Below are positions 1 to 64,000 of a DNA stretch of 64,000 bases, piece by piece. Position numbers and translations under genes: made by a program. The DNA lies in assembly GCA_022402465.1 (NCBI GenBank), contig JAKRSH010000043.1:248001-312000 (forward strand), in the 5' to 3' direction. Source of the stretch: Leptospiraceae bacterium. Lineage in GTDB: Bacteria; Spirochaetota; Leptospiria; Leptospirales; Leptospiraceae. Positions within the stretch are counted from its first letter, which is position 1; each line of letters starts with the position of its first letter. Below the pieces are notes generated by a model. The model saw only the letters and a list, made by a program, of their open reading frames with translations, searched no databases and was not told the DNA's origin.

Positions 1-737
1 TTATAAAAACAAGCACTTGTAAATTCTGTTTCCCCCAAATGCGCAGAGCCAGAGTCTTCCCTATAAGTATTACTCAAATCATCTACAGCAGTAAAATAAT
101 CAAAATCAACTGAGTGTTTATTAACAGAAATTGCATGAGCAACTTGACAAGCGGCGCTCACATCTTCAAATGCTTCCATAGTTGTCATTCTACCAAATAA
201 GGCTACATCGACAGGTTTTGCTTTTAAATCCTTTAAGGCTTTCTGGATAATTGTGATTAAACCCTTATTGTCTATTTTTTTTATATCTATATCTTTTTCT
301 GAAATAACATAATCAATAATTTTATTCAATTCATTTTCACCGTAAAACATTAGTTGTGCTGTTTCAAGAAATGCTTCTTGCTTAGCATCCAATTCTTTCT
401 TTTTGTCTTTTGTTTTCTCTTCGCCTTCCGATTTTTTCTTGTCACTTTTTCCAATCGTAGTAAGTTTCTCTGCCCAAATTTGTGCTACTTCTGCAGTAAC
501 TCCCTTTTCAATTAATCTTTTCTTAACTTCTTCTGGTAGAAACTTAGTTCTACCACCTAAACTTGTAGTCAAAGAATCTTCGAAAAAACTGGACTTGCGG
601 ATACTTCTCTTTAGGCACTGACTAGATATTCTAGTCCTAGTTACTCCTCCGAATACGCAGTCTTTTACTGAGCCTGTATCATCTCTATTCAAATTGGAAG
701 GGGCGTGGTTTTGTAGTATGTGAATTTCTATTAGCAT
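1..737 (-). CDS. casC: Type I-E Cascade backbone subunit Cas7e/CasC (Cse4), 3' end cut by window
   Basis: This is the N-terminal 245 codons of Cas7e, the subunit that polymerises along the crRNA to form the Cascade backbone. The start reads HILQNHAPSNLNRDDTG followed by FGGVTRTRISSQCLKRSIR, the conserved opening of the Cse4/CasC family, including the Ser-Gln-Cys-Leu-Lys-Arg segment. The ATG at 735-737 is preceded by AAGGAG (745-750), a strong ribosome binding site. A lysine/glutamate-rich stretch (about residues 98-115) is an insertion relative to a minimal Cas7. The reading frame is open to base 1, so the C-terminal part lies outside the window. The gene follows casB by 31 bp and belongs to the same minus-strand operon. 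Family assignment is firm. Confidence 0.93.
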   Translation of the reverse strand, partial: MLIEIHILQNHAPSNLNRDDTGSVKDCVFGGVTRTRISSQCLKRSIRKSSFFEDSLTTSLGGRTKFLPEEVKKRLIEKGVTAEVAQIWAEKLTTIGKSDKKKSEGEEKTKDKKKELDAKQEAFLETAQLMFYGENELNKIIDYVISEKDIDIKKIDNKGLITIIQKALKDLKAKPVDVALFGRMTTMEAFEDVSAACQVAHAISVNKHSVDFDYFTAVDDLSNTYREDSGSAHLGETEFTSACFY

Positions 738-768
738 TTTAATTCTCCTTTTATTTTAAAAAAATCCT

Positions 769-1329
769 TTATTCATTATCTAAATCAGAATCCTCTGATT
801 CTTCTGTACTGAGGTCACCATCTTGTGCATTGGTATTTTTATCAGAAATAGATTTATAATAACCCTCTGCCCATTTTCTCTGTACCCATTGCTTGTCCCC
901 ATTCCAGTTATATAGATTTTTCAATAAAATAGAAAAATCTATTTTTATATTCTGAGATTTAAGCAATTTAATAGCTTGTCGTAATCTGTAGCTTAATTGC
1001 TCTTTGTCGCTTGCCGTTAGCAATGCTCTAAATCGAATATCTTTATCCTCTTTTTGTTCTGGGTTATATGCTTCTTGAAAAGCTTTTCCAAAATTAAAAG
1101 AATCTGAATAATAGGGATTATCCTCTTTCCTATGATACGTTGCATACAAACAAGCAACCAAAGATTTTTCATACGAGTTAATAAATCCCAATCTGCCGAG
1201 AACCGGAAATAATTTTGTATCTTCCAATGGATTCTTATTGCATCTTCTTAATATTGCCAAGTCACCGGATCCTAGTTTCGAAATTTTATCAATGTCCTCT
1301 TGAAATGTATTTTTTGTAAAAGTTGTCAT
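769..1329 (-). CDS. casB: Type I-E Cascade small subunit Cse2/CasB
   Basis: Cse2 forms the dimer in the belly of Cascade that stabilises the displaced DNA strand and crRNA-target hybrid. The 186-residue length, the mainly helical and basic composition, and the position between casA and casC fit the family. Recognisable features are the N-terminal GDLAILRRCNKNPLED segment and the following LFPVLGRLG stretch, typical of Cse2. The C-terminal about 25 residues are acidic and serine rich, which is probably a disordered tail. The ATG overlaps the casA stop in an ATGA-type 4-base overlap (1326-1329), which indicates translational coupling. The sequence is weakly conserved in this family, so the call rests on both motif and context. 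Confidence 0.9.
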   Translation of the reverse strand: MTTFTKNTFQEDIDKISKLGSGDLAILRRCNKNPLEDTKLFPVLGRLGFINSYEKSLVACLYATYHRKEDNPYYSDSFNFGKAFQEAYNPEQKEDKDIRFRALLTASDKEQLSYRLRQAIKLLKSQNIKIDFSILLKNLYNWNGDKQWVQRKWAEGYYKSISDKNTNAQDGDLSTEESEDSDLDNE

Positions 1330-2960
1330 TTGTTCTCCTTATTCTTTTTGTGAAAAAGTAATTTTGCATAAATCATTCTTTCTAAATATTTTCTACCGTT
1401 CTCATATTGTTTTAAATTTTTCGGATTAGCGATTAGTTTTTCTGTGTGGTTACGAAATGTTTTGCGAACATGCTCGGCAAGCATCTCTCGCCATTCGATT
1501 AAAATTAGATTAGAATCTTCTTCATCAGACAAACGATTTAAAGACTCTTCAAAGTTAGAGCCGATTTCATGCCAGTAGGCTGATTGAAATAAATTAGTTA
1601 TATTTGAGATAGCTTTTCTTTTTCGATCTCCATTTAAGTTATCACTTTTTTTGATTAAGGATTTTATTAGTGCTGTCTTTAAAGCTGACTCAAATTGGCT
1701 TGTTTCAAAAACAAAATATTTGATAACAGTTTTAATATCCTCAGACTCAATAAAATCGGGGTTAAATGGAAATGTATATTCGGATGTTTGAAATACTTTG
1801 TCTTGTTTAGTCGAAACACCAAAGACAAATAGTTTTATAGAAAATTTTTGGATTTGCTTGCTATTCAAAGCCCGCTCAAGTATTTTTGGTCTTAATATAC
1901 TTGATTTTTTTTCCTCGTTCCGTTCCGAAAAAATAAATGCAGGATAATCTTTCCACGCCGGTAAATTTTTGCCGTTTGGCGATATTTTTTTTACTTCATT
2001 TTTTATTTGATTCAAACCGTTAAACGGATCTTCCCATCTTGCTTTTACCTGTGCTTGTTGGGGCGAATAGAATATTTTTCTTATTAAGATGCTACTTTTT
2101 CTTGCTGATATTGAACATTCTAAACCGGCAACTTCATGCGGTATAAGCTTTATTATGCGCGAACTCCATAAAAGACCGTCTTGTATTCTTATTTTATTAG
2201 GTAGCACATCCCCTTTAAAAATTTTATACCAACCATCTTTTGGAATTCCAATAGTTGAATTATCTGCAATAGATTGCAAAGCTTGATTATGCAAAACATT
2301 AAGTGTTATACTTTCAAATAAATTTTTACCTTTTAAGAGAATGTAATAAGGTGTCTTCGCATTGATAACTCCAGATAAAAATCCTCCTAAGCCTGATCGA
2401 GGAGTCATCTGGCAATACAAAAGAAGAGCAGCTGCTATTGCTGGGTCAACTCCTATGTCATTTTTAGTTATATTCGCTTTCAGTTCTTTAGTTCCGAAAT
2501 GAACGGAATTATTGCCAGAGGGAAATTCATCTATCAGCTTAGATAAAGGTTTAATAAATTTTTCATCAATCTTCTTCTCCTGCATAAACGGATCAGTCTT
2601 ACTAAATAAATCAAATTTATCATAGTATTGTTCATTTAAGTCTTTGCTAAATTTTTTATCAAACTTTCCGGCTAATAAAGAGTTTTCCCAATCTTTTAAA
2701 GTTTCAGGAGCACCAATAATATGAACAAGTGCAACAAAAAACCGAATGACTGCTGTTTCTAATCCAGGTAAAGGAAAATCAAATCGTTCTAATTCATGAG
2801 CTTTATTCAAAAACTCATTAACGGAAAGAAATTCTTTCTCTCCTTTGAGAGTAACAACAGGTAGCCACGGATTATCCAAAAGATTAAAACTAAAATTGTG
2901 TTCAGCTTCTACCTTTTCCATTTTTGTGCTGGTCTTACTATCCTTTTTCTTTGCGACCAT
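1326..2960 (-). CDS. casA: Type I-E Cascade large subunit Cse1/CasA (Cas8e)
   Basis: Cse1 (Cas8e) recognises the PAM and recruits Cas3 to the Cascade-bound target. The 544-residue product carries the family opening FNLLDNPWLPVV near residue 24, then a conserved helical region (ETAVIRFFVALVHIIGAP) and the central GLGGFLSGVINAKTPYYILL segment, which lies in the Cse1 core. Length matches the usual 500-550 residues. The first about 20 residues are lysine rich (AKKKDSKTSTK) and may be a local extension. The ATG lies directly next to the cas3 stop, and the AAGGAGATATAA ribosome binding site sits inside the 3' end of cas3, so the two are probably co-translated. casB overlaps its 3' end by 4 bases. 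Confidence 0.93.
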   Translation of the reverse strand: MVAKKKDSKTSTKMEKVEAEHNFSFNLLDNPWLPVVTLKGEKEFLSVNEFLNKAHELERFDFPLPGLETAVIRFFVALVHIIGAPETLKDWENSLLAGKFDKKFSKDLNEQYYDKFDLFSKTDPFMQEKKIDEKFIKPLSKLIDEFPSGNNSVHFGTKELKANITKNDIGVDPAIAAALLLYCQMTPRSGLGGFLSGVINAKTPYYILLKGKNLFESITLNVLHNQALQSIADNSTIGIPKDGWYKIFKGDVLPNKIRIQDGLLWSSRIIKLIPHEVAGLECSISARKSSILIRKIFYSPQQAQVKARWEDPFNGLNQIKNEVKKISPNGKNLPAWKDYPAFIFSERNEEKKSSILRPKILERALNSKQIQKFSIKLFVFGVSTKQDKVFQTSEYTFPFNPDFIESEDIKTVIKYFVFETSQFESALKTALIKSLIKKSDNLNGDRKRKAISNITNLFQSAYWHEIGSNFEESLNRLSDEEDSNLILIEWREMLAEHVRKTFRNHTEKLIANPKNLKQYENGRKYLERMIYAKLLFHKKNKENK

Positions 2961-5762
2961 TTATATCTCCTTGCTAATTTTATGAATTTTCATTCCAAAT
3001 TCTTGGCTGTAGTAAATGCTAAATTCAGATTTGGAAGTTTTTAAAATTGTTTCCTGATTTTTATCTAATAGAATTATTTTCTTGTTTTTTAATATTGAAG
3101 TTTTATTCATTTTTTCTTGCCAGTTCTTTAATAGTTTATTTGATTCAATGCCAATGTTCTTAGTTTTCATTATCGCAATCACAAACGATTTAGGACTTCC
3201 AACTGGAATCGTATTCTCGGCAATTGTTTTGAGAATTTTCATAGAAAGTTTCTCTGGTATAGATTCTGATAAGATAAGATTTCCAATATAATATTGATTA
3301 TCCAAACAATAAACAGGAACTAGTTCTAAATTTTCATCGCCGTCTCTCGTCTTTGCCGCAAAATAACTATTTTCCTCTTCTGAGAGTAAGGCTGCGTCTG
3401 AAATATTTTCTATTTCTGTTTCAGGCCTTGGAATACAACCTTGAACTCCTTTATAGGTAGAACTTTCTCGTTTTTCTTTTGATTGTTTTCTAAACTCTGA
3501 CAAATCATTATCTTCCAATTCAAATGAAATATTTTTCAATTCTATACTATTCGTAATGGTTAAAGAGTCATTATATACTTCTTCAACGAGATTTCTATAC
3601 ATGGATGGAAGTTGAATTGTATTGTCGGTCATCTTTGAGAGTGCTAACATAGTTTTACAAATTGTAAAAGAGTCATACATACTTGCAAAATCTTTAATTT
3701 GTTTGGATGATTCGGGAACTAATAACATTGTCGAAGGATTTGTAAATTCGGAAGAACGGTTACTTCGAATATGCCGATGAACTCGTCCCATCCTTTGTAA
3801 AAGTAAATCGATAGGCGCAATATCTGTGATTAGATAATCAAAATCTATATCAAGACTTTGTTCGGCAACCTGTGTAGAAATCAATATTCCTCTGACGGGT
3901 CTGACTTTAGATTTTTCTTCCGTACCGAAATAATTTTCAATCTCTTCTTCAATATTTAAACGATCAGATACGGTAAATCTTGCATGAAAAAGTTTTAAAT
4001 AGAAGTTATCTTTATTCTTTTCTTTGTATTTATTAAAATAGCCATATACTTTTTGTGCTTTTGCAATCGTATTGCAAATCCAAAGAATATTTCCAGTTTT
4101 CTCAATTCGCTTTAAGGCATTGTTTACAATTACCTCAATATCATCTTTTTCATGAGTAGAGAATTCAATTTGTATGCTTTCTTTTTTTCTAGTCTCTATT
4201 TCACCGATTTGTTTTATCGATTCATTTTTATTCAATAGAGTAATTAAAGGATAATCAGATGAAATTTTTGTATTTATTGGTTTACCTAAATAAGCTGAGA
4301 CTAGTTGCTCTTTCATAAAATTTGGTAAGGTGGCTGAAAGTAATACTACATTTGTTTTCAGAAATCCACACCAAGCAATTAAACGCTCTAGAATCGGTAA
4401 CATGAATGAATCATAGGCATGGACTTCATCAATGATTAAGGTCTTCCCAGAAAGTCCAAAAAGTTTAACAAAACCATGCTTTACATTTAGTGCGGCTAAC
4501 ATTACTTGGTCAACCGTTCCTACTCCATAGTGAGCAAGTAATGTTCTCTTTTTAGAAAAGAACCAATCGTTTAGTTCTGATTCTGCATCTTTATCTAATC
4601 CTGTGGAAGTATTAGCTTCATACGACTTTTCATCTGCTAACCCTTTCTCTCTTTGAAGCCAAGCAGTCCCATGTGCTAGAATTGCAGGTTCTATAGTTCG
4701 CAAATTTTCTTTTAAAAATTTTGCTATTCTTTTGGAAATTTGATTTGCAGAGGCTTTTGTTGGTAAACCAAAATAAAAGCCTCGACCAATATTTCTGCTA
4801 AATGAAAAGAGAGCTGATTCGGTCTTTCCCTCTCCAGTAGGTGCTTCTATAATTATTAAATATGGCTCTGCTGATCCTTCTAACTCATCTAATTTGTGCT
4901 GAATAGGTCGTGGTGTTTTTATTTGAGGAAATAAATCTATAAAATTTGTAAAGTCATTAGGCATCTTAGAAAGAATTCCTAAATCATTTAAAGCTCGAAG
5001 TGCTATTGATTTTGCTCGCTGATAATAGTCTTTTGGAAGAAAAGGCTCTCGAGTATATTCAAAATACTCTGTATCAGAGCCTATCCAATCGCAAACGGAA
5101 ACAAAACCTGCAAATAGTCTGATAGCTGAAGGGGATAATTTTAATAAACCGTTATTAATATTAAAATCTTGGAAAATTCCTTTGGCAATAAATTCAAGTG
5201 TTTCATTTCGATATTTTGTACTTAGTTGGAATATTGGATATTTTTTAGAATCCTTTTCTTTGAAGCCTTTTGAATATTGATCCGAATCGCTATATTTAAT
5301 TAAATTCCCATGATGCCAACAAGCTGCCTTCCATAGAGATAAAAAAATGTCATCTCTAATAAATGAATATTTTTCTTGGAGCGAGATAAATTCAGATTCA
5401 CTTTCTCGTATATCTTCAATCCAATGAACACCAAATTTTCCATGATCGAATTGAGTATTTTGTGAAGGAAGATATTCTAATCCAAATTCTTTAGCCAATT
5501 CAGGAATTTTATTCTGAAATCCAATGGTTGCTTTTCCTACATCATGAAAGGCTGTAGAGAGAGCAAGAATAGGAATTAACATTTTTGTATCTGTCACTGC
5601 TAATTCTGGAAATAATCCGAGTAGCTTTAGATCTTCTCTAAGCCAAACCTCCGCGACAGCCCCAACATCCAGCATATGGTAGGCAAGAGGATGCCAGACG
5701 AAATTGTCTTTTTCGTCTCGATCAGCCTTTCCCCAGAGTTTTAAATGATTAAACTTATCCAT
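2961..5762 (-). CDS. cas3: CRISPR-associated nuclease-helicase Cas3 (type I-E)
   Basis: Cas3 is recruited by Cascade to nick, unwind and degrade target DNA 3' to 5'. The protein (933 aa from the ATG at 5760-5762) has an N-terminal HD nuclease domain: LWGKA at about 9-13, HPLAYH at 24-29, AFHDVGK with H73/D74, and WHHGN near 149. A superfamily 2 helicase follows: Walker A EAPTGEGKTES at about 306, DEVH at about 445, LLSATLP near 480, and QRMGRVHRH in the C-terminal helicase lobe. All key residues look intact. The frame is open back to a TTG at 5786, but the ATG gives the normal N-terminus and lies downstream of a candidate promoter (5796-5824). Its ribosome binding site is weak. It is the first gene of the cas operon. 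Confidence 0.95.
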   Translation of the reverse strand: MDKFNHLKLWGKADRDEKDNFVWHPLAYHMLDVGAVAEVWLREDLKLLGLFPELAVTDTKMLIPILALSTAFHDVGKATIGFQNKIPELAKEFGLEYLPSQNTQFDHGKFGVHWIEDIRESESEFISLQEKYSFIRDDIFLSLWKAACWHHGNLIKYSDSDQYSKGFKEKDSKKYPIFQLSTKYRNETLEFIAKGIFQDFNINNGLLKLSPSAIRLFAGFVSVCDWIGSDTEYFEYTREPFLPKDYYQRAKSIALRALNDLGILSKMPNDFTNFIDLFPQIKTPRPIQHKLDELEGSAEPYLIIIEAPTGEGKTESALFSFSRNIGRGFYFGLPTKASANQISKRIAKFLKENLRTIEPAILAHGTAWLQREKGLADEKSYEANTSTGLDKDAESELNDWFFSKKRTLLAHYGVGTVDQVMLAALNVKHGFVKLFGLSGKTLIIDEVHAYDSFMLPILERLIAWCGFLKTNVVLLSATLPNFMKEQLVSAYLGKPINTKISSDYPLITLLNKNESIKQIGEIETRKKESIQIEFSTHEKDDIEVIVNNALKRIEKTGNILWICNTIAKAQKVYGYFNKYKEKNKDNFYLKLFHARFTVSDRLNIEEEIENYFGTEEKSKVRPVRGILISTQVAEQSLDIDFDYLITDIAPIDLLLQRMGRVHRHIRSNRSSEFTNPSTMLLVPESSKQIKDFASMYDSFTICKTMLALSKMTDNTIQLPSMYRNLVEEVYNDSLTITNSIELKNISFELEDNDLSEFRKQSKEKRESSTYKGVQGCIPRPETEIENISDAALLSEEENSYFAAKTRDGDENLELVPVYCLDNQYYIGNLILSESIPEKLSMKILKTIAENTIPVGSPKSFVIAIMKTKNIGIESNKLLKNWQEKMNKTSILKNKKIILLDKNQETILKTSKSEFSIYYSQEFGMKIHKISKEI

Positions 5763-5795
5763 GGATTTGCTTAAAAAGATCCACAAAAGCCAATA

Positions 5796-5824
5796 AATAT
5801 CATCATTCTTTAATCATGTGCCAA
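5796..5824 (-). promoter_or_regulatory. Candidate sigma70-type promoter for the cas3-casABC operon
   Basis: On the minus strand TTGGCA (5819-5824, 5/6 match to TTGACA) is followed after 17 bases by GATATT (5796-5801, 4/6 match to TATAAT). Transcription would begin near 5789, about 27 bases before the cas3 ATG at 5762. That also argues against the TTG at 5786 as the start codon. Assigned by eye only; the DNA is AT-rich and such matches occur by chance. Confidence 0.3.
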
Positions 5825-6107
5825 AAATGTCTGATTACCTAATTCCAAACCAATTCCTTTCCCATTTCAAACCCTTCCTCTTCTCTCTCTTGCTTCCAAC
5901 ATTTCACCAACAATATAGAATCTGAATTAGAACTCAAGGGTTTTCCACTAACAGGCGAAAATAATAAACTAGCAGAAATAACACTATTTATTTGAGTAGC
6001 GGACAAATTTCGGGACTATTCGTAACTTTTTCTTGGGGTTTTGTTTTTTTTTAGAATCTTGTTCTTCATTTGCATTCTTGCTTAGTTAGCTTGTTTCACT
6101 CTATAGG

Positions 6108-6244
6108 CTATGCTAGCTTGCATAGTGCTAAGAAATACTCGATGAATTTGGTCCAGCACCCAGCACCATTTAGCGAGCCAAAGGTGAGCGTTAAAAATGG
6201 CTCTGGGTGCAGGGGATCGCCCTGAACTTGTGTACGCAATGTAC
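6108..6244. repeat. GC-rich cluster of palindromes between the cas operon and the SDR gene
   Basis: Within the 490-bp gap 5763-6252, which holds no convincing gene, several inverted repeats are clustered. These are CTATGC/GCATAG (6108-6125), a long imperfect stem with 16-base arms at 6156-6171 and 6195-6210 (GCACCCAGCACCATTT against AAATGGCTCTGGGTGC, two mismatches), CAGGG/CCCTG (6210-6224) and GTAC/GTAC (6232-6244). The segment is much richer in GC than its flanks. It could be an extragenic palindromic repeat family, a structured RNA or a terminator for the leftward SDR gene, though no T-run follows. A short minus-strand open frame (6108-6320) overlaps it but does not look like a protein. 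Confidence 0.45.
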
Positions 6245-6252
6245 GAGCTAAC

Positions 6253-7764
6253 TTACCAATCGATAGGGAAGTAATCTTTGAGGAATTTGCCACACCAATG
6301 CTTGCCTGAGTTGATACCATCGAAGATAGGATCTAGAACCCTTGCTGCTCCGTCGACTATATCAAGAGGTGGTTGGAAGTCATGGACATCTTGTTTGTGT
6401 TTGGACAACTCCAGCGGATCTTCGTCGGTCACCCAACCTGTATCTACGGCATTGGTGTAGATACCGTATTTCTCTAAATCACTTGCTGAGGTATGGGTTA
6501 ACATATTTAAGGCGGCTTTGGCTATATTTGTATGAGGGTGCCTGTCTTCTTTCTTAAAGCGGTGGAATTTGCCTTCCATGGCAGACACATTTACTATGTG
6601 CTTCACTCCAGTATTCTCTCGCTTCATGATAGAGATGAGTCGATTGCATAGAACAAAAGGAGCTATGATATTCACCAATTGGACTTCTAGCATTTCTGAT
6701 GTTGGAATCTCACCTAACTTAAGTCTCCAACTGTTCGTCTTGCGAAGATCCACTTGTTGGAGATCAGCATCTAAGCGACCCACTGGGAAAATTTCCTGGC
6801 TTTCCAATTCCTCATCTTGGGTATAGGGGATTTGAGAAAGTTCGGCGGCAGATAAGATGCCCATGGCAGGTTTTCGATTCTGCCAAGACAAGGCTATGTC
6901 TTTGGTAGATGAGTTCGTATAACCATTATTCAATCTTGATTTGCAATCTTCATACATAACAAATAATTTTTGTATTTTTGGATCCAAGCTATCAACCGAG
7001 AGTGATTCATTCTGCATCAGATGGCTGTAAAACCCAGGCGGCCTGCGAACAGTTTGCGCTGCATTATTGATCAGGTGGTCCAATCTATCTAAGGTATCTT
7101 CTAGATAACTGCAAAATATTTCTACACTGGGTGTATGTCGCAAATCTAAGCCAAAGATCTGGAGGCGATCGCTCCAATAATTATAGTCTTTTTCTTTGCT
7201 GAATCGTAGCGCTGAGTCAATTGGAAATCTTGTAGTTGCAATTACCTTGGCTCCTGCTCGCAAGAGCATCAGTGTTGCATGGTATCCAATCTTTAGCCTA
7301 GAACCTGTAATGAGAACAACTTGTCCTGTTAAATCGGATGTCTGGAATCTTTTGTCATAGTTATAAGATGCACAGTCAGGACACATTGTATCATAAAAGA
7401 AATGAATCTTGGTATATTCTTTCTTACAAATATAGCAATTTCTAGGAGAGTGCAGTTCTCCAATCACACCTAATTCTTGGATAGGACTCTGGCTCAGTAG
7501 TTTAGGAGGAGCTGTGAAGATAGTTGATTTTCTTGCTTCCCGAATTCCTGTGAGAGATCGGATTTGTTTTTCTTGGTCTCGGATGATTTCTTTCTGAACT
7601 TTTCGTACGCCCCGGTTTCTCTTACGGATTTCATCTCGGTTTGGACGAGATATGATTCCCGTATATTTTAATAAGAGAATACGCTGTTCATTGGATAATT
7701 TTGCAATTTGAGAAGGATCCTCCGCAAGACTTTGTAAAAATGAAATAATCTCATCAGCGTTCAT
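6253..7764 (-). CDS. SDR-family (Rossmann) protein with N-terminal zinc-ribbon-like module
   Basis: A 503-residue protein whose C-terminal two thirds is a short-chain dehydrogenase/reductase fold. It has a nucleotide-binding loop TGSRLKIG (about 153-160), NNAAQT (233-238) and the catalytic-type serine in NVSAMEG (S394). The usual YxxxK is replaced by TNIAK (T412, K416), so the acid-base tyrosine is missing, while the lysine is kept. The first about 140 residues form a charged helical region followed by a four-cysteine motif CYIC...CPDC (C110, C113, C128, C131), likely a zinc ribbon. This is much longer than a typical 250-residue SDR. It overlaps the 3' end of the upstream FecR-domain gene by 11 bases, so the two are coupled. 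The substrate is unknown. Confidence 0.8.
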
Positions 7765-8815
7765 CTAGAGCGTCATACTTTCCTTTTCTTACGTTTAGAG
7801 TTTTCACTTTCTTAGGCTCAGGGCTTGGGAGTGTATTCGAGACAGGAGTAGTATTAGAATTGCCATTGCTTGCATTGGTAACAGTTGGTGGATTGGAATT
7901 GTTGCTTGGGACAGAATTCACATTTTGTTTAATGCTTGGATTGGAGTTAGGACTTGCAATTGCCTTAGTTGAAGACGTATTAGTTGCTGGTGCTGCGATA
8001 GTACTCGTTGTAGGTATGGCATTTGATGGAGCTAAAGCACTACTTTTAGAATTCACATTTGAAACTTCTGAATTCTGCCCATCTAAGTTCTGTGTAGGTA
8101 CTTGCATTTGGCTTTCTATACTTTTCAAGCTAGCTAATTCTTTCGTTCTTACGGATTGAATAGGATCAAGTATAGAAACTTTTTTGGAAGTGATCTTTGC
8201 CGTATTTCCTTCAAAATTTAAATTATCGTTTTCTTTGAGATTGTATTCTTCATCGCCTACGGTTGCTTTCACATCGCCTCTTGCAACTCCGACATTCAGA
8301 TTTTGATTCACTGATTTCGAGAGTTTCACATCAGCATTTTTGAATTCAATACTTCCCGAATCAGTTCGTATGGTTAACGCATCCTCATCTGAGTCTGAAT
8401 TGTTTTTCTTGAGAATATTCATAGAACCATTGCTAAATTCTATTCTCTTCAAGGCATCGGAAATATCCAGAATGACCATAGACTCTGGTTCCAAATGAAT
8501 TTCTGTTCCATCCTTGAGATGGATTACTGCATTTGAATTCGCTTCTGTAAGGATAGAATCTCTTAGAGAGATGATAGAATTTAAATCTAAATCACTCCAC
8601 ACTACATTGTGTTCGAATTTTCTCTTAACGGTATTGTATTTGAAATTTATATCACCGATTATCTCACGGTTCCCAAATTCTGTAGTTTTGTTCACATCGA
8701 AATAAAAAAGAAACAAGAAGATGATAGAATTAGAAACGAGAATGATAGCCACCTTCCATTCTTTCATCCATCCTAGTATAGACTTTTGCTGGGTTTTAGT
8801 TAAAAGTGTAAGCAT
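7754..8815 (-). CDS. Membrane-anchored FecR-domain protein
   Basis: A 353-residue protein with one N-terminal membrane segment ([18 protein letters not shown], about residues 22-39) and a probable periplasmic remainder. Residues about 70-220 form repeated beta strands of the FecR type: [17 protein letters not shown], then the GSMNIL and [18 protein letters not shown] segments. The C-terminal third is low-complexity Ser/Thr/Asn/Pro-rich, ending in a basic [14 protein letters not shown] tail. In classical systems FecR proteins transmit signals to ECF sigma factors, but no sigma factor or TonB receptor lies nearby, so a structural or sensing role is more likely. The gene is followed with an 11-base overlap by the SDR gene. 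The region between it and the next gene (8816-8965) is AT-rich with a perfect palindrome AATTAAATTTAATT at 8929-8942. Confidence 0.75.
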
Positions 8816-8965
8816 ATATTTTCTCTTTTATTTTAAATTCAGCAAGCTATCTTTAATTATAGCTAACTTAGAATAATTTAAAAATATAATCAATTTATTG
8901 CAAATCAATTGTTACCTAAAAAAGTGAGAATTAAATTTAATTTCTTATCATGTATAGGAAATATA

Positions 8966-9811
8966 TTATTTCTTCTTATCCATTCCTCCAAGTCTAGGAG
9001 CAGCAGGAGCTGAAGTCTTAGAACCATATACAGATGTAGCCTGCTTAGGTAGATTCGACTTTCTATATTCAAACCAAGATCCTTGGTAAGTATAAACTTC
9101 TTGGTAGCCAAACTCTTTGAGCATTAAGGCGAGAAGGCAAGATCTTGCACCATTGTAATCATAAAGAACTGTGGGTCGCTCAGGCATAAAAGGAAAACCT
9201 GCCATTCTTTTCTTGAAGCTAGCTCTATCGATGAGATTTCCATCTGCGTTGTATAGACTGCGCCAATCCCAAAGAAAGGATCCAGGCAGTCTTCCACAAA
9301 GAGTTCCTTCTTCTGGTCCTGCAAGTCTTGGAAGTAAGCCTTCGTATTCTTCAAGGGTTCTAGTATCAAAAATCTGCAACCTTGTTAAGTTCTTCTCCAT
9401 GAAAGCCTTATCAACAACCCATTCTATGGTCTTGAGTTTATCTTGTATGGGTGGCTCTATCTTGAGGTTTCCAGGTACTTTCTTTCCGTCTAAGGGCCAT
9501 TTCGATGCAAGAAGATAGGTTTCTTTGAATCCAGCAGAGCGTAGTAAGAAAACCATTCTCGCTGAGAACATGCCCATACCTTCGTCATAAACCACTATCC
9601 TATTCTTATTCTTTTCTTTAGCATCATCTAATATATAGTATACGGGACTAGATAGCTTCTTGTAGGACTCTGTATCAGAGCCAAAAGCTTTCTTTATGAA
9701 AGGATAGCAGTAAGAGCCTTCAATAGCCTCTTCATCGTAGGAGGTAACATTCCTACAGTCTATGCAATAATCCCCTGGTTTAATTTCCTTAGTTATAAAA
9801 TTCCAATTCAA
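8966..9811 (-). CDS. Two-domain rhodanese-like protein, probably catalytically inactive
   Basis: A 281-residue protein built of two tandem rhodanese folds, like thiosulfate or 3-mercaptopyruvate sulfurtransferases. Landmarks are CIDCRNVTSYDEEAI and VVYDEG (about 73-78) in domain 1, and IFDTRTLEEYEG (about 147-158) and VLYDYNGARS (215-224) in domain 2. In an active enzyme the second loop begins with the sulfur-carrying cysteine; here D218 takes that place, and D76 does so in domain 1. A cysteine at 225 lies just after the loop but not at the active position. The start is TTG with AGGG eight bases upstream. The tail after residue 258 is Ala/Pro/Lys rich. No signal peptide is visible, so it is probably cytoplasmic. 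A binding or sensing role is an inference. Confidence 0.8.
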   Translation of the reverse strand: MNWNFITKEIKPGDYCIDCRNVTSYDEEAIEGSYCYPFIKKAFGSDTESYKKLSSPVYYILDDAKEKNKNRIVVYDEGMGMFSARMVFLLRSAGFKETYLLASKWPLDGKKVPGNLKIEPPIQDKLKTIEWVVDKAFMEKNLTRLQIFDTRTLEEYEGLLPRLAGPEEGTLCGRLPGSFLWDWRSLYNADGNLIDRASFKKRMAGFPFMPERPTVLYDYNGARSCLLALMLKEFGYQEVYTYQGSWFEYRKSNLPKQATSVYGSKTSAPAAPRLGGMDKKK

Positions 9812-9978
9812 TATGAAAGCCCTAAATAATATTTATGTCTATTGTTCCATGTTTCTATCCTAGGTAAAAATTTAAAAGTATGAAACCGAAAAAAAACTTT
9901 TCATTTTAAAAAGACATAAGCCTTTCTTAGAGAATCCTTTCTCAAATTTCCTGCTTCCCTAGCCGATGATAGAAAGGA

Positions 9979-10803
9979 ATGGTACCCTATTTTCAAAGAA
10001 TTGCAGCTTTTGCCGTCCTATTGTTGATTCCATCAATCAGTGTGGCAGAGCCTCTCGGAGCTTGGGAAAAAATCGATGAACTCTTAGCTTGGAATCGTTT
10101 ACAAGGACAAACCCAGACAAGCCATTGGAATAGATTCTTAGAAAATAAGGTTTTGACCAACACAAGAAATTGTGGATTGAAAGAAACAACGAGCTATCAA
10201 TCAGCAAAATACTTCCAATTGGATTGCAAATCCAAATCTTTGAATGCATTCATTAACTTCCAAAATCAAAGCTATGACACAAGTAAGCCTTGGAAATTGA
10301 AGAAGACTCATACGTTTGGAAATAAAAAATATATAGAAATCCAATTTATGGAAACTGCTTCTCTTAATCACCAAGAGAAGGATACTGCAAATAAAGTAGA
10401 AAGGAAAGATGCTCAAAAATCAAAAGAGAATCAAAGCTTACAAGACAATCCCAATCTCAAATATTTTGTTGAGACAGCCTTGTTTCGAAAAAATTACATC
10501 CAATCCTCACCTAACTTAGCCATCTTCTTTGATCATTCTTGTCCTTTAGAGTATTTGGGGGAGAACCATGATTTCTATTGGGATGACAAAATTTATCATG
10601 ACTTTTATATCACTTGTGTCCAAGATTCTCTTGTCTCCTTAATTCGATTGGAAGGAACAAAGCTTGGAGAAATCCAAATTGGAAATCTACTTCGTAAAGA
10701 TATTAAGAAGGGAGAAAAATTCCTTGCATCTATAGTATTGAAAGAGTGGCAAGATGATAGAATTCTTTGGGGAGAATTTAAAATTTATCCATATGAAAAT
10801 TAA
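9979..10803 (+). CDS. Exported protein of unknown function, first gene of a protease cluster
   Basis: I do not recognise this 274-residue protein. It has a clear signal peptide (hydrophobic AAFAVLLLIPSIS, cleavage likely after VAE or nearby), then a mature domain with four or five cysteines (around residues 65, 79, 188 and 213) that could form periplasmic disulfides, and a charged Lys/Glu/Gln-rich stretch near 125-145. The start ATG at 9979 has AAAGGA immediately upstream, an unusually short spacing. The stop lies inside the start region of the downstream HtrA-like protease (11-base overlap from the ATG at 10793), so the two are translationally coupled. The context suggests a partner or substrate of the proteases, but this is only an inference. 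Confidence 0.6.
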   Translation: MVPYFQRIAAFAVLLLIPSISVAEPLGAWEKIDELLAWNRLQGQTQTSHWNRFLENKVLTNTRNCGLKETTSYQSAKYFQLDCKSKSLNAFINFQNQSYDTSKPWKLKKTHTFGNKKYIEIQFMETASLNHQEKDTANKVERKDAQKSKENQSLQDNPNLKYFVETALFRKNYIQSSPNLAIFFDHSCPLEYLGENHDFYWDDKIYHDFYITCVQDSLVSLIRLEGTKLGEIQIGNLLRKDIKKGEKFLASIVLKEWQDDRILWGEFKIYPYEN

Positions 10804-12259
10804 TAAACTAAGCTACCTATTCTACTTTCTCCTTGCATTGGTAACAAACGCTATCCAAGCCCAAGAAGAAAATCCTAAGAGTTTTAAACAGGTATTTGGA
10901 TCTGTGGTCCTTATAAAAAATGAAAGCTTTATAACAGAATCTGCAAGTAAACCTTGGATGAAGGAATCATTTACTACTGGACTTGGTTCTGGTCTTGTCA
11001 TTTCTCCAACTGAAATCTTAACCAATGCTCATGTTGTGATAGATTCCAAATTTCTTACAGTTCGAATCTATAATAAACTAAAACCCTATGTTGCCAAAGT
11101 GAAGTATATAGGAATCGATTGCGACCTTGCAATCATTGAAGTGGATGATCCAGAATTTAGCAGAGATACAACGATCTTTCCTTTCTCAGATACCATCCCT
11201 GTGCTTGGATCGGATCTATTGATTCTTGGATATCCGAATGGAACAGAGAACCTAACAGTAGAAAAAGGAAGCATTCTAAGTTTTGAAAAAATGCGGTATT
11301 CATTCACAGGACTTGACTTTAGATCTGTACTGAAAGCAAAAGCATCCATTTACCCAGGGAACTCTGGCGGTCCTGCAATCCAGGGCAACAAGGTTGTTGG
11401 GCTTGTCTTTCAAATTTCTCAGATAGAAAGAGATATAACCTATCTAATTCCTACACCTGTGATCAATCATTTTCTGCAAGATGTTAAAGATGGAAAATAC
11501 GACGGCTTCCCCAATCTTGGATTCAATTTCCAAACAGGCTATTCCAATAGTCTGAAAAATTATTACAAAGTTCCTCCTGATACGAAAGGAATTCTCATCA
11601 ATGCTATCTATCCTCAATCTTCCTTCTATGAATATTTAAGAGAGAAGGATTTCATCTTTCGTATCGATGATTACCCTTTGAACAACGAAGGAGAATTGGT
11701 CTCAGACAAACCCCAGAGCATGATTGATTATTTAGAGAATAAATTCATAGGAGATAGCGTAACTATCTATTTCTACAGAAATGGTGAAAAATACAAAGCA
11801 AGCGCTAAGCTCAAGAAAACAGATTCATTGGATTTGTACAGAGACGAATCTTCTTCTTATTTTGTAAATGCAGGTTTGGTTTTCCAGCCTGTTTCTAGAG
11901 CATTCTTCTCCAACCAAGAAATTGCAAGTTTAGACAGCTCATCTAAATACCACTACAGCTATTATATTCAAGACAAATTGTACAGGTTTAATGATAGGGA
12001 CATTGTGCTTGGATATATTTTCGATGATCCTGAAAATCTAAGGTATAAGGACTATCGCCTCAAAATAGTTGAGACTATCAATGGTTATACTGCTAAGGAT
12101 CTCAGCGATTTCTCAAGACTTTGGAGAAAATTTGATAAACAAGCAATACAGATTAAATTTCGAGGAATAGACCTCCCTATCATTTTAACTCCTAAGAATG
12201 TAGATAAGATTAATATAAGAATTAAAAAGCGATATGGAGTTGATAATGAAACCAATTAA
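10793..12259 (+). CDS. Exported trypsin-like (HtrA/Deg-type) serine protease with PDZ-like C-terminus
   Basis: The 488-residue product starts at MKINKL, chosen over an in-frame ATG at 10754 because it gives a clean signal peptide ending ...TNAIQA before QEEN. The chymotrypsin-fold domain has the full catalytic triad: H80 in TNAHVV, D111 in DCDLAIIEVDD, and S191 in YPGNSGGPAI. After about residue 235 come PDZ-like segments (GILINAIYPQSSFYEYLREKD and a following VTIYFYRNGEKYKA strand), with a second C-terminal module similar in layout to the protein encoded next door. It probably acts in the periplasm in quality control or regulated proteolysis. It overlaps both neighbours by 11-14 bases. Confidence 0.85.
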   Translation: MKINKLSYLFYFLLALVTNAIQAQEENPKSFKQVFGSVVLIKNESFITESASKPWMKESFTTGLGSGLVISPTEILTNAHVVIDSKFLTVRIYNKLKPYVAKVKYIGIDCDLAIIEVDDPEFSRDTTIFPFSDTIPVLGSDLLILGYPNGTENLTVEKGSILSFEKMRYSFTGLDFRSVLKAKASIYPGNSGGPAIQGNKVVGLVFQISQIERDITYLIPTPVINHFLQDVKDGKYDGFPNLGFNFQTGYSNSLKNYYKVPPDTKGILINAIYPQSSFYEYLREKDFIFRIDDYPLNNEGELVSDKPQSMIDYLENKFIGDSVTIYFYRNGEKYKASAKLKKTDSLDLYRDESSSYFVNAGLVFQPVSRAFFSNQEIASLDSSSKYHYSYYIQDKLYRFNDRDIVLGYIFDDPENLRYKDYRLKIVETINGYTAKDLSDFSRLWRKFDKQAIQIKFRGIDLPIILTPKNVDKINIRIKKRYGVDNETN

Positions 12260-13589
12260 ATTCTTATCCATACTTTTTGTACTTACTCTAGGAATGAGTG
12301 AACTTAGAGCTCAAAATATTTCTGATATTGAAGTAATTTTTAAGAAAGCATCCCACCAAAATCCATGGTTAGTGAAAGAGCCCATCCGTAAGATTACACC
12401 TGGTATTCGTGTAGGTAAGAATTCATATTTTACTATAACCCTACCCAATGAAAAGCCCTTGTTTGCAGAATTAGAAAGAAGCAATCATTCTAATAGCAAG
12501 CTTAAGGTGGAAAGATATGATAACTCTATAGGTTTCATCCATCTAACAGCTGATGAAATCTTTGCTCTTCCCATTGTTAAAGTGGATTCTAAGACAGCCC
12601 AAAAAATTTGCAATTATAAATCGTCTGACTATATTACATTTTCCTTTTCGAATGTTCCTCTGTTAGCCTATAGATCTGATACTTATGTGGACCAGGCTCA
12701 ATTTATCATAAAAAATGGATTCCTTTGTGGATACCAAATCCAAAATTCTATCATCCCTACTCTTTATGTTGAAAAATTCTTAAACGATGGGAATCAATTT
12801 GAAGCTCCACACCCAGGTTTTCAATTTGAATCTGCTTTAACGAATTCTGAATTGGAATTTTATTTTCCAAGTAAGAGCAAAGGAATTTTGGTTTCTCAGG
12901 TTTATCCTGGTGTAGGCCCAGCCTTTCAATTATTTCCAGGCGATGCCATCTATGCAATCAATGGACAAGAATTGAATCAATTCAATAGAATCGAAATAGG
13001 CGACAAGGCATTGGATTTAATTCTGAGATCTGGCTCTACGCTCAAAGGAATCGGTGATAAGGTCTCCCTTCACATTCTGCGAAACGGAAAGCCACTCATT
13101 ATCAATTACAATCTACAAAAGTATTCGGAAGAAGAATTTTTAGTTCCAGAAACACATCCTGCTGATACGCCTTACTACTATATCAGTGGCGGACTATTTT
13201 TTACAGAGTTAACAGGTAGCTATCTAAAAGAGTTTGGTGAAAATTATAGAAAGAATTCAGAAAAGAAACTTCTTTATCTTTCGGAATCTTATTTCTCTAA
13301 GGTTCACCCACACAGAGAAAGGATAGTATTGCTTTCAAGGGTTCTACCCGACGAACGCAATCTGGGCTACCAAGAGTTTCAAGATCTCATTGTTCAGAAA
13401 GTAAATGGCTCCAATATCTTCAATCTCAAAGAGCTAAAAAAAGCGATCCAAGCGAATAAGAGTGAATATGTTACCATAGAGTTGTCTGGTGGCAAAATCA
13501 TCATACTTAGAACGGATACAATCCGAGAAATTGATACAAACATTTTGAATAACTATAAATTAAAATATCTAGACAATCTAGGTCTTTAG
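12246..13589 (+). CDS. Exported PDZ protein, apparent pseudoprotease paralogue of the upstream HtrA-like protease
   Basis: This 447-residue protein has the same layout as its upstream neighbour: signal peptide (ILFVLTLGMSELRAQ), a beta-rich domain of about 180 residues, a PDZ-like domain (GILVSQVYPGVGPAFQLFPGD followed by AIYAINGQELNQ), and a C-terminal extension. The N-terminal domain lacks the catalytic signatures: no NAH motif and no GNSGGP, with IKNGFLCGYQI near the equivalent region. It therefore looks like a degenerate protease domain kept for binding. The start at 12246 is preceded by GGAG at six bases' spacing, and this coding start overlaps the protease stop by 14 bases. The role as regulator or adaptor of the active protease is inferred. 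Confidence 0.7.
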   Translation: MKPIKFLSILFVLTLGMSELRAQNISDIEVIFKKASHQNPWLVKEPIRKITPGIRVGKNSYFTITLPNEKPLFAELERSNHSNSKLKVERYDNSIGFIHLTADEIFALPIVKVDSKTAQKICNYKSSDYITFSFSNVPLLAYRSDTYVDQAQFIIKNGFLCGYQIQNSIIPTLYVEKFLNDGNQFEAPHPGFQFESALTNSELEFYFPSKSKGILVSQVYPGVGPAFQLFPGDAIYAINGQELNQFNRIEIGDKALDLILRSGSTLKGIGDKVSLHILRNGKPLIINYNLQKYSEEEFLVPETHPADTPYYYISGGLFFTELTGSYLKEFGENYRKNSEKKLLYLSESYFSKVHPHRERIVLLSRVLPDERNLGYQEFQDLIVQKVNGSNIFNLKELKKAIQANKSEYVTIELSGGKIIILRTDTIREIDTNILNNYKLKYLDNLGL

Positions 13590-13607
13590 AATATAAAGAT
13601 ATTACCT

Positions 13608-14492
13608 ATGCGTATCTTATTCGTTGATGATGAACCATCAATACGAGAGCTATTTCAAATTTCTTTTGGTGAATCCTATGAGTTAGTTTTTGCAGAAAAT
13701 GGTCAAATAGCCTTCGATATTTGTATGCGGGAGTCGATAGATCTCATCATAACAGATATCAGCCTACCTAAACTAAGTGGTGTTGAGTTTATTCGTAAAC
13801 TGAAAGAATTTCAGAAATACATTCCATTCATTATAATTACTGGAAATAGCAACATTGATCTCGCCATAGATACCTTCCGTATGGGTGCTATTGACTTTTT
13901 TCTAAAGCCTTTTCGTATAGATACTTTGCGAGAAGTAATCGAAAAAGCAAAGATGGTTCATTTTGATAAGAGAGCCCATGTTCCATCAAATGACTTTGTT
14001 CATGAATCTGAGAATAGCATCTACATTCTAAATCCGAAAATTAGAGAAATCAATCAATATGTAGCTTACATTGCGGGCAGATTGGATTCCCTGCCCAATG
14101 TAGGAAATGAAGATCTCATTGCAATTAAGGTATCTCTTTATGAACTCATTTCCAATGCTATAGAGCATGGCACGGCAGGTATAGATTATTCTCAGAAGAA
14201 GGAATTTCTAGAAAACAGCGGTGACTACTTCAATCTTGTTGATGCAAAATGTTTGGAAACGACTAAAAAAGTTCGTGTAAGTACTTTTTATAAGATCAAT
14301 AGTATCGAAATTGAAGTTGAAGATGAAGGAACAGGATTTGATTTGGACAAAATTCCTGATCCAATCAAAAATCCATCGTACAATTTGTACTCAGGTCGAG
14401 GAATATTTCTAACAAAGATGAATGTAGACAGCATCAATTACAATGAAAAGGGCAATCTTGTCCGCGTTTCGCGTCTTTTAACTTCTAATTGA
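13608..14492 (+). CDS. Response regulator with C-terminal anti-sigma-type HATPase domain
   Basis: The N-terminal receiver (about 1-120) begins ILFVDDEPSIRELF, has the phospho-acceptor aspartate in LIITDISLPKLSG, and the switch lysine in FFLKPFRID. The C-terminal half is a GHKL ATPase of the RsbW/HATPase_c_2 kind: N box ELISNAIEHG, G1 box VEDEGTGFD, G2 region SGRGIFLTKMNVD. No HisKA dimerisation domain is present, so it is not a sensor kinase. Such receiver-HATPase fusions usually phosphorylate or bind STAS antagonists or sigma factors in a phosphorylation-dependent way. It lies 18 bases after the PDZ gene on the same strand and may be the last gene of that run. Partners in this window could be the STAS protein at 25124 and the SpoIIE phosphatase at 51793. 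Confidence 0.85.
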   Translation: MRILFVDDEPSIRELFQISFGESYELVFAENGQIAFDICMRESIDLIITDISLPKLSGVEFIRKLKEFQKYIPFIIITGNSNIDLAIDTFRMGAIDFFLKPFRIDTLREVIEKAKMVHFDKRAHVPSNDFVHESENSIYILNPKIREINQYVAYIAGRLDSLPNVGNEDLIAIKVSLYELISNAIEHGTAGIDYSQKKEFLENSGDYFNLVDAKCLETTKKVRVSTFYKINSIEIEVEDEGTGFDLDKIPDPIKNPSYNLYSGRGIFLTKMNVDSINYNEKGNLVRVSRLLTSN

Positions 14493-14495
14493 ACT

Positions 14496-15962
14496 CTAAA
14501 AGTTTAAGCCTAAACTAAAATAGAACTTCAAGAACTCTCTAGGATTTTGTTGGATTTGAATCTCATCAATGATAAAGGATTCTTTTTCTCTAGGAAGCAC
14601 TCTCGCATAAGCAACAGAGGCAAGAAAGAAATTACGATGCTGTTCTTGCTTAAATAAACTCTTCTTGGTTAGATGGAGAATTCCTTCATAAGCACGTCCT
14701 AGTTCCAGATTTGCTGAATTGATAAACAAAGATGTGTGCCAGTCAGAATATCCAAATATTTCATAACTCCTATCAATGAAAATTCCACCCATCTGAAATC
14801 CACGATTTAGCTCATTCCACCTTTCTGCATAAGTATTCCAACCCAGTAGTATAGAGGTCTCACCTCCCATAATTCTTAGAGGGCCAGACATTGCAAAATA
14901 GCCTTGCTTAGATTGAAGCAGTCCCGTTGCTTCCAATCTCCAATTTTCATCTTTCCAGCCTAACTTTGCATATGTTGTGAAGAAAGTATTTGAAAGTTCT
15001 GTGCTTGCCTGGTAAGAGTCTGGAAGATAGAGATTTTGGTAGTTTTTCATAGAGTTGCCACCTAACTCTAGGAAGTATTTTGTGTCAAAAATATTAGAAC
15101 CTAAATCTGCACCGAGATAAGAAAGGGATTCTGAGGGAACAAAAGAATCTTGGTAAGTTGGAATTTGTTTATTGGTTAGAGAACGATAGAAGTAGAGATT
15201 TCCATAGGCAAGGCTGCCATTGCTCTTTTGGATAAACATATGACCTCCCCATAGATTCCTTCTATCTTCCTTCCAATCTCTAGGTGTGAGGCTCAGATTA
15301 TCTGAGGAGTAATTGCCCGAGACCAGAGAAAATCCCAGGCTCATATCCATCCACTCTTGACTTAGGCCCAACTCAACAAAGTTCATTCTATCATTGAAGA
15401 CAAAGCCATAGCGATCCAACCTTTGAAATCCACGTCCAGCTTGGAGGAAAGAATTTCCTGGGAGGAAAGGAAGTTTAAGACCTGCTATACCTTCGAAATC
15501 ATAGATTGTAGATTTTTCATTATGTACTATCTGAGACTGGACAGCACCTATTTTGGGAGCAAGCACTAAGAAAGGCTGAAAGTAACTGGGATTCACCCAC
15601 TGTAGCTCAGGTTCAAGAGCACCATAAGCTTCATATCGGGATTGTTGATCTTGGGTTCTTCCTCCTTTTTGACTTCGAAACCTAGACTGAGAATATAAAT
15701 CCAACTTCCAATTGTTAGCTGATCCTTCCTTTTCCTTGAGGAATTCTTGAATACGTGGAGCGGATATGTTATTCCTACCTCCTCCTTGGCTATAAAGTCC
15801 ATCATCCAATCGATGAGAGGAATAAGATTCTGCTTGCAAGGCAAATGGGATAGAGAATATTCCTATACTTATTGAAAGAAGGAGAAAGGTGAATTGGAAA
15901 CTTGCCTTAGATCTCCTTTCTCTCTTTCTTAGATATCTTTCGAAACAAGGAAAATCTGCCAC
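14496..15962 (-). CDS. Probable outer-membrane beta-barrel protein
   Basis: A protein of about 488 residues with an arginine/lysine-rich n-region (YLRKRERRSK), a hydrophobic core (FLLLSISIGIFSIPF), and likely cleavage after ALQA. The mature part is rich in alternating aromatic and small residues in short strands and ends in FYFSLGLNF, a terminal phenylalanine signature typical of outer-membrane barrels. The start is uncertain: I chose GTG at 15960-15962 because it begins just after the upstream flippase gene ends and gives a signal peptide; the frame is also open to an ATG at 16040 inside that gene. It is the last gene of a minus-strand envelope block with the flippase and the PAP2 phosphatase. 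Its specific role is unknown. Confidence 0.65.
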   Translation of the reverse strand: MADFPCFERYLRKRERRSKASFQFTFLLLSISIGIFSIPFALQAESYSSHRLDDGLYSQGGGRNNISAPRIQEFLKEKEGSANNWKLDLYSQSRFRSQKGGRTQDQQSRYEAYGALEPELQWVNPSYFQPFLVLAPKIGAVQSQIVHNEKSTIYDFEGIAGLKLPFLPGNSFLQAGRGFQRLDRYGFVFNDRMNFVELGLSQEWMDMSLGFSLVSGNYSSDNLSLTPRDWKEDRRNLWGGHMFIQKSNGSLAYGNLYFYRSLTNKQIPTYQDSFVPSESLSYLGADLGSNIFDTKYFLELGGNSMKNYQNLYLPDSYQASTELSNTFFTTYAKLGWKDENWRLEATGLLQSKQGYFAMSGPLRIMGGETSILLGWNTYAERWNELNRGFQMGGIFIDRSYEIFGYSDWHTSLFINSANLELGRAYEGILHLTKKSLFKQEQHRNFFLASVAYARVLPREKESFIIDEIQIQQNPREFLKFYFSLGLNF

Positions 15963-15966
15963 TGGA

Positions 15967-17256
15967 TTAATTGGATTCTTTATTTCGAAAGTAAGCAAGA
16001 AAATAACCAACAAGCAATAACCAAGATACCAATTGCCCAAGAAATAGGGAAATGGCCGCTCCCTTAGTAGAAAATTCTGGAATCAATAAATTATCTAAAA
16101 CGATACCGAATACTAACCTAAGTAAGGCTAGAATCGAAAGTAACCTGGGCAGTCCCATTGCAAACAAAGCCATTCCCAAAGGAGCAAATACCAATTGAAG
16201 CATATAATTTGGATACAAAAGATGAAAGATGGGAACCGAATTTGAATAATTCCCTTTAAATAATAAATCCATTATCACTCTACCTAAGAAAAATCCAGGT
16301 GAGAAGACCAGTGCAAGCAAAGAACCAGCAAGAATACTTTTGATTAAAAATCCTTTGAATTCGGGACTATCTACAATCCTTGAAAGCTTTGGATAGATTA
16401 ATGAATTCAATACAGAAAGTATGATAACAAAACCACTAAACAACTGCAAGGTTGTCCCGTATTCCGCTACGGCCTCCGAGCCGTGGTAGTATTTTAAAAA
16501 GAAAATTTCTAAACGATCCGAGATAATGGCAAAGATAGAAGCAAGCAAAGACCAAGAATTGAATATTGCCAATTTCTTCTGGTCGAGTAAGGTATCTTTA
16601 AAGTTAGATCTCCACTGGAGCTTCTCTTTATAACTAATAAAGAAAAAAATACCAATCACATACAAGGGCGCTATGCAGTAGATACCTAAAATATCTATGT
16701 ACCCAATAGCATCCTCACCCATATTTGAAAAACCTATCAAACAACACAATCTTATGAAATTCGGCAGGGGATTCCAAACCGCCAAGGCAGAATAATTTCG
16801 AAAAGAAACTAATATACTCTCAAAATAAGAAGCAAAAGATGCGATAAAACCACCTAATATTAGCAAGACGATAATCAAAATATTTTCATGAACGAACAAG
16901 AAAAAGGCTATACCTAAAATTAAAAGGATGATGAGGGCATAGATTTTGAGAACCAAGGAAGAAATCAATAGTTTCCCAACTTGCTCAGGATGGTCTGTGG
17001 AGGGAGCCATATACTTTACTAAGGCAGAAGGCAGACCGAATTCTGCAAGAGCAAGTATTACAGGAAAGAAACCTAGGTAATATTGAAATTGCCCATTCTC
17101 AGCCTTGGAAAGAAGATTCACAGCGTACACCATGAACACAAGATTCATAAGGGAAGAGATGACCTTAGAAATAGTTACATAGATAGAATTCTTAAAGACA
17201 TTTGCACGCGATAACTCTATCTTAAGTTCTTTGAATTTAGTAAAGATTCTAAGCAT
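15967..17256 (-). CDS. Polysaccharide flippase / Wzx-like MATE-fold membrane protein
   Basis: A 429-residue integral membrane protein with about 12 predicted hydrophobic segments, consistent with the oligosaccharide flippase (Wzx/MVF) fold. The N-terminal part (FKNSIYVTISKVISSLMNLVFMV and AENGQFQYYLGFFPVILALAEFG) is the most typical stretch of the polysaccharide biosynthesis family, with the conserved GLPSALVKY segment. It probably moves a lipid-linked glycan across the inner membrane. It overlaps the upstream PAP2 gene by 8 bases and is followed by the barrel gene, so the three form one transcription unit. The substrate cannot be told from the sequence. Confidence 0.85.
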   Translation of the reverse strand: MLRIFTKFKELKIELSRANVFKNSIYVTISKVISSLMNLVFMVYAVNLLSKAENGQFQYYLGFFPVILALAEFGLPSALVKYMAPSTDHPEQVGKLLISSLVLKIYALIILLILGIAFFLFVHENILIIVLLILGGFIASFASYFESILVSFRNYSALAVWNPLPNFIRLCCLIGFSNMGEDAIGYIDILGIYCIAPLYVIGIFFFISYKEKLQWRSNFKDTLLDQKKLAIFNSWSLLASIFAIISDRLEIFFLKYYHGSEAVAEYGTTLQLFSGFVIILSVLNSLIYPKLSRIVDSPEFKGFLIKSILAGSLLALVFSPGFFLGRVIMDLLFKGNYSNSVPIFHLLYPNYMLQLVFAPLGMALFAMGLPRLLSILALLRLVFGIVLDNLLIPEFSTKGAAISLFLGQLVSWLLLVGYFLAYFRNKESN

Positions 17257-18289
17257 TCAAAGATTTTCTCAAATAGAGCCCATTCTTCCAATGAAAGAGA
17301 ATAAGTGGTGTAAGATAAACAATGGTTAAACCAGCTATAAAATATCTTAGGTATCGAACCAGAATATGATTGTAAAAATCGAAGCCTTTCAAAACTAAAG
17401 ATGGAAGCAAATAGAAAAGAAAGATCATCACCACAAGGGTAGAAAGGCGAATTAGTAAGGTTAAAGTTGGTGAATCTGATTCTAAATAAGAAGACCAAAT
17501 TTCTCTTGTAGGCAAGACAAATGCCTTCATAAAAATACTTCCTACTAAAAATCCGCCCAAGGCGGCACTCGCTGAAACCATTATATCCAAGGAAGCCAAA
17601 TGTGGTGTCAAAAGTCCAGGATGATAAAGCAAGGTCGGGCTTAAGGTGATGGCGATAATCATTAGAACCATAGAGCGAATTTTTCTTTGGATGGAAAAAT
17701 TGGATTCATCTAACATATCCAAACTTGGAAAATCAGGGAACTTGCGTATAAACCATAATAGTACGATTAGATTGATGATTCCCAAAATTAAACTACCTAT
17801 GACATCACCAAGATAATGAACACCAAGGTACAAGCGCGATAATGGCATTATGAAAATTACAATTAAGGAACAAGTTTGTACCAACTTGTTCTTAATAGAC
17901 AAGAAGATCAAACCCCATATAACAATGCTAGTGTGAACATGACCAGAGGGAAATCCGAATGAAAATTCAGCTGCCTTAGATTGCATATGAGTAAGATTAT
18001 CCGAGAGATTCATAGGCCTAGGGCTTTCAACAAGAAACTTAACCAAAGAATTGAGGATTCCAGCAGGCAATAAACCTAATGCAAGCTTAGAGCCTAATTG
18101 AGGTGAAAAGCATAGATAAACCATAGCTAGAAGACTTAAAAAGAATATACTAGACCCCAAATTATTAGCAAGCAAAGACAGAGTCAGAAAAAAACTCCCA
18201 AAAGAAGCATCCAGACTGTGTAAAATTTCCAAAGGTGGATTGCCGAAGAAGATTTCGCTAGGAAAGAGAACGGAAAATTCCATATTCAT
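17249..18289 (-). CDS. PAP2-family membrane phosphatase
   Basis: A 346-residue multi-pass membrane protein with all three phosphatidic acid phosphatase type 2 motifs: KFLVESPRP (motif 1, KxxxxxxRP), FPSGHVH (motif 2, PSGH) and SRLYLGVHYLGD (motif 3, SRxxxxxHxxxD). These form the periplasmic-side active site that dephosphorylates lipid phosphates such as phosphatidate or undecaprenyl pyrophosphate. The C-terminal half adds about five further membrane segments not part of the core. It is cotranscribed with a flippase, which fits recycling of the polyprenyl carrier or lipid modification. A second methionine two codons downstream is an alternative start. The exact substrate is unknown. Confidence 0.88.
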   Translation of the reverse strand: MNMEFSVLFPSEIFFGNPPLEILHSLDASFGSFFLTLSLLANNLGSSIFFLSLLAMVYLCFSPQLGSKLALGLLPAGILNSLVKFLVESPRPMNLSDNLTHMQSKAAEFSFGFPSGHVHTSIVIWGLIFLSIKNKLVQTCSLIVIFIMPLSRLYLGVHYLGDVIGSLILGIINLIVLLWFIRKFPDFPSLDMLDESNFSIQRKIRSMVLMIIAITLSPTLLYHPGLLTPHLASLDIMVSASAALGGFLVGSIFMKAFVLPTREIWSSYLESDSPTLTLLIRLSTLVVMIFLFYLLPSLVLKGFDFYNHILVRYLRYFIAGLTIVYLTPLILFHWKNGLYLRKSLNA

Positions 18290-18357
18290 CTAAGACAAAG
18301 CCAATTCCTGGGAAATCAACTGATTTTTCCTTGATTTTGTTTGGAAAGACAGAAACC

Positions 18358-19221
18358 ATGATCGATAAGGAAAAAACACACGTGAACGAAACTTCCACTG
18401 ATAGCTTAGAAGAACTTTTCCTCATCCCTCGGGAAATCCCTAAATTTCTTCTCAAACAAATCCTCGAATTGGTTTATGATATTGAGATTACTGGTTCTCA
18501 TTTTATACCCAAAACAGGTGGTGCTGTTATTATTTGCAACCATACTGACTATCTTGATGTACCCGTTCAAGGTGTGTACATAGATAGAAAGATAGTATAC
18601 CTAGCTAAATATGAATTGTTTCATCCCCAAGAAGATATCATGGCTTACATAGAAAGTCCCAAGTCTCCCTTTTCAAAACCTCCTCTTAGTTTAACCAAGC
18701 CTATGATACGATTGCTGCTCAATAGAATGGGAGATTCTTTTTCCAAAAATCTTCAGCACTGGGGAGGTATGCCTATCATACGAAACCACTATGGAGAGAG
18801 TATGGATAAGAAGGCAGCAATGGACTACTATGCTCAATTGGAAGATTACATGGTTAGTATCTTAAAGTCTGGTGAGCTGCTTAGCATCTATCCAGAGGGC
18901 ACAAGGTCAGAAACAGGTATCATGGGCCCTTTCAAAGCCTTGGCGGCAAAAGTTGCCATGCGCGCTGGCGTTCCCATTATTCCATCTGGCATCTCTGGAG
19001 CGCACAATATGTCCAAGCCGGAGGCTTTTTTGTCTGGAGCTGCTTTCAAGGCTAAGATTGTTTATAATATTGGACAACCTATTCCTCCTGAAGATTTTCC
19101 CAAATCCAACGACAAGAAGGCAGCCAAGGAACTCACAGAAGAATTAGAGAAAAGAGTTTATTATCTCAAAGATAAACAAGAGAGAAGAGGCAAACCAAGA
19201 AAATTTATTACTAAATTATAG
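18358..19221 (+). CDS. PlsC-type 1-acylglycerol-3-phosphate acyltransferase family protein
   Basis: A 287-residue protein with the lysophospholipid acyltransferase signatures: NHTDYLD (block I NHxxxxD) at about residues 61-67 and YPEGTRSETG (block III) further on, then IPSGISGAHNM. It would transfer an acyl chain to lysophosphatidate or a related acceptor at the inner face of the membrane. There is no clear membrane span. The ATG at 18358 has GGAAAG ten bases upstream; an in-frame TTG at 18331 is less likely. It is transcribed divergently from the PAP2 gene, so the two opposite-direction lipid enzymes may share a control region (18290-18357). Confidence 0.87.
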   Translation: MIDKEKTHVNETSTDSLEELFLIPREIPKFLLKQILELVYDIEITGSHFIPKTGGAVIICNHTDYLDVPVQGVYIDRKIVYLAKYELFHPQEDIMAYIESPKSPFSKPPLSLTKPMIRLLLNRMGDSFSKNLQHWGGMPIIRNHYGESMDKKAAMDYYAQLEDYMVSILKSGELLSIYPEGTRSETGIMGPFKALAAKVAMRAGVPIIPSGISGAHNMSKPEAFLSGAAFKAKIVYNIGQPIPPEDFPKSNDKKAAKELTEELEKRVYYLKDKQERRGKPRKFITKL

Positions 19222-19242
19222 AATTACTAAATTACTAAATTA
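19207..19242. repeat. Three copies of the 12-mer ATTACTAAATTA
   Basis: Copies lie at 19207-19218, 19223-19234 and 19231-19242, spaced by multiples of 8 bases; the last two overlap by four. The first copy encodes the final residues of the acyltransferase. The array occupies the 28-bp convergent gap before the histidine kinase and could be a slippage-prone micro-repeat. Confidence 0.5.
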
Positions 19243-19249
19243 TTGAATT

Positions 19250-21655
19250 TTATAACATTCTAATGAACTCTAAGATAGTATTTTGGAGTTTACCTTGTTC
19301 CAAGTCTTTGGGAAGAATACGTAAGACTCCTAATTCCCTACCCTTAGTTTCTATATCCTTGTAAATATGCGCTTCTCTTTCCGACCAGGATGTTACAATT
19401 ACCAAAGGAATTTTTTGTTCGGGATATCTTTCTTTTAATTCGTAAGCAAAATCTAAACCTGTCATACCAGGCATGGCATAGTCAGAAAAAATTAAATCCA
19501 TCTTCAAGTTTTCAATTTGCATTAAAGCTGATTTGACATCTTCTTTCTCTATAATTAATAATGGTAAATCGAATGAATTTAAAATAACCTTCATCTTCTC
19601 TCTAAAGTTTACATTATCGTCTACAATTAAAATTGAATGTTGGGTAAGAGGAATTTTGATTTCAATAGTTGTTCCCTTACCTAATTTAGAATGGATTTGA
19701 ATAGGATAGTTTAGGGAATCTAAGATTTCTTTTGAGAAGGGCAAACCAAATCCTGTTCCAGATTCCCCTTTCGTTCCTTGGGTCGAATGATTTAATTCAT
19801 AGTCAAAGATACTATTCAATCTTTGGCTATCTATCCCCAGGCCATTGTCCTCGAAGATAATTTTCGTATAATCCTTTTCTTCTTCAACTTGAATCGAGAT
19901 CCTTCCACCATTTTGTGTGAACTTGATAGAATTGGAGAAAATATTTGTCAGAACAATACCAAGTAAATTAGGATCTGTTTTAATTAGAATATTAGAAGGT
20001 ATCTTTTCTTCTACAACTAATCTCTTTTCAAGCACAAGACCAGCAATCTTCATAGTATTTTCTGAAATCAATTCTGATAAATTTACTATTTCATAATTAG
20101 GTAATATACGGATGGCTGCATTCTTTGCATAATTCAAGATCTCTGAGGTCATTAAGATGAGACCATCAACAGCTCGTTTGGATTTCTTCAAAATCTCCAA
20201 CCTATCTATATCTTCTATTTCTGAATCATTGAGCAATAAATCCATAGCACCGCTTACTCCAGATAGTGGAGATCGTATATCATGGGATACTATAGATAGA
20301 AATCTATCTTTCAATTTGTTGGTGTCTTTAACCTGCTCCATAGCATCACGATATGCGCGAGTTCTTTCTTCCACTCTAAGCTCTAGTTCTTCCTTAGATT
20401 TTGAAAGTTGAATGGAATAGGAATTGTTCTCATTATAAATTGTTCTAAGACGTAAAACCATAGCAGTAGAATGAAAGAAGAACATAATAACAATACCGTA
20501 TAAAGTTAGATGGTAAGAGTTCATAAAGCCCAACTCAACCATAGAATCGTTAACGATACTAAGTGTAACGAAAGTAAATCCAATTAAAATTACCTTAGCC
20601 TGAGGTCTTTTCCTATAAACTGCTAATGACATTACCCAATAAGTATAAAATGTAACTAGGATGTCAAAGACAACGAAGATTAGAATGGTCTTAAACATAA
20701 GACTTAAAAAGGGTAAGGTGAAAATTATAGAAGCGGTTCTTAAGCTAACATAAAACCAATAAAATTTATGATTCATTTCCTTAGGAAATATATATCTTAA
20801 AAAAGTTAGATATATAGGAACCATCAAGGAAACAAATATGACCTCAATTCTAACTACAACATAATAACTCATACCTGGAAATATATCTAAGATAAGCCTA
20901 TCTCCAGAGGAACTAAATGGAATTAATAGAATTGTATTTAGCAATAGAAGGGCATATAAGGCAGATCCCTTATCTTTTGCATTTGAGATGTAAGTTCCAA
21001 GATTCACTAGCATAAAGAGCAAAAGCACTAGCATTACAATTAAATCATAGAACTTTTTGCCATATAACAAAGAATATACTTCATCTGATTTTCCTAAGAT
21101 GGGAGCTTCTATCATACCTTGCTCCACAAATGAGAAGTTGGATATTTGAATCACAACATCCATTACTCTCACATAGGGGAAAACACCTAATTTTGGTTTA
21201 ACTCTTGGAAAATGCTCAATCTCTATTTCACTCACCAATCCATTCTCAAGAATTTTATTTCCGTTAATAAAAACATTATGAGCAGTCCACACTTTTCTAG
21301 TCATGATACTCAAGGTTTCGATATCATACGAGGAATAAGGAAGTTCTACATGAAGAAGTAAGGTAACAGTTTTTCGATTTTCATCTCCTGCAAATTTTTT
21401 GCCAGATGAAGGAATGGGAATCGTAAATATTTCATCAGGATAATCCAAAAAATCTTCGTAAGGTCTAATTCCTGCTAAGGCCTGCCATTCTCCTTTAAGA
21501 TAGATCGCTTCTCCTTCCCAATCTTCTGGCAAGATTAGACTTCCTTTTTTAACTTGGGATGAATTTGGATAATAATTGCAAGATAGAATGAATAGAATTA
21601 GAACTAGAATAATTTTTCTAATTCGAAAGCTTTTGCATAAATTACTCATTCCCAA
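19250..21655 (-). CDS. Lipoprotein-leader 7TMR-DISM hybrid histidine kinase with receiver
   Basis: An 801-residue sensor. The N-terminus has a lipoprotein-type leader (ILVLILFILSC, lipid cysteine about residue 26), then an extracytoplasmic beta-sandwich domain (7TMR-DISM extracellular type, about 30-190). A seven-span 7TMR-DISM membrane module (about 200-400) and a short coiled coil follow. The kinase core has the H box SIVSHDIRSPLSG, N box NIFSNSIKFTQNGG, G1 FEDNGLGID and GTGFGLPFSKEI. A C-terminal receiver begins ILIVDDNVNFREK, with the aspartate in LIFSDYAMPGMTG. It has no DNA-binding output, so it must signal by phosphotransfer. The same receptor layout recurs at 51793. The ligand is unknown; in this class it is often a carbohydrate or a released surface component. 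Confidence 0.88.
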   Translation of the reverse strand: MGMSNLCKSFRIRKIILVLILFILSCNYYPNSSQVKKGSLILPEDWEGEAIYLKGEWQALAGIRPYEDFLDYPDEIFTIPIPSSGKKFAGDENRKTVTLLLHVELPYSSYDIETLSIMTRKVWTAHNVFINGNKILENGLVSEIEIEHFPRVKPKLGVFPYVRVMDVVIQISNFSFVEQGMIEAPILGKSDEVYSLLYGKKFYDLIVMLVLLLFMLVNLGTYISNAKDKGSALYALLLLNTILLIPFSSSGDRLILDIFPGMSYYVVVRIEVIFVSLMVPIYLTFLRYIFPKEMNHKFYWFYVSLRTASIIFTLPFLSLMFKTILIFVVFDILVTFYTYWVMSLAVYRKRPQAKVILIGFTFVTLSIVNDSMVELGFMNSYHLTLYGIVIMFFFHSTAMVLRLRTIYNENNSYSIQLSKSKEELELRVEERTRAYRDAMEQVKDTNKLKDRFLSIVSHDIRSPLSGVSGAMDLLLNDSEIEDIDRLEILKKSKRAVDGLILMTSEILNYAKNAAIRILPNYEIVNLSELISENTMKIAGLVLEKRLVVEEKIPSNILIKTDPNLLGIVLTNIFSNSIKFTQNGGRISIQVEEEKDYTKIIFEDNGLGIDSQRLNSIFDYELNHSTQGTKGESGTGFGLPFSKEILDSLNYPIQIHSKLGKGTTIEIKIPLTQHSILIVDDNVNFREKMKVILNSFDLPLLIIEKEDVKSALMQIENLKMDLIFSDYAMPGMTGLDFAYELKERYPEQKIPLVIVTSWSEREAHIYKDIETKGRELGVLRILPKDLEQGKLQNTILEFIRML

Positions 21656-21661
21656 ATTGAA

Positions 21662-22423
21662 TTAATCTTCTGAAAACCAATCGTACATTGTTTCAAAAAA
21701 TCCTTTCTTGGGGCTAATTTCTTTCTTTTGATTGGAAGTAACTTCCTCTTCTGCTTTTAACCTTCTCTGCTCCTCTTTTTGTTTAAGCATAAGTTCAAAT
21801 TCTGCGATTCGTTTGTATTGAGCATCCAACTCTTCTTTTTCTTTTCTGTCCTTATCTGCTTTTCTTCTATCATATTGCACAGGAATAATCTCTTCACCTT
21901 GGGCATTAACCATACCCCAGAAGCCACCTAGAACCGTTTCTTTATTGTCGAGTAATTCTTTCTTACATTGATTGCATACTAAGGCAGAGGTTCCTTCAAA
22001 GGAAAAAGCATAGTCATAGATTGCAGGAATGGCTATGTCAAGATTCTCATTTATATATCCATATTTATCCTTTTGACTAAACCTCACAAATCCTTCGATG
22101 AACTTATCAGGTTCATTTTGAACGACTAAAACTTCTATTGTTTTACCAGATAAATTTGTATAATATGCTTTGTTGTTAAACAGTAATCCAGCTAATCCAT
22201 AGCTATCAAAATGTATTCTAGCAAGTAATTGTTTGTCAGGTATGAATTTATCTTTTAAAATTTTACCACAAATTGTTTGTTTCGTGTAACTCTGCGTTGA
22301 TTCAGAGTCCTTAAGCTTGTAGTAACAATCTGTAGCCAGGATGGATATAGGAAAAACCATCGTAAATGCCATAACAAAAACCAAGTAAACTAAACGTTGT
22401 GAGTTATAGTATTTTAAAATCAT
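21662..22423 (-). CDS. Exported WG-repeat-like protein with C-terminal charged helix
   Basis: A 253-residue protein with an N-terminal signal or anchor (LVYLVFVMAFTMVFPISILA). The mature region has two WG-repeat-like units: YGYINENLDIAIPAIYDYA and FWGMVNAQGEEIIPVQYD, which are the hallmark pattern W/YG-(Y/M)-(I/V)-(N/D)-x-x-G with following PxxYD. Cysteines near residues 26, 32, 52, 147 and 150 include a CNQC pair. After residue 180 a strongly charged Lys/Glu coiled coil leads to a C-terminal amphipathic end. It lies 6 bases upstream of the histidine kinase on the same strand, so the two are probably cotranscribed and it may be a periplasmic accessory of that sensor. Function is unknown. Confidence 0.65.
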   Translation of the reverse strand: MILKYYNSQRLVYLVFVMAFTMVFPISILATDCYYKLKDSESTQSYTKQTICGKILKDKFIPDKQLLARIHFDSYGLAGLLFNNKAYYTNLSGKTIEVLVVQNEPDKFIEGFVRFSQKDKYGYINENLDIAIPAIYDYAFSFEGTSALVCNQCKKELLDNKETVLGGFWGMVNAQGEEIIPVQYDRRKADKDRKEKEELDAQYKRIAEFELMLKQKEEQRRLKAEEEVTSNQKKEISPKKGFFETMYDWFSED

Positions 22424-22597
22424 CTTCTTCTTTCATTTCCTTATTCTTAGCCTATGAGTGTAAAGATATTAAAATTGCTTCTTAGCTATCGCCAAGCTCT
22501 AAATTTTTCTTTAAATCAGGGAATACAAGAGGTTTTTCTTGGCAAGATAAGAGAATCTTGGGATCTTGTAGAATATAGACCAAGGCTTTTTGAATTC

Positions 22598-23215
22598 ATG
22601 AAAAAAATTTTATCCATAATCCTCTTTACCTCTCTGTATTTTACCTTCTCTCTCAGTGCCCAGACAACCACCACTACAACAAGCCTTACTGATCCTAAGC
22701 AAATTGAAGAGTTTCTAGATGCTACTTCTCGCTTGCGATGTATCTGCCTTCCATCTCTTGCCATCCAAAGTTGCTCCTATAATATGTGTATCGTTTCAAG
22801 CTATCTCAAGACTTTCATAGAGAATCAGATCAAGTTGGGCCTTAGTGCTGATGAAATTGTTTTTAAATTTGAAAATGGTTTTGGAGATACCATTCTCAAA
22901 GATGCAGTCATTCAACAATTCCGAGAGCAAGGAAATGAAAGAATGATCCAAAATCTAGTGCAAGGGTTTGGCCCGAATATCCAAGCAAAACCAGACTCCA
23001 CTTGGATCAACCTCTCTCTTGCCTTCATCGGCATACTTGGACTTATAGGTATTGGAAGCTATTTGGTTCAAAGAAAGAAAGCCTCTCCGCTTATTATAGC
23101 AAATCATTCTGGATCAGATCCCGAAAGAAAAGCAGATGTTAACCCAATTTCTAAGCTAGAGAATGATAGCGCCAAGCAAGATGCACTCACTAAAAAATAT
23201 CTATCTGAATTATAA
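22598..23215 (+). CDS. CcmH/NrfF-like cytochrome c maturation protein with a CxC motif
   Basis: A 205-residue exported protein (signal peptide MKKILSIILF... to LSAQ), a poly-threonine linker, a CcmH-like domain (about 33-125) and one C-terminal membrane span (about 137-156). The domain follows the CcmH/CycL/NrfF pattern: LRCICLPSLAIQSCS, then IENQIKLGLSADEIVFKFENG and GDTIL. Family members normally carry LRCxxC, the redox pair that reduces apocytochrome cysteines; here C48 and C50 are separated by one residue, with extra cysteines at 59 and 64. The start at 22598 was chosen for its signal peptide; the frame is open back to 22454, a 144-base stretch otherwise without assigned content. The downstream gene follows after 15 bases. 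Confidence 0.72.
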   Translation: MKKILSIILFTSLYFTFSLSAQTTTTTTSLTDPKQIEEFLDATSRLRCICLPSLAIQSCSYNMCIVSSYLKTFIENQIKLGLSADEIVFKFENGFGDTILKDAVIQQFREQGNERMIQNLVQGFGPNIQAKPDSTWINLSLAFIGILGLIGIGSYLVQRKKASPLIIANHSGSDPERKADVNPISKLENDSAKQDALTKKYLSEL

Positions 23216-23230
23216 AAGGAATACTTAGTT

Positions 23231-23605
23231 ATGGATGAATCCTTAAATGTTTTCGGTGAACCATTAGAACCTTGTTCTTTTGATCCTGTTACAGGATTTT
23301 TTAGAAATGGATGTTGTGATACTTCTGATGAAGACCTAGGTTCCCATACAGTTTGCACGCTAATGACAATTGATTTTCTGAATTTTTCGGTTTCTGCTGG
23401 CAATGACCTTGTCACACCTAGACCGCAATGGGGATTTGAAGGACTCAAGCCTGGTGACACTTGGTGCCTTTGCGCATCACGCTGGTTAGAAGCTTACCGT
23501 GCAGGAGTTCCTCCTTTAGTAAATCTAAGAGCCACCCACAAACGAGCCTTAGAAATAGTGCCATTGGAACTCTTAGAGAGATTTTCTTCAGAATCAGAGG
23601 ATTGA
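23231..23605 (+). CDS. DUF2237 family protein
   Basis: A 124-residue small cytoplasmic protein that matches the DUF2237 family nearly end to end. It opens with NVFGEPLEPCSFDPVTGF, continues with the NGCCDTS cluster and HTVCTLMTIDFLNFS, then GNDLVTPRPQWGF and GLKPGDTWCLCASRW, and ends with the ATHKRALEIVPLE motif. The conserved cysteines (CC, CLC) suggest metal binding or a redox role, but no function is established to my knowledge. It lies 15 bases after the CcmH-like gene on the same strand and overlaps the convergent J-domain gene by 12 bases. Confidence 0.88.
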   Translation: MDESLNVFGEPLEPCSFDPVTGFFRNGCCDTSDEDLGSHTVCTLMTIDFLNFSVSAGNDLVTPRPQWGFEGLKPGDTWCLCASRWLEAYRAGVPPLVNLRATHKRALEIVPLELLERFSSESED

Positions 23606-24301
23606 TAGTTTTATCTTGAGTTTCTTCTTTTTGAAATGAGTTAGCTTATCAGGACGATAACGACTCAATTCCAACTCTAGGATCTGGCCATTCTTCCATC
23701 TATCTGGTAACAAATCTATAATTAGATTCTTAGAAGACTTATAGGATCCATTGCCTCCACAAGAACTGCAATGAATATCAGAGCCCAAACAGATGGGACA
23801 GAGTTTACGAACTGTTAGTGGGATATTGGCTCTTAGTATCTTTGACACCTCATTTGGCTCAATACGAATTTCTACATCATAATTGATACCAGTCCATTTT
23901 CTTCTATCCTTCATTCTATAGCCTTTGCGCATTAGACCAATTTTAGCATATTCTGTTACTGAGTGTGCGAAGACAATGCGCGAATGTGGAATAGAATAGG
24001 TGTTTTGATTTTGAACCTCATTTACCCATTCTTTATGAAGTAAAGATTGGCGAGTGGATTCAATTTGGCTATTGATAAAGTTCGAATAGGCATAATCGTA
24101 GATTTTTCTATCTCTTTCTGAGCATAAAATCTGGTAGGCTTTTAGAATTTTCTGGAATGCTGTTTTGGATCCAGTTTCAGGATTATCAGGATGCAGCTCT
24201 TTTGCGAGAGCTCTAAAATTTTTCTTGATCTCATCAAGACTTGCACCAAATCGAATCCCCAGACAGGTGTAGTAGTCTGGGAACTCAGCTTTTGGTTTCA
24301 T
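23594..24301 (-). CDS. J-domain protein with a short cysteine-rich zinc-finger-like segment
   Basis: A 235-residue protein with an N-terminal J domain (about 8-70): YYTCLGIRFGASLDEIKKNF, the essential HPD in ELHPDN, and QKILKAYQILCSERDRKIYDYA. The J domain stimulates the ATPase of a DnaK/Hsp70 partner. The C-terminal part has CPICLGSDIHCSSCGGNGS, two CxxC pairs resembling half of the DnaJ cysteine-rich domain, followed by a beta-rich end. It lacks the Gly/Phe linker and is much shorter than DnaJ, so it is an accessory co-chaperone. Its ATG overlaps the stop of the upstream exported protein in a 4-base ATGA, and its 3' end overlaps the convergent DUF2237 gene. Confidence 0.8.
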   Translation of the reverse strand: MKPKAEFPDYYTCLGIRFGASLDEIKKNFRALAKELHPDNPETGSKTAFQKILKAYQILCSERDRKIYDYAYSNFINSQIESTRQSLLHKEWVNEVQNQNTYSIPHSRIVFAHSVTEYAKIGLMRKGYRMKDRRKWTGINYDVEIRIEPNEVSKILRANIPLTVRKLCPICLGSDIHCSSCGGNGSYKSSKNLIIDLLPDRWKNGQILELELSRYRPDKLTHFKKKKLKIKLSIL

Positions 24302-24993
24302 TCGAGTTCTTGGTATTGTCCTGATGTATTCATCTCATTATTGATGAATCGAATATCATCTGTTAGACCTCTTCCCTTGGCATTGATGTATCTATCTATA
24401 GATGAGATGATCTCTCTCAGTTTATTTCTATACATGGTAGCAATTAAAACTCTTTGGTCAGGTTCATAAATTTCTGTGATGGCAAATTCTTCGTTAGTAG
24501 TACCCGAGGAAGTGATCTTCTTGATAGAGATCTTCATGCTCTTCCATTCATCATCTGCTACAGGTTTATTGACTCTCATGATCTTGGTGTCTATATATTC
24601 AACATGTTTGGTAGTGCTTGATTTTCGAGTCCAGATTTCAATATCTTTTAAGGATTGAGATCTGTCTCCCCCTGTTACATTCAAGGTGAATTGGTGGTTT
24701 ACTATAGATCTTTTCTTGGTTGGGTATTGGAACTGCTCTCGGGCAATGGAAGACTGGATGTACTTTCCATCATTGAACTTTTTCTCTTGGGCGAGGAAGT
24801 TGAGGCGCTTTTGAATCTCTTCATGCAATCCTTTGACATCTAACTTGAGACCTTCCATAGCCTTGACCTGTCCCTGGCTCAATTCTGGAAGAGGCTTCAG
24901 ACCACCATAAGTAGGGTCTATGTCTACCAGTTCCTGAGAGAATACTCCCGTTGTACCTAAAATGAGGGATATGAGGAATATTCTAAAATGCAT
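24298..24993 (-). CDS. Exported protein of unknown function
   Basis: A 231-residue protein with a signal peptide (FRIFLISLILGTTGVFSQ). The mature part begins with a proline-rich strand, then a helical charged section (about 40-80), then beta strands (IVNHQFTLNVTGG, IEIWTRKSS) and a C-terminal helix. No family was recognised; the size and alternating strands are loosely reminiscent of lipoprotein-carrier folds, but I cannot support that. The ATG at 24993 has an excellent AAGGAG seven bases upstream and is preferred to an in-frame ATG at 25035. It is coupled to the J-domain gene by a 4-base overlap. The gap 24994-25123 holds overlapping palindromes described separately. Confidence 0.6.
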   Translation of the reverse strand: MHFRIFLISLILGTTGVFSQELVDIDPTYGGLKPLPELSQGQVKAMEGLKLDVKGLHEEIQKRLNFLAQEKKFNDGKYIQSSIAREQFQYPTKKRSIVNHQFTLNVTGGDRSQSLKDIEIWTRKSSTTKHVEYIDTKIMRVNKPVADDEWKSMKISIKKITSSGTTNEEFAITEIYEPDQRVLIATMYRNKLREIISSIDRYINAKGRGLTDDIRFINNEMNTSGQYQELE

Positions 24994-25090
24994 ATAATTC
25001 TCCTTGGACTCATCTATATTTTCGACAAGTAGCAAATCAAAATTAAAAGACTAGGATCCTATTTCTCAAATTTTAGTGCAAATAGAGAAA

Positions 25091-25111
25091 TTTTACTAGT
25101 AAAACTAGTTT
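25091..25111. promoter_or_regulatory. Overlapping palindromes upstream of the STAS gene (candidate operator)
   Basis: TTTTACTAGTAAAA (25091-25104) is a perfect 14-bp palindrome and overlaps AAACTAGTTT (25102-25111), a perfect 10-bp palindrome, ending 12 bases before the STAS ATG. The 10-mer TAAAACTAGT (25100-25109) recurs just before the ppk1 start (30032-30041). A dimeric repressor or activator site is possible; AT-rich palindromes also arise by chance. Confidence 0.35.
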
Positions 25112-25123
25112 ATAAACCACAAT

Positions 25124-25489
25124 ATGACCCATAGCGAGCTAATAGCAGAAATGGAAATCGATCTTAAGAAAGCAGCTAATCACATCGTTATCAGCCTTAC
25201 TGGTTCATTAGACATCTATACATCCTTGGATTTCAAGAACTTTATTGAGAACAATTTAGGAAAGGATGCATCCCAAGCACATGTAGTGATTAACTTAGAG
25301 AAGTTAAATTATATCGATTCATCTGGAATTGGAATGTTAATCAAACAATTGAATTACGTCCAAGACCTTAAGGGAAAGTTTTCTATAGCGAACATGAAAC
25401 CTGCCATAGAAAAAGTCTTCAAGGTTGCTGGCTTAACTTCCTATTTCCATACAATCAGCGAAGAAGATTTCAAAAGCCAATTTTCCTAA
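25124..25489 (+). CDS. STAS-domain anti-sigma-factor antagonist
   Basis: A 121-residue single STAS domain of the SpoIIAA/RsbV type. The strand SLTGSLDIYTSLDFKNFI opens the fold and the phospho-serine loop is LNYIDSSGIGMLI, in which the Ser of DSSG is the residue normally phosphorylated by an RsbW-like kinase and dephosphorylated by a SpoIIE-like phosphatase. The C-terminal FKVAGLTSYF segment is also typical. The first ATG at 25124 has no clear ribosome binding site; an ATG at 25151 (MEIDLKK) is a plausible alternative. No kinase gene is adjacent, but a receiver-HATPase protein (13608) and a SpoIIE phosphatase (51793) are in the same window. Its stop interlocks with the stop of the convergent gene. 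Confidence 0.9.
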   Translation: MTHSELIAEMEIDLKKAANHIVISLTGSLDIYTSLDFKNFIENNLGKDASQAHVVINLEKLNYIDSSGIGMLIKQLNYVQDLKGKFSIANMKPAIEKVFKVAGLTSYFHTISEEDFKSQFS

Positions 25490-26037
25490 GAATCCATTTT
25501 CGTATTCGAGAGAAAAGCATCCCAAATACCCCAAAAGTTTCCCTTCTGAATAGGACCGAAAGGTTCTAATCTCACTTTGATCTTAGTATCTGTAAATTCA
25601 GATGGGTCCAAACGAATCATGATGGGATTTCGGAAATTTTTCCCCTTTGCTATTTCCACAGTTTCTTTCCAATTTCCATTTACATAGACTTTCAAGATTC
25701 GGGAGGGAAGCGGGCTGTATTTGGAATCTCTATAACGAACAAGTTCCAAATAGAGATAAACTGCTCTTTTTTCTAGGTTTTCTTTTTGTAAATCAAACTC
25801 GATTCCATCTTCACCTATCATTTGGCAGACTTGGTTTCTTATTCCTGCAAAATTTTGGTCAGGCTCCACCTTCCAACCTTGGTAAGTCGCCCAAATTTCT
25901 AGCTCAGGGTAGGTCATAAAATTTCCTGTTCCAGAACCCAGTCCAAAGTCTTTAAAGTGTCCAGACTGTGTATTGCCCTCAGCGAATATTTGAATCCCGA
26001 AAAGCAAGATGGTGAGCATAGAAATCATACGAAACAT
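25486..26037 (-). CDS. Exported protein of unknown function, probable beta-sandwich
   Basis: A 183-residue protein with a signal peptide (MISMLTILLFGIQIFAE). The mature part has a glycine-rich opening (FGLGSGTGNF), a conserved-looking WATYQGWKVEPDQNFAG segment, and a series of beta strands (VYLYLELVRYRDS, ILKVYVNGNWKETVEIA, IKVRLEPFG) resembling a galactose-binding or jelly-roll fold, ending near FWGIWDAFLS. One cysteine is visible, so no disulfide is likely. No family was recognised. It is convergent with the STAS gene and divergent from ribF; the 31-bp gap to ribF holds the direct repeat TATTCTTAAG / TATTCTAAG. Confidence 0.55.
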   Translation of the reverse strand: MFRMISMLTILLFGIQIFAEGNTQSGHFKDFGLGSGTGNFMTYPELEIWATYQGWKVEPDQNFAGIRNQVCQMIGEDGIEFDLQKENLEKRAVYLYLELVRYRDSKYSPLPSRILKVYVNGNWKETVEIAKGKNFRNPIMIRLDPSEFTDTKIKVRLEPFGPIQKGNFWGIWDAFLSNTKMDS

Positions 26038-26068
26038 AGTATTCTTAAGATCGGTATTCTAAGCTGTC

Positions 26069-27052
26069 TTGTCTACAAAATTTGATTTTTCATTCCTCAC
26101 TAGTCCACTTCAATGGACATATCCAAGAATTCGGATACTTAGGGAATTGTTTCAAATTGCGCAAGGAAAGAATAAATTGACAGGTAGAGCCATTACATTA
26201 GGGAATTTTGACGGTGTTCATTTGGGACACATTGCACTTCTTCAGAAAACCCAGGCTATCGCTGAATCGAAATCACTCCGTTCTCTGGCTCTAAGCTACC
26301 ATCCTAACCCAGCTATAGTCCTTGGTAAGAAATCAGATTTTACCTATTTGCAGACCCTTGAATCCAGAATTCAACATATCCGTTCTTATGGAATCCAAGA
26401 AGTAGAAATTCTACCTTTTACCAAAGAACTTTCAGAAATGGAAGCAGAAGATTTTCTTAGAGAAATACTTCTCAAGAAATTCCAGGCGAAACACCTTATC
26501 ATAGGATACAACCATTGCTTTGGTAAAAATCGCAGAGGCAACTTTGACTTACTGCAATCCCTCTCCAAAGAATACGACTACCAAGTAAGCCAAGTGGAAC
26601 CTGTGTTTGCTGGTGAGTGGAAGATCTCTTCTTCCTTAATTCGTGACTTCCTGAAAAATGGGGACCTTGCCAACACAAATTTGTGTTTGGGGCGCAATTA
26701 CGAAATAACGGGGGAAGTGGTGGAAGGAAGAAAAGAAGGAAGAAAACTTGGATTCCCTACTGCTAATCTCAAGATTCCCCAAGATATAGTAATCCCTGGT
26801 TTAGCGGTGTATGCATGCTTAGCAAATGGAAGACCATCTATGACCAATGTGGGAACCAAACCCACATTTGGTGACAATACTATCACCATCGAAACTCATA
26901 TCCTGGATTTTGATGAGGACCTCTATGGCAAAAGCATCCAACTTGAATTCATAGAGAAGGTTCGCGAGGTTACTAAATTCCCAAGCCTAGAAGCTCTCAT
27001 GGATCAACTTAAAAAAGATGAGCAGATCACTAGAAAAATCCTTTCTAGTTAA
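26069..27052 (+). CDS. ribF: Bifunctional riboflavin kinase / FAD synthetase
   Basis: RibF converts riboflavin to FMN and then FAD. The N-terminal FAD synthetase domain has the nucleotidyltransferase motif LGNFDGVHLGH (about 44-54) and YNHCFGKNRRGN near 150. The SSSLIRDFL segment links to the C-terminal riboflavin kinase domain, which has GRKLGFPTANL and TNVGTKPTFGDN with IETHILDF. Length (327 aa) is normal. The N-terminus is unclear: no ATG precedes the first conserved strand, so the TTG at 26069 is used. A TTG at 26177 has a better AAGGAAAG but would remove the first structural elements. No FMN riboswitch fits in the 31-bp upstream gap. Confidence 0.92.
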   Translation: MSTKFDFSFLTSPLQWTYPRIRILRELFQIAQGKNKLTGRAITLGNFDGVHLGHIALLQKTQAIAESKSLRSLALSYHPNPAIVLGKKSDFTYLQTLESRIQHIRSYGIQEVEILPFTKELSEMEAEDFLREILLKKFQAKHLIIGYNHCFGKNRRGNFDLLQSLSKEYDYQVSQVEPVFAGEWKISSSLIRDFLKNGDLANTNLCLGRNYEITGEVVEGRKEGRKLGFPTANLKIPQDIVIPGLAVYACLANGRPSMTNVGTKPTFGDNTITIETHILDFDEDLYGKSIQLEFIEKVREVTKFPSLEALMDQLKKDEQITRKILSS

Positions 27053-28017
27053 ATGGCTACTGCTTCTAACTTCTCAATGATTTTATCCAAATAAGGTTTC
27101 AATCCGTCCAGAAGTTCTGGCAATTCGTATTCGATCAAATCCCCAGCTTCAACCAAATCATTTCTCTCTAAACCCATTGCGATTTGGGAAAGACATTCAT
27201 TCAAGCTTTGGTTGTAAGATGCGAGATCGCTCTCTCCTACAACTATCTTTTCTAATTCTAATTTTGGATAAGAATTTCTAAGTGAGATCAAAGCAGTAAG
27301 TAAGGTATTCATTTTTCCTATACTCTCTGTTAGTATTGATGAGGCAATTTGATCTTTACCTGATTGGAAACTCTCATTGATCTTTACAAATTCATTTTTG
27401 ATAGAATCCAAATTCTCTGAATATTGTTTCACAATTTCTAATAATTTATCATTGTCCAAATCCAAGATCGCAGTTCGATTGCGAAGATCTAAGATGAAGA
27501 GTTTGAGGTCTCTTAAGTCTTCTAGAAACACTTCAATTGCTTCTACGGATTCAAGATGGGAAACAGTTTTATGCAAATGCTCTAGAATCTCTTGAACATT
27601 TTTTCCCTTGCCCATGGGTCGAATGGAATCTAGATTGAGTTTGAGTAATTTCTTAGCTGAGGTAATGATAGAGTCAACCCAGATGATTCCTTCTGAAAGA
27701 TCATTGGATTCTTTTTCCGTCAGGCTATCTCTTCCAATCAAAGTTGAACCAATTGTATCTACATAACGATCTAATTCTTCTAAGCCAGATACAAGGACAT
27801 CCAACTCTTCCCCTATGATAAAATCAATTCTCTGGATTTTCACAAAATCCACTTCTTCCATTTTCTCAAGATCATAGTCGACTCCATCAACAAAGCAGGA
27901 GACTACGTATTTATGATTTGCTTCTACCCAATGATTTACACCTTTTACAATGTCGCCTATCGTTTTTTCGGTTTCTAAATTCACATCCAACTTATGGTTG
28001 TTAACAAATATTTCCAT
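27049..28017 (-). CDS. Helical protein of unknown function linked to fliD
   Basis: I do not recognise this 322-residue protein. It has no signal peptide or membrane span, so it is probably cytoplasmic. The first about 75 residues contain beta strands with a VDGVDYDLEKMEEVDFVKI section and may be a small separate domain; the rest is predicted to be long, acidic helices rich in Leu, Glu, Asp and Lys (for instance around 150-260), consistent with a coiled-coil bundle. It starts 5 bases after the fliD stop, so it is very likely cotranscribed. In many bacteria the flagellin chaperone gene fliS occupies this place; this protein is far too long to be FliS but might bind FliD or flagellar filament proteins. 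Confidence 0.55.
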   Translation of the reverse strand: MEIFVNNHKLDVNLETEKTIGDIVKGVNHWVEANHKYVVSCFVDGVDYDLEKMEEVDFVKIQRIDFIIGEELDVLVSGLEELDRYVDTIGSTLIGRDSLTEKESNDLSEGIIWVDSIITSAKKLLKLNLDSIRPMGKGKNVQEILEHLHKTVSHLESVEAIEVFLEDLRDLKLFILDLRNRTAILDLDNDKLLEIVKQYSENLDSIKNEFVKINESFQSGKDQIASSILTESIGKMNTLLTALISLRNSYPKLELEKIVVGESDLASYNQSLNECLSQIAMGLERNDLVEAGDLIEYELPELLDGLKPYLDKIIEKLEAVAI

Positions 28018-28022
28018 TCTCT

Positions 28023-29948
28023 TTATTCTCCTCTTTGGGCTCCACGTAAATTGTTTTGTAGGTAATTACCAACTGATTTGTTCTTACCTACTCCTTGTTC
28101 CATATACAAAAATCTTTGCTTCAACTTGGACTCATAAGCAAGCATATGAGTCTCATGGTTCTTAATCTTCTTCTTATTATCGGAGATATTATCTTCTAAT
28201 AGCTTAATCTTACTATTCACTATACCACCAGTGAATTGAGTATAAGGCTTCATATGCTCTAATATTCTATAACCAACACCTTCATCTGTAATTGCATCTT
28301 GGTTGATATCTGTTGCAAAAAGTTCTTTCACAGCTTCCGGATTTTCATTCAAAGCCTTAGTAAGCATCTCTTCATCAATTTGAAGAATACCTTCTTGGAT
28401 CTTCTCCCAACTAGATCCAATTTGCCCAGTTGAGATTCCTATCTCTGCAAGGGTTCTAAATCCTGTCTCTTTACGATTTGGATAAGCTCCACTAATAATC
28501 GTTTTGAGACCAGATGATAATCTTAGAACAGCATTATCGCCAGCAAGAAGACCTGTCTTTTCTTTTGCCTTGAAATAGTCCTTAGAAATATCAGCTGCTC
28601 TGTCTTGGTCGGAGGTAAAATCCTTATCAGCGAGCTTACCATCTCTGTCAACTGCTGTTGCTTCTTTTGCAAAGGTCATTAAATTATTATAGGAAAGAAC
28701 AAATTCTTTAATAAGGTCTTGCCCTTTTTCAGTTTCTGGCTTAATATCAAAAGTAATAGGACCTTCTGTCACCTTATGAAAGTTAAGAGAAACAGATTCA
28801 AGGATATCATTCAGATTTTCATTTTTATCTCTGGTAATCTCCACACCATCTATCTTGAATTTAGCATCTTTGGATTCAGCGATTACATTTGCAGGAGCTG
28901 CTCCCTTCCATTCTGGGACAGAAACCAATTCTACTTGAGAGATGGAAAGATCTGCATCATTTGCATTTAAAATAACAATTTTAATAATATCTTTTCCAAT
29001 CAATTCATCTGACTTCCAAGTATAACCTTCGTCCGATGGATAGAGAGAGGAAGATTTGTATCTTTCTTCTTCCCCAACTTTAATATAAACTCCTACATCT
29101 AGTCTTGGAACAGTCGTTTCAGATTGAACTTGAAATCTAAGGTAATCATTTTCTTTTACCTTTGTTGTTGAAATAGGAAAACTATATGCAGTATCAGATT
29201 TTAATTTTACACCTGATTCCAAGATAACAGGTTTCCAATCCGGTTGCAAATTGTTCTCATATTTTTCTGATTGGAAAGCGGATGCTGAGAGGATACCCAA
29301 GGTTAAGGTACTTGTACTTGGTTCGGGTGGAGCAGTGTATTCACCTACGAGTCCTGCAGCAAATAGTATACCATTTGGATCCATAAACTTCAATTCAGAT
29401 TTTTTACCAGATTTAACGGATGTTAAACTCAGAATGCCCTCTTCGGGAGTAACCTTTACTAGATGAGTATTGGCGATAGTCGCAGCTGAATTCTTCAGTA
29501 GATTATTCAACTCAGATAGATTCCCACCTGGGAATTCCAATTCAATTTTTTCTTTACCAGATACTATAGAAAATTTGCCCGATGGAAGCTTGGTTTCTAG
29601 GTCGACCTTATTGCCACTTATTTGGTGTTTTGCGGCGAGTTCAATAATTTCAATTGATTTCTTCCCTGCCTTAGCGCCTCGGGTAGCTTCCCCACTTAGC
29701 ACGCCTTCAACAGAAGGAATGATTTTTTTTGTGGCTAGGGGAGTGGTAAAACTTGTGAGATTTCGTGTTTTGAGCTGGAAATCATTGGATCTGAGTTTCA
29801 TCTCATTCCAAACCTCAATCTGAGCCCTGGTGTATAGGTTCTCGGTTTCCCATCGTTTTATTGGCTTTTTTTCTAATTCGACTAATTGTTTAACGATCGA
29901 ATTTGTATCTTGGCCTGAAGCCATCCCTGGCATTGTAAAAGCTGGCAT
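28023..29948 (-). CDS. fliD: Flagellar filament cap protein FliD (hook-associated protein 2)
   Basis: FliD caps the growing filament and folds incoming flagellin; in spirochetes the filament lies in the periplasm. The 641-residue product opens with the FliD_N pattern: GMASGQDTNSIVKQLVELEKK and the following VWNEMKLRSNDFQ heptad helix. The C-terminal domain has FVLSYNNLMTFAKEA, then DNAVLRLSSGLKTIISG and the GISTGQIGSSWEKIQEGILQID stretch, and ends in a coiled coil (MLAYESKLKQRFLYME). A central segment of about 200 residues is variable, as usual for FliD. The ribosome binding site is doubled: AAAAGGAGAA occurs at 29953-29962 and again at 29968-29977 on the minus strand. No sigma28 site was convincing. 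Confidence 0.92.
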   Translation of the reverse strand: MPAFTMPGMASGQDTNSIVKQLVELEKKPIKRWETENLYTRAQIEVWNEMKLRSNDFQLKTRNLTSFTTPLATKKIIPSVEGVLSGEATRGAKAGKKSIEIIELAAKHQISGNKVDLETKLPSGKFSIVSGKEKIELEFPGGNLSELNNLLKNSAATIANTHLVKVTPEEGILSLTSVKSGKKSELKFMDPNGILFAAGLVGEYTAPPEPSTSTLTLGILSASAFQSEKYENNLQPDWKPVILESGVKLKSDTAYSFPISTTKVKENDYLRFQVQSETTVPRLDVGVYIKVGEEERYKSSSLYPSDEGYTWKSDELIGKDIIKIVILNANDADLSISQVELVSVPEWKGAAPANVIAESKDAKFKIDGVEITRDKNENLNDILESVSLNFHKVTEGPITFDIKPETEKGQDLIKEFVLSYNNLMTFAKEATAVDRDGKLADKDFTSDQDRAADISKDYFKAKEKTGLLAGDNAVLRLSSGLKTIISGAYPNRKETGFRTLAEIGISTGQIGSSWEKIQEGILQIDEEMLTKALNENPEAVKELFATDINQDAITDEGVGYRILEHMKPYTQFTGGIVNSKIKLLEDNISDNKKKIKNHETHMLAYESKLKQRFLYMEQGVGKNKSVGNYLQNNLRGAQRGE

Positions 29949-30045
29949 ACCGTTCTCCTTTTTAGTTTTCTCCTTTTAATCTTCGTCGAGTCTAGAAAAA
30001 ATATTAGGGATTTACAGGTTTTTTTTGACCTTAAAACTAGTAAAC

Positions 30046-32106
30046 ATGAGTACGATTGACTTGTCCAACCCGGAAATTTTCTTTGATAGAGAGCTTTCTT
30101 GGGTTGATTTTAACTTTAGAGTGCTAGAAGAAGCACAGAGCGAAACGAATCCCATCCTAGAAAGACTGAAATTTCTTTGCATAACCGAATCCAACTTGGA
30201 TGAATTCTTCATGGTTAGGGTTGCAGGCTTATTGAACATCCAAAGTTCTGGAGCCGAAGAAAGATCCTTAAACGGATTAAGCACAACAGAAATCATCATG
30301 TCACTTTCTAAGAAAGTCTCTGATTTTGTTTTTGCTCAATACAAAACCTTAACAGAACTCATCAAATTACTTAAACTAGAAAACATCAATATAATTCAGA
30401 ATCCAGATGAATTGAGCCAAGATGAAATCAAAATTATAAAGGAATATTATAAGAAAGATGTTTCTTCCATTCTGACTCCGCTTGCCATTGATACCTCTCA
30501 CCCCTTTCCTCATATCTTAAATCGTACATTAAATCTAGCGATTATTCTAAATTCGAATGATGACAAAAGCAAGAATGATCTTTTTGCCATCGTTCAAGTA
30601 CCTTCTGTACTCCCAAGATTTCTCAAGCTACCAGACCAAGGTGAGGAAAAGAGATTCTTCCCATTAGAAGAGATCATTAAACTTCACTTAGGCGATCTTT
30701 TCTATGGAATGAAAGTAAGAGAGATCCATCCATTTCGTATCATACGAGATGCAGATATTGCAATCAACGAAGAAGAAAATGCCAGTGATCTAATCTCAGT
30801 TATGAAGACTGAACTCAAGAATAGAATGTGGGGTGATGCTATTCGTCTAGATGTAATGACTGGTTCTGGTAGAATTCGAGAATTACTAAAGGGACTTCTT
30901 GGAATTGAAGAACACCAACTCTATGAAGTGGATGGACTCTTGAATCTTGGAGATCTTATGTATTTTTATGGGATAGAAAAGGCATCTACCTCCCACTTGA
31001 AATTTACTTTTCCTACCGCCAAACCAGGTTTTTATGGCAAAAGTTTAGACAACATTTTCCAAAATATACGTAAGAGTGATAAACTTCTCCATCACCCTTA
31101 CGAAAGTTTCAAATCAATCGAAGATATGCTTAAGAAAGCAAGTGGAGATTCGAAAGTACTTGCTATTAAGATGACCCTGTACAGAACCAGCGGAGACAGC
31201 CCTATCATACAATATCTTTCTGAGGCGGCAGAAAATGGAAAGCAAGTTACAGTTCTCGTAGAGCTCAAGGCACGCTTTGATGAAGAGAGAAATATCCGTT
31301 GGGCAAAGAAGCTAGAAGACTCTGGCGTTCATGTCGTCTATGGGATAGTTGGCTTGAAGATACATTGTAAGATGCTACTGATCGTTAGAAAGGAAGATGA
31401 TATCCTCAATCGATACGCTCACTTAGGAACGGGCAATTACAATTCTACTACAGCTAGATTCTATACTGACCTTAGCCTCTTCACTAATAATATCGAAATC
31501 ACAGAAGATGTAGCTCTTCTATTCAATGTTATAACCTCCAATGCTAAGATGCCAAAGATGAACAAAATTTTTGCAGCACCAGTTTATCTCAAAGAAACCT
31601 TCTTGGAACTAATCAATGAGGAAATAAATTTCGCTAAGAAAGGCAAACCATCTTTTATTATGTTCAAGATGAACTCTTTAGTAGATCCAGATGTCATTAT
31701 AGCACTTTACAAAGCAAGCCAAGCAGGTGTGCGAATTGATCTTATCATTAGAGGAATCTGCTGCCTTAAGCCTGGGATTCCAGGAATCTCGGAAAACATC
31801 AATGTTCGTTCCATTATAGGTAGATACCTTGAGCATTCTAGAATATACTACTTCTCGAATGGTGGAAATCCTAAATATTTTCTCGCTTCTGCAGACTGTA
31901 TGCCAAGAAATTTTCTTCGTCGAATCGAAGTTATGTTCCCCATTCTTGATGATAAGAACAAAGATAAAATCCAGAAGATCATCAACCTTCAATTGAAAGA
32001 TAACACATCAGCGAGAGTCTTGCAATCGGATGGATCCTATATTCGATTGTATCCACCCAAAGGTAAGCAAGCAATCAATGCTCAAGTTGATATGGTAAAT
32101 CTTTAA
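30046..32106 (+). CDS. ppk1: Polyphosphate kinase 1
   Basis: PPK1 reversibly polymerises the gamma-phosphate of ATP into inorganic polyphosphate. The 686-residue product has the N-terminal domain opening FFDRELSWVDFNFRVLEEA, then LKFLCITESNLDEFFMVRV, and PHILNRTLNLAI. The two phospholipase-D-like catalytic halves carry the HCK motif (GLKIHCKMLLI), equivalent to the autophosphorylated histidine, and the second histidine in RYLEHSRIYYFSNGG followed by SADCMPRNFLRRIEV. The start at ATG 30046 is preferred to an in-frame TTG at 30025, which lacks support. There is no clear ribosome binding site; TAAAACTAGT lies five bases upstream. The gene is divergent from fliD. Confidence 0.95.
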   Translation: MSTIDLSNPEIFFDRELSWVDFNFRVLEEAQSETNPILERLKFLCITESNLDEFFMVRVAGLLNIQSSGAEERSLNGLSTTEIIMSLSKKVSDFVFAQYKTLTELIKLLKLENINIIQNPDELSQDEIKIIKEYYKKDVSSILTPLAIDTSHPFPHILNRTLNLAIILNSNDDKSKNDLFAIVQVPSVLPRFLKLPDQGEEKRFFPLEEIIKLHLGDLFYGMKVREIHPFRIIRDADIAINEEENASDLISVMKTELKNRMWGDAIRLDVMTGSGRIRELLKGLLGIEEHQLYEVDGLLNLGDLMYFYGIEKASTSHLKFTFPTAKPGFYGKSLDNIFQNIRKSDKLLHHPYESFKSIEDMLKKASGDSKVLAIKMTLYRTSGDSPIIQYLSEAAENGKQVTVLVELKARFDEERNIRWAKKLEDSGVHVVYGIVGLKIHCKMLLIVRKEDDILNRYAHLGTGNYNSTTARFYTDLSLFTNNIEITEDVALLFNVITSNAKMPKMNKIFAAPVYLKETFLELINEEINFAKKGKPSFIMFKMNSLVDPDVIIALYKASQAGVRIDLIIRGICCLKPGIPGISENINVRSIIGRYLEHSRIYYFSNGGNPKYFLASADCMPRNFLRRIEVMFPILDDKNKDKIQKIINLQLKDNTSARVLQSDGSYIRLYPPKGKQAINAQVDMVNL

Positions 32107-32147
32107 GCTTATTAAAATATTAAACGAATAAACAGGAATACCATTTT

Positions 32148-33560
32148 ATGAATTTCGAAACCACCAAGAAAGAGCTATCAGCCAAAATCGGAGAATCAAA
32201 GGTCATATGGAAAGAAGATGGAAAGATGGATGAGGCGACCTTCGATTCATTTGGTTTGGATAGAACCAAAACTTACAAACCTGAATATAAGATTTTAGTC
32301 TTTCCTGAAACAACAGAAGATGTGGCAGCCATCATTGAATATGCTAATTTCAATAAAATTCCTGTTGTCCCATCAGGTGGTCGAACTGGTTATGCTGGGG
32401 GAGCAGTTGCCAAAAATTCAGAAATAGTAATCTCATTGAACAAAATGAACAAAGTCATTGAAGCGGATCCATTTCTTGGCTCTATTACAGTGCAAGCTGG
32501 TATGGTTACCAAGAATCTGCATAAGGAAGCAGAAGAAAGAGGATTCTACTACCCTGTAGATTTCGCTGCGACTGGGTCTTCCCATATAGGTGGAAATATA
32601 GCTACCAATGCAGGTGGCGTACGTGTTGTCCGATATGGCCTTGTTCGAGACTGGGTCTTGGGTCTAACTGTCGTTACTGGCAAGGGCGAAATCCTAAGAT
32701 TCAACGGTGAGATATTGAAGAACAATACAGGCTATGATCTCAAGCATTTGTTTATTGGCTCAGAAGGAACCTTGGGAATTATTACAGAATGTACTCTTAA
32801 GCTTACAGCTTCTCCCAAGGATATTCGAGTCATCCTTGTTGCAGTTCCAGATTTTAAATCCATATTAGAAATTTTCAAGAAAACACATGAGTCTCCCCTT
32901 CCTCTGCTTGCATTTGAATTCTTTACAGAATTCTGTCTTGAGAAAGTAAAGGAACACCTAGGTGTCCCTTCTCCCTTTTCTTCACCATCGCCTTACTATG
33001 TATTGATGGAATATGAGGTTAGCGGTGAGAATGATGAAGAAAAATTATTTTCAATTCTAGAAACAATTACCAATGAAGAATACATTACCGACGGGAGTAT
33101 TGCTCAGAACTCAAGACAGAATGAAACCTTCTGGAAATACAGAGAAGGAATTTCGGAAAGCCTATCTCTTCATAATACAGTACATAAAAATGATATCTCT
33201 CTTCCGCTTCGCAATATGGAAGCCTTCATCCAAGAAATGGAAAGTCTATTGAATGGCAAATACCCTGGCTTTCAGATTGCTCTCTTTGGACACGTAGGAG
33301 ATGGAAATCTTCATCTGAATATTCTAATGCCTGAGGGAATGGATAAGGAAACATTTTTTATTAAATGCAAATCAGTAGATCCAGATATGTTTGAACTTAT
33401 TCAGAAATACCATGGCTCCATTTCCGCCGAACATGGAATAGGTTTACTAAAGAAAGACTTTCTTGGATTCTCTAGATCTCAATCAGAGATTGATTCCATG
33501 AAGGCTATCAAGGCTATATTTGATCCAAATGGAATCTTGAATCCTGGCAAATTATTTTGA
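32148..33560 (+). CDS. GlcD-type FAD-linked oxidase (D-2-hydroxyacid dehydrogenase family)
   Basis: A 470-residue flavoenzyme of the vanillyl-alcohol-oxidase fold. The FAD-binding half has VVPSGGRTGYAGGAV (about 80-94), TNAGGVRVVRYG, and GSEGTLGIITECTLKL. The C-terminal half has FGHVGDGNLHLNI and SAEHGIGLLKK, the substrate and metal-binding signatures shared by D-lactate dehydrogenase, glycolate oxidase subunit GlcD and D-2-hydroxyglutarate dehydrogenase. It oxidises a D-2-hydroxy acid to the keto acid; which one cannot be decided by motif. No iron-sulfur subunit (GlcF) gene is adjacent, so it probably works alone. It follows ppk1 by 41 bases on the same strand with AGGAA eleven bases before the ATG. 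Confidence 0.88.
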   Translation: MNFETTKKELSAKIGESKVIWKEDGKMDEATFDSFGLDRTKTYKPEYKILVFPETTEDVAAIIEYANFNKIPVVPSGGRTGYAGGAVAKNSEIVISLNKMNKVIEADPFLGSITVQAGMVTKNLHKEAEERGFYYPVDFAATGSSHIGGNIATNAGGVRVVRYGLVRDWVLGLTVVTGKGEILRFNGEILKNNTGYDLKHLFIGSEGTLGIITECTLKLTASPKDIRVILVAVPDFKSILEIFKKTHESPLPLLAFEFFTEFCLEKVKEHLGVPSPFSSPSPYYVLMEYEVSGENDEEKLFSILETITNEEYITDGSIAQNSRQNETFWKYREGISESLSLHNTVHKNDISLPLRNMEAFIQEMESLLNGKYPGFQIALFGHVGDGNLHLNILMPEGMDKETFFIKCKSVDPDMFELIQKYHGSISAEHGIGLLKKDFLGFSRSQSEIDSMKAIKAIFDPNGILNPGKLF

Positions 33561-33566
33561 ACCTAA

Positions 33567-33633
33567 ATCTATCTAGCATAGCTACTTTCCATACCTCAAT
33601 TGGTACTTAGCTACTAAAGCTCACTAGATAGAT
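33567..33633. repeat. Inverted repeat after the FAD oxidase gene
   Basis: ATCTATCTAG (33567-33576) and CTAGATAGAT (33624-33633) are perfectly complementary 10-mers flanking a 47-base spacer that also carries two TAGCTACT direct repeats. It lies in the 148-bp convergent gap 33561-33708 just after the oxidase stop and could act as a transcription end signal. It lacks a clear T-run on the plus strand. Confidence 0.3.
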
Positions 33634-33708
33634 AAGTCATAGTTTGAAAGAGTCAAAGATAGATGATTTAAATATTCAAATATTAAATAAGTTAGTTTTG
33701 TTGGAACA

Positions 33709-34167
33709 TTACTTTTTCTTACGAATCTCTTGGTCCAGTCCAGCTAAACTCATTGGGACCTTGATTTCTCTCTTGCGGTAGTTCTTCTTGTAGGACTTTT
33801 TGTAGAGATCATGACAGGACTTACAAGAATTCTCTGGCATATCTTTGGCCAAAGATTCATCCACTATTTTCTGCCAATCTTCCTTCTCTGCTTCAATGGC
33901 AAGGGAAGGAACTTCTTTCAGAATTCTGGTAAGATAGGATTTATCTCCTGTCTTCTTAAAATACTTCATAGCTGGTTTTGTATAGTCTTCCATAAAATCA
34001 TGCAGGTTGGTGACTTCCATCTCAGATTTGTTAGATGGTTTTGACTTTTCAGAGGATGGATTCTTTGATTTTTGTTGACTAGTTGCAGTATCTTCCTTAG
34101 ATTTTCCTTGGGCAAAGAGAGCAAGGGATAGAGTGAGAAGCGCGGTTGCAAAATACTTTTGTTTCAT
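33709..34167 (-). CDS. Small exported monoheme c-type cytochrome-like protein
   Basis: A 152-residue protein with a signal peptide (FATALLTLSLALFAQG), a Lys/Ser-rich linker (about 22-50), and a helical domain ending in the heme-binding motif CKSCH (C115, C118, H119), followed by a basic KKSYKKNYRKRE tail. A CxxCH close to the C-terminus of a helical domain is the arrangement of cytochrome c'-type proteins, although this one is short. It would carry one covalent heme in the periplasm. The ATG at 34167 has AGAGGAA upstream and gives the signal peptide; the longer frame to 34236 is rejected. It needs cytochrome c maturation proteins, one candidate of which is the CcmH-like gene at 22598. Confidence 0.72.
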   Translation of the reverse strand: MKQKYFATALLTLSLALFAQGKSKEDTATSQQKSKNPSSEKSKPSNKSEMEVTNLHDFMEDYTKPAMKYFKKTGDKSYLTRILKEVPSLAIEAEKEDWQKIVDESLAKDMPENSCKSCHDLYKKSYKKNYRKREIKVPMSLAGLDQEIRKKK

Positions 34168-34244
34168 AAATTCCTCTTCTTTTAGACGTATTTGAATAGA
34201 TATAACTTCATTAGTTTCGTTTCGTTTAGAATTCATTCATTAGA

Positions 34245-35108
34245 TTAGATTCCTACTTTTTCAAGAGAACTCATATTCACTCTACCAGAATATTCATCTG
34301 TAAAGTCACCCAGCATCTGGACAAAATGCCCACTAAAACCAACTTTGATTCTAGTCTCAGGATAGAACATATAAGCCTTGGCACGTCTAGGAGTAAAAGG
34401 ATATTCAAGCAGAGAACGAAAATAACTCCAATCATCCAAGCCTTCTGGAAGATAGTGCTTGAAGACTGCAAGACCTCGCTTGACATGCTTGATCTCATCT
34501 TGGTAAACTTTTTCTATTAGCCCTGCTGTTACAAAATCACCATGGAATTCGAGAGCCTTCTTGTAGATTCTCGTATAATCTAGATTAGCTCCTTCAAAAG
34601 ACAGAGAAAGTATAGCAGTGAACTTCTCTAAGGTCTGCATCTTTTCAATCTGCTTCCAGAAAAGACGATTCAAGGGTTTATCTCCAAATTGAACGCCTAA
34701 CTCATTCATACGTGAATTGTACAATCGAAAATGATCTTGTTCTTCTTGCATGGACTTAAGAAATCCACGAATAATTCCTCTACCAGCATTAGGAAATTTC
34801 AATATACCCCAAGCAAATAATTCAATAGCCATTAATTCATGATTTGCAAAATGATGAAGACTGATACCTATGTTTCTAGGTTCATTCAAATGTTCTAAAC
34901 GGGGAATCTTAGATTTTGCATCTGACATGATGATGCCTTGCTCACGAGCAGGAATGTTACCTGCTAGAAAATGATTGGAGTCTTCTTCCTTGCTTTCTTC
35001 TTCTTCATTACTTAGATCCAAGTCTGCCCAGTCCGTGAATGGTAATAATTTATCTTTAAGATAGGGAGATCCCAAGATCATCTTGCAATAAGAATGTAAT
35101 CCTTTCAC
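34245..35108 (-). CDS. DUF455 family ferritin-like protein
   Basis: A 287-residue protein of the DUF455 family, which has a ferritin-like four-helix di-metal fold. The metal-ligand pattern is visible: HHFANHELMAIELFAW (first Glu and His), KSMQEEQDHFRLY (ExxxH-type pair), LSFEGANLDY and YQDEIKHVKRG (Glu and His pair). These would hold a di-iron centre, as in MiaE-like hydroxylases, but no reaction is known to me for this family. The C-terminal TPRRAKAYMFYPETRIKVGFS segment is the conserved tail. The start is GTG at 35106-35108; an ATG at 35082-35084 is an alternative. A short acidic insertion (NEEEESKEED) lies near residue 34. It is followed on the same strand, 77 bases on, by the cytochrome gene. 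Confidence 0.85.
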   Translation of the reverse strand: MKGLHSYCKMILGSPYLKDKLLPFTDWADLDLSNEEEESKEEDSNHFLAGNIPAREQGIIMSDAKSKIPRLEHLNEPRNIGISLHHFANHELMAIELFAWGILKFPNAGRGIIRGFLKSMQEEQDHFRLYNSRMNELGVQFGDKPLNRLFWKQIEKMQTLEKFTAILSLSFEGANLDYTRIYKKALEFHGDFVTAGLIEKVYQDEIKHVKRGLAVFKHYLPEGLDDWSYFRSLLEYPFTPRRAKAYMFYPETRIKVGFSGHFVQMLGDFTDEYSGRVNMSSLEKVGI

Positions 35109-35172
35109 TATGGATAGGATATTCGATTCAAGAAATTGATCTAGTTTTTTTTAATAAGGACAAAGTTCAAAA

Positions 35173-35496
35173 ATGAAATCCGATAAGCCAAACTTTTATG
35201 AAATTGTATACCAAATCACGAAATCTATTCCAAAAGGAAAAGTCACAAGCTATGGAAGAATAGCTGTACTCTCAGGAAATCCAAGAGCAGCACGAGCAGT
35301 GGGCTACGCACTGAATGCACTTAAGAAAGACAAGGAACAAGAAGTTCCTTGGCAAAGAGTCATCAATGCATCAGGAGCTATTAGCTTCAAATCGGATACA
35401 AGCAGAGCAATTCTCCAAAGGAAACTTCTCGAATCAGAAGGAATCGTTTTCCAAGAAAATGATAGAGTAGATTGGAAGTTGTTCGAGTGGCCTTAG
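35173..35496 (+). CDS. Alkyltransferase-like (ATL) DNA-lesion-binding protein
   Basis: A 107-residue MGMT-fold protein. It has the helix-turn-helix GKVTSYGRIAVLSGNPRAARAVGYAL, which binds the DNA minor groove and carries the arginine finger, and then VPWQRVINASG. In the active methyltransferase the loop reads PCHRV with the alkyl-accepting cysteine; here the cysteine is tryptophan (PWQRV), the hallmark of ATL proteins. They bind O6-alkylguanine without repairing it and hand it to nucleotide excision repair. No other DNA repair gene is next to it. Its TAG stop interlocks with the stop of the convergent DUF2892 gene. Confidence 0.92.
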   Translation: MKSDKPNFYEIVYQITKSIPKGKVTSYGRIAVLSGNPRAARAVGYALNALKKDKEQEVPWQRVINASGAISFKSDTSRAILQRKLLESEGIVFQENDRVDWKLFEWP

Positions 35497-35720
35497 GGAA
35501 TCTCCACCTTAGACTTAACGCCCAATTTATCAAGAATAACTGTCATAGGACAGAATCCTGTTAGACTAAGAATTGTTAGATTAATTCCTACCAGTGCTGT
35601 CAAAATCAACCAATACTCAGAATGAATTCTGGATAGCACTAAGCTAGCTAAAATAAAAATTCCTGCTACCAACCAAATGACTCGTTCCAAATACCATGAT
35701 TTTGTGTTTGCTATGAACAT
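35493..35720 (-). CDS. DUF2892 small membrane protein
   Basis: A 75-residue inner-membrane protein with two hydrophobic helices (VIWLVAGIFILASLVLSRI and WLILTALVGINLTILSLTG) and the conserved FCPM motif before the C-terminal LGV segment, matching DUF2892 (YgaP-type membrane domain). Proteins of this family often accompany rhodaneses and sulfur metabolism. The ATG at 35718-35720 has a perfect AAGGAG upstream and was preferred over an ATG at 35789, whose 23 extra residues are cysteine rich. A possible promoter is TTTACA (35827-35832) with TATAGT (35802-35807) at 19-base spacing on the minus strand. The gap 35721-35888 holds no other gene. Confidence 0.8.
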   Translation of the reverse strand: MFIANTKSWYLERVIWLVAGIFILASLVLSRIHSEYWLILTALVGINLTILSLTGFCPMTVILDKLGVKSKVEIP

Positions 35721-35888
35721 ATTTTCTCCTTGCAGACAATCTTTAGCTGAGAATGCAAGCAAGCCTAGACAGCAGATTGCACATTCCATAAGACTTATAA
35801 TACTATACTAGGTAGGGTATATAATTTGTAAAGGAAATAAATTTCATTCGAGATTCAGATGCTCATTTTATCATTTTTTACTATTGAT

Positions 35889-36455
35889 TTAAATATTTAA
35901 AGAGAGAAGAATTTCTTTAGCCTGAGTGATGAAAAGCCTTTCTTCATCTTCACTGAATGGGCCAAAGACAGATTTCTGGATTCTATGAGCAAGATGAATG
36001 TATTCAATGCAACCGGCTATGGTCAATTCAGGCTTAGCCTTACCAGGGTAGATTTTAATATCTTTACCATCACTAACGACTAATGACCTAGGTGGAATTT
36101 TTTTTCCACCTCTAATCATACATCCCGCAGTAATCTGAGCCCCGTCTCCTATTTCACAATCATCTAAAAGAATTGAGCCTATACCTATAAGACAGGCTTT
36201 CCCAATCTTGCAACCATGTAGCATTGCATTGTGTCCTACCAGTGTCCAATCACCTATAGATATCGATCCTCTAGAATCAGTATGCAGACTTGTATTGTCT
36301 TGGATATTTACAGCAAGTCCCAGATTTATAGAATTCATATCAGCACGAAGAACAGCTCCAGGCCATATAGAACAAGAGGATGCAAATTTCACATTTCCTA
36401 TAACAGTTGCTTGTTCATGAATATAGGCTGATTCAAAAAATGGTATCGAGTTCAT
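35889..36455 (-). CDS. Gamma-carbonic-anhydrase-like hexapeptide protein
   Basis: A 188-residue left-handed beta-helix protein of the gamma-carbonic anhydrase group (PaaY/YrdA/CaiE-like). It shows hexapeptide repeats from about residue 17 (VIGNVKFASSCSIWPGAVLRAD), the NIQDNTSLHTD segment and VGHNAMLHGC, which supply the three zinc-ligand histidines. The C-terminal helix (IEYIHLAHRIQ) is also typical. It may hydrate CO2, but many relatives have no measured activity. It lies 12 bases downstream of pheT on the same strand and is probably cotranscribed with it. Confidence 0.87.
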   Translation of the reverse strand: MNSIPFFESAYIHEQATVIGNVKFASSCSIWPGAVLRADMNSINLGLAVNIQDNTSLHTDSRGSISIGDWTLVGHNAMLHGCKIGKACLIGIGSILLDDCEIGDGAQITAGCMIRGGKKIPPRSLVVSDGKDIKIYPGKAKPELTIAGCIEYIHLAHRIQKSVFGPFSEDEERLFITQAKEILLSLNI

Positions 36456-36467
36456 CTTGTTTTTCGC

Positions 36468-38894
36468 CTAGCGAAGACTGTATCCCATATCATTGGCAAT
36501 TGCAATCATTCTATCTGAAATTTCTTTCAATCTCTCTTGGGTAAAAGTTTTTTCATAGGGTAATAGACTCACCCTATAGGTTACTGATACTTTTCCTTCG
36601 TCCAGGTTACCACCAGAAAAAGTATCATGAACCCAAACTTTATCTAACTCTTCTATTCCCGCAGCCTGCAAGGATTTCGCATAATCATAAGTAGATGACT
36701 TTTGATCTAAAACCAAGGATATATCCAGTTGGCCTTGGGGAAATTGGGAGGGTGGAATGAACTTAGCAGATTCTTTCATAGAGGATAAAATACTCTCTAG
36801 AGTTGTAATATGTATTTTGCCCAGTACAACTCTTTTGCGAAGATCAAATCTATCAACTTCACGATTGTGTAAGATTCCAAACTCTGCGATTTCTTGATCT
36901 TTAGTATAGGCAAGTAAACAAGCATTGGGATGGAAATGCTTTCGTGTTGCAATCTTCCATTCCAATTCCTTAATACCCAGTTGGTGGAATAATTGAGTCA
37001 ATTGTTCACGTAGAATAAGAAAGCCTTCTTGTAGCCTCTTAGTATCTTCGTTCTGCAAACGCCCCTCATCCATCTTAAGAAAAGATAGATATCTATTTTC
37101 TAAAGGAAGTCCATCTTTGTCCTTACTTCTATTGTCATAAGTTCTACCAACCTCAAAGATCCCAAATGAATCGTAGCGATCTTGGTTGGCTTTAGCATTT
37201 CTAAGAATGGAAGGATACATAGAAGTTCTAAGGACAGAATGTTCGGCAGGCATTTCATTTAAGAGACGAACGATATTCTCTTCAGTAAATTCTTCCTCAA
37301 AGGATGCATCCTCTAAAGAAGCAAAACTATAATTGAATACTTCGTTATAAGCAAATCTTAAAGAAAAGATAGACTTACATTTACGTTCCAAACTTCGAAT
37401 CGCATTCTTCAAAGGTGTCTCAAGTGCAAGTTCCAATGATTTGGTTTCAATAGAAGCATATCCAATGGTTCGTCCTACTTCTTCAACTAAATCTTCCTGA
37501 ATCGTGACATCATAATTGTGACGAAACCATGGGACTTTGACTTTGAGTTCCGCTTTCCCCAATTGCTCAACATTAAAATTAAGACGCGTTAGTATTTCAA
37601 CTATGGATTCTTCAGAGATTGATTTTCCCAATTTTTTTTGGATGAATTCCACATTGGTATCTATGATAATTTGTTTTGTCTGGTTATGATCAAATCCAAA
37701 AGGTAGATCAGCTGTACAATCTGGATTCCCATTTTCTCTAAGCAATTGCACTGCTCGCCTAATGATAGGTAGACATGTTGAAGAATCTAAACCTTTTTCG
37801 TAACGAATGGCTGAATCAGAACGAATTCCCGATTTACGAATTGATTTTCGAACATCTTCCCGTTTGAAGACAGCGGATTCAAGAACTAAGTTTTTTGTCG
37901 TATTCGTAACAGAAGAATCTTTGCCTCCCATCACACCAGCTATCGCTACAGCCTGTCCGCCTGATCGAATCAAAAGAACAGATGATTCTAAACTTGGACT
38001 CGTATCATCTAACAAAGGAAAGCTTTCTTTATCATTGGCAAAAGAAGCTTCGAACTCTGCACCTGGCAATTTATCTAGATCAAAGAAATGTGTGGGCTGA
38101 CCGCATTCTAACAACAAATAGTTGGATACATCTACTACATTTGAAATAGATTTCAATCCACAACGTTGCAAGCGAGATTGGAATATCCAAGAAGATTTAT
38201 TCACATTTACACCATGGATAGAACTTACATAGTATCCATGAACATTTTCATTTTGCTTAATTGTATGAGAAGATTGTATTGTTGTAAAAATTTTAGAATC
38301 CCAGGATTCATCAAGTAAGGGATTGAATTTTAACTTTTTACCAAATTGAGAAGCTAGCTCTCTTGCAAATCCAAAGTGACTCCACAAATCTGGACGATGT
38401 GTGATTGATTTATTATCAATATCTATAATTGTATCTTCGGTCTGAAGTATCTCAGAAAAAGGCTTACCTAAAGGAAAACTAGAATCTAGGACAAATACAC
38501 CACTGTCATCTTCCCCTATAGAAATTTCTTTCTGAGAACAAAGCATACCCGAACTTTCAACGGAACGAAGCAGTGACTTCTCAATCAACTTATCACCTAA
38601 TAGTGTGCCAGGTGTTGCTAAAGGAACTATATCCCCTACAGCAACATTCTTAGCTCCAGTAACAATTTGTATTTCCTTTGAACCATCTGTTACCTTAGCT
38701 ACTTGCAATTTATCCGCTTGTGGATGAGGATCTAGAGTTAGAATTTTTACAGGGATGATGGTTTTTAGGTGAGGCAGATAAGGAACAGCTTCTTCTGTCT
38801 CACAGATCGATGCGTTTACTTTGTGAAGAATATCCTCAAGACTTAGATCAGAAAGATCAATAAAATCTTGAATCCAATTGAGTGAAAGTTTCAA
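36468..38894 (-). CDS. pheT: Phenylalanyl-tRNA synthetase beta subunit
   Basis: PheT forms the alpha2-beta2 enzyme that charges tRNA-Phe. The 808-residue product shows the family order: N-terminal LSLNWIQDFIDLSDLS, the EMAP-like tRNA-binding domain (PHPQADKLQVAKV and GMLCSQKEISIGEDDSG), the B3/B4 editing region (CGQPTHFFDLDKL), the B5 domain, the catalytic-like core (YPSILRNAKANQDRYDSFGIFEVGRTY) and the C-terminal anticodon-binding FDX-ACB domain (PPSQFPQGQLDISLVLD). Its start codon is TTG (38892-38894) with GGGAG seven bases upstream. pheS is not adjacent, so the two subunit genes are separated. Confidence 0.96.
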   Translation of the reverse strand: MKLSLNWIQDFIDLSDLSLEDILHKVNASICETEEAVPYLPHLKTIIPVKILTLDPHPQADKLQVAKVTDGSKEIQIVTGAKNVAVGDIVPLATPGTLLGDKLIEKSLLRSVESSGMLCSQKEISIGEDDSGVFVLDSSFPLGKPFSEILQTEDTIIDIDNKSITHRPDLWSHFGFARELASQFGKKLKFNPLLDESWDSKIFTTIQSSHTIKQNENVHGYYVSSIHGVNVNKSSWIFQSRLQRCGLKSISNVVDVSNYLLLECGQPTHFFDLDKLPGAEFEASFANDKESFPLLDDTSPSLESSVLLIRSGGQAVAIAGVMGGKDSSVTNTTKNLVLESAVFKREDVRKSIRKSGIRSDSAIRYEKGLDSSTCLPIIRRAVQLLRENGNPDCTADLPFGFDHNQTKQIIIDTNVEFIQKKLGKSISEESIVEILTRLNFNVEQLGKAELKVKVPWFRHNYDVTIQEDLVEEVGRTIGYASIETKSLELALETPLKNAIRSLERKCKSIFSLRFAYNEVFNYSFASLEDASFEEEFTEENIVRLLNEMPAEHSVLRTSMYPSILRNAKANQDRYDSFGIFEVGRTYDNRSKDKDGLPLENRYLSFLKMDEGRLQNEDTKRLQEGFLILREQLTQLFHQLGIKELEWKIATRKHFHPNACLLAYTKDQEIAEFGILHNREVDRFDLRKRVVLGKIHITTLESILSSMKESAKFIPPSQFPQGQLDISLVLDQKSSTYDYAKSLQAAGIEELDKVWVHDTFSGGNLDEGKVSVTYRVSLLPYEKTFTQERLKEISDRMIAIANDMGYSLR

Positions 38895-38936
38895 ATTTGT
38901 CTCCCACTGGTTATTTCATAAAAGGAAGCTAGGCAG

Positions 38937-40931
38937 TCAACTGGATTTGAAATTATCTATAAAATCTAAAAGTTTACTTGCTGGGAGCGGCCTAGAGTAA
39001 TAATATCCCTGTATCATATCGACTTCTAACAATCTTAAAATATTGCACTGATCCGCAGTCTCAGCACCTTCGGCAACAACCTTGAGACCTAAATTGTGTC
39101 CAAGGTTGATGACTGCTTTAACAATCACTTGGCTATCTACATCCGATTCCAGATCAAGAATGAAGCTTCTATCTATCTTTAAGGTTTGCACAGGGAATTT
39201 CTTTAAATATCCCAAAGAAGAATATCCAGTTCCAAAATCATCTATAGAAATTCGAATACCAAGATTACGAACTTGTTCCATAATATCAATAGCATGATCA
39301 GAATTATCGATCAAGGAACTTTCTGTGATTTCTAATTCTAGAAGATGAGAAGGTATCCTTGCCTCTTCCATAAAATTCGTTAGATTTCCGACTAAAAATT
39401 CATGCTTAAATTGCTTAGTCGAAAGATTGATAGAAACATCTAAATCGATTCCTAGCTTTTGAAATTCTGCTATCTTATCAATAGCTGTGCGCATCACCCA
39501 CTCACCGATAGGTACAATTAGTCCAGTCTCTTCTGCAAGAGCGATGAAACTAACAGGAGGAATGTATCCTTTTACAGGATGCTTCCATCGAATCAATGCC
39601 TCAAAACCTGCTACCTTCATATTATGGATTAAAATCTTAGGTTGGTAGTAAAGCTCGAATTGATTCTCACGAAGAGCCACTCGAATTAAATTCTCCATCT
39701 CAAGTCTATGCATGACGGTAGACTGAAGAAATGGAGTGTAGAAGGAAAAAGTATTCTTTCCACGTTTCTTTGCTAGGTGAAGAGCATTATCAGCATTCTT
39801 TATTAAAGATTCAGGCTCTTTTCCATCGTTGGGGAAAATGGAAATCCCTATACTCATACTAGTAAAAATTGAATGGTTTTCCACCATAATAGCATTGACA
39901 AAACTGTCTTTGATAGACTCACAAACTATAGCTGCGTCAGCTTCATTTTCTAAATCAGGTAAGGCTATTAAAAACTCATCTCCACCTTCTCTGGAAATTA
40001 TATCGTAATTTCGAATAGCGTTCGTTAATTTTTCAGAGACAACCTGAAGAAAGCTATCGCCAAAATTGTGCCCGTAGGAGTCGTTCATATATTTGAAATT
40101 ATCAATATCTATAGAAAGTATTCCAACCTTTTTGTGGTGACGAAGAGCTTCCTCTAACATAATGGAAAGTTTTTCTATAAAAAATTTCTTACGAGGCAAA
40201 CCTGTTATTTCATCATAATATGCTAAATATGAAATTCTAGCTTCTGCACTTTTTCTTTCAGAGATGTCTCGAAATGCTATTGCCATTCCATAACCGTCAA
40301 TAAGCAAAGGAGTTGCCATTACTTCCAACCAAAGAATACCTGATTTCTTCATAAGACCAAATTCTAAGCCACGTAGACTTTCTTTTTTCTTCAATGCTTG
40401 CAAGAGGGTAAAATTTCTAGGGAGTATGGATGTTCCATTGGGTGAAACTATAGGCCATTTGCGATAATTTAAAGATCTCTTTAAATGAGTTCCGTCTTCT
40501 ATTTCAAAAATTTCTTTAGTCGCTTGGTTGTATTCTAAAATATTCCCAACTTCATCCGTTACAGCAATGCCAATAGGAAGATTATCAAAGATATTCTTAT
40601 ACTTTTTCTCTTGGTTGCTTAATTCATTTTCTATTTCTTTTTGATTTGTGATAACCTGGAAGATGCCTATGATTTTTTCTTGTTCTAAATTAGGAATAGC
40701 AAGCCAAGAAATCCATTCTACCTTACCTTGTTTGGTGAGTATCCGATTCTCAAAATTAGTTAGAACATTACCAGTCACCAAACCAGATAATGCTTCTAAG
40801 GAAGAAGCAGTATCACGAGGATCAATAATATTTATTAAATCTCGATTGAGTAATTCTTCTTCGCTATAATCTGATATCTTGCAAAATTGCGCAGAGGCAC
40901 GGATGATCTCCCCTTTCAGATTAAATTCCAT
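38937..40931 (-). CDS. PAS-PAS-GGDEF-EAL cyclic di-GMP protein, start uncertain
   Basis: A protein of at least 664 residues that may both make and break c-di-GMP. There are two or three PAS domains (about 1-230). A GGDEF domain follows, with intact REGGDEFLIALP and an upstream RNYD I-site (RxxD five residues before GGDEF). The EAL domain has GFEALIRWKHP, LEITESSLID and DDFGTGYSSLGYL. All catalytic motifs are present. The first PAS domain seems to begin before the ATG: 33 in-frame codons upstream, to a TGA at 41031, read like PAS sequence (LFKLLETTKEYPDSL) but contain no ATG, GTG or TTG. Either an unusual start is used or the N-terminus has been lost. It follows recQ on the same strand. The PilZ protein at 51425 is a possible receptor. 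Confidence 0.88.
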   Translation of the reverse strand: MEFNLKGEIIRASAQFCKISDYSEEELLNRDLINIIDPRDTASSLEALSGLVTGNVLTNFENRILTKQGKVEWISWLAIPNLEQEKIIGIFQVITNQKEIENELSNQEKKYKNIFDNLPIGIAVTDEVGNILEYNQATKEIFEIEDGTHLKRSLNYRKWPIVSPNGTSILPRNFTLLQALKKKESLRGLEFGLMKKSGILWLEVMATPLLIDGYGMAIAFRDISERKSAEARISYLAYYDEITGLPRKKFFIEKLSIMLEEALRHHKKVGILSIDIDNFKYMNDSYGHNFGDSFLQVVSEKLTNAIRNYDIISREGGDEFLIALPDLENEADAAIVCESIKDSFVNAIMVENHSIFTSMSIGISIFPNDGKEPESLIKNADNALHLAKKRGKNTFSFYTPFLQSTVMHRLEMENLIRVALRENQFELYYQPKILIHNMKVAGFEALIRWKHPVKGYIPPVSFIALAEETGLIVPIGEWVMRTAIDKIAEFQKLGIDLDVSINLSTKQFKHEFLVGNLTNFMEEARIPSHLLELEITESSLIDNSDHAIDIMEQVRNLGIRISIDDFGTGYSSLGYLKKFPVQTLKIDRSFILDLESDVDSQVIVKAVINLGHNLGLKVVAEGAETADQCNILRLLEVDMIQGYYYSRPLPASKLLDFIDNFKSS

Positions 40932-41049
40932 TAAGCTATCAGGATACTCTTTAGTAGTTTCTAATAGTTTAAATAAGTGATTGTTGGCCGAGTTGTCTAT
41001 ACTTCCAGAATTTTGTAGTGTAGAATAGAATCAAGGAAAAAGAAATACT

Positions 41050-42894
41050 TTAAAAATTGGAAAGAATCTTTAAAATCTCATCACCATATTTTTCAACCTT
41101 GGATTCACCCATTCCTTTGATACGAATCAAATCTTCTTTGGTTCTTGGTAAATCTTCAGCAATACGCTTTAATACGGGATTTTGAAGAACCATAAACTTT
41201 TTCCATTTTAATTTGCGTGCTTTCGTGTCTCTATAGTTCTTCAGCTTCGTAAGTATGATGGAATTCGTAGTTAAGTTACGTTTTGGACGGATTTCGTTAG
41301 AATCTTTAAGCTTTCTTGTTCGAATGGGAGGCTTGGATGTGATAAATATTTTAGGATATTTATCGCCTTTCTGAGAAAGTATTTTCTTCTCTAGAGCATT
41401 TTCCATAAAACGAATTAAGGCTGATTCTGGTATATGGCTTAATTTACCATACTCAGGTATACGATCTAATTTCTTACGCAGGGCATCTTTAGATTTAGAA
41501 CCTTTTAACAAACTAGCCACAGAGGTTTTCCCAAATTTGCCATCCAAGGATTGAATTGTATTGTAAATCATTGTTTCTTCATCAGAATTAAATTCATAGC
41601 TTGCCTTGGTTTCTTTGGCTTCTGATTTCTTGATTTCTCTTTGGATGTAAGAATCTCTTGTTCCGTGTTTCTTCTGGCAGTTATCACATATTCCACAAGA
41701 CTCTAGATTTTCTCCAAAATATGAACAAATCGTACGCTGTCTACACTCAATACTTCTCCCATAAGAACGCATATACCCTAAAAGAGTTTCTCCGCTCTTG
41801 CGATTGGTCTCCTTAGAAATTATAAATTGCTGAACAGATAAATCTGCATTATGGAAGAATAGAACACAACGAGAATCAAGTCCATCTCTACCAGCACGTC
41901 CTGCTTCTTGGTAATAAGCCTCCATAGATGCAGGTGCTTGGTAGTGGAGTACTAAACGTACATCTGGATGATCTATTCCCATACCAAAAGCATTTGTGGC
42001 AATCAAAATCTTTACTTTACCGGAAGCATAAGCATTTTGTGTTCTCTCTCTGATTCCATCCGTTCTACCTGCGTGGTATTTTCCAATATTGAATCCACCA
42101 TTCTTTAGGAAATCATATACCTCATCTACTTGGGCTCTTGTAGCACAATAGATTATACATCTTCCAGTTTGTAATTTATTCTTCCAAGAATCTAAATACC
42201 TCAATAGCAATTCCTTCTTGTCTAAAACGCGTTCTGGATATTCCACTTGGAATCTTAAATTCTTACGATAGAAACTAGATTGGATACGAACTGCATCTCT
42301 CATACCAAGATTTTTGATAGTATCTGTTACAACTTGTTCTGTAGCAGTTGCTGTTAAGGCAACTATAGGAAAGGTTCCTGATTTATAAGATTCTCTTAAT
42401 TTTGCAAGAGAACGATAGCTCGGTCTGAAATCATGACCCCATTGTGAGACACAATGTGCCTCATCCACTACCAGAAGATTTATATTCATTTTCTGGAATA
42501 TTCTATCGAAAGAATCAGAAGTAATGCGCTCAGGAGACACAAAGAGGATCTTCAATTTCCCTTGGACAGCTTGGCTCAGTACCTTCATTTGTGTTAGCTC
42601 ATCTTGGCTTGAGTTACAAGTCTCAGCAAGAATACCAAGCCCATTCAAGGAATCTGCCTGGTCCTTCATAAGAGCTATCAAAGGAGATACTACAAGTGTG
42701 ATACCACTTGGCATAAGAACAGATGCTAGCTGGTAGATTAATGATTTTCCTGCACCTGTTGGAAGAACGGCAAAGGTATCTTGTCCATTTAAAATAGATT
42801 GGACAGCCTCTCTCTGCCCACTTCGAAAAGTCTCAAAACCAAATACTTTCCTTAAGCTTGCATCCAATGAAATTGGAACATTCGTTGTAGTCAT
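41050..42894 (-). CDS. recQ: ATP-dependent DNA helicase RecQ
   Basis: RecQ unwinds DNA 3' to 5' in recombination and replication-fork repair. The 614-residue product has motif 0 (FGFETFRSGQREAVQSIL), Walker A (LPTGAGKSLIYQ), DEAH (VVDEAHCVSQWGHDFRPSY), SAT-type LTATAT, and YYQEAGRAGRDG (motif VI). The RQC zinc site is CRQRTICSYFGE with CGICDNC, followed by a winged helix and a C-terminal HRDC-like domain (VLKRIAEDLPRTKEDLIRIKG). Domain order and length are standard for RecQ. It is followed by the GGDEF-EAL gene and preceded 25 bases upstream by the HerA-like ATPase gene on the same strand. Confidence 0.95.
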   Translation of the reverse strand: MTTTNVPISLDASLRKVFGFETFRSGQREAVQSILNGQDTFAVLPTGAGKSLIYQLASVLMPSGITLVVSPLIALMKDQADSLNGLGILAETCNSSQDELTQMKVLSQAVQGKLKILFVSPERITSDSFDRIFQKMNINLLVVDEAHCVSQWGHDFRPSYRSLAKLRESYKSGTFPIVALTATATEQVVTDTIKNLGMRDAVRIQSSFYRKNLRFQVEYPERVLDKKELLLRYLDSWKNKLQTGRCIIYCATRAQVDEVYDFLKNGGFNIGKYHAGRTDGIRERTQNAYASGKVKILIATNAFGMGIDHPDVRLVLHYQAPASMEAYYQEAGRAGRDGLDSRCVLFFHNADLSVQQFIISKETNRKSGETLLGYMRSYGRSIECRQRTICSYFGENLESCGICDNCQKKHGTRDSYIQREIKKSEAKETKASYEFNSDEETMIYNTIQSLDGKFGKTSVASLLKGSKSKDALRKKLDRIPEYGKLSHIPESALIRFMENALEKKILSQKGDKYPKIFITSKPPIRTRKLKDSNEIRPKRNLTTNSIILTKLKNYRDTKARKLKWKKFMVLQNPVLKRIAEDLPRTKEDLIRIKGMGESKVEKYGDEILKILSNF

Positions 42895-42919
42895 ACTAAA
42901 TTGGCTAAGTAATGAATGC

Positions 42920-44500
42920 CTAAAAGAATAAACCTTTCTTCTTGCGTGTGGTGCGCCTTCTAGTGGTTGGCTTGAGACCTAATACTCCGAGCAAACCTCT
43001 TGTCACTTCTTTGATTACAATTTTGCCAGCTGCCGATTCGGTTACTTTTTCAAAGGTAGATTTTTCTTCTTTGAGGCTTCTCCCTGAACCTGAAGATTTT
43101 TGATTGGAAGTTTTCTCTTCTGCTTCCGCTCTTTCCTCTTCTAGATTCTTTAATTTCTCGTTGAGAATTTCATAGGCTGAATCTCGGTCTACGGTTTCTG
43201 AGTAATCTTCAATCAAATCACTTTTGGAAATCAATTTTGAAATCTCATCATCCCTTAACACATCCATACGAGACTTAGGTGCAACCAAAAGAGTTGCTGC
43301 AAGTGCTGTTGGACTTCCTTTCTCATTGAGGACGGTGATCAATGCTTCTCCCATACCCAAAGAAGTAAGAGCATCTTCGGTATCATAGTATTCTGAAAGT
43401 GGATAATTCTGTGCGGTAAGTTTAATTTCTTTGCGGTCTTTTGCAGTGAATGCTCTCAATGCATGTTGTACTTTCATACCTAATTGACCTAGCACAGCAT
43501 CTGGAACATCACCAGGAGATTGAGTACAGAAAAAAATTCCAACACCCTTAGATCGAATTAATTTAATAATAGTTTCAATTTGATTGAGAAGTGCCTTAGA
43601 AGCTTCTTGAAAAATCAAATGTGCCTCATCTATGAAAATTACAAGCTTAGGTTTATCCATGTCACCTGCTTCTGGAAAGTTCGCATAGACTTCTGCAAGT
43701 AAACAAAGCATAAAAGTGGAAAAAAGCTTAGGCTTATCCTGTATATCTGTTAGGCGAATTATAGAAACCACACCCTGCCCTTTCTCATTCACGCGAACGA
43801 GATCTTCCACTTCGAAAGATGGCTCACCAAAAAATTCCTCAGCTCCCTGGGATTCAAGCTCTACAATCTTTCTAAGAATAATACTTAAGCTAGATTCTGA
43901 AATCTTGCCATAATCCGCTTCTAGTTCTTTCTTCCCTTCTTCGGTAGCAAATTGAATGATCTTCTTCATGTCTTTAAGATCAAGCAAGGCGTATTTATGA
44001 TCATCGCAGTATTTAAATAAAATAGTCACTAAGCTTGCTTGGGTATCATTCAATTCTAGAATCTTGGAAAATAAAATGGGACCAAATTCGGAAACAGTAG
44101 CACGCAGCCTGACACCTGGCTCCTTGGATAGACTTAAGAATTCAACCGGACTAGCTGAGGGTTTGTATTCATCTCCGATTTTCTTCTGGCGTTCCTCTAT
44201 CTTTTCATTGCTCTCTCCAGCAGCAGCTATACCACTTAAGTCACCCTTAACATCCATCACCAAACAGGGTACACCTTTTTCCGAAAGCCTCTCGGCTATA
44301 ATTTGTAAAGTCTTGGTCTTACCGGTTCCTGTTGCACCTGCAATAAGACCATGTCGATTGAAAGTTTTGAGTGGAGCTGTAACGTGAGTGGAAGGAAGTG
44401 CTTCACCATCCAAGATTGCAGTTCCCAATAAAATGGTATCACCTTTAGATGCATAGGATTGAAGTATGGTTTCTTGGAATTTGGACTTAGATTTTGACAT
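42920..44500 (-). CDS. HerA/YjgR-like ATPase (DUF853)
   Basis: A 526-residue P-loop ATPase of the FtsK-HerA superfamily, DUF853/YjgR group. It has Walker [13 protein letters not shown] (about 55-66), then [11 protein letters not shown], Walker [13 protein letters not shown], and the [19 protein letters not shown] segment with the conserved glutamine sensor. The C-terminal about 90 residues are a charged coiled coil followed by a basic tail ([12 protein letters not shown]). Family members are thought to act as hexameric DNA pumps, but the cellular role of YjgR is not settled. It lies directly upstream of recQ, which is consistent with a DNA-processing role, and is divergent from the caspase-like gene. 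Confidence 0.87.
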
Positions 44501-44601
44501 TGCCTAAATATCCAAGAAAACCCCTACATATGTCAAGCAGAGTTTTTCACAAAAAATTCTTGATTCTTTCAGTGAAATCTACCAGTCTACTCATCTGGAG
44601 T

Positions 44602-46290
44602 ATGAACTTGAAAAAAATAAATATCCTAGTCCTTTTGATCCTTTGTTTTCCTGTCTATCTATTTTCCCAAGATCGTTATGGCCTAATCATAGGTACCAAT
44701 TACAAAGGAAATACTGCCAAGATTCCTGAACTTGCTTTGTGCGAGAGAGATGCTGAGTATCTAAAGAACCAAGTTCAAAAATTTGGAGAATTCAAAGATG
44801 TAAGAGTTCTTTTGGGTGCCCAAGTTACCAAGGCGAATGTTCAGAAAGAAATTGACATACTAGCTAAGAAAGCCAAGAAAGAAGACACTGTCTTTTTATA
44901 TTTTTCAGGTCATGGAACCTACCAAAATGATGCCAAGGCTCCTAATGGGATGAGGAACTATCTTGTCTGTTATGATAGACCCCATATTTCCGATGATGAA
45001 TTAAATAAGTATTTATCTACAATTAAATCTCCCAAAACCTTGATGATGTTAGATTGTTGTTACTCAGGTGGTATTGCCAAAAAAGGAAAGAACACAAGAG
45101 GCTCATCTCCTGTCCCAATTCCTGAGGGCACCAATGGAGTGGTGAAGCAAAATGCGGAAGACTATTATTTCCAAAATAAAACCATCATCTCCTCAGCCGA
45201 TGATAACCAAACTGCCATAGAAGTTGGTGGATCCATCAATCACGGAATCTTCACGTATAATTTCGGTAGAGCCATTGAGAATGCTGATCTTAACGGAGAT
45301 AAGGTGATCACTGCCTTAGAGGCCTTCTTTGTTTCTCGTTCAGAAACGGAAAAGATGGCTAAAAGATTCAATCATGAACAAACTCCCCAGATATCGGGAG
45401 ATGCATCTGGTGTATTTCTTGCTGGCAAGGCGTCCCCTACTCCACCCACACCTCCCGCTAAGCCACCTACAAACGTAGCGCAACCACTTCCACCTATTCA
45501 AGAAACACCTACTCCAGAACCTATTGCTCCCGTTGCTACTCCTGTTAGTCCCCCCACTGTGGTTACACCGGAAGAACCTGTAGCTCCTCCTGTAACACCG
45601 AATGTAGGAACAATTCTCATTCGAACAACTATAATCAAAGCAAAAGAGCTTAGCTCTAATAAGGGAAATGATCCTTATCAGTTACTCAAAAAACAAAAGC
45701 TACCTATGAATACCAAAAATGCTTCTGATTCTAAATCAGAAAGTAGAACAATCAAGGTCTTGATAGATGGACAAGAATATCCGTCTAAGGTAATAGCCGT
45801 TAAATCAAATCTTTGGGGAGCTTCTATGGTTCAAGGTAGATTGATTCCTGGAGAAGTCTACCATGTAAAAGTTGAAGGAATCACAACTGGCGTTCATAAG
45901 GTTACAGTCTTAGCTGATGAATACCCACAATTTGAATCTGCAATTGGGGTCCTTCCCAACCAAGATAATATTCTAGATGTATCTTCAAGTATCGGTGGAT
46001 ATGGAGCAATCCAAGGTAAAGTATTCTTTAAGACTCTAGATAACCCCGTTTCTAACCAACCTATTTATATGCCAACGATAGTATCAACACGTGGAGTACA
46101 GAAAGTATTTACCGATAAGGATGGTAACTTCTGGTTTACAAACTTAAAGCCTGGGACTTATGAAATTCGAGCAAGTTTTGCAGAAGAAATGAAACTAGAG
46201 AATTCAATGATAGTGGTCAAGCCAGGAGAAGTTAGTAAGGTAGATATAATTCTTAATGTTAAGACTAAAAGCACTAAGACAAAATACTAG
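44602..46290 (+). CDS. Exported caspase-like (peptidase C14/metacaspase) protein with carboxypeptidase-regulatory-like C-terminus
   Basis: A 562-residue protein. It starts with a signal peptide ([16 protein letters not shown]). The caspase-fold domain (about 24-270) has a [11 protein letters not shown] opening and the catalytic dyad: H104 in [11 protein letters not shown] and C153 in [12 protein letters not shown] proline-rich linker (about 280-335) follows, and then two beta-sandwich modules; the last ([16 protein letters not shown]..., with [18 protein letters not shown]) resembles carboxypeptidase regulatory domains. It is predicted to be periplasmic or outer-membrane associated. The start was chosen for the signal peptide; ATG 44530 is an alternative and the ribosome binding site spacing here is poor. 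Its 3' end overlaps the convergent kinase gene by 17 bases. Confidence 0.82.
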
Positions 46291-48262
46291 ATTTCGTAGG
46301 TAACCAATTTCCCAAAACATCTCCAAGCCTATTGCGATCAATTGGCTTGGAGATATAATCATTCATTCCAGAATGCATAAATTTTTCCTTATCACCATCT
46401 AGAGAATGTGCTGTTACTGCGATAATATTTACAGCTTGAAGTTTATTTTCTTCTTCATATTCTCGAATCAATTGAGTTGCTTCCATACCATCCATAACAG
46501 GCATTTGTATATCCATGAATACTAGATCTACCCTAGAAGACTTTAAATATTCATAGGCTTCTTTACCATTCGATACAACAATGATTTCAAAATTATAGTT
46601 CTTCAGCATAGATTGAAGAACTTTTTGGTTCACCTCATTATCCTCAACGATTAAGACCTTAATGACAGTATTGTCTAGGCTTGGAAAAAATTTTGCACTT
46701 TCAAGCTTAGAGTCATGCTTAGAATCTCGAGACTCAAATTCTATAGTAAACCAAAACTCTGATCCCTCGGTTTTTGATTTGTATCCAATTTCTCCATTCA
46801 TAAAGGAAACTAGGCGCTTACAAATAGATAAACCCAAACCTGCTCCTTCATATTTCCTTGTATAAGACCCATCAATTTGTTGGAAGGGTTTGAATAGAAG
46901 CTGGACTTTTTCAGGAGGAATTCCTATTCCATAATCAATAATACTGAATTTTAATAGAATCTTATTCGAAGTCCTAGCTGCTTCCTTAGTTACATGAATA
47001 TCAATTCTTGAGTTATCATGAGAAAATTTAATTGCATTGCCTATTATATTTACAAGAACTTGGATTAAACGTCCTGGATCCCCATAAAGCTGGTCGGGGA
47101 TAGATTCTTCAATGACCAAATCACAAAATAATGATTTTTCTTTGGCACGAGAATGAAATATATTGATTGCGGAATTTAATATTTCTGATAGAGAAAAGAT
47201 TTCATTTTCCAAACGAAGATTGCCTGATTCAATCTTGGAAAAATCTAGAATGTCATTGATCAATCGGAGCAAAATTTTGCCTGAGGACTTAATGATAGCA
47301 AGAAAACTGGCCTGTTCATCATTCAAATCAGTTTCTTCTAACAACTCACTAATTCCAATAATCCCATTCAAAGGAGTTCTAACCTCATGACTCATATTGG
47401 CAAGAAATTGAGATTTAATTCGGCTTGCCTCTTCAGCTTCTCTAAGTACTGATTTTAACTCGATATTGCTTGATTCTAAATTACTTCTGTATAAAACTAA
47501 TTGAGATTCAGTTTTCCTTTGTTCCGTATAATCTATAGTAGATGTAACAATGTAACGTATCTTCTCATCTTCTATAATGGGAGAGAGGGTTGTCTTAAAA
47601 AAATAAGAATTTCCATTTAAAGTTATTTCTTTTTCAACTGTGATCATCCCCTCATTTAGACATCTCTTGAATGTATCCTCAACTAATCTTCCACTTGTAT
47701 CTCCAAAAATTTCAAGAGCTGTTTTATTGATAAGTTTATCTGCTCGTAATCCAAATTTATTCAAAAAGCTAGAGTTAGCTCTAAGATAGACAAAATTATC
47801 TGGAGATTCTACATGAATCAAAGCGAGTAAATCTTGGGTTCCATTGAATACAATTTCATATTCAACCGCAAGATTTTTTGAGAACTTTTCAGAGACTTTG
47901 ATTTGCGTTATATCTAAAAAAGTTACTATAAAACCATCATCTAACTTAGAAGCGATGATTTGAAACCATAGATCCACGCCTTCATGACGGTAATGGTGTT
48001 CGAATTCAATTTTTTTGCCTGTTTCCACAACAGACTTATAACGATCAAACAATCGATCATTTTTATTACCAGGCATGATGGTTAAAAGGCTTTTGCCGAT
48101 TAAGTGCTCAGCCTCCATACCTATTATTTCTTCGGCTGATTTATTAACAAGTATCCAACGAAAATCAATAATTTGGTTCTGGTTATCTCGAATCGATTCA
48201 AATGCCATAATTCCCGATTGAACTGTATCCAAAACATTTACTAGAATTGATTCCTTGTTCAT
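46274..48262 (-). CDS. PAS-domain hybrid histidine kinase with receiver
   Basis: A 662-residue cytoplasmic sensor kinase with no membrane segment. Two PAS domains (about 1-125 and 130-250) are followed by a coiled coil and HisKA ([18 protein letters not shown]), the HATPase domain ([24 protein letters not shown] and [15 protein letters not shown]), and a C-terminal receiver ([15 protein letters not shown], with the aspartate in [17 protein letters not shown]). All motifs are intact. It would sense an internal small molecule or redox state through PAS and pass phosphate on through a separate phosphotransfer protein. It is convergent with the caspase-like gene and lies 48 bases upstream of nothing on its own strand except the lipoprotein gene at 48311. 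Confidence 0.9.
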
Positions 48263-48310
48263 AATCTGAAATATGCCCTGCTCTGGTAATAGACTATAAG
48301 AATTCTATTT

Positions 48311-49141
48311 TTAAAAACCTTTTTTCTTTCGAAAGATATTTTGTTCCTGGATGGAATCAATTTTCTTTTCAGGAGTTCTAGGAGGAGCTTCTTTAAAATC
48401 AGAGTCATCGAATTTTTTAGATTTCACTTCTGGTCTCACTTTGATGGAAAAGTAAGAACTTCTCGATACCAAATTCCATTCTCTATATTGAATGAGGTTG
48501 CCATTTAAGGTAACTGAATCATAGGGATAGGTATCTTTTTCTTTATTCAAACGATTGATAGATGATTTGTATTGGGATTGGCAATTGCTTACTGAGGAGC
48601 AGCCATCCTCAGCGAGCAGATTATTCTTCTTTAAGTCTTTCAGAATTTCTGATTTGATTCTAGGGCAATCAGATCCTGAATTGAGACAGAGCTCTTGGAC
48701 GATAGGATCTATCAATAATAATTCCAAATGAGCTGAGTAAGGCCCATCCTGAATTGCAGTGGGTATTATAAGTCTTTGGCTGAATTTGGAATCTGGCTTA
48801 GCTGACTTAGAAGCAAGCAAATTCTGTCGCGCAATTTCCTTACCTGTTGAATCCAGTAGAACCAGTTTGTGGAAGACTATTTCACCACTCTGAATCATCT
48901 GCAAGAGATTCAAGCCTGAGTTATTTGTTGTGATCTCTAAATCAATATAGGAATTACCAGATTGATCTAATTTTAATTCTAAGGAAGTAGAAGCATCTTG
49001 GGCTTGGATCAATACAGAAGATAGATCTATACTCTCGTTAGTGCGGGGAATATAGTTCCCGGAAGTCTTACAATTTAGAATGGATAGAAAAAATAAAGAA
49101 GTGGAAATTAAGATTAGAGATGGGATTCTAATTTGTACCAT
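48311..49141 (-). CDS. Lipoprotein of unknown function with a hairpin at its start codon
   Basis: A 276-residue lipoprotein: signal IPSLILISTSLFFLSILNC, with the lipid cysteine at about residue 24, then KTSG. The mature part has a beta-rich N-terminal half (SLELKLDQSGNSYIDLEITT and the following strands), three further cysteines (in ELCLNSGSDC and DGCSSVSNC) that may form disulfides, and a Lys/Pro-rich tail (APPRTPEKKIDS). No family was recognised. The start codon lies within a perfect 14-bp inverted repeat (49110-49151), which would sequester it in mRNA. The ribosome binding site AAGATTAGAG is weak. The gene belongs to the same strand as the hybrid kinase downstream. Confidence 0.7.
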   Translation of the reverse strand: MVQIRIPSLILISTSLFFLSILNCKTSGNYIPRTNESIDLSSVLIQAQDASTSLELKLDQSGNSYIDLEITTNNSGLNLLQMIQSGEIVFHKLVLLDSTGKEIARQNLLASKSAKPDSKFSQRLIIPTAIQDGPYSAHLELLLIDPIVQELCLNSGSDCPRIKSEILKDLKKNNLLAEDGCSSVSNCQSQYKSSINRLNKEKDTYPYDSVTLNGNLIQYREWNLVSRSSYFSIKVRPEVKSKKFDDSDFKEAPPRTPEKKIDSIQEQNIFRKKKGF

Positions 49142-49151
49142 CTCTAATCTT
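49110..49151 (-). promoter_or_regulatory. Perfect 14-bp inverted repeat enclosing the lipoprotein start codon
   Basis: On the minus strand AAGATTAGAGATGG (49151-49138) and CCATCTCTAATCTT (49123-49110) are exactly complementary, with a 14-base loop. The first arm contains the translation start ATG (49141-49139) and the nearest purine-rich stretch; the second arm encodes residues in the signal peptide. In RNA the hairpin would close over the start codon. Confidence 0.6.
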
Positions 49152-49192
49152 GGGTCGATGAATTCAGTTTCGTCAACTCATTTTAAATCAAA

Positions 49193-49798
49193 TTAAAGTG
49201 TGTCAGAGTAAGAATCTTCTAACTTTTTTAAATCTTCAGTTTTGATTACTTTTGTAGAGTTGAGCTTTCCATTTTGAGAAAGTTTCAAGATTGTTGAAGA
49301 ACCAATTTCTTGCGAAGAAACAAGAATTTCTTGGAATTTGTCACCTTCAAGAGTATACAACTTTCCTTCTTGATCTTGGAAGGCATAGAAATCTTGGGAC
49401 TTGCTTTCAGTACTTACGGAAATTTTTAATTTTTTTCCAAAATCAGAATAGCTAAGTTTTACTTTTTCATTTCCATTTTGAAATTCACGCACTAAAGTAC
49501 CATCTGAATTAAATTCATTCATAGCTACTGGATTGGAACCAGTCCAAAATTCAACAAGATTGAATAAGAGAACATCCGCAAGAAATCCAATTCCGTAAAG
49601 AATGCTGAACGGAAAGTACATTAAAATGGTTTTGATGAACTTATTAAGAAGACCACTTCCGATATTTAAGCCTTTATGAGCACCATAAACCGCTTTAACA
49701 ATTCCGAAACTTCCGAAACAATTCACAGTGGAAAACATTCCTACGACGGCAATGCAAAGGACTGTGATTGCTTTTTTAAAATTTTTTATCTGAGGCAT
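49193..49798 (-). CDS. DUF3332 family exported protein
   Basis: A 201-residue protein matching DUF3332 in layout: a signal segment (ITVLCIAVVGMFSTVNC), a conserved GSFGIVKAVYGAHKGLNIGSG stretch, a membrane-like helix (FIKTILMYFPFSILYGIGFLADVLLFNLVEFWTGSNPV), and a beta-rich C-terminal half of about 90 residues. The cysteine in STVNC could be a lipid site, though the region before it is not ideal. Function is unknown. The ATG at 49798 has AAGGAG ten bases upstream, so the longer frame to 49864 is rejected. It is transcribed toward the lipoprotein gene, 51 bases away. Confidence 0.78.
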   Translation of the reverse strand: MPQIKNFKKAITVLCIAVVGMFSTVNCFGSFGIVKAVYGAHKGLNIGSGLLNKFIKTILMYFPFSILYGIGFLADVLLFNLVEFWTGSNPVAMNEFNSDGTLVREFQNGNEKVKLSYSDFGKKLKISVSTESKSQDFYAFQDQEGKLYTLEGDKFQEILVSSQEIGSSTILKLSQNGKLNSTKVIKTEDLKKLEDSYSDTL

Positions 49799-49908
49799 AC
49801 AAAAATTTCTCCTTGAGTATGTTGGTTGATTGATAGTATAAGCAGAATCATAATTTCCTTGCAAGTATTCTTTTTTTTCGTAAAATGACGTATTGACAAC
49901 TCCAAACT

Positions 49909-51366
49909 ATGATCTTTTCTAATTTTGAATTTTTCTTATTTCTTGTTATCGTTTTTTTCCTTCATTGGTATCTTATTCCATTTCTTTATAAGGATGCTGC
50001 CAAACAAATTAAGGCAATTCATATCCTTCTTCTCATATGCAGTTATCTTTTTTACATGAATTGGGATTGGCGATTTGGTTTTCTAATATTTATCAGCACA
50101 GCAATTGATTACTACGCAGGTTTAATCATCTTTGACTCAACTTCTGAAAAAGTTCGAAAGACTGCTCTTTGGATCAGCTTGACGGTCAATCTTGTTTTTA
50201 TCTTAGGATTTTTTAAATACTACAATTTCTTTTCATCCTCTTTCAATCGTCTCATGCAAGAAGGACTTGGCTTTCCAAATTCTCTTCCTATCCTAGATAT
50301 AGTTCTTCCAGTGGGTGTATCTTTCTACACCTTTCAATCTATGAGTTATACGATTGATATTTATAGGAAAATCATTCCCTCTGAAAAAAGTTTTATCAAA
50401 TTTGCTCTCTTTGTATCTTTCTTTCCTCAATTAGTGGCAGGTCCTATAGTAACTGCTAAGACATTTATTCCCCAACTCAGTTCTTTAAAAAAACTAGAAG
50501 ACATACCTTTTCGAAAAGCCTTTCGTTACTTCTTTATGGGATATTTTAAAAAGGTTGTCTTATCTGATAATGTTTCTCCCATAGTTGATCTAATTTTTAA
50601 TAATCCAGAATCGTACAGCTCTATAGCTGTTTGGCTTGCTGCTTTTTTATTTTGTATCCAAATCTATTGTGACTTCAGTGGATATACTGATATGGCATAT
50701 TCAGTTGCTCTTTTATTTGGATATGAACTTCCCGAAAATTTCAGAATGCCTTTCACTTCGTTAAGCATAACAGAGCATTGGCGAAGATGGCATATTACAC
50801 TATCTACATGGTTGCGTGATTATGTGTATATTTCCATGGGTGGCTCTCGCGCAGGAATGTTGAGGCATAGATTTAATCTCATGTTTACTATGTTTGTTGG
50901 TGGAATATGGCATGGTGCGAATTGGACCTTTGCGGTCTGGGGTTTATCCCAGGGAATTCTCTTATTTATCGAAAGCCTTTTAAAAGATTTTAGAATTAAG
51001 TTTATTAAATTCAATTATGATTTCTTGAAGCCAAGTATGAATGTATTTCGTTGGTTCTATACTGCAATTCTAACAGCCTTATTTACAACTTGCTTTCGAG
51101 CTGACTCTTTAGAGACAGAATGGATTATTCTTGGTAAAATGTTCTCCAACCAAGATGGAATCCTTAGACCTTATATGCTCAAGACTGGACTACCTGTGCT
51201 TGCTATTGTCTATATTACTCATTGGATAGGACATTTTATTTATGAAAAAAATTGGAAAGTTCACATCAATCCAAGGCTAGAATTTGTTTCTTATCCTTTG
51301 TTAATTCTTCTATTTTCTTTATTCACTCCAGATATTGTGATCCCTTTTGTTTATTTTCAGTTTTAA
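49909..51366 (+). CDS. MBOAT-family O-acyltransferase (AlgI-like)
   Basis: A 485-residue polytopic membrane protein of the AlgI/DltB branch of MBOAT enzymes, which transfer acyl groups, usually acetyl, to cell-surface glycans or lipids. Landmarks are PVGVSFYTFQSMSYTIDIYR, FFPQLVAGPIV, CDFSGYTDMAYSVALLFGY, HWRRWHITLSTWLRDYVYI and the catalytic-histidine motif GGIWHGANWTFAVWG. It ends PFVYFQF, the same tail as the second MBOAT at 61457. No SGNH partner lies next to this copy. It is divergent from DUF3332 and followed by the PilZ gene. The acceptor is unknown. Confidence 0.92.
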   Translation: MIFSNFEFFLFLVIVFFLHWYLIPFLYKDAAKQIKAIHILLLICSYLFYMNWDWRFGFLIFISTAIDYYAGLIIFDSTSEKVRKTALWISLTVNLVFILGFFKYYNFFSSSFNRLMQEGLGFPNSLPILDIVLPVGVSFYTFQSMSYTIDIYRKIIPSEKSFIKFALFVSFFPQLVAGPIVTAKTFIPQLSSLKKLEDIPFRKAFRYFFMGYFKKVVLSDNVSPIVDLIFNNPESYSSIAVWLAAFLFCIQIYCDFSGYTDMAYSVALLFGYELPENFRMPFTSLSITEHWRRWHITLSTWLRDYVYISMGGSRAGMLRHRFNLMFTMFVGGIWHGANWTFAVWGLSQGILLFIESLLKDFRIKFIKFNYDFLKPSMNVFRWFYTAILTALFTTCFRADSLETEWIILGKMFSNQDGILRPYMLKTGLPVLAIVYITHWIGHFIYEKNWKVHINPRLEFVSYPLLILLFSLFTPDIVIPFVYFQF

Positions 51367-51385
51367 ATTTAGTTGACCTCAGCTT

Positions 51386-51423
51386 GGAATCTGCTCCTAT
51401 GGGAGAGGCTCTGAATAGATTCC
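51386..51423 (+). promoter_or_regulatory. Nested hairpin between the MBOAT and PilZ genes
   Basis: GGAATCT (51386-51392) pairs with AGATTCC (51417-51423), and inside it CTCC (51394-51397) pairs with GGAG (51402-51405). The outer arm ends one base before the PilZ ATG. It may be an RNA structure that affects PilZ expression, or the end of the MBOAT transcript, although no T-run follows. Confidence 0.3.
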
Positions 51424-51424
51424 T

Positions 51425-51775
51425 ATGAGTTCCCACAGAAAAGTAAATAGAATAACACCCAAAGAATTCGAAGATTATCGAATCTTATTAGAATTGGATG
51501 AGCTTACTCTGGAAGGCAGAATGGGAAATGTGTCTGAAACAGGATTATGTATCATAATGAATGATAATTCCTTATTAGATGAAATTGGCAATGAAATCTC
51601 AGGAATCATTCTATCAAAAGATCATAAAGAGAAAATTCCCTTTGATGGAAAAGTTGTTTGGTACAAGGTTCAAAAGTCAAATAACGAAATTACACATCTT
51701 TCTGGAATTGAATTCTACAAAAAAATCGATCTCACCAACCAACTAGCCATCAAAAGTATCTATAGCGATACCTAA
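51425..51775 (+). CDS. PilZ-domain protein
   Basis: A 116-residue protein consisting of one PilZ-type beta barrel: SHRKVNRITPKEFEDYRILLEL at the start (RxxxR-like region), then GRMGNVSETGLCIIM, which corresponds to the (D/N)xSxxG motif of the c-di-GMP site, and a later IPFDGKVVWYKV strand with the GIEF end. The arginine motif is shifted relative to the canonical RxxxR, so c-di-GMP binding is plausible but unproven. It starts 58 bases after the MBOAT stop and 17 bases before the large sensor kinase, so it is probably cotranscribed with the latter. Confidence 0.8.
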   Translation: MSSHRKVNRITPKEFEDYRILLELDELTLEGRMGNVSETGLCIIMNDNSLLDEIGNEISGIILSKDHKEKIPFDGKVVWYKVQKSNNEITHLSGIEFYKKIDLTNQLAIKSIYSDT

Positions 51776-51792
51776 CAATAATTTAACGTAAA

Positions 51793-54700
51793 ATGCAAAA
51801 ATTAACTTACTATTTATGCATACTCGTATTCCTACTACACTGCAAGCCAGAAAATGAGATCCTTGATTCTGAAATTATTGCCCAAAAGGGATGGATTGAT
51901 CTATCGACTTGGAGTATTGATAAAAAGCAAACCTTAGAACTGAAGGGAGATTGGGAATTCTACCCCTTTCAAATTCTTGCCTATGGAGAATTCCCTGAAA
52001 CAACGAGCTTATTACAAAAAGTTCCTTTGGTTTGGAATGGAAATCTTCCTAACAAAACTAATGCGAACGGTGTAGGATATGGAACACTCAGGCTGCGACT
52101 CAATAGTTTGCCTAAGCAAAAGTTAATGATGTATATCACATCCATCCCTACCTCTCATGAAATCTATTGTGGCCCAGAATTAATTTCAAGCTCTGGAAAA
52201 GTTGCAAGCAAAATGAAGGATGCAATTCCAAATCTCAGTAATTCCATTGGAAGCATTCCTGAATCTTGTAGTTCCTATAATGAAATCATTTGGCATATTA
52301 GTAATTTTCATGAATTCAAAGGTGGCCCTTGGATAGCACCATTGATTGGTAAGCCTGATGCAATCCTAAGAGAGTATTCGAATCATCTCGCACAGGATTT
52401 ATTTTTTCTCGGTGTAACTCTAATCATGTGTGTTTACCATTTTGTTCTCTGGTTTTTTAGAAGGAAGGATAGAAGGAGTCTGGTTTTTTCCATTGTCTGT
52501 TTTCTATTTATGGTTCGAATTCTAGGAACTGGCAAAACCATAGAATACTATTTCCCTAGTGCAAATCTTTATGAATTATTTAATAAATTAGAATATATAG
52601 GATTTATTGGTTTATTAGTTAGTTTTCCTTGGCTTTGCAGAATTCTCTTTCCTTTGGAAATCAGCAGATACTATATTTGGATAAATACTTTTTTAGGTGG
52701 AATCTTCTTTATCCAAACTTTACTTTTTCCTGCATTGGTTTATACATCCTATTTAACTTACCTCCAACTCATTACATTGGTATCGATTATAATCATATCT
52801 TATGGAATAATAAAAGCCTTCTATTGGGATAGGCCTGGTGCAAGAATCATGATAGTTGGATACTTATTTCTTATTTTAACGATTCTACATGATTTGTTTA
52901 TATCTCATAGATTGATTTATGGAATACACATTGCTCCTATAGGTTTTTTTGTTTTCCTAGTCTCTCAGTCATCCATACTTGCTAGAATTTTTTCCAATGC
53001 ATTCCGAACCGCCGAACATCTCACTTTGAATCTGAAATCAGAAGTTGAAGCGAAGACAACCGCCTTACAAATTGCCGATGAGCAAAAGTCTTCCTTCTTT
53101 GCAAATATTTCACATGAACTACGCACTCCACTAACTCTGATTCTATGGCCAATTGAAGCTTCTATTTCTAGTAAGGAACAACTCACTGAAAAGCAAATAA
53201 ATATTATTTATAATAATGCGAAAAAATTACTCTCCCTGGTAAATCAATTGCTTGATCTACAAAAAATAGCAGCAGGAAAATTTCAATTGCAATTGAAATC
53301 ACTTGATATTTCCAAAATGACAGAAGAGATTTTAGAAAATTTTTCTTATGCGATTGAACACAAAAAAATAAAATTAGAATTTTCTAATAAAGTTGAGAGC
53401 GCTGTAGTTCTCGCAGATCCAAGTCAAATTGAAAAATGCATTTCTAATTATCTTTCCAATGCTATGAAATTTACTCCTGAAGATGGTAGAATAAAAATTA
53501 TAATTCAGAATGCTGCTCAAGCAAATTACTTACAATTTCTGATCCAAGATTCAGGAAGAGGAATTCCTGAGAATAAAAAACAATTTTTATTTAAAAGATT
53601 TGGTTACTCTGAACCTAGTCTTACCAAAGAGCAAGAAGGTACAGGACTTGGCTTATCGCTGGTTAGAGAAATCATAGAATTACACAATGGCGAAGTTGGC
53701 TTTCATTCCGAAGAGGGATTGGGCTCAGAATTTTGGTTTACTATTCCTCTTTCCAATTTAAGTGCCTCATCGTACAATCTTTCTCAGAATTTGAACCAGC
53801 TTAGTAGTAATGTTAAAGAAAACAAAGAAGAACTCAATCTAGCACCAGTGCAATCTGGAGCAAAAGTTCTTGTTGTAGAAGATAATGAAGATTTGCGCGA
53901 ATTCATTTCTGGAATTCTAGAGAGCAAAGGCTATACAACTTATAAAGCAATAGATGGAGAAGATGGATTAGCGAAAATCTATTCCATACAACCAGATATT
54001 ATTCTTACAGATTTGATGATGCCCAAACTTTCTGGATCGGATATGATTCAAATATTTAAGAAGAATCAACTCAGCAAAACAATTCCAGTTATCCTACTTA
54101 CAGCTAAGGCTGAAGTCGAAACAAGGAAAGAAGTTCGTCTTGCGGGAGCTGATGCATATTTATCCAAACCTTTCAATAGCGATGAACTTTTAGCCGTTAT
54201 CAAAAATTTATTGCAATTAAAACAAATGGAAAAGCATTTATTGCACGAAATGGGGAAGGCACAGAAAATCCAAGAATCCCTTCTTCCTAAATTTAACAAG
54301 AAATACAAAGAGTTTGATTGTGAGTTTTTCTTAAAAAGTTATGATAAAATTGGTGGAGACTTCTATGATATCATAGAGGTAAATCCTAAGCTTATTCGCT
54401 TTATCATAGCCGATGTATCGGGTCATGGTCTACCTTCTGCCTTAATTGCCTCTACCTTAAAGATTTTATTTCAGAAATCAAAGAATCTCACAATATCAGA
54501 GTTCTTAAAATCAGCTAACAACGATTTATGCGGAAATATGGGAGGTCATTTTATTACAAGTCAAGTAATTGATTTAAATTTGGAATCTTCAACTCTATCT
54601 CTTGCTAGTGCTGGACATCCAGGGATCTATCATTCGAGAAATAAATCCATACAAATTATAGAGTCCAAAGGACGAGCTCTAGGAATTACAAAAGATGCAG

Positions 54701-54951
54701 ATTATAAATTCATATCCCTACCCTTACAAAAAGGGGATAGGATTTTTATGGTTACTGATGGACTAATTGAAGTTAAAGATAATAGCAATGGTTTACTAGG
54801 TGAAGATGGCTTAAAAGAAATCCTTATGAGTAATTCTAAACAATCTATTCAAGAGGCTGTCCATAGCATCATAGATAATGTAATTTCTTTCAACAAGGAA
54901 AAAGATTTTTCTGATGATGCAACAATGATAGTCCTAGATTGGAAAAATTAA
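51793..54951 (+). CDS. Lipidated 7TMR-DISM hybrid histidine kinase with receiver and SpoIIE phosphatase
   Basis: A 1052-residue multidomain signalling protein. A lipoprotein leader (LCILVFLLHC, cysteine about residue 17) precedes an extracytoplasmic beta-sandwich domain (about 30-190), a seven-span 7TMR-DISM module (about 200-410), HisKA (FFANISHELRTPLTLILWP) and HATPase (NYLSNAMKFTPEDGR, GRGIPENKKQF and GTGLGLSLVREI). A receiver (VLVVEDNEDLREF, with the aspartate in IILTDLMMPKLSG) leads to a C-terminal PP2C/SpoIIE phosphatase (KIGGDFYDI, then IADVSGHGLPSALIAS, AGHPGIY and VTDGLIEV, DDATMIVL). It links an outside signal to dephosphorylation, probably of a STAS protein; one is encoded at 25124. 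It follows the PilZ gene closely. Confidence 0.93.
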   Translation: MQKLTYYLCILVFLLHCKPENEILDSEIIAQKGWIDLSTWSIDKKQTLELKGDWEFYPFQILAYGEFPETTSLLQKVPLVWNGNLPNKTNANGVGYGTLRLRLNSLPKQKLMMYITSIPTSHEIYCGPELISSSGKVASKMKDAIPNLSNSIGSIPESCSSYNEIIWHISNFHEFKGGPWIAPLIGKPDAILREYSNHLAQDLFFLGVTLIMCVYHFVLWFFRRKDRRSLVFSIVCFLFMVRILGTGKTIEYYFPSANLYELFNKLEYIGFIGLLVSFPWLCRILFPLEISRYYIWINTFLGGIFFIQTLLFPALVYTSYLTYLQLITLVSIIIISYGIIKAFYWDRPGARIMIVGYLFLILTILHDLFISHRLIYGIHIAPIGFFVFLVSQSSILARIFSNAFRTAEHLTLNLKSEVEAKTTALQIADEQKSSFFANISHELRTPLTLILWPIEASISSKEQLTEKQINIIYNNAKKLLSLVNQLLDLQKIAAGKFQLQLKSLDISKMTEEILENFSYAIEHKKIKLEFSNKVESAVVLADPSQIEKCISNYLSNAMKFTPEDGRIKIIIQNAAQANYLQFLIQDSGRGIPENKKQFLFKRFGYSEPSLTKEQEGTGLGLSLVREIIELHNGEVGFHSEEGLGSEFWFTIPLSNLSASSYNLSQNLNQLSSNVKENKEELNLAPVQSGAKVLVVEDNEDLREFISGILESKGYTTYKAIDGEDGLAKIYSIQPDIILTDLMMPKLSGSDMIQIFKKNQLSKTIPVILLTAKAEVETRKEVRLAGADAYLSKPFNSDELLAVIKNLLQLKQMEKHLLHEMGKAQKIQESLLPKFNKKYKEFDCEFFLKSYDKIGGDFYDIIEVNPKLIRFIIADVSGHGLPSALIASTLKILFQKSKNLTISEFLKSANNDLCGNMGGHFITSQVIDLNLESSTLSLASAGHPGIYHSRNKSIQIIESKGRALGITKDADYKFISLPLQKGDRIFMVTDGLIEVKDNSNGLLGEDGLKEILMSNSKQSIQEAVHSIIDNVISFNKEKDFSDDATMIVLDWKN

Positions 54952-54952
54952 A

Positions 54953-56248
54953 TCAATTTCTTCTTCTAATAAAAGCTGGAATCTCTAAATCTTCTTCCCA
55001 AGTATTACTATTTGATTTATTGTTAGACTGAGCTTTTAAAGATCTTCCACCTAGCTGAGAGTTAGAATGATTACTTGGATGAATTGTATTGGATTCATTC
55101 CCTAGCTCATTTTTTTCTGCAAGTTTTCCAAGTTGAGATCGTTCTCGAAGGTTTGCTTGGCTTTCATTCATATTCACTTTTAAATTAGGATTTTGATTTG
55201 AAGTAAAATTTGATTTTGCAGATGATGAATCAATATAATTATTCTCTAAACCTACAACTCTAGAATTTTGGATAGTTTGCTCGGAAGAACTCGACTTATA
55301 GAATCCAGTTGCAATCACAGTTACGCGTATTGTATCTTCTATCTCAGTATCTTCGTTTAGACCAATAATAATATTTGCATCTTTATCAACTTGAGAAGTG
55401 ATGATTTGCGAAACCTCATTCCAATCATGAATGGTAAGATCAGAACCACCTGTTACATTTACAAGAAGAGATTTTGCTCCATTGATAGATGAATCATCTA
55501 ACAAGGCATTGTTGATTGCTTGTTCAACAGCTTGTATCACTCGACCTTCGCCAAAGCCTTCACCTACTCCTAGAACTGCATCACCAGTGTCTTTCATGAT
55601 AGCTTTTACATCAGCAAAATCTACATTGATTATTCCAGGATTATTAATGATATCAGATATTCCACGAACTCCATTCAAGAGTATATCATCTATTACACGA
55701 AAAGCCTGATCTATAGGGGTCTTTCTATCAACCACTTGAAAGATTGAATCATTTCGAATAGTAATTAATGTATCTACATATTTTCTAAGTTGTTCCATAC
55801 CAGCGAGTGCATTGTCCATACGACGTTTTCCTTCAAAAGAAAAAGGCAAGGTAACAACACCAACAACCAAACATTTCATTTCTTTGGCTATGCTAGCTAC
55901 TACAGGAGCAGCTCCAGTTCCCGTTCCGCCACCCATGCCGGCAGTAATAAAGACCATATCAGCTCCCTTAAGTGCTGCCATGACTCTATCCTTATCCTCT
56001 TGTGCCGCTTTCTGACCAAGGTCAGGATCGCCTCCAGCCCCCATACCTCTAGTAATCTTAGAGCCTAATTGTATTTTTGATTCAATAGGAGATTTTAATA
56101 GAACTTGTTCATCCGTATTCATAACCAAGAAATCGACGCCTTTCATATTAGCGTCTATCATTCTTGTTACGGCATTCATTCCACCTCCACCAACACCAAT
56201 CACTTTGATTATTGCGGGGCTTGTTTTTTCATCTTCCATATAAAGCAT
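54953..56248 (-). CDS. ftsZ: Cell division protein FtsZ
   Basis: FtsZ is the tubulin-like GTPase that forms the division ring. The 431-residue product has [16 protein letters not shown], then VMNTDEQVL, the GTP-binding signature [13 protein letters not shown] and the T7 loop segment [11 protein letters not shown] linker of about 90 polar residues (Asn/Ser/Gln rich) leads to the C-terminal peptide [14 protein letters not shown], which binds FtsA and other partners. The first ATG (56246-56248) has GGGAGAG six bases upstream and is kept over MEDEK three codons in. It is the last gene of ftsQ-ftsA-ftsZ. Confidence 0.97.
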
Positions 56249-56265
56249 AAGGCTCTCCCAAAATT

Positions 56266-57498
56266 CTATAAATTATCTTGCATCCAACGTTTTACTTTTG
56301 TGGTCCAACCTTCTCGGTCAGATCCAATTCTTGCATTTCTTTCATCTAACATATGTAACTTTGACGCATATTTAATCAAACCTACCGCCGTTGAAAACTC
56401 AGGGCTGGATACCTTATCCGATAATCCAGATAAACCCGCTGGCTTAGCTTTGGATACGGAAAGTCCAAGAACTTCTTCAGCAAGAACATCAATTCCAGCA
56501 AGATAACTTCCTCCACCAGTAAGAACAACACCACCTGACAAAGATTGCTTGAAACCTGATTTCATAAGCTCAGATTCAATGTGTTCAAATATTTCTCTAG
56601 TTCTTGGCTCAATAATTTCTACCAATTCTTGATGGAAAATACTTCTAGAAGGTCTTCCGCTTATCGCAGGAATATCTATCTTCGAGGTAGGATCTATAGT
56701 TTCAATCTGCGTATGACCATATCGCTTTTTTAGTGTTTCAGCAATCTCTATGGTAGTCTTAAGTCCTATGGATATATCACTCGTTATATGATTGCTCCCC
56801 AAAGGAATTGTAGATGTATAACCGATTCCACCTTCAACATAAATTGCTAAATCACAAATACCTGCTCCAATATCTATAACTAGGGTACCTAGGTCTTTTT
56901 CTCCAACAGTTAATACTGCTTCTGAACTTGCTAAACAAGAAAGAACTCTATCAATTTGATATAGATTTGCTAACTGCAAACATCTTTCAATATTATTTAA
57001 CATGGTAGTTCCCGCAGTTACAATATGAACCTCTGTCTCAAGCCTAACGCCTGTCATGCCTATTGGATCGCGTATATTGGTCTGATCATCTACCTTAAAC
57101 TCTCTTGAGAGAACATGAAGCAATTCCATATCTGCTGGAATATGTATACTTTGGGCAGCTTCTACGACGCGTATGATATCAGCTTCGGTGACTTCACGAT
57201 TTTTATTCGTGATTGCTATTATCCCTTTTTCATTTTGAGACTTTAATGTCTTGCCTGTTACGTTTACTATGACTGAGTCAATCTCTTGACCAGCCATTAA
57301 CTCAGCATCACTAACTGCTTCAATTATACCCTTACTTGTAGTTTCTATATTAATAATAGTTCCATTTTTTATTCCAGTAGAAGGATAGGAGCCCATTCCA
57401 ATAATTTCAATTTCTCCTTCACCTAATAACCTTCCAATGACTACCTTAGTCATAGCTGAACCAAGGTCCAATGATGCAACTGTTTGAAATTCTTCCAT
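56266..57498 (-). CDS. ftsA: Cell division protein FtsA
   Basis: FtsA is the actin-like protein that tethers FtsZ to the membrane. The 410-residue product has the phosphate-1 loop [15 protein letters not shown], the 1C insertion domain, phosphate-2 [22 protein letters not shown], and the adenosine motif [21 protein letters not shown]-terminal amphipathic helix ([12 protein letters not shown]) fits the membrane-targeting sequence. It overlaps ftsQ by one base and lies 17 bases upstream of ftsZ, the usual order. Confidence 0.96.
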
Positions 57499-58181
57499 CA
57501 GTAGAAAAATGCGTCCTCTCCGCTTAAATCCATAAATTGTGCTTTTGAATTAGAATTTTCTAAATAGGCAATGCTTGAATATAATTTCTTTGACTGAAGA
57601 TTGGAAAGATACACTCCCATTTCGATTACCATTCTTGAAGGATAATGTAGGTAGATGTATATATTTCCATCCTTTGAAAGATGCACCTCTGAGATTCTCT
57701 CTTTGAGCTCAGGAAACAAAGCGAACAAATTGTTCACTTGTTGAATTAAAGCAAGAAATGAACTGCCTTGTATTTCATCTTTATTCGTCTTAAAAACTCC
57801 ACTAAGAATGGGAATCCATTTTGACCTCACATCATCAATGGAGATAATTTTTAAATTAGAATCTAATTCGTACAATTTGCCCGAAGACTGAACCAACCAT
57901 TCGATTTTCTTTTCTTCTATGTGTATCTGAAGTATACCTGATTGTTTTTTAATAGAGACCTTAGATATTCTCGGATGCTTTTCTAAAGTATTATGCCAAG
58001 AACGTAAATCAACTTGACTGAGTCGAACGGATGATTCTGTGTTCAAAATGTCCAAAACTTCGGAATACCTTAATCCTTCCAATCCATGGACTTCTACTAT
58101 AGCTTGTTCCGAAGAAGTGAGAAATCCGCATTGAAGATAAAGCGCACCGATAAAAAGGGATATAAGGAATGATTTCTTCAC
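57498..58181 (-). CDS. ftsQ: Cell division protein FtsQ (DivIB-like)
   Basis: A 227-residue bitopic protein: a hydrophobic N-terminal segment ([18 protein letters not shown]), a POTRA-like domain opening [18 protein letters not shown] and including the [20 protein letters not shown] pattern (WxxxLExxPxI-type motif), then the FtsQ beta domain. It is shorter than E. coli FtsQ. Identification relies on that motif and on its place just before ftsA, to which it is fused by a TGATG overlap. The start is GTG (58179-58181) without a strong ribosome binding site. The usual upstream mur genes are absent; the next gene is divergent. Confidence 0.85.
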
Positions 58182-58285
58182 CTAAATATTCTTTTATCAT
58201 GAGGAAAGCCTGCTCTGTCAATAGAATTATGTCTCATATTAAGAATTCTGAGGAAAAAAGGAACATTTCATTCAAAAAAACCAAG

Positions 58286-58306
58286 TTTCTGGAAAATTTT
58301 CAGAAA
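58286..58306. promoter_or_regulatory. Near-perfect inverted repeat in the ftsQ / FecR-lipoprotein divergent region
   Basis: TTTCTGGAAAATTTTCAGAAA is nearly self-complementary (TTTCTG/CAGAAA arms around GAAAATTTT). It is the clearest structure in the 195-bp gap 58182-58376 between two divergent operons and may be an operator or a hairpin. Promoter elements were not resolved. Confidence 0.3.
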
Positions 58307-58376
58307 ACCTTCTAAAATTGTCTGGGTAGAATGAACAATATCTTGACTTTGGGCTAGGAAAGTGCAGATTATCTCC

Positions 58377-59324
58377 ATGAATGTAAAATACTTTTTGCCT
58401 GCTTTATTACTGATTTCTCCTTTTTTGACCTGCAAAAAATCATCTGAAAATCAATCTACATTAGGCTCAACCCAAGCAATTGTGTTTCTTTTAAAAGGCT
58501 CTGTAACCTTGAAAGATGCATCTGGGAAAGTGATTCCCATAGAGCCAAAAGTCACAAGAATTGCCAGTGAGCATACCATCGAAACATCTAAATCATCTTA
58601 TGCGGATATTTTACTTTCTGATGCTTCTATCATTCGTATCTACCAAAATACGAAACTTCAAATTCAATCTATACTTTCAGATAATGGCCTTGATGAGTCG
58701 AAGGTCGTCTTAACTACAGGGAAGTTGTTTGTTAAAACGGAAGGTAAAATTAACAAAGAAAGAAGTATTATAGTGACTACTCCAACCACTGTTGCAGGTG
58801 TACGTGGAACAGAATTTACAATTGAGGAAACAGAGAACCAATCAACTGTCTTAGTGGGAGAAGGAGCAGTGGAAGGTGGCGCTGTCAACGGAGAAGCAAA
58901 AGTTGTTAGTGCTGGCCAGAAGCTAGATGTCGTTGAAAGCAATGCCAATGTAACACCTATGAGTCGAGAAGAATTAGATAGCTTTAAAGAAGAAAGCCAA
59001 AGCGTAGCTTCTATTGTATCAGATGGAAGAGCAGAAATACAAAATATTCTTCAAAACTTCCAAGAAGAAAAGGCTAAAATCCTAAAAACTATGGAAGAAA
59101 AAAAATCTGATAATTCTAAACTAATCGAAGATAAGAAAGAAGAAAATAAAGTGCTCATCAATGAACAAATCGACAAAAACAAAGATCAAATGAATTCAGT
59201 TAAAACTGGAACAACTGATAAAGCAACAGAAGTCAAAGAAGGGACAGCATCCGAAAAAGAAAAAATACAAAATGATGCAAAAAGTGAAATGGAAAAACTA
59301 AAATCTGGATTTAAGGACATGTAA
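58377..59324 (+). CDS. FecR-domain lipoprotein with C-terminal coiled coil
   Basis: A 315-residue lipoprotein: signal FLPALLLISPFLTC, with the lipid cysteine at about 19 followed by KKSS. The FecR domain (about 35-190) has IVFLLKGSVTLKDASGKV, then ADILLSDASIIRIYQNTKL, GKLFVKTE, TTPTTVAGVRGTEFTIEE and LVGEGAVEGG, the usual repeat of beta strands. The C-terminal about 115 residues are a charged Lys/Glu/Asp/Gln helix, probably a coiled coil for self-association or binding to the cell wall. No ECF sigma factor is near. The ATG at 58377 is preferred over a GTG at 58362. It begins a tight operon with patatin, SGNH and MBOAT genes. Confidence 0.85.
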   Translation: MNVKYFLPALLLISPFLTCKKSSENQSTLGSTQAIVFLLKGSVTLKDASGKVIPIEPKVTRIASEHTIETSKSSYADILLSDASIIRIYQNTKLQIQSILSDNGLDESKVVLTTGKLFVKTEGKINKERSIIVTTPTTVAGVRGTEFTIEETENQSTVLVGEGAVEGGAVNGEAKVVSAGQKLDVVESNANVTPMSREELDSFKEESQSVASIVSDGRAEIQNILQNFQEEKAKILKTMEEKKSDNSKLIEDKKEENKVLINEQIDKNKDQMNSVKTGTTDKATEVKEGTASEKEKIQNDAKSEMEKLKSGFKDM

Positions 59325-60244
59325 TGGCAGAAACTCTTCCATTAGCTCCCAATAGCCAATCCAAGATATTGATTATAGAAGGAGGAGGAATGAAAGGTTC
59401 CTTCTCTGGTGGTGTACTTTCTGTAATGGCGGAATACTATCCGGCACGTAATTTTGATACCATTTTAGCTGTTTCTTCCGGTTCTTGTTCTGCCGCCTAT
59501 TATGCGACAGCTAAGAATCATTTAGATGCTCAGATAAAGAATATAGTGAACATTTGGAGAAACGAACTAGACGGTAGAAAATTAATCAATAGACTGAAAT
59601 TTTTTATAGGGAAGCCTATGTTAAATCAGAAGTATCTTATAGATTATTTAATGAAAGAAAAATATCCTCTTCCTTTTAAGAATCTTTCCATGCCCAAATT
59701 CCCCTCCTTTCATATTGTTGTCTCCAATATTAAGAAGTTAAAACCAGAATATATAAGAGCCACGGAAGAGAACATCTTTGGTTTATTACATGCTGCAACT
59801 TCTCTGCCAATAGCAACTCGTGGCGAACATAAATTAGATGGTAATCTGTATACCGATGGAGCAGTTCTTGATCCCCTACCAATTCGAGCAGCAATTGAAG
59901 CTGGGTACAAAGATATAACTGTTGTTATGAATAACCCATTTACTCAATCTACTAAAAAATACAACCGACTACTTTCATTGATCTCTTTTCCTTTCTATGG
60001 AAAGCTTGCCAAAATTTTAACCAAAGAAAATGAATACCGTTATTCATCTGCTAAGGAACTTATCGTACATCCTCCCCAAGGTGTGAAAATCAAAGCAATC
60101 TATCCGACTTATCCCTTAATAGGGTTAGTTTCCACTAACAAGGAAATGTTGAACCGAGCAATCAACCATGGGATTGAGAAAGGTTTGAAAGCTTTTAGAG
60201 ATACGAAAAAAGGTTTAGATCAGATTTTTTCTTATTTCTCTTAA
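59324..60244 (+). CDS. Patatin-like phospholipase (RssA/YjjU type)
   Basis: A 306-residue patatin-fold lipid hydrolase. The oxyanion-hole glycine loop is IIEGGGMKGSFSGGVLSV (about 17-34), the nucleophile elbow AVSSGSCSAAYY with the active serine in VSSG, and the aspartate of the dyad in YTDGAVLDPLPIRAAIEAG. The first glycine of GxSxG is alanine, an accepted change. There is no signal peptide or membrane span, so it acts in the cytoplasm on phospholipid or acyl substrates. The ATG overlaps the stop of the FecR lipoprotein by one base. The substrate is unknown. Confidence 0.88.
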   Translation: MAETLPLAPNSQSKILIIEGGGMKGSFSGGVLSVMAEYYPARNFDTILAVSSGSCSAAYYATAKNHLDAQIKNIVNIWRNELDGRKLINRLKFFIGKPMLNQKYLIDYLMKEKYPLPFKNLSMPKFPSFHIVVSNIKKLKPEYIRATEENIFGLLHAATSLPIATRGEHKLDGNLYTDGAVLDPLPIRAAIEAGYKDITVVMNNPFTQSTKKYNRLLSLISFPFYGKLAKILTKENEYRYSSAKELIVHPPQGVKIKAIYPTYPLIGLVSTNKEMLNRAINHGIEKGLKAFRDTKKGLDQIFSYFS

Positions 60245-60249
60245 TTATA

Positions 60250-61467
60250 ATGTTACAAAATAAATTTAAGAAATTTATTATTTTTCTTTGTGTTCTTGTT
60301 GGTATATTGTTTTCTTTAGAAATTGGTCTCAGATTCATTGATCCCCCTTCTCTTTCTTACTATAGAAATATAAAATTATTACACCGATTTCATCCTGATT
60401 ACTATGTTACTTTAGGTAAAAATATTGATATAACAATTAAGCATTATGCAGGTCTATGGGAAGGTAGATTCACAACGAATTCACTTGGCTTTAGAGCATC
60501 TGATGAACCCAATCCCAGCTCCAAAAAAATTGCCTGTCTGGGCGATAGCTTAGTGATGGGCTTTGGTGTTAGTGATAAGGATACATTTTGTAACTTACTT
60601 GATGGCATTGAGATCAATGGAGAAAAATTTCAAACTCAAAATCTAGCGGTAGATGCATATGGTTCCTTAGGTTCTGCAAAACGTCTTGAGGAATCCTTAA
60701 CTAAGGTAGATTTTGACACCGTTCTCTTTTTTGTGTCACCTAATGATTTTACTGTACCGCCAGGCTTAGTGGAACAAGGTGTGAAAGCCGATGACATTGT
60801 TGAGAAAGCTAGAGAAAATGATGAGGATTATAGACGAAAATTTCAAATACAATTCGAACTTACTAGATATTCCTATCTTCTACAAGCAAGTAAACTTGCC
60901 TTAGAGCAACTTGCAATAAAAAGGCACCTCGCTAATAAAGAAGTCCTCTATGAATGGCAAGAAGCTAAGCAACCTTTCCATTATCTACGCTCCTCCTTTT
61001 ATACTTTTCCAGAGCCTAAGAATTGCAATACATCCTCTACAGATGTCAAAACGAAATGTCCAGAAACTATTCCAACTCACATCCAATGTGAGGTTACTAC
61101 GCCTACTGCGAAAGAATTAGATCCTTTACCAGAAGAAACTATCTATGCTTACAATAAATTGTTAGCTGCATCTAAGAAATATGGATTTAATTTAATCATT
61201 GTCTACATTCCCATGCAAAATGAAGATATTTATTGCAATCAATCTAAGCAACATTCTAGCCTTTATAATTATGTGATTCGCTCTAAAGCATTTTTTGCAG
61301 AACGTGGAATCGAATCTATCGAACTACTCGAGGATTCAAGTACGATTTGTCCAATAAGTGATTATTTTATTCCAGGTGATGGACATCTTACACAGAAAGG
61401 AAATCTTTGGGTGAAGGATTCTTTAGTCCCTAAACTACAAAAGTTAAGGAGCGCAAGTGCTTTTTAA
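60250..61467 (+). CDS. SGNH/GDSL-family hydrolase-like protein, membrane anchored
   Basis: A 405-residue protein with an N-terminal membrane anchor (FIIFLCVLVGILFSLEIGLRF). The periplasmic SGNH domain has block I IACLGDSLVMGFGV (active Ser in GDSL), a central VSPNDFTVP (N/D block) and block V PGDGHLTQKGN, with the catalytic Asp and His. Such SGNH proteins work with MBOAT acyltransferases to transfer acyl groups to cell-surface sugars. It starts 5 bases after the patatin stop and overlaps the MBOAT start by 11 bases. It resembles the protein encoded convergently at 62954. Confidence 0.87.
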   Translation: MLQNKFKKFIIFLCVLVGILFSLEIGLRFIDPPSLSYYRNIKLLHRFHPDYYVTLGKNIDITIKHYAGLWEGRFTTNSLGFRASDEPNPSSKKIACLGDSLVMGFGVSDKDTFCNLLDGIEINGEKFQTQNLAVDAYGSLGSAKRLEESLTKVDFDTVLFFVSPNDFTVPPGLVEQGVKADDIVEKARENDEDYRRKFQIQFELTRYSYLLQASKLALEQLAIKRHLANKEVLYEWQEAKQPFHYLRSSFYTFPEPKNCNTSSTDVKTKCPETIPTHIQCEVTTPTAKELDPLPEETIYAYNKLLAASKKYGFNLIIVYIPMQNEDIYCNQSKQHSSLYNYVIRSKAFFAERGIESIELLEDSSTICPISDYFIPGDGHLTQKGNLWVKDSLVPKLQKLRSASAF

Positions 61468-62884
61468 CTCTATTCATTTTTCAATTTTTGCAACTATTGT
61501 TATTCTAGCCTATTTTTATCTTCCTAAAAAGACGCAAAAAACTTGGCTATTGATATCATCCTTATACTTCTATGCTGTTTTTAAAGTACCATTTATACTT
61601 TTACTCTTAGTTTCGATTTTTATCACTTATTATTTCACGAGACTACTTGTAGGAACAGAGAATCCAAGGCTCAAGAAGCTTTATCTTTCAAGTTCCATTT
61701 TAGGAAATTTAAGCATACTCTATTTTTTTAAATATATTGATTTCTCTTTTGTTGCATGGAACACACTTTTGGGTCTGAACTCATGTGACCCAGGTTATAT
61801 CCAAAAATGGGGCATCATACTTCCCATGGGAATATCTTTTTTCACCTTACAAGCTATATCCTATACTGTAGATGTACATCGCAAAATCATTCCTATTCAT
61901 AAGAGCCTTTCTGAATTTGCATTGTTTATTTCTTTTTTCCCACAGTTAGTCGCAGGACCTATCCTAAGAGCCAAGGATATACTTCCGCAGTTTGAAGGAT
62001 TTAAAGATTTTCATTCAGAAAACTTTTATCTAGGTATGCGCCAACTTTCTTGGGGTTTCTTTAAGAAAACTATCCTGGCTGACCCAGTGGCAAATGTTGT
62101 TGATATTATTTATGGCAATCCAGGTCAATATGATTGGACTATGATGTGGCTTGCTGCCTTTCTTCATGCGATTCAATTGTATTGTGATTTTTCAGGATAC
62201 AGTGATATTGCAATTGGACTTGGTAGAATCTTAGGCTTTCATATTCCGAAAAACTTCAACAGACCATTCTTTGCAATCAATCTTTCTGATCTTTGGGCAA
62301 GATGGCATATTTCATTATCGAGTTGGCTACGTGATTACGTTTATATATCGCTAGGTGGTAATAGAGTAAACCCTGCTCGTGGTTATTTCAATGTTTTCAT
62401 CACTTTCTTTCTAAGTGGTTTGTGGCATGGAGCAGATTGGGCAGTTCTCGCTTGGGGAACCTTTCATTCAGTCTTGATAGTGATTGAAAGATATCTTTTC
62501 TCCTTTAAGAAAATTAAGAAATTCATGGAATCCATACCTCAGTATATCATATGGATCTATCCATTCTTTATATTTACCTTTGCCTTATTTTTCTTTCGAG
62601 CTAAGCCAACACAAGGTATGACGGGAATGGAAGTTGCCTTATTTATGATAGAAAGAGCGTTCTCATTCAACCAAGGTTTAACAATTAATCTAACACTACC
62701 AATTTGGATTCTTTTGGGAGTTTTATTCTTGGTTGATCTTTTCCAAGAGAGAAAAGAAGATTTCTTTGAAAAATTCCATTCACATAGATTGTATTCTTGG
62801 TTGCTCAGTGGATTCGTCTTAGGAATATGTTTTTTGATTTATTCCGTTTCCATATCCCAACCATTTGTATATTTTCAATTTTAA
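61457..62884 (+). CDS. MBOAT-family O-acyltransferase (AlgI-like), second copy
   Basis: A 475-residue polytopic membrane protein paralogous to the one at 49909. Shared motifs are PMGISFFTLQAISYTVDVHR, FFPQLVAGPIL, CDFSGYSDIAIGLGRILGF, WARWHISLSSWLRDYVYISLGG and SGLWHGADWAVLAWG with the catalytic histidine, and the same terminal PFVYFQF. The start is GTG at 61457 with AGGAG five bases upstream, inside the end of the SGNH gene. Together they likely form an acyl-transfer pair that modifies an envelope glycan or lipid. Donor and acceptor are unknown. Confidence 0.92.
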   Translation: MLFNSIHFSIFATIVILAYFYLPKKTQKTWLLISSLYFYAVFKVPFILLLLVSIFITYYFTRLLVGTENPRLKKLYLSSSILGNLSILYFFKYIDFSFVAWNTLLGLNSCDPGYIQKWGIILPMGISFFTLQAISYTVDVHRKIIPIHKSLSEFALFISFFPQLVAGPILRAKDILPQFEGFKDFHSENFYLGMRQLSWGFFKKTILADPVANVVDIIYGNPGQYDWTMMWLAAFLHAIQLYCDFSGYSDIAIGLGRILGFHIPKNFNRPFFAINLSDLWARWHISLSSWLRDYVYISLGGNRVNPARGYFNVFITFFLSGLWHGADWAVLAWGTFHSVLIVIERYLFSFKKIKKFMESIPQYIIWIYPFFIFTFALFFFRAKPTQGMTGMEVALFMIERAFSFNQGLTINLTLPIWILLGVLFLVDLFQERKEDFFEKFHSHRLYSWLLSGFVLGICFLIYSVSISQPFVYFQF

Positions 62885-62917
62885 CCTTTTTAGTTAAGTC
62901 TAGAGTTATAATAAATA

Positions 62918-62965
62918 TTAAGAAAATACCAAATATTTCTATAAATTAGATTTTCATTTTCTTAA
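62918..62965. terminator. Weak bidirectional terminator candidate between convergent MBOAT and SGNH genes
   Basis: TTAAGAAAAT (62918-62927) and ATTTTCTTAA (62956-62965) are perfect complements with a 28-base spacer, in the convergent gap. The right arm runs into the end of the SGNH gene. It is very AT-rich, so stability would be low. Confidence 0.25.
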
Positions 62966-63952
62966 AGTAATAATTATCTGATCAGCAATCAAGGAATGTG
63001 CTCTTGCATTCGGATGCCCGTCATCTAAAAGATAAAAATCCTGAGTGGAATCTTCTTTATACTTAGCAGTAAGATTCAAAACTTGAAAATCCAAGCTTCG
63101 AAAATATTGATCCATGTAATTTAAATAAACAGAACTATAATTAGGTGGTCCATTGGGATATTTCCAATCAGGAGTAAGAACAATTAGAATTGGAATTTTG
63201 TATTTTTTACTAAGTAAACTTATTTCTTGTAAGGCAATTAGCGTAGGATGCCTACTATCTGGCTCTTGAAAATTTTCTAATAAAGCATCTTTGTAATCAT
63301 TCCTATCTTTGGTATATTTGTTTGCTTCAAGTATTGATCGTAAAGCTATCAAAGAATAAATATTTTTACCTAACCAAAATTTGAACTTGTTAGATTTTTG
63401 AGAAGCATCATCAACAAAATCGGAACGAGAGAACATCCATACAATTTTAGAGGGCAAATTTAAATCATAGCTTTTAGATAATTTAATTTTATATTGGAGT
63501 ATATTTTTAATGTCTCTAGATCCTAACGAATCTGATGCTAGATTACGAACTATCCAATCATCTTTAGAAAGCAAATAGGGAAAGCTTTCCTTGTCACTTA
63601 TTCCCCAACCCATAGTTAATGAGTCACCGATAGCCCAAATGGATTTCTGTTTCAGCATATCTTCTTTCGATTTATCCGCAGTAATTCTCTCGCCATAGGA
63701 GTTGGTTGATAGTTTAAAATGAAAGCCTTGAGGATGGCGAATAACTGTATTTACATAGGGACATAGTAGAATAGCATTCAAAATCTCATCAAAGCAGTGG
63801 ACTTTTTTTTCTTGCACTTTATATTGGTAGATTGGAAACTTTTGCCAGAAGTATGGTATCCTTAGAGTCACTTCTATCAGAAAGAAGAAGGCTATAATTC
63901 CCCAAAAGACTGTTAGTATTCTCGGTATGTTTGATTTAGTTAATCTATTCAA
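62954..63952 (-). CDS. SGNH/GDSL-family hydrolase-like protein, membrane anchored
   Basis: A 332-residue protein with an N-terminal anchor (VFWGIIAFFFLIEVTLRI), then block I IWAIGDSLTMGWGISDKESF, a central MFSRSDFVDD segment and block V LLDDGHPNARAHSLIAD, with the catalytic Asp-His. It is a paralogue of the SGNH protein at 60250 (shared GDSL..MGxGxSDKxxF pattern). The start is TTG (63950-63952). It is convergent with the MBOAT gene. Upstream, 48 bases remain to the window edge; their minus strand is open from a TAG at 63962-63964, which may be the end of another gene. Confidence 0.85.
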   Translation of the reverse strand: MNRLTKSNIPRILTVFWGIIAFFFLIEVTLRIPYFWQKFPIYQYKVQEKKVHCFDEILNAILLCPYVNTVIRHPQGFHFKLSTNSYGERITADKSKEDMLKQKSIWAIGDSLTMGWGISDKESFPYLLSKDDWIVRNLASDSLGSRDIKNILQYKIKLSKSYDLNLPSKIVWMFSRSDFVDDASQKSNKFKFWLGKNIYSLIALRSILEANKYTKDRNDYKDALLENFQEPDSRHPTLIALQEISLLSKKYKIPILIVLTPDWKYPNGPPNYSSVYLNYMDQYFRSLDFQVLNLTAKYKEDSTQDFYLLDDGHPNARAHSLIADQIIITLRK

Positions 63953-64000
63953 AATGTACGCCTAATTTTTAACAATACCTAAGGATTCTTTCTTGGAATG

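Follow-up and report, generated by a model that had tools for sequence, protein, structure and literature searches.

The leader of the lig genes (ligA/ligB) of Leptospira interrogans is a repressive RNA thermometer in which both the Shine-Dalgarno sequence and the AUG are hidden (PMC7821625). For the start hairpin of the MS2 coat-protein gene, translation yield follows the free energy of the hairpin, according to work by de Smit and van Duin as it is discussed in PMC9894550. Two further processes bear on a start codon found within a stem. Many mRNAs of L. interrogans are leaderless, with approximately 440 genes that have leaders of <10 nt (PMC5243855), and template switching can create perfect stems in one event (PMC8794818). 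Here we compare these systems with a hairpin at the start of a leptospiral lipoprotein gene.

The lipoprotein gene and the inverted repeat at its start

The window, i.e. the whole 64,000 nucleotide stretch of DNA that was analysed, is part of the genome of a Leptospira relative and has a low G+C content (35–36%). The gene at 48311-49141 (minus strand) encodes a lipoprotein of 276 amino acids with a signal peptide and the lipobox LSILN-C24. No Pfam or NCBIfam family matched this protein; its unnamed family was present in 8 of 30 genomes of the order, and the distant homologues found across the order have in common C24, a C..C pair and a REW.L...YF motif. The homologous start region, together with the intact open reading frame, indicates that the gene is real. 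The ATG is preceded by an in-frame TGA at a distance of 39-37 nt, and neither the interval between the two nor the stretch from the ATG to the lipobox cysteine contains a further in-frame ATG, GTG or TTG, which ruled out a different in-frame start. As the distance from the ATG to the lipobox cysteine (the signal peptide length) also agreed with that of the distant homologues, these sequence features make the ATG at 49141 very probably the real start.

Analysis of the start region revealed the perfect 14 bp inverted repeat with a 14 base loop that had been described in the original prediction, with sequences and coordinates both correct. The 5′ arm of the mRNA, AAGATTAGAGATGG (5′-AAGATTAGAG-ATG-G-3′; 49151-49138, minus strand), is made up of the last 10 bases of the leader, followed by the ATG (49141-49139) and the first base of codon 2, which agreed with the claim that the first arm contains the start codon. 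The loop, TACAAATTAGAATC (49137-49124, minus strand), covers codons 2–6. The 3′ arm, CCATCTCTAATCTT (49123-49110, minus strand), is in the region coding for the signal peptide, as had also been claimed, and comprises codons 7–10 and two bases of codon 11 (P-S-L-I-L). All 14 pairs of the stem are Watson-Crick and there are no weak positions. A weak ribosome binding region had been placed in the first arm, but the leader contained no Shine-Dalgarno sequence, only an AGAG abutting the ATG, so the 5′ arm hides no recognisable ribosome binding site.

The lipoprotein gene is the second of a same-strand run of three, separated by gaps of 51 nt and 48 nt. Upstream is a gene encoding a DUF3332 lipoprotein-like protein (PF11810; 49193-49798, minus strand), which has its ATG at 49798 after an AAGGAG; its stop and the lipoprotein ATG are 51 nt apart. 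Downstream, 48 nt past the lipoprotein stop, is a gene encoding a PAS hybrid histidine kinase (46274-48262, minus strand), a possible operon partner of the lipoprotein. No terminator-like site was found between the DUF3332, lipoprotein and kinase genes, and the 51 nt intergenic leader (49142-49192, minus strand) has neither such a site nor a Shine-Dalgarno sequence. The hairpin did not itself have the form of an intrinsic terminator, a G+C-rich stem followed by a T-run, as the stem is followed by AATTTCC. With both genes on one strand and no terminator-like site in the 51 nt between them, a read-through mRNA from the DUF3332 gene that bears the 5′ arm is likely.

The DUF3332 gene is flanked on its other side by a divergent MBOAT acyltransferase gene (49909-51366, plus strand). 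This pair was also present in several Leptospiraceae MAGs (loci L020, L021 and L022), where the lipoprotein and kinase genes were absent at that place, and the pairing seems to be kept in the family. A second, diverged DUF3332 copy was found in the same genome (G000:C20:129552-130058, L047), with one in-frame TAA within the aligned stretch. A DUF3332 gene with 35% identity to that of the window, which ranked among the Leptospiraceae matches, was encoded by contig JAMWBX010000025.1 (L072); this contig is titled as an Omnitrophota MAG and is probably mis-binned. Adjoining the kinase gene, the region 44494-46290 (plus strand) of the window encodes a protein of 598 amino acids with a caspase-like N-terminal region (LIIGTNYKG...FSGHGT...DCCYSGG), named by eye.

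Predicted folding and rarity of the hairpin

The AUG was predicted to be paired with a probability of >0.99, both when the hairpin was folded alone and in mRNA contexts of up to 1 kb, and the inner pairs of the stem had probabilities of >0.97 in the 1 kb context. As a prediction, therefore, the burial of the start codon by structure was supported. The nearest-neighbour model gave the hairpin a free energy of -17.8 kcal/mol at 37 °C and -13.3 kcal/mol at 50 °C. Opening the start region cost 19.8 kcal/mol at 20 °C; this value dropped to 15.8 kcal/mol at 37 °C and to 14.6 kcal/mol at 42 °C, and fell to ~2–3 kcal/mol only at 85–90 °C, near which the modelled melting occurred. The start codon remained >99% paired across 10–50 °C, which speaks against the further proposal that translation is gated by temperature. 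A scan of 48000-50000 against Rfam returned no match at E-values of up to 1, and no alternative structure or competing pairing able to make a switch was seen in the folding.

The modelled structure depended on the position of the 5′ end of the transcript. As this end was moved toward the ATG, the AUG remained completely paired as long as the leader had at least 3 nt, whereas with a leader of ≤2 nt the structure largely collapsed (minimum free energy of -4.7 to -3.6), so that the change fell abruptly between the 5′ ends -3 and -2. As the AUG was freed only by 5′ ends at -2 or later, the transcription start site becomes the key question.

The hairpin was compared with a background sample of 464 kb of the same genome (the window and 400 kb beside it), in which 346 starts were crudely predicted from simple ORF-based calls. 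The 464 kb contained three perfect inverted repeats of ≥14 bp with a loop of ≤40, whereas dinucleotide shuffles averaged 0.17; on visual inspection, the two besides the lipoprotein hairpin were a terminator-like stem and a repeat of low complexity. The longest perfect stem over the ATG was 14 bp at the lipoprotein gene and ≤8 bp at the remaining 345 of the 346 predicted starts. When starts were randomised by shuffling the leader and resampling the codons synonymously, the longest stem was 12 bp at most in 6,920 trials, which makes a 14 bp stem unlikely by chance.

The opening cost of the start region at 37 °C also stood apart from the mean over the 346 starts (5.2 kcal/mol, sd 2.6), but here chance came closer. 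Starts as occluded by opening energy made up 37 of 41,520 randomised starts (0.09%, or ~0.9 per 1,000, roughly three per genome) and 36 of 20,000 randomisations of the lipoprotein start itself (0.18%); with thousands of genes, a few such starts would be expected by chance in the absence of selection against them. The local folding z-score was -3.4, with 1 of 200 shuffles equally stable. The site is thus unusual mainly through the perfection of its stem and is less extreme by folding energy, and these frequencies apply to a hairpin that was picked out after inspection of many features of the window.

Only one case ranked above the lipoprotein by opening cost, at 59389, and it was rejected as a start since it corresponds to a Met inside a patatin-like gene. 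This gene starts at 59324 (GGGMKG motif), and within its coding sequence, at 59380-59420 (plus strand), AAGGAGGAGGAATGAAAGG pairs with TTCCTTCTCT in a strong hairpin that resembles a hidden Shine-Dalgarno sequence.

Promoter-like sites, leaderless starts and relatives

Two promoter-like pairs were found near the lipoprotein start, both as predictions, and neither counts as evidence of a promoter. CTGACA-15-TAAAAT (49180-49206, minus strand; 10/12 matches) predicts a start ~32 nt before the ATG and therefore a leader containing the whole arm; pairs as good as this one were present in 19 of 343 genes. The weaker TTGACG-18/19-CAAGAT/AAGATT (49146-49176, minus strand; 8/12 matches) would yield a leaderless transcript. 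The lipoprotein gene lacks a Shine-Dalgarno sequence, as might a leaderless gene, but the -10-like hexamers CAAGAT/AAGATT are weak and there is no TANNNT. By a crude measure, 57% of starts in this genome were without a Shine-Dalgarno sequence (197 without vs 149 with). TANNNT at -12 was found at 15 of the 197 starts without and 2 of the 149 with a Shine-Dalgarno sequence (P = 0.01), a modest enrichment. By analogy with the ~440 L. interrogans genes that have leaders of <10 nt (PMC5243855), a transcription start within or past the first arm is a live possibility.

No close orthologue of the lipoprotein was found in the genus, which was represented by this genome alone, or in the GTDB species contigs or viral contigs. 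The scan of the GTDB species contigs used exact 8-residue words, and relatives below ~80% identity can escape it, which gives its negative result little weight; a second scan of these contigs revealed no nearer relative. The family and order yielded homologues at 23–31% identity only. These had ordinary open starts with no comparable hairpin, and are too distant to be aligned as RNA or to decide function. A repeat family or regulon was also considered and rejected: the exact arm was present only at this site, and its near matches were no commoner than those of a reversed control (40/36 vs 40/36), which gives no sign of a regulon.

Competing explanations and comparison with known systems

The reading that we tentatively prefer, while putting it at somewhat below an even chance, is that a cis-acting start-codon hairpin blocks translation in arm-bearing transcripts at all physiological temperatures, and that a leaderless start or an opener acting in trans relieves the block. 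The analysis itself established the sequence, how rare such a stem is among the starts of this genome, and a predicted structure that changes with the 5′ end. Through the hairpin, no lipoprotein would be translated from transcripts that begin more than ~2 nt ahead of the ATG, DUF3332 read-through among them, and this would hold at every physiological temperature. The protein would then be made from a leaderless transcript with its 5′ end at the ATG, or a trans factor (a protein, a small RNA or a processing nuclease) would open or remove the 5′ arm. The presence of the arm in the transcript, the block in the cell and the manner of relief are steps that we infer. By analogy with the lig leader (PMC7821625) and with the MS2 coat hairpin as discussed in PMC9894550, the lipoprotein should be almost untranslated from arm-bearing mRNA, if such mRNA is made. 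A more specific form, a transcript-isoform switch in which leadered mRNA is silent, leaderless mRNA without the 5′ arm is active, and promoter choice rather than temperature sets translation, is compatible with the modelled boundary but unlikely. The chief rival to a translation block is a non-functional inverted repeat, arising from a template switch (a quasipalindrome) or by chance and tolerated through a leaderless start or scant expression, which is quite possible although on balance doubtful. One template-switch event would suffice for the perfect stem (PMC8794818), and the general excess over chance of perfect repeats of ≥14 bp in the 464 kb of this genome is in keeping with such an origin; long stems are, against this, otherwise absent from starts in this genome. 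Tolerance through a leaderless mRNA, which frees the AUG in the model, fits with how common such mRNAs are in L. interrogans, with the TANNNT enrichment here and with a lipoprotein gene that has no Shine-Dalgarno sequence. The -10-like hexamers located where a leaderless start would need them are, however, poor, the better site predicts a 32 nt leader, and upstream read-through would still bear the arm.

Three other explanations carry less weight. The hairpin might serve the upstream RNA, as a 3′-end stabiliser or as a processing site that parts the DUF3332 mRNA from the downstream genes; the stem starts ~41 nt past the DUF3332 stop and no classical terminator separates the genes, but no U-run follows the stem, its exact position over the ATG of the next gene would be a coincidence, and a duplex of this length is short for RNase III, which counts against a processing site. 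This role is decidedly unlikely. An RNA thermometer opening at host temperature has a precedent in the lig leader of L. interrogans (PMC7821625), yet is very improbable at this locus, where the duplex is uninterrupted and without weak pairs; because the modelled stem stays closed until ~85–90 °C, the hairpin is not a credible unassisted thermometer at biological temperatures, and this reading is strongly disfavoured. Least probable of all is a DNA operator near the lipoprotein promoter, with two inverted half-sites bound by a regulator. The inverted symmetry about the gene start would suit it, but perfect 14-base arms with their centres 28 bp apart are atypical of operators, and half-site-like sequences were as frequent in the reversed control, with no second target seen.

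If the translation block preferred above is functional, the lipoprotein gene would be a further leptospiral lipoprotein gene controlled at translation by a hairpin over its start codon, this time where no Shine-Dalgarno sequence is present, and a simple test case for comparing leaderless and leadered mRNAs of one gene. If it is not, the locus is a tidy case of a perfect inverted repeat landing on a start codon. It is at most a further, putatively regulatory, example of the known start-codon hairpins. Like the leaderless genes of L. interrogans (PMC5243855), the lipoprotein gene has no Shine-Dalgarno sequence, and if its transcript were leaderless, synthesis of the protein in spite of the hairpin would be accounted for; the gene differs from them in being known from sequence alone and in having a poor -10-like sequence at the right distance. 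As in the lig leader (PMC7821625), the start codon of a leptospiral mRNA is held within a stem, and both mRNAs would encode surface proteins, although the surface exposure of the lipoprotein named in the original prediction is an assumption. The lig leader, however, hides a Shine-Dalgarno sequence and senses temperature, whereas here there is none to hide and the perfect stem is predicted to be stable past 80 °C; the lipoprotein gene is also unrelated to the lig genes and probably internal to an operon. The MS2 coat hairpin, as discussed in PMC9894550, likewise holds its start codon within the hairpin, but is shorter (27 nt) and has a partial Shine-Dalgarno sequence, whereas the lipoprotein hairpin is longer, perfect and cellular.
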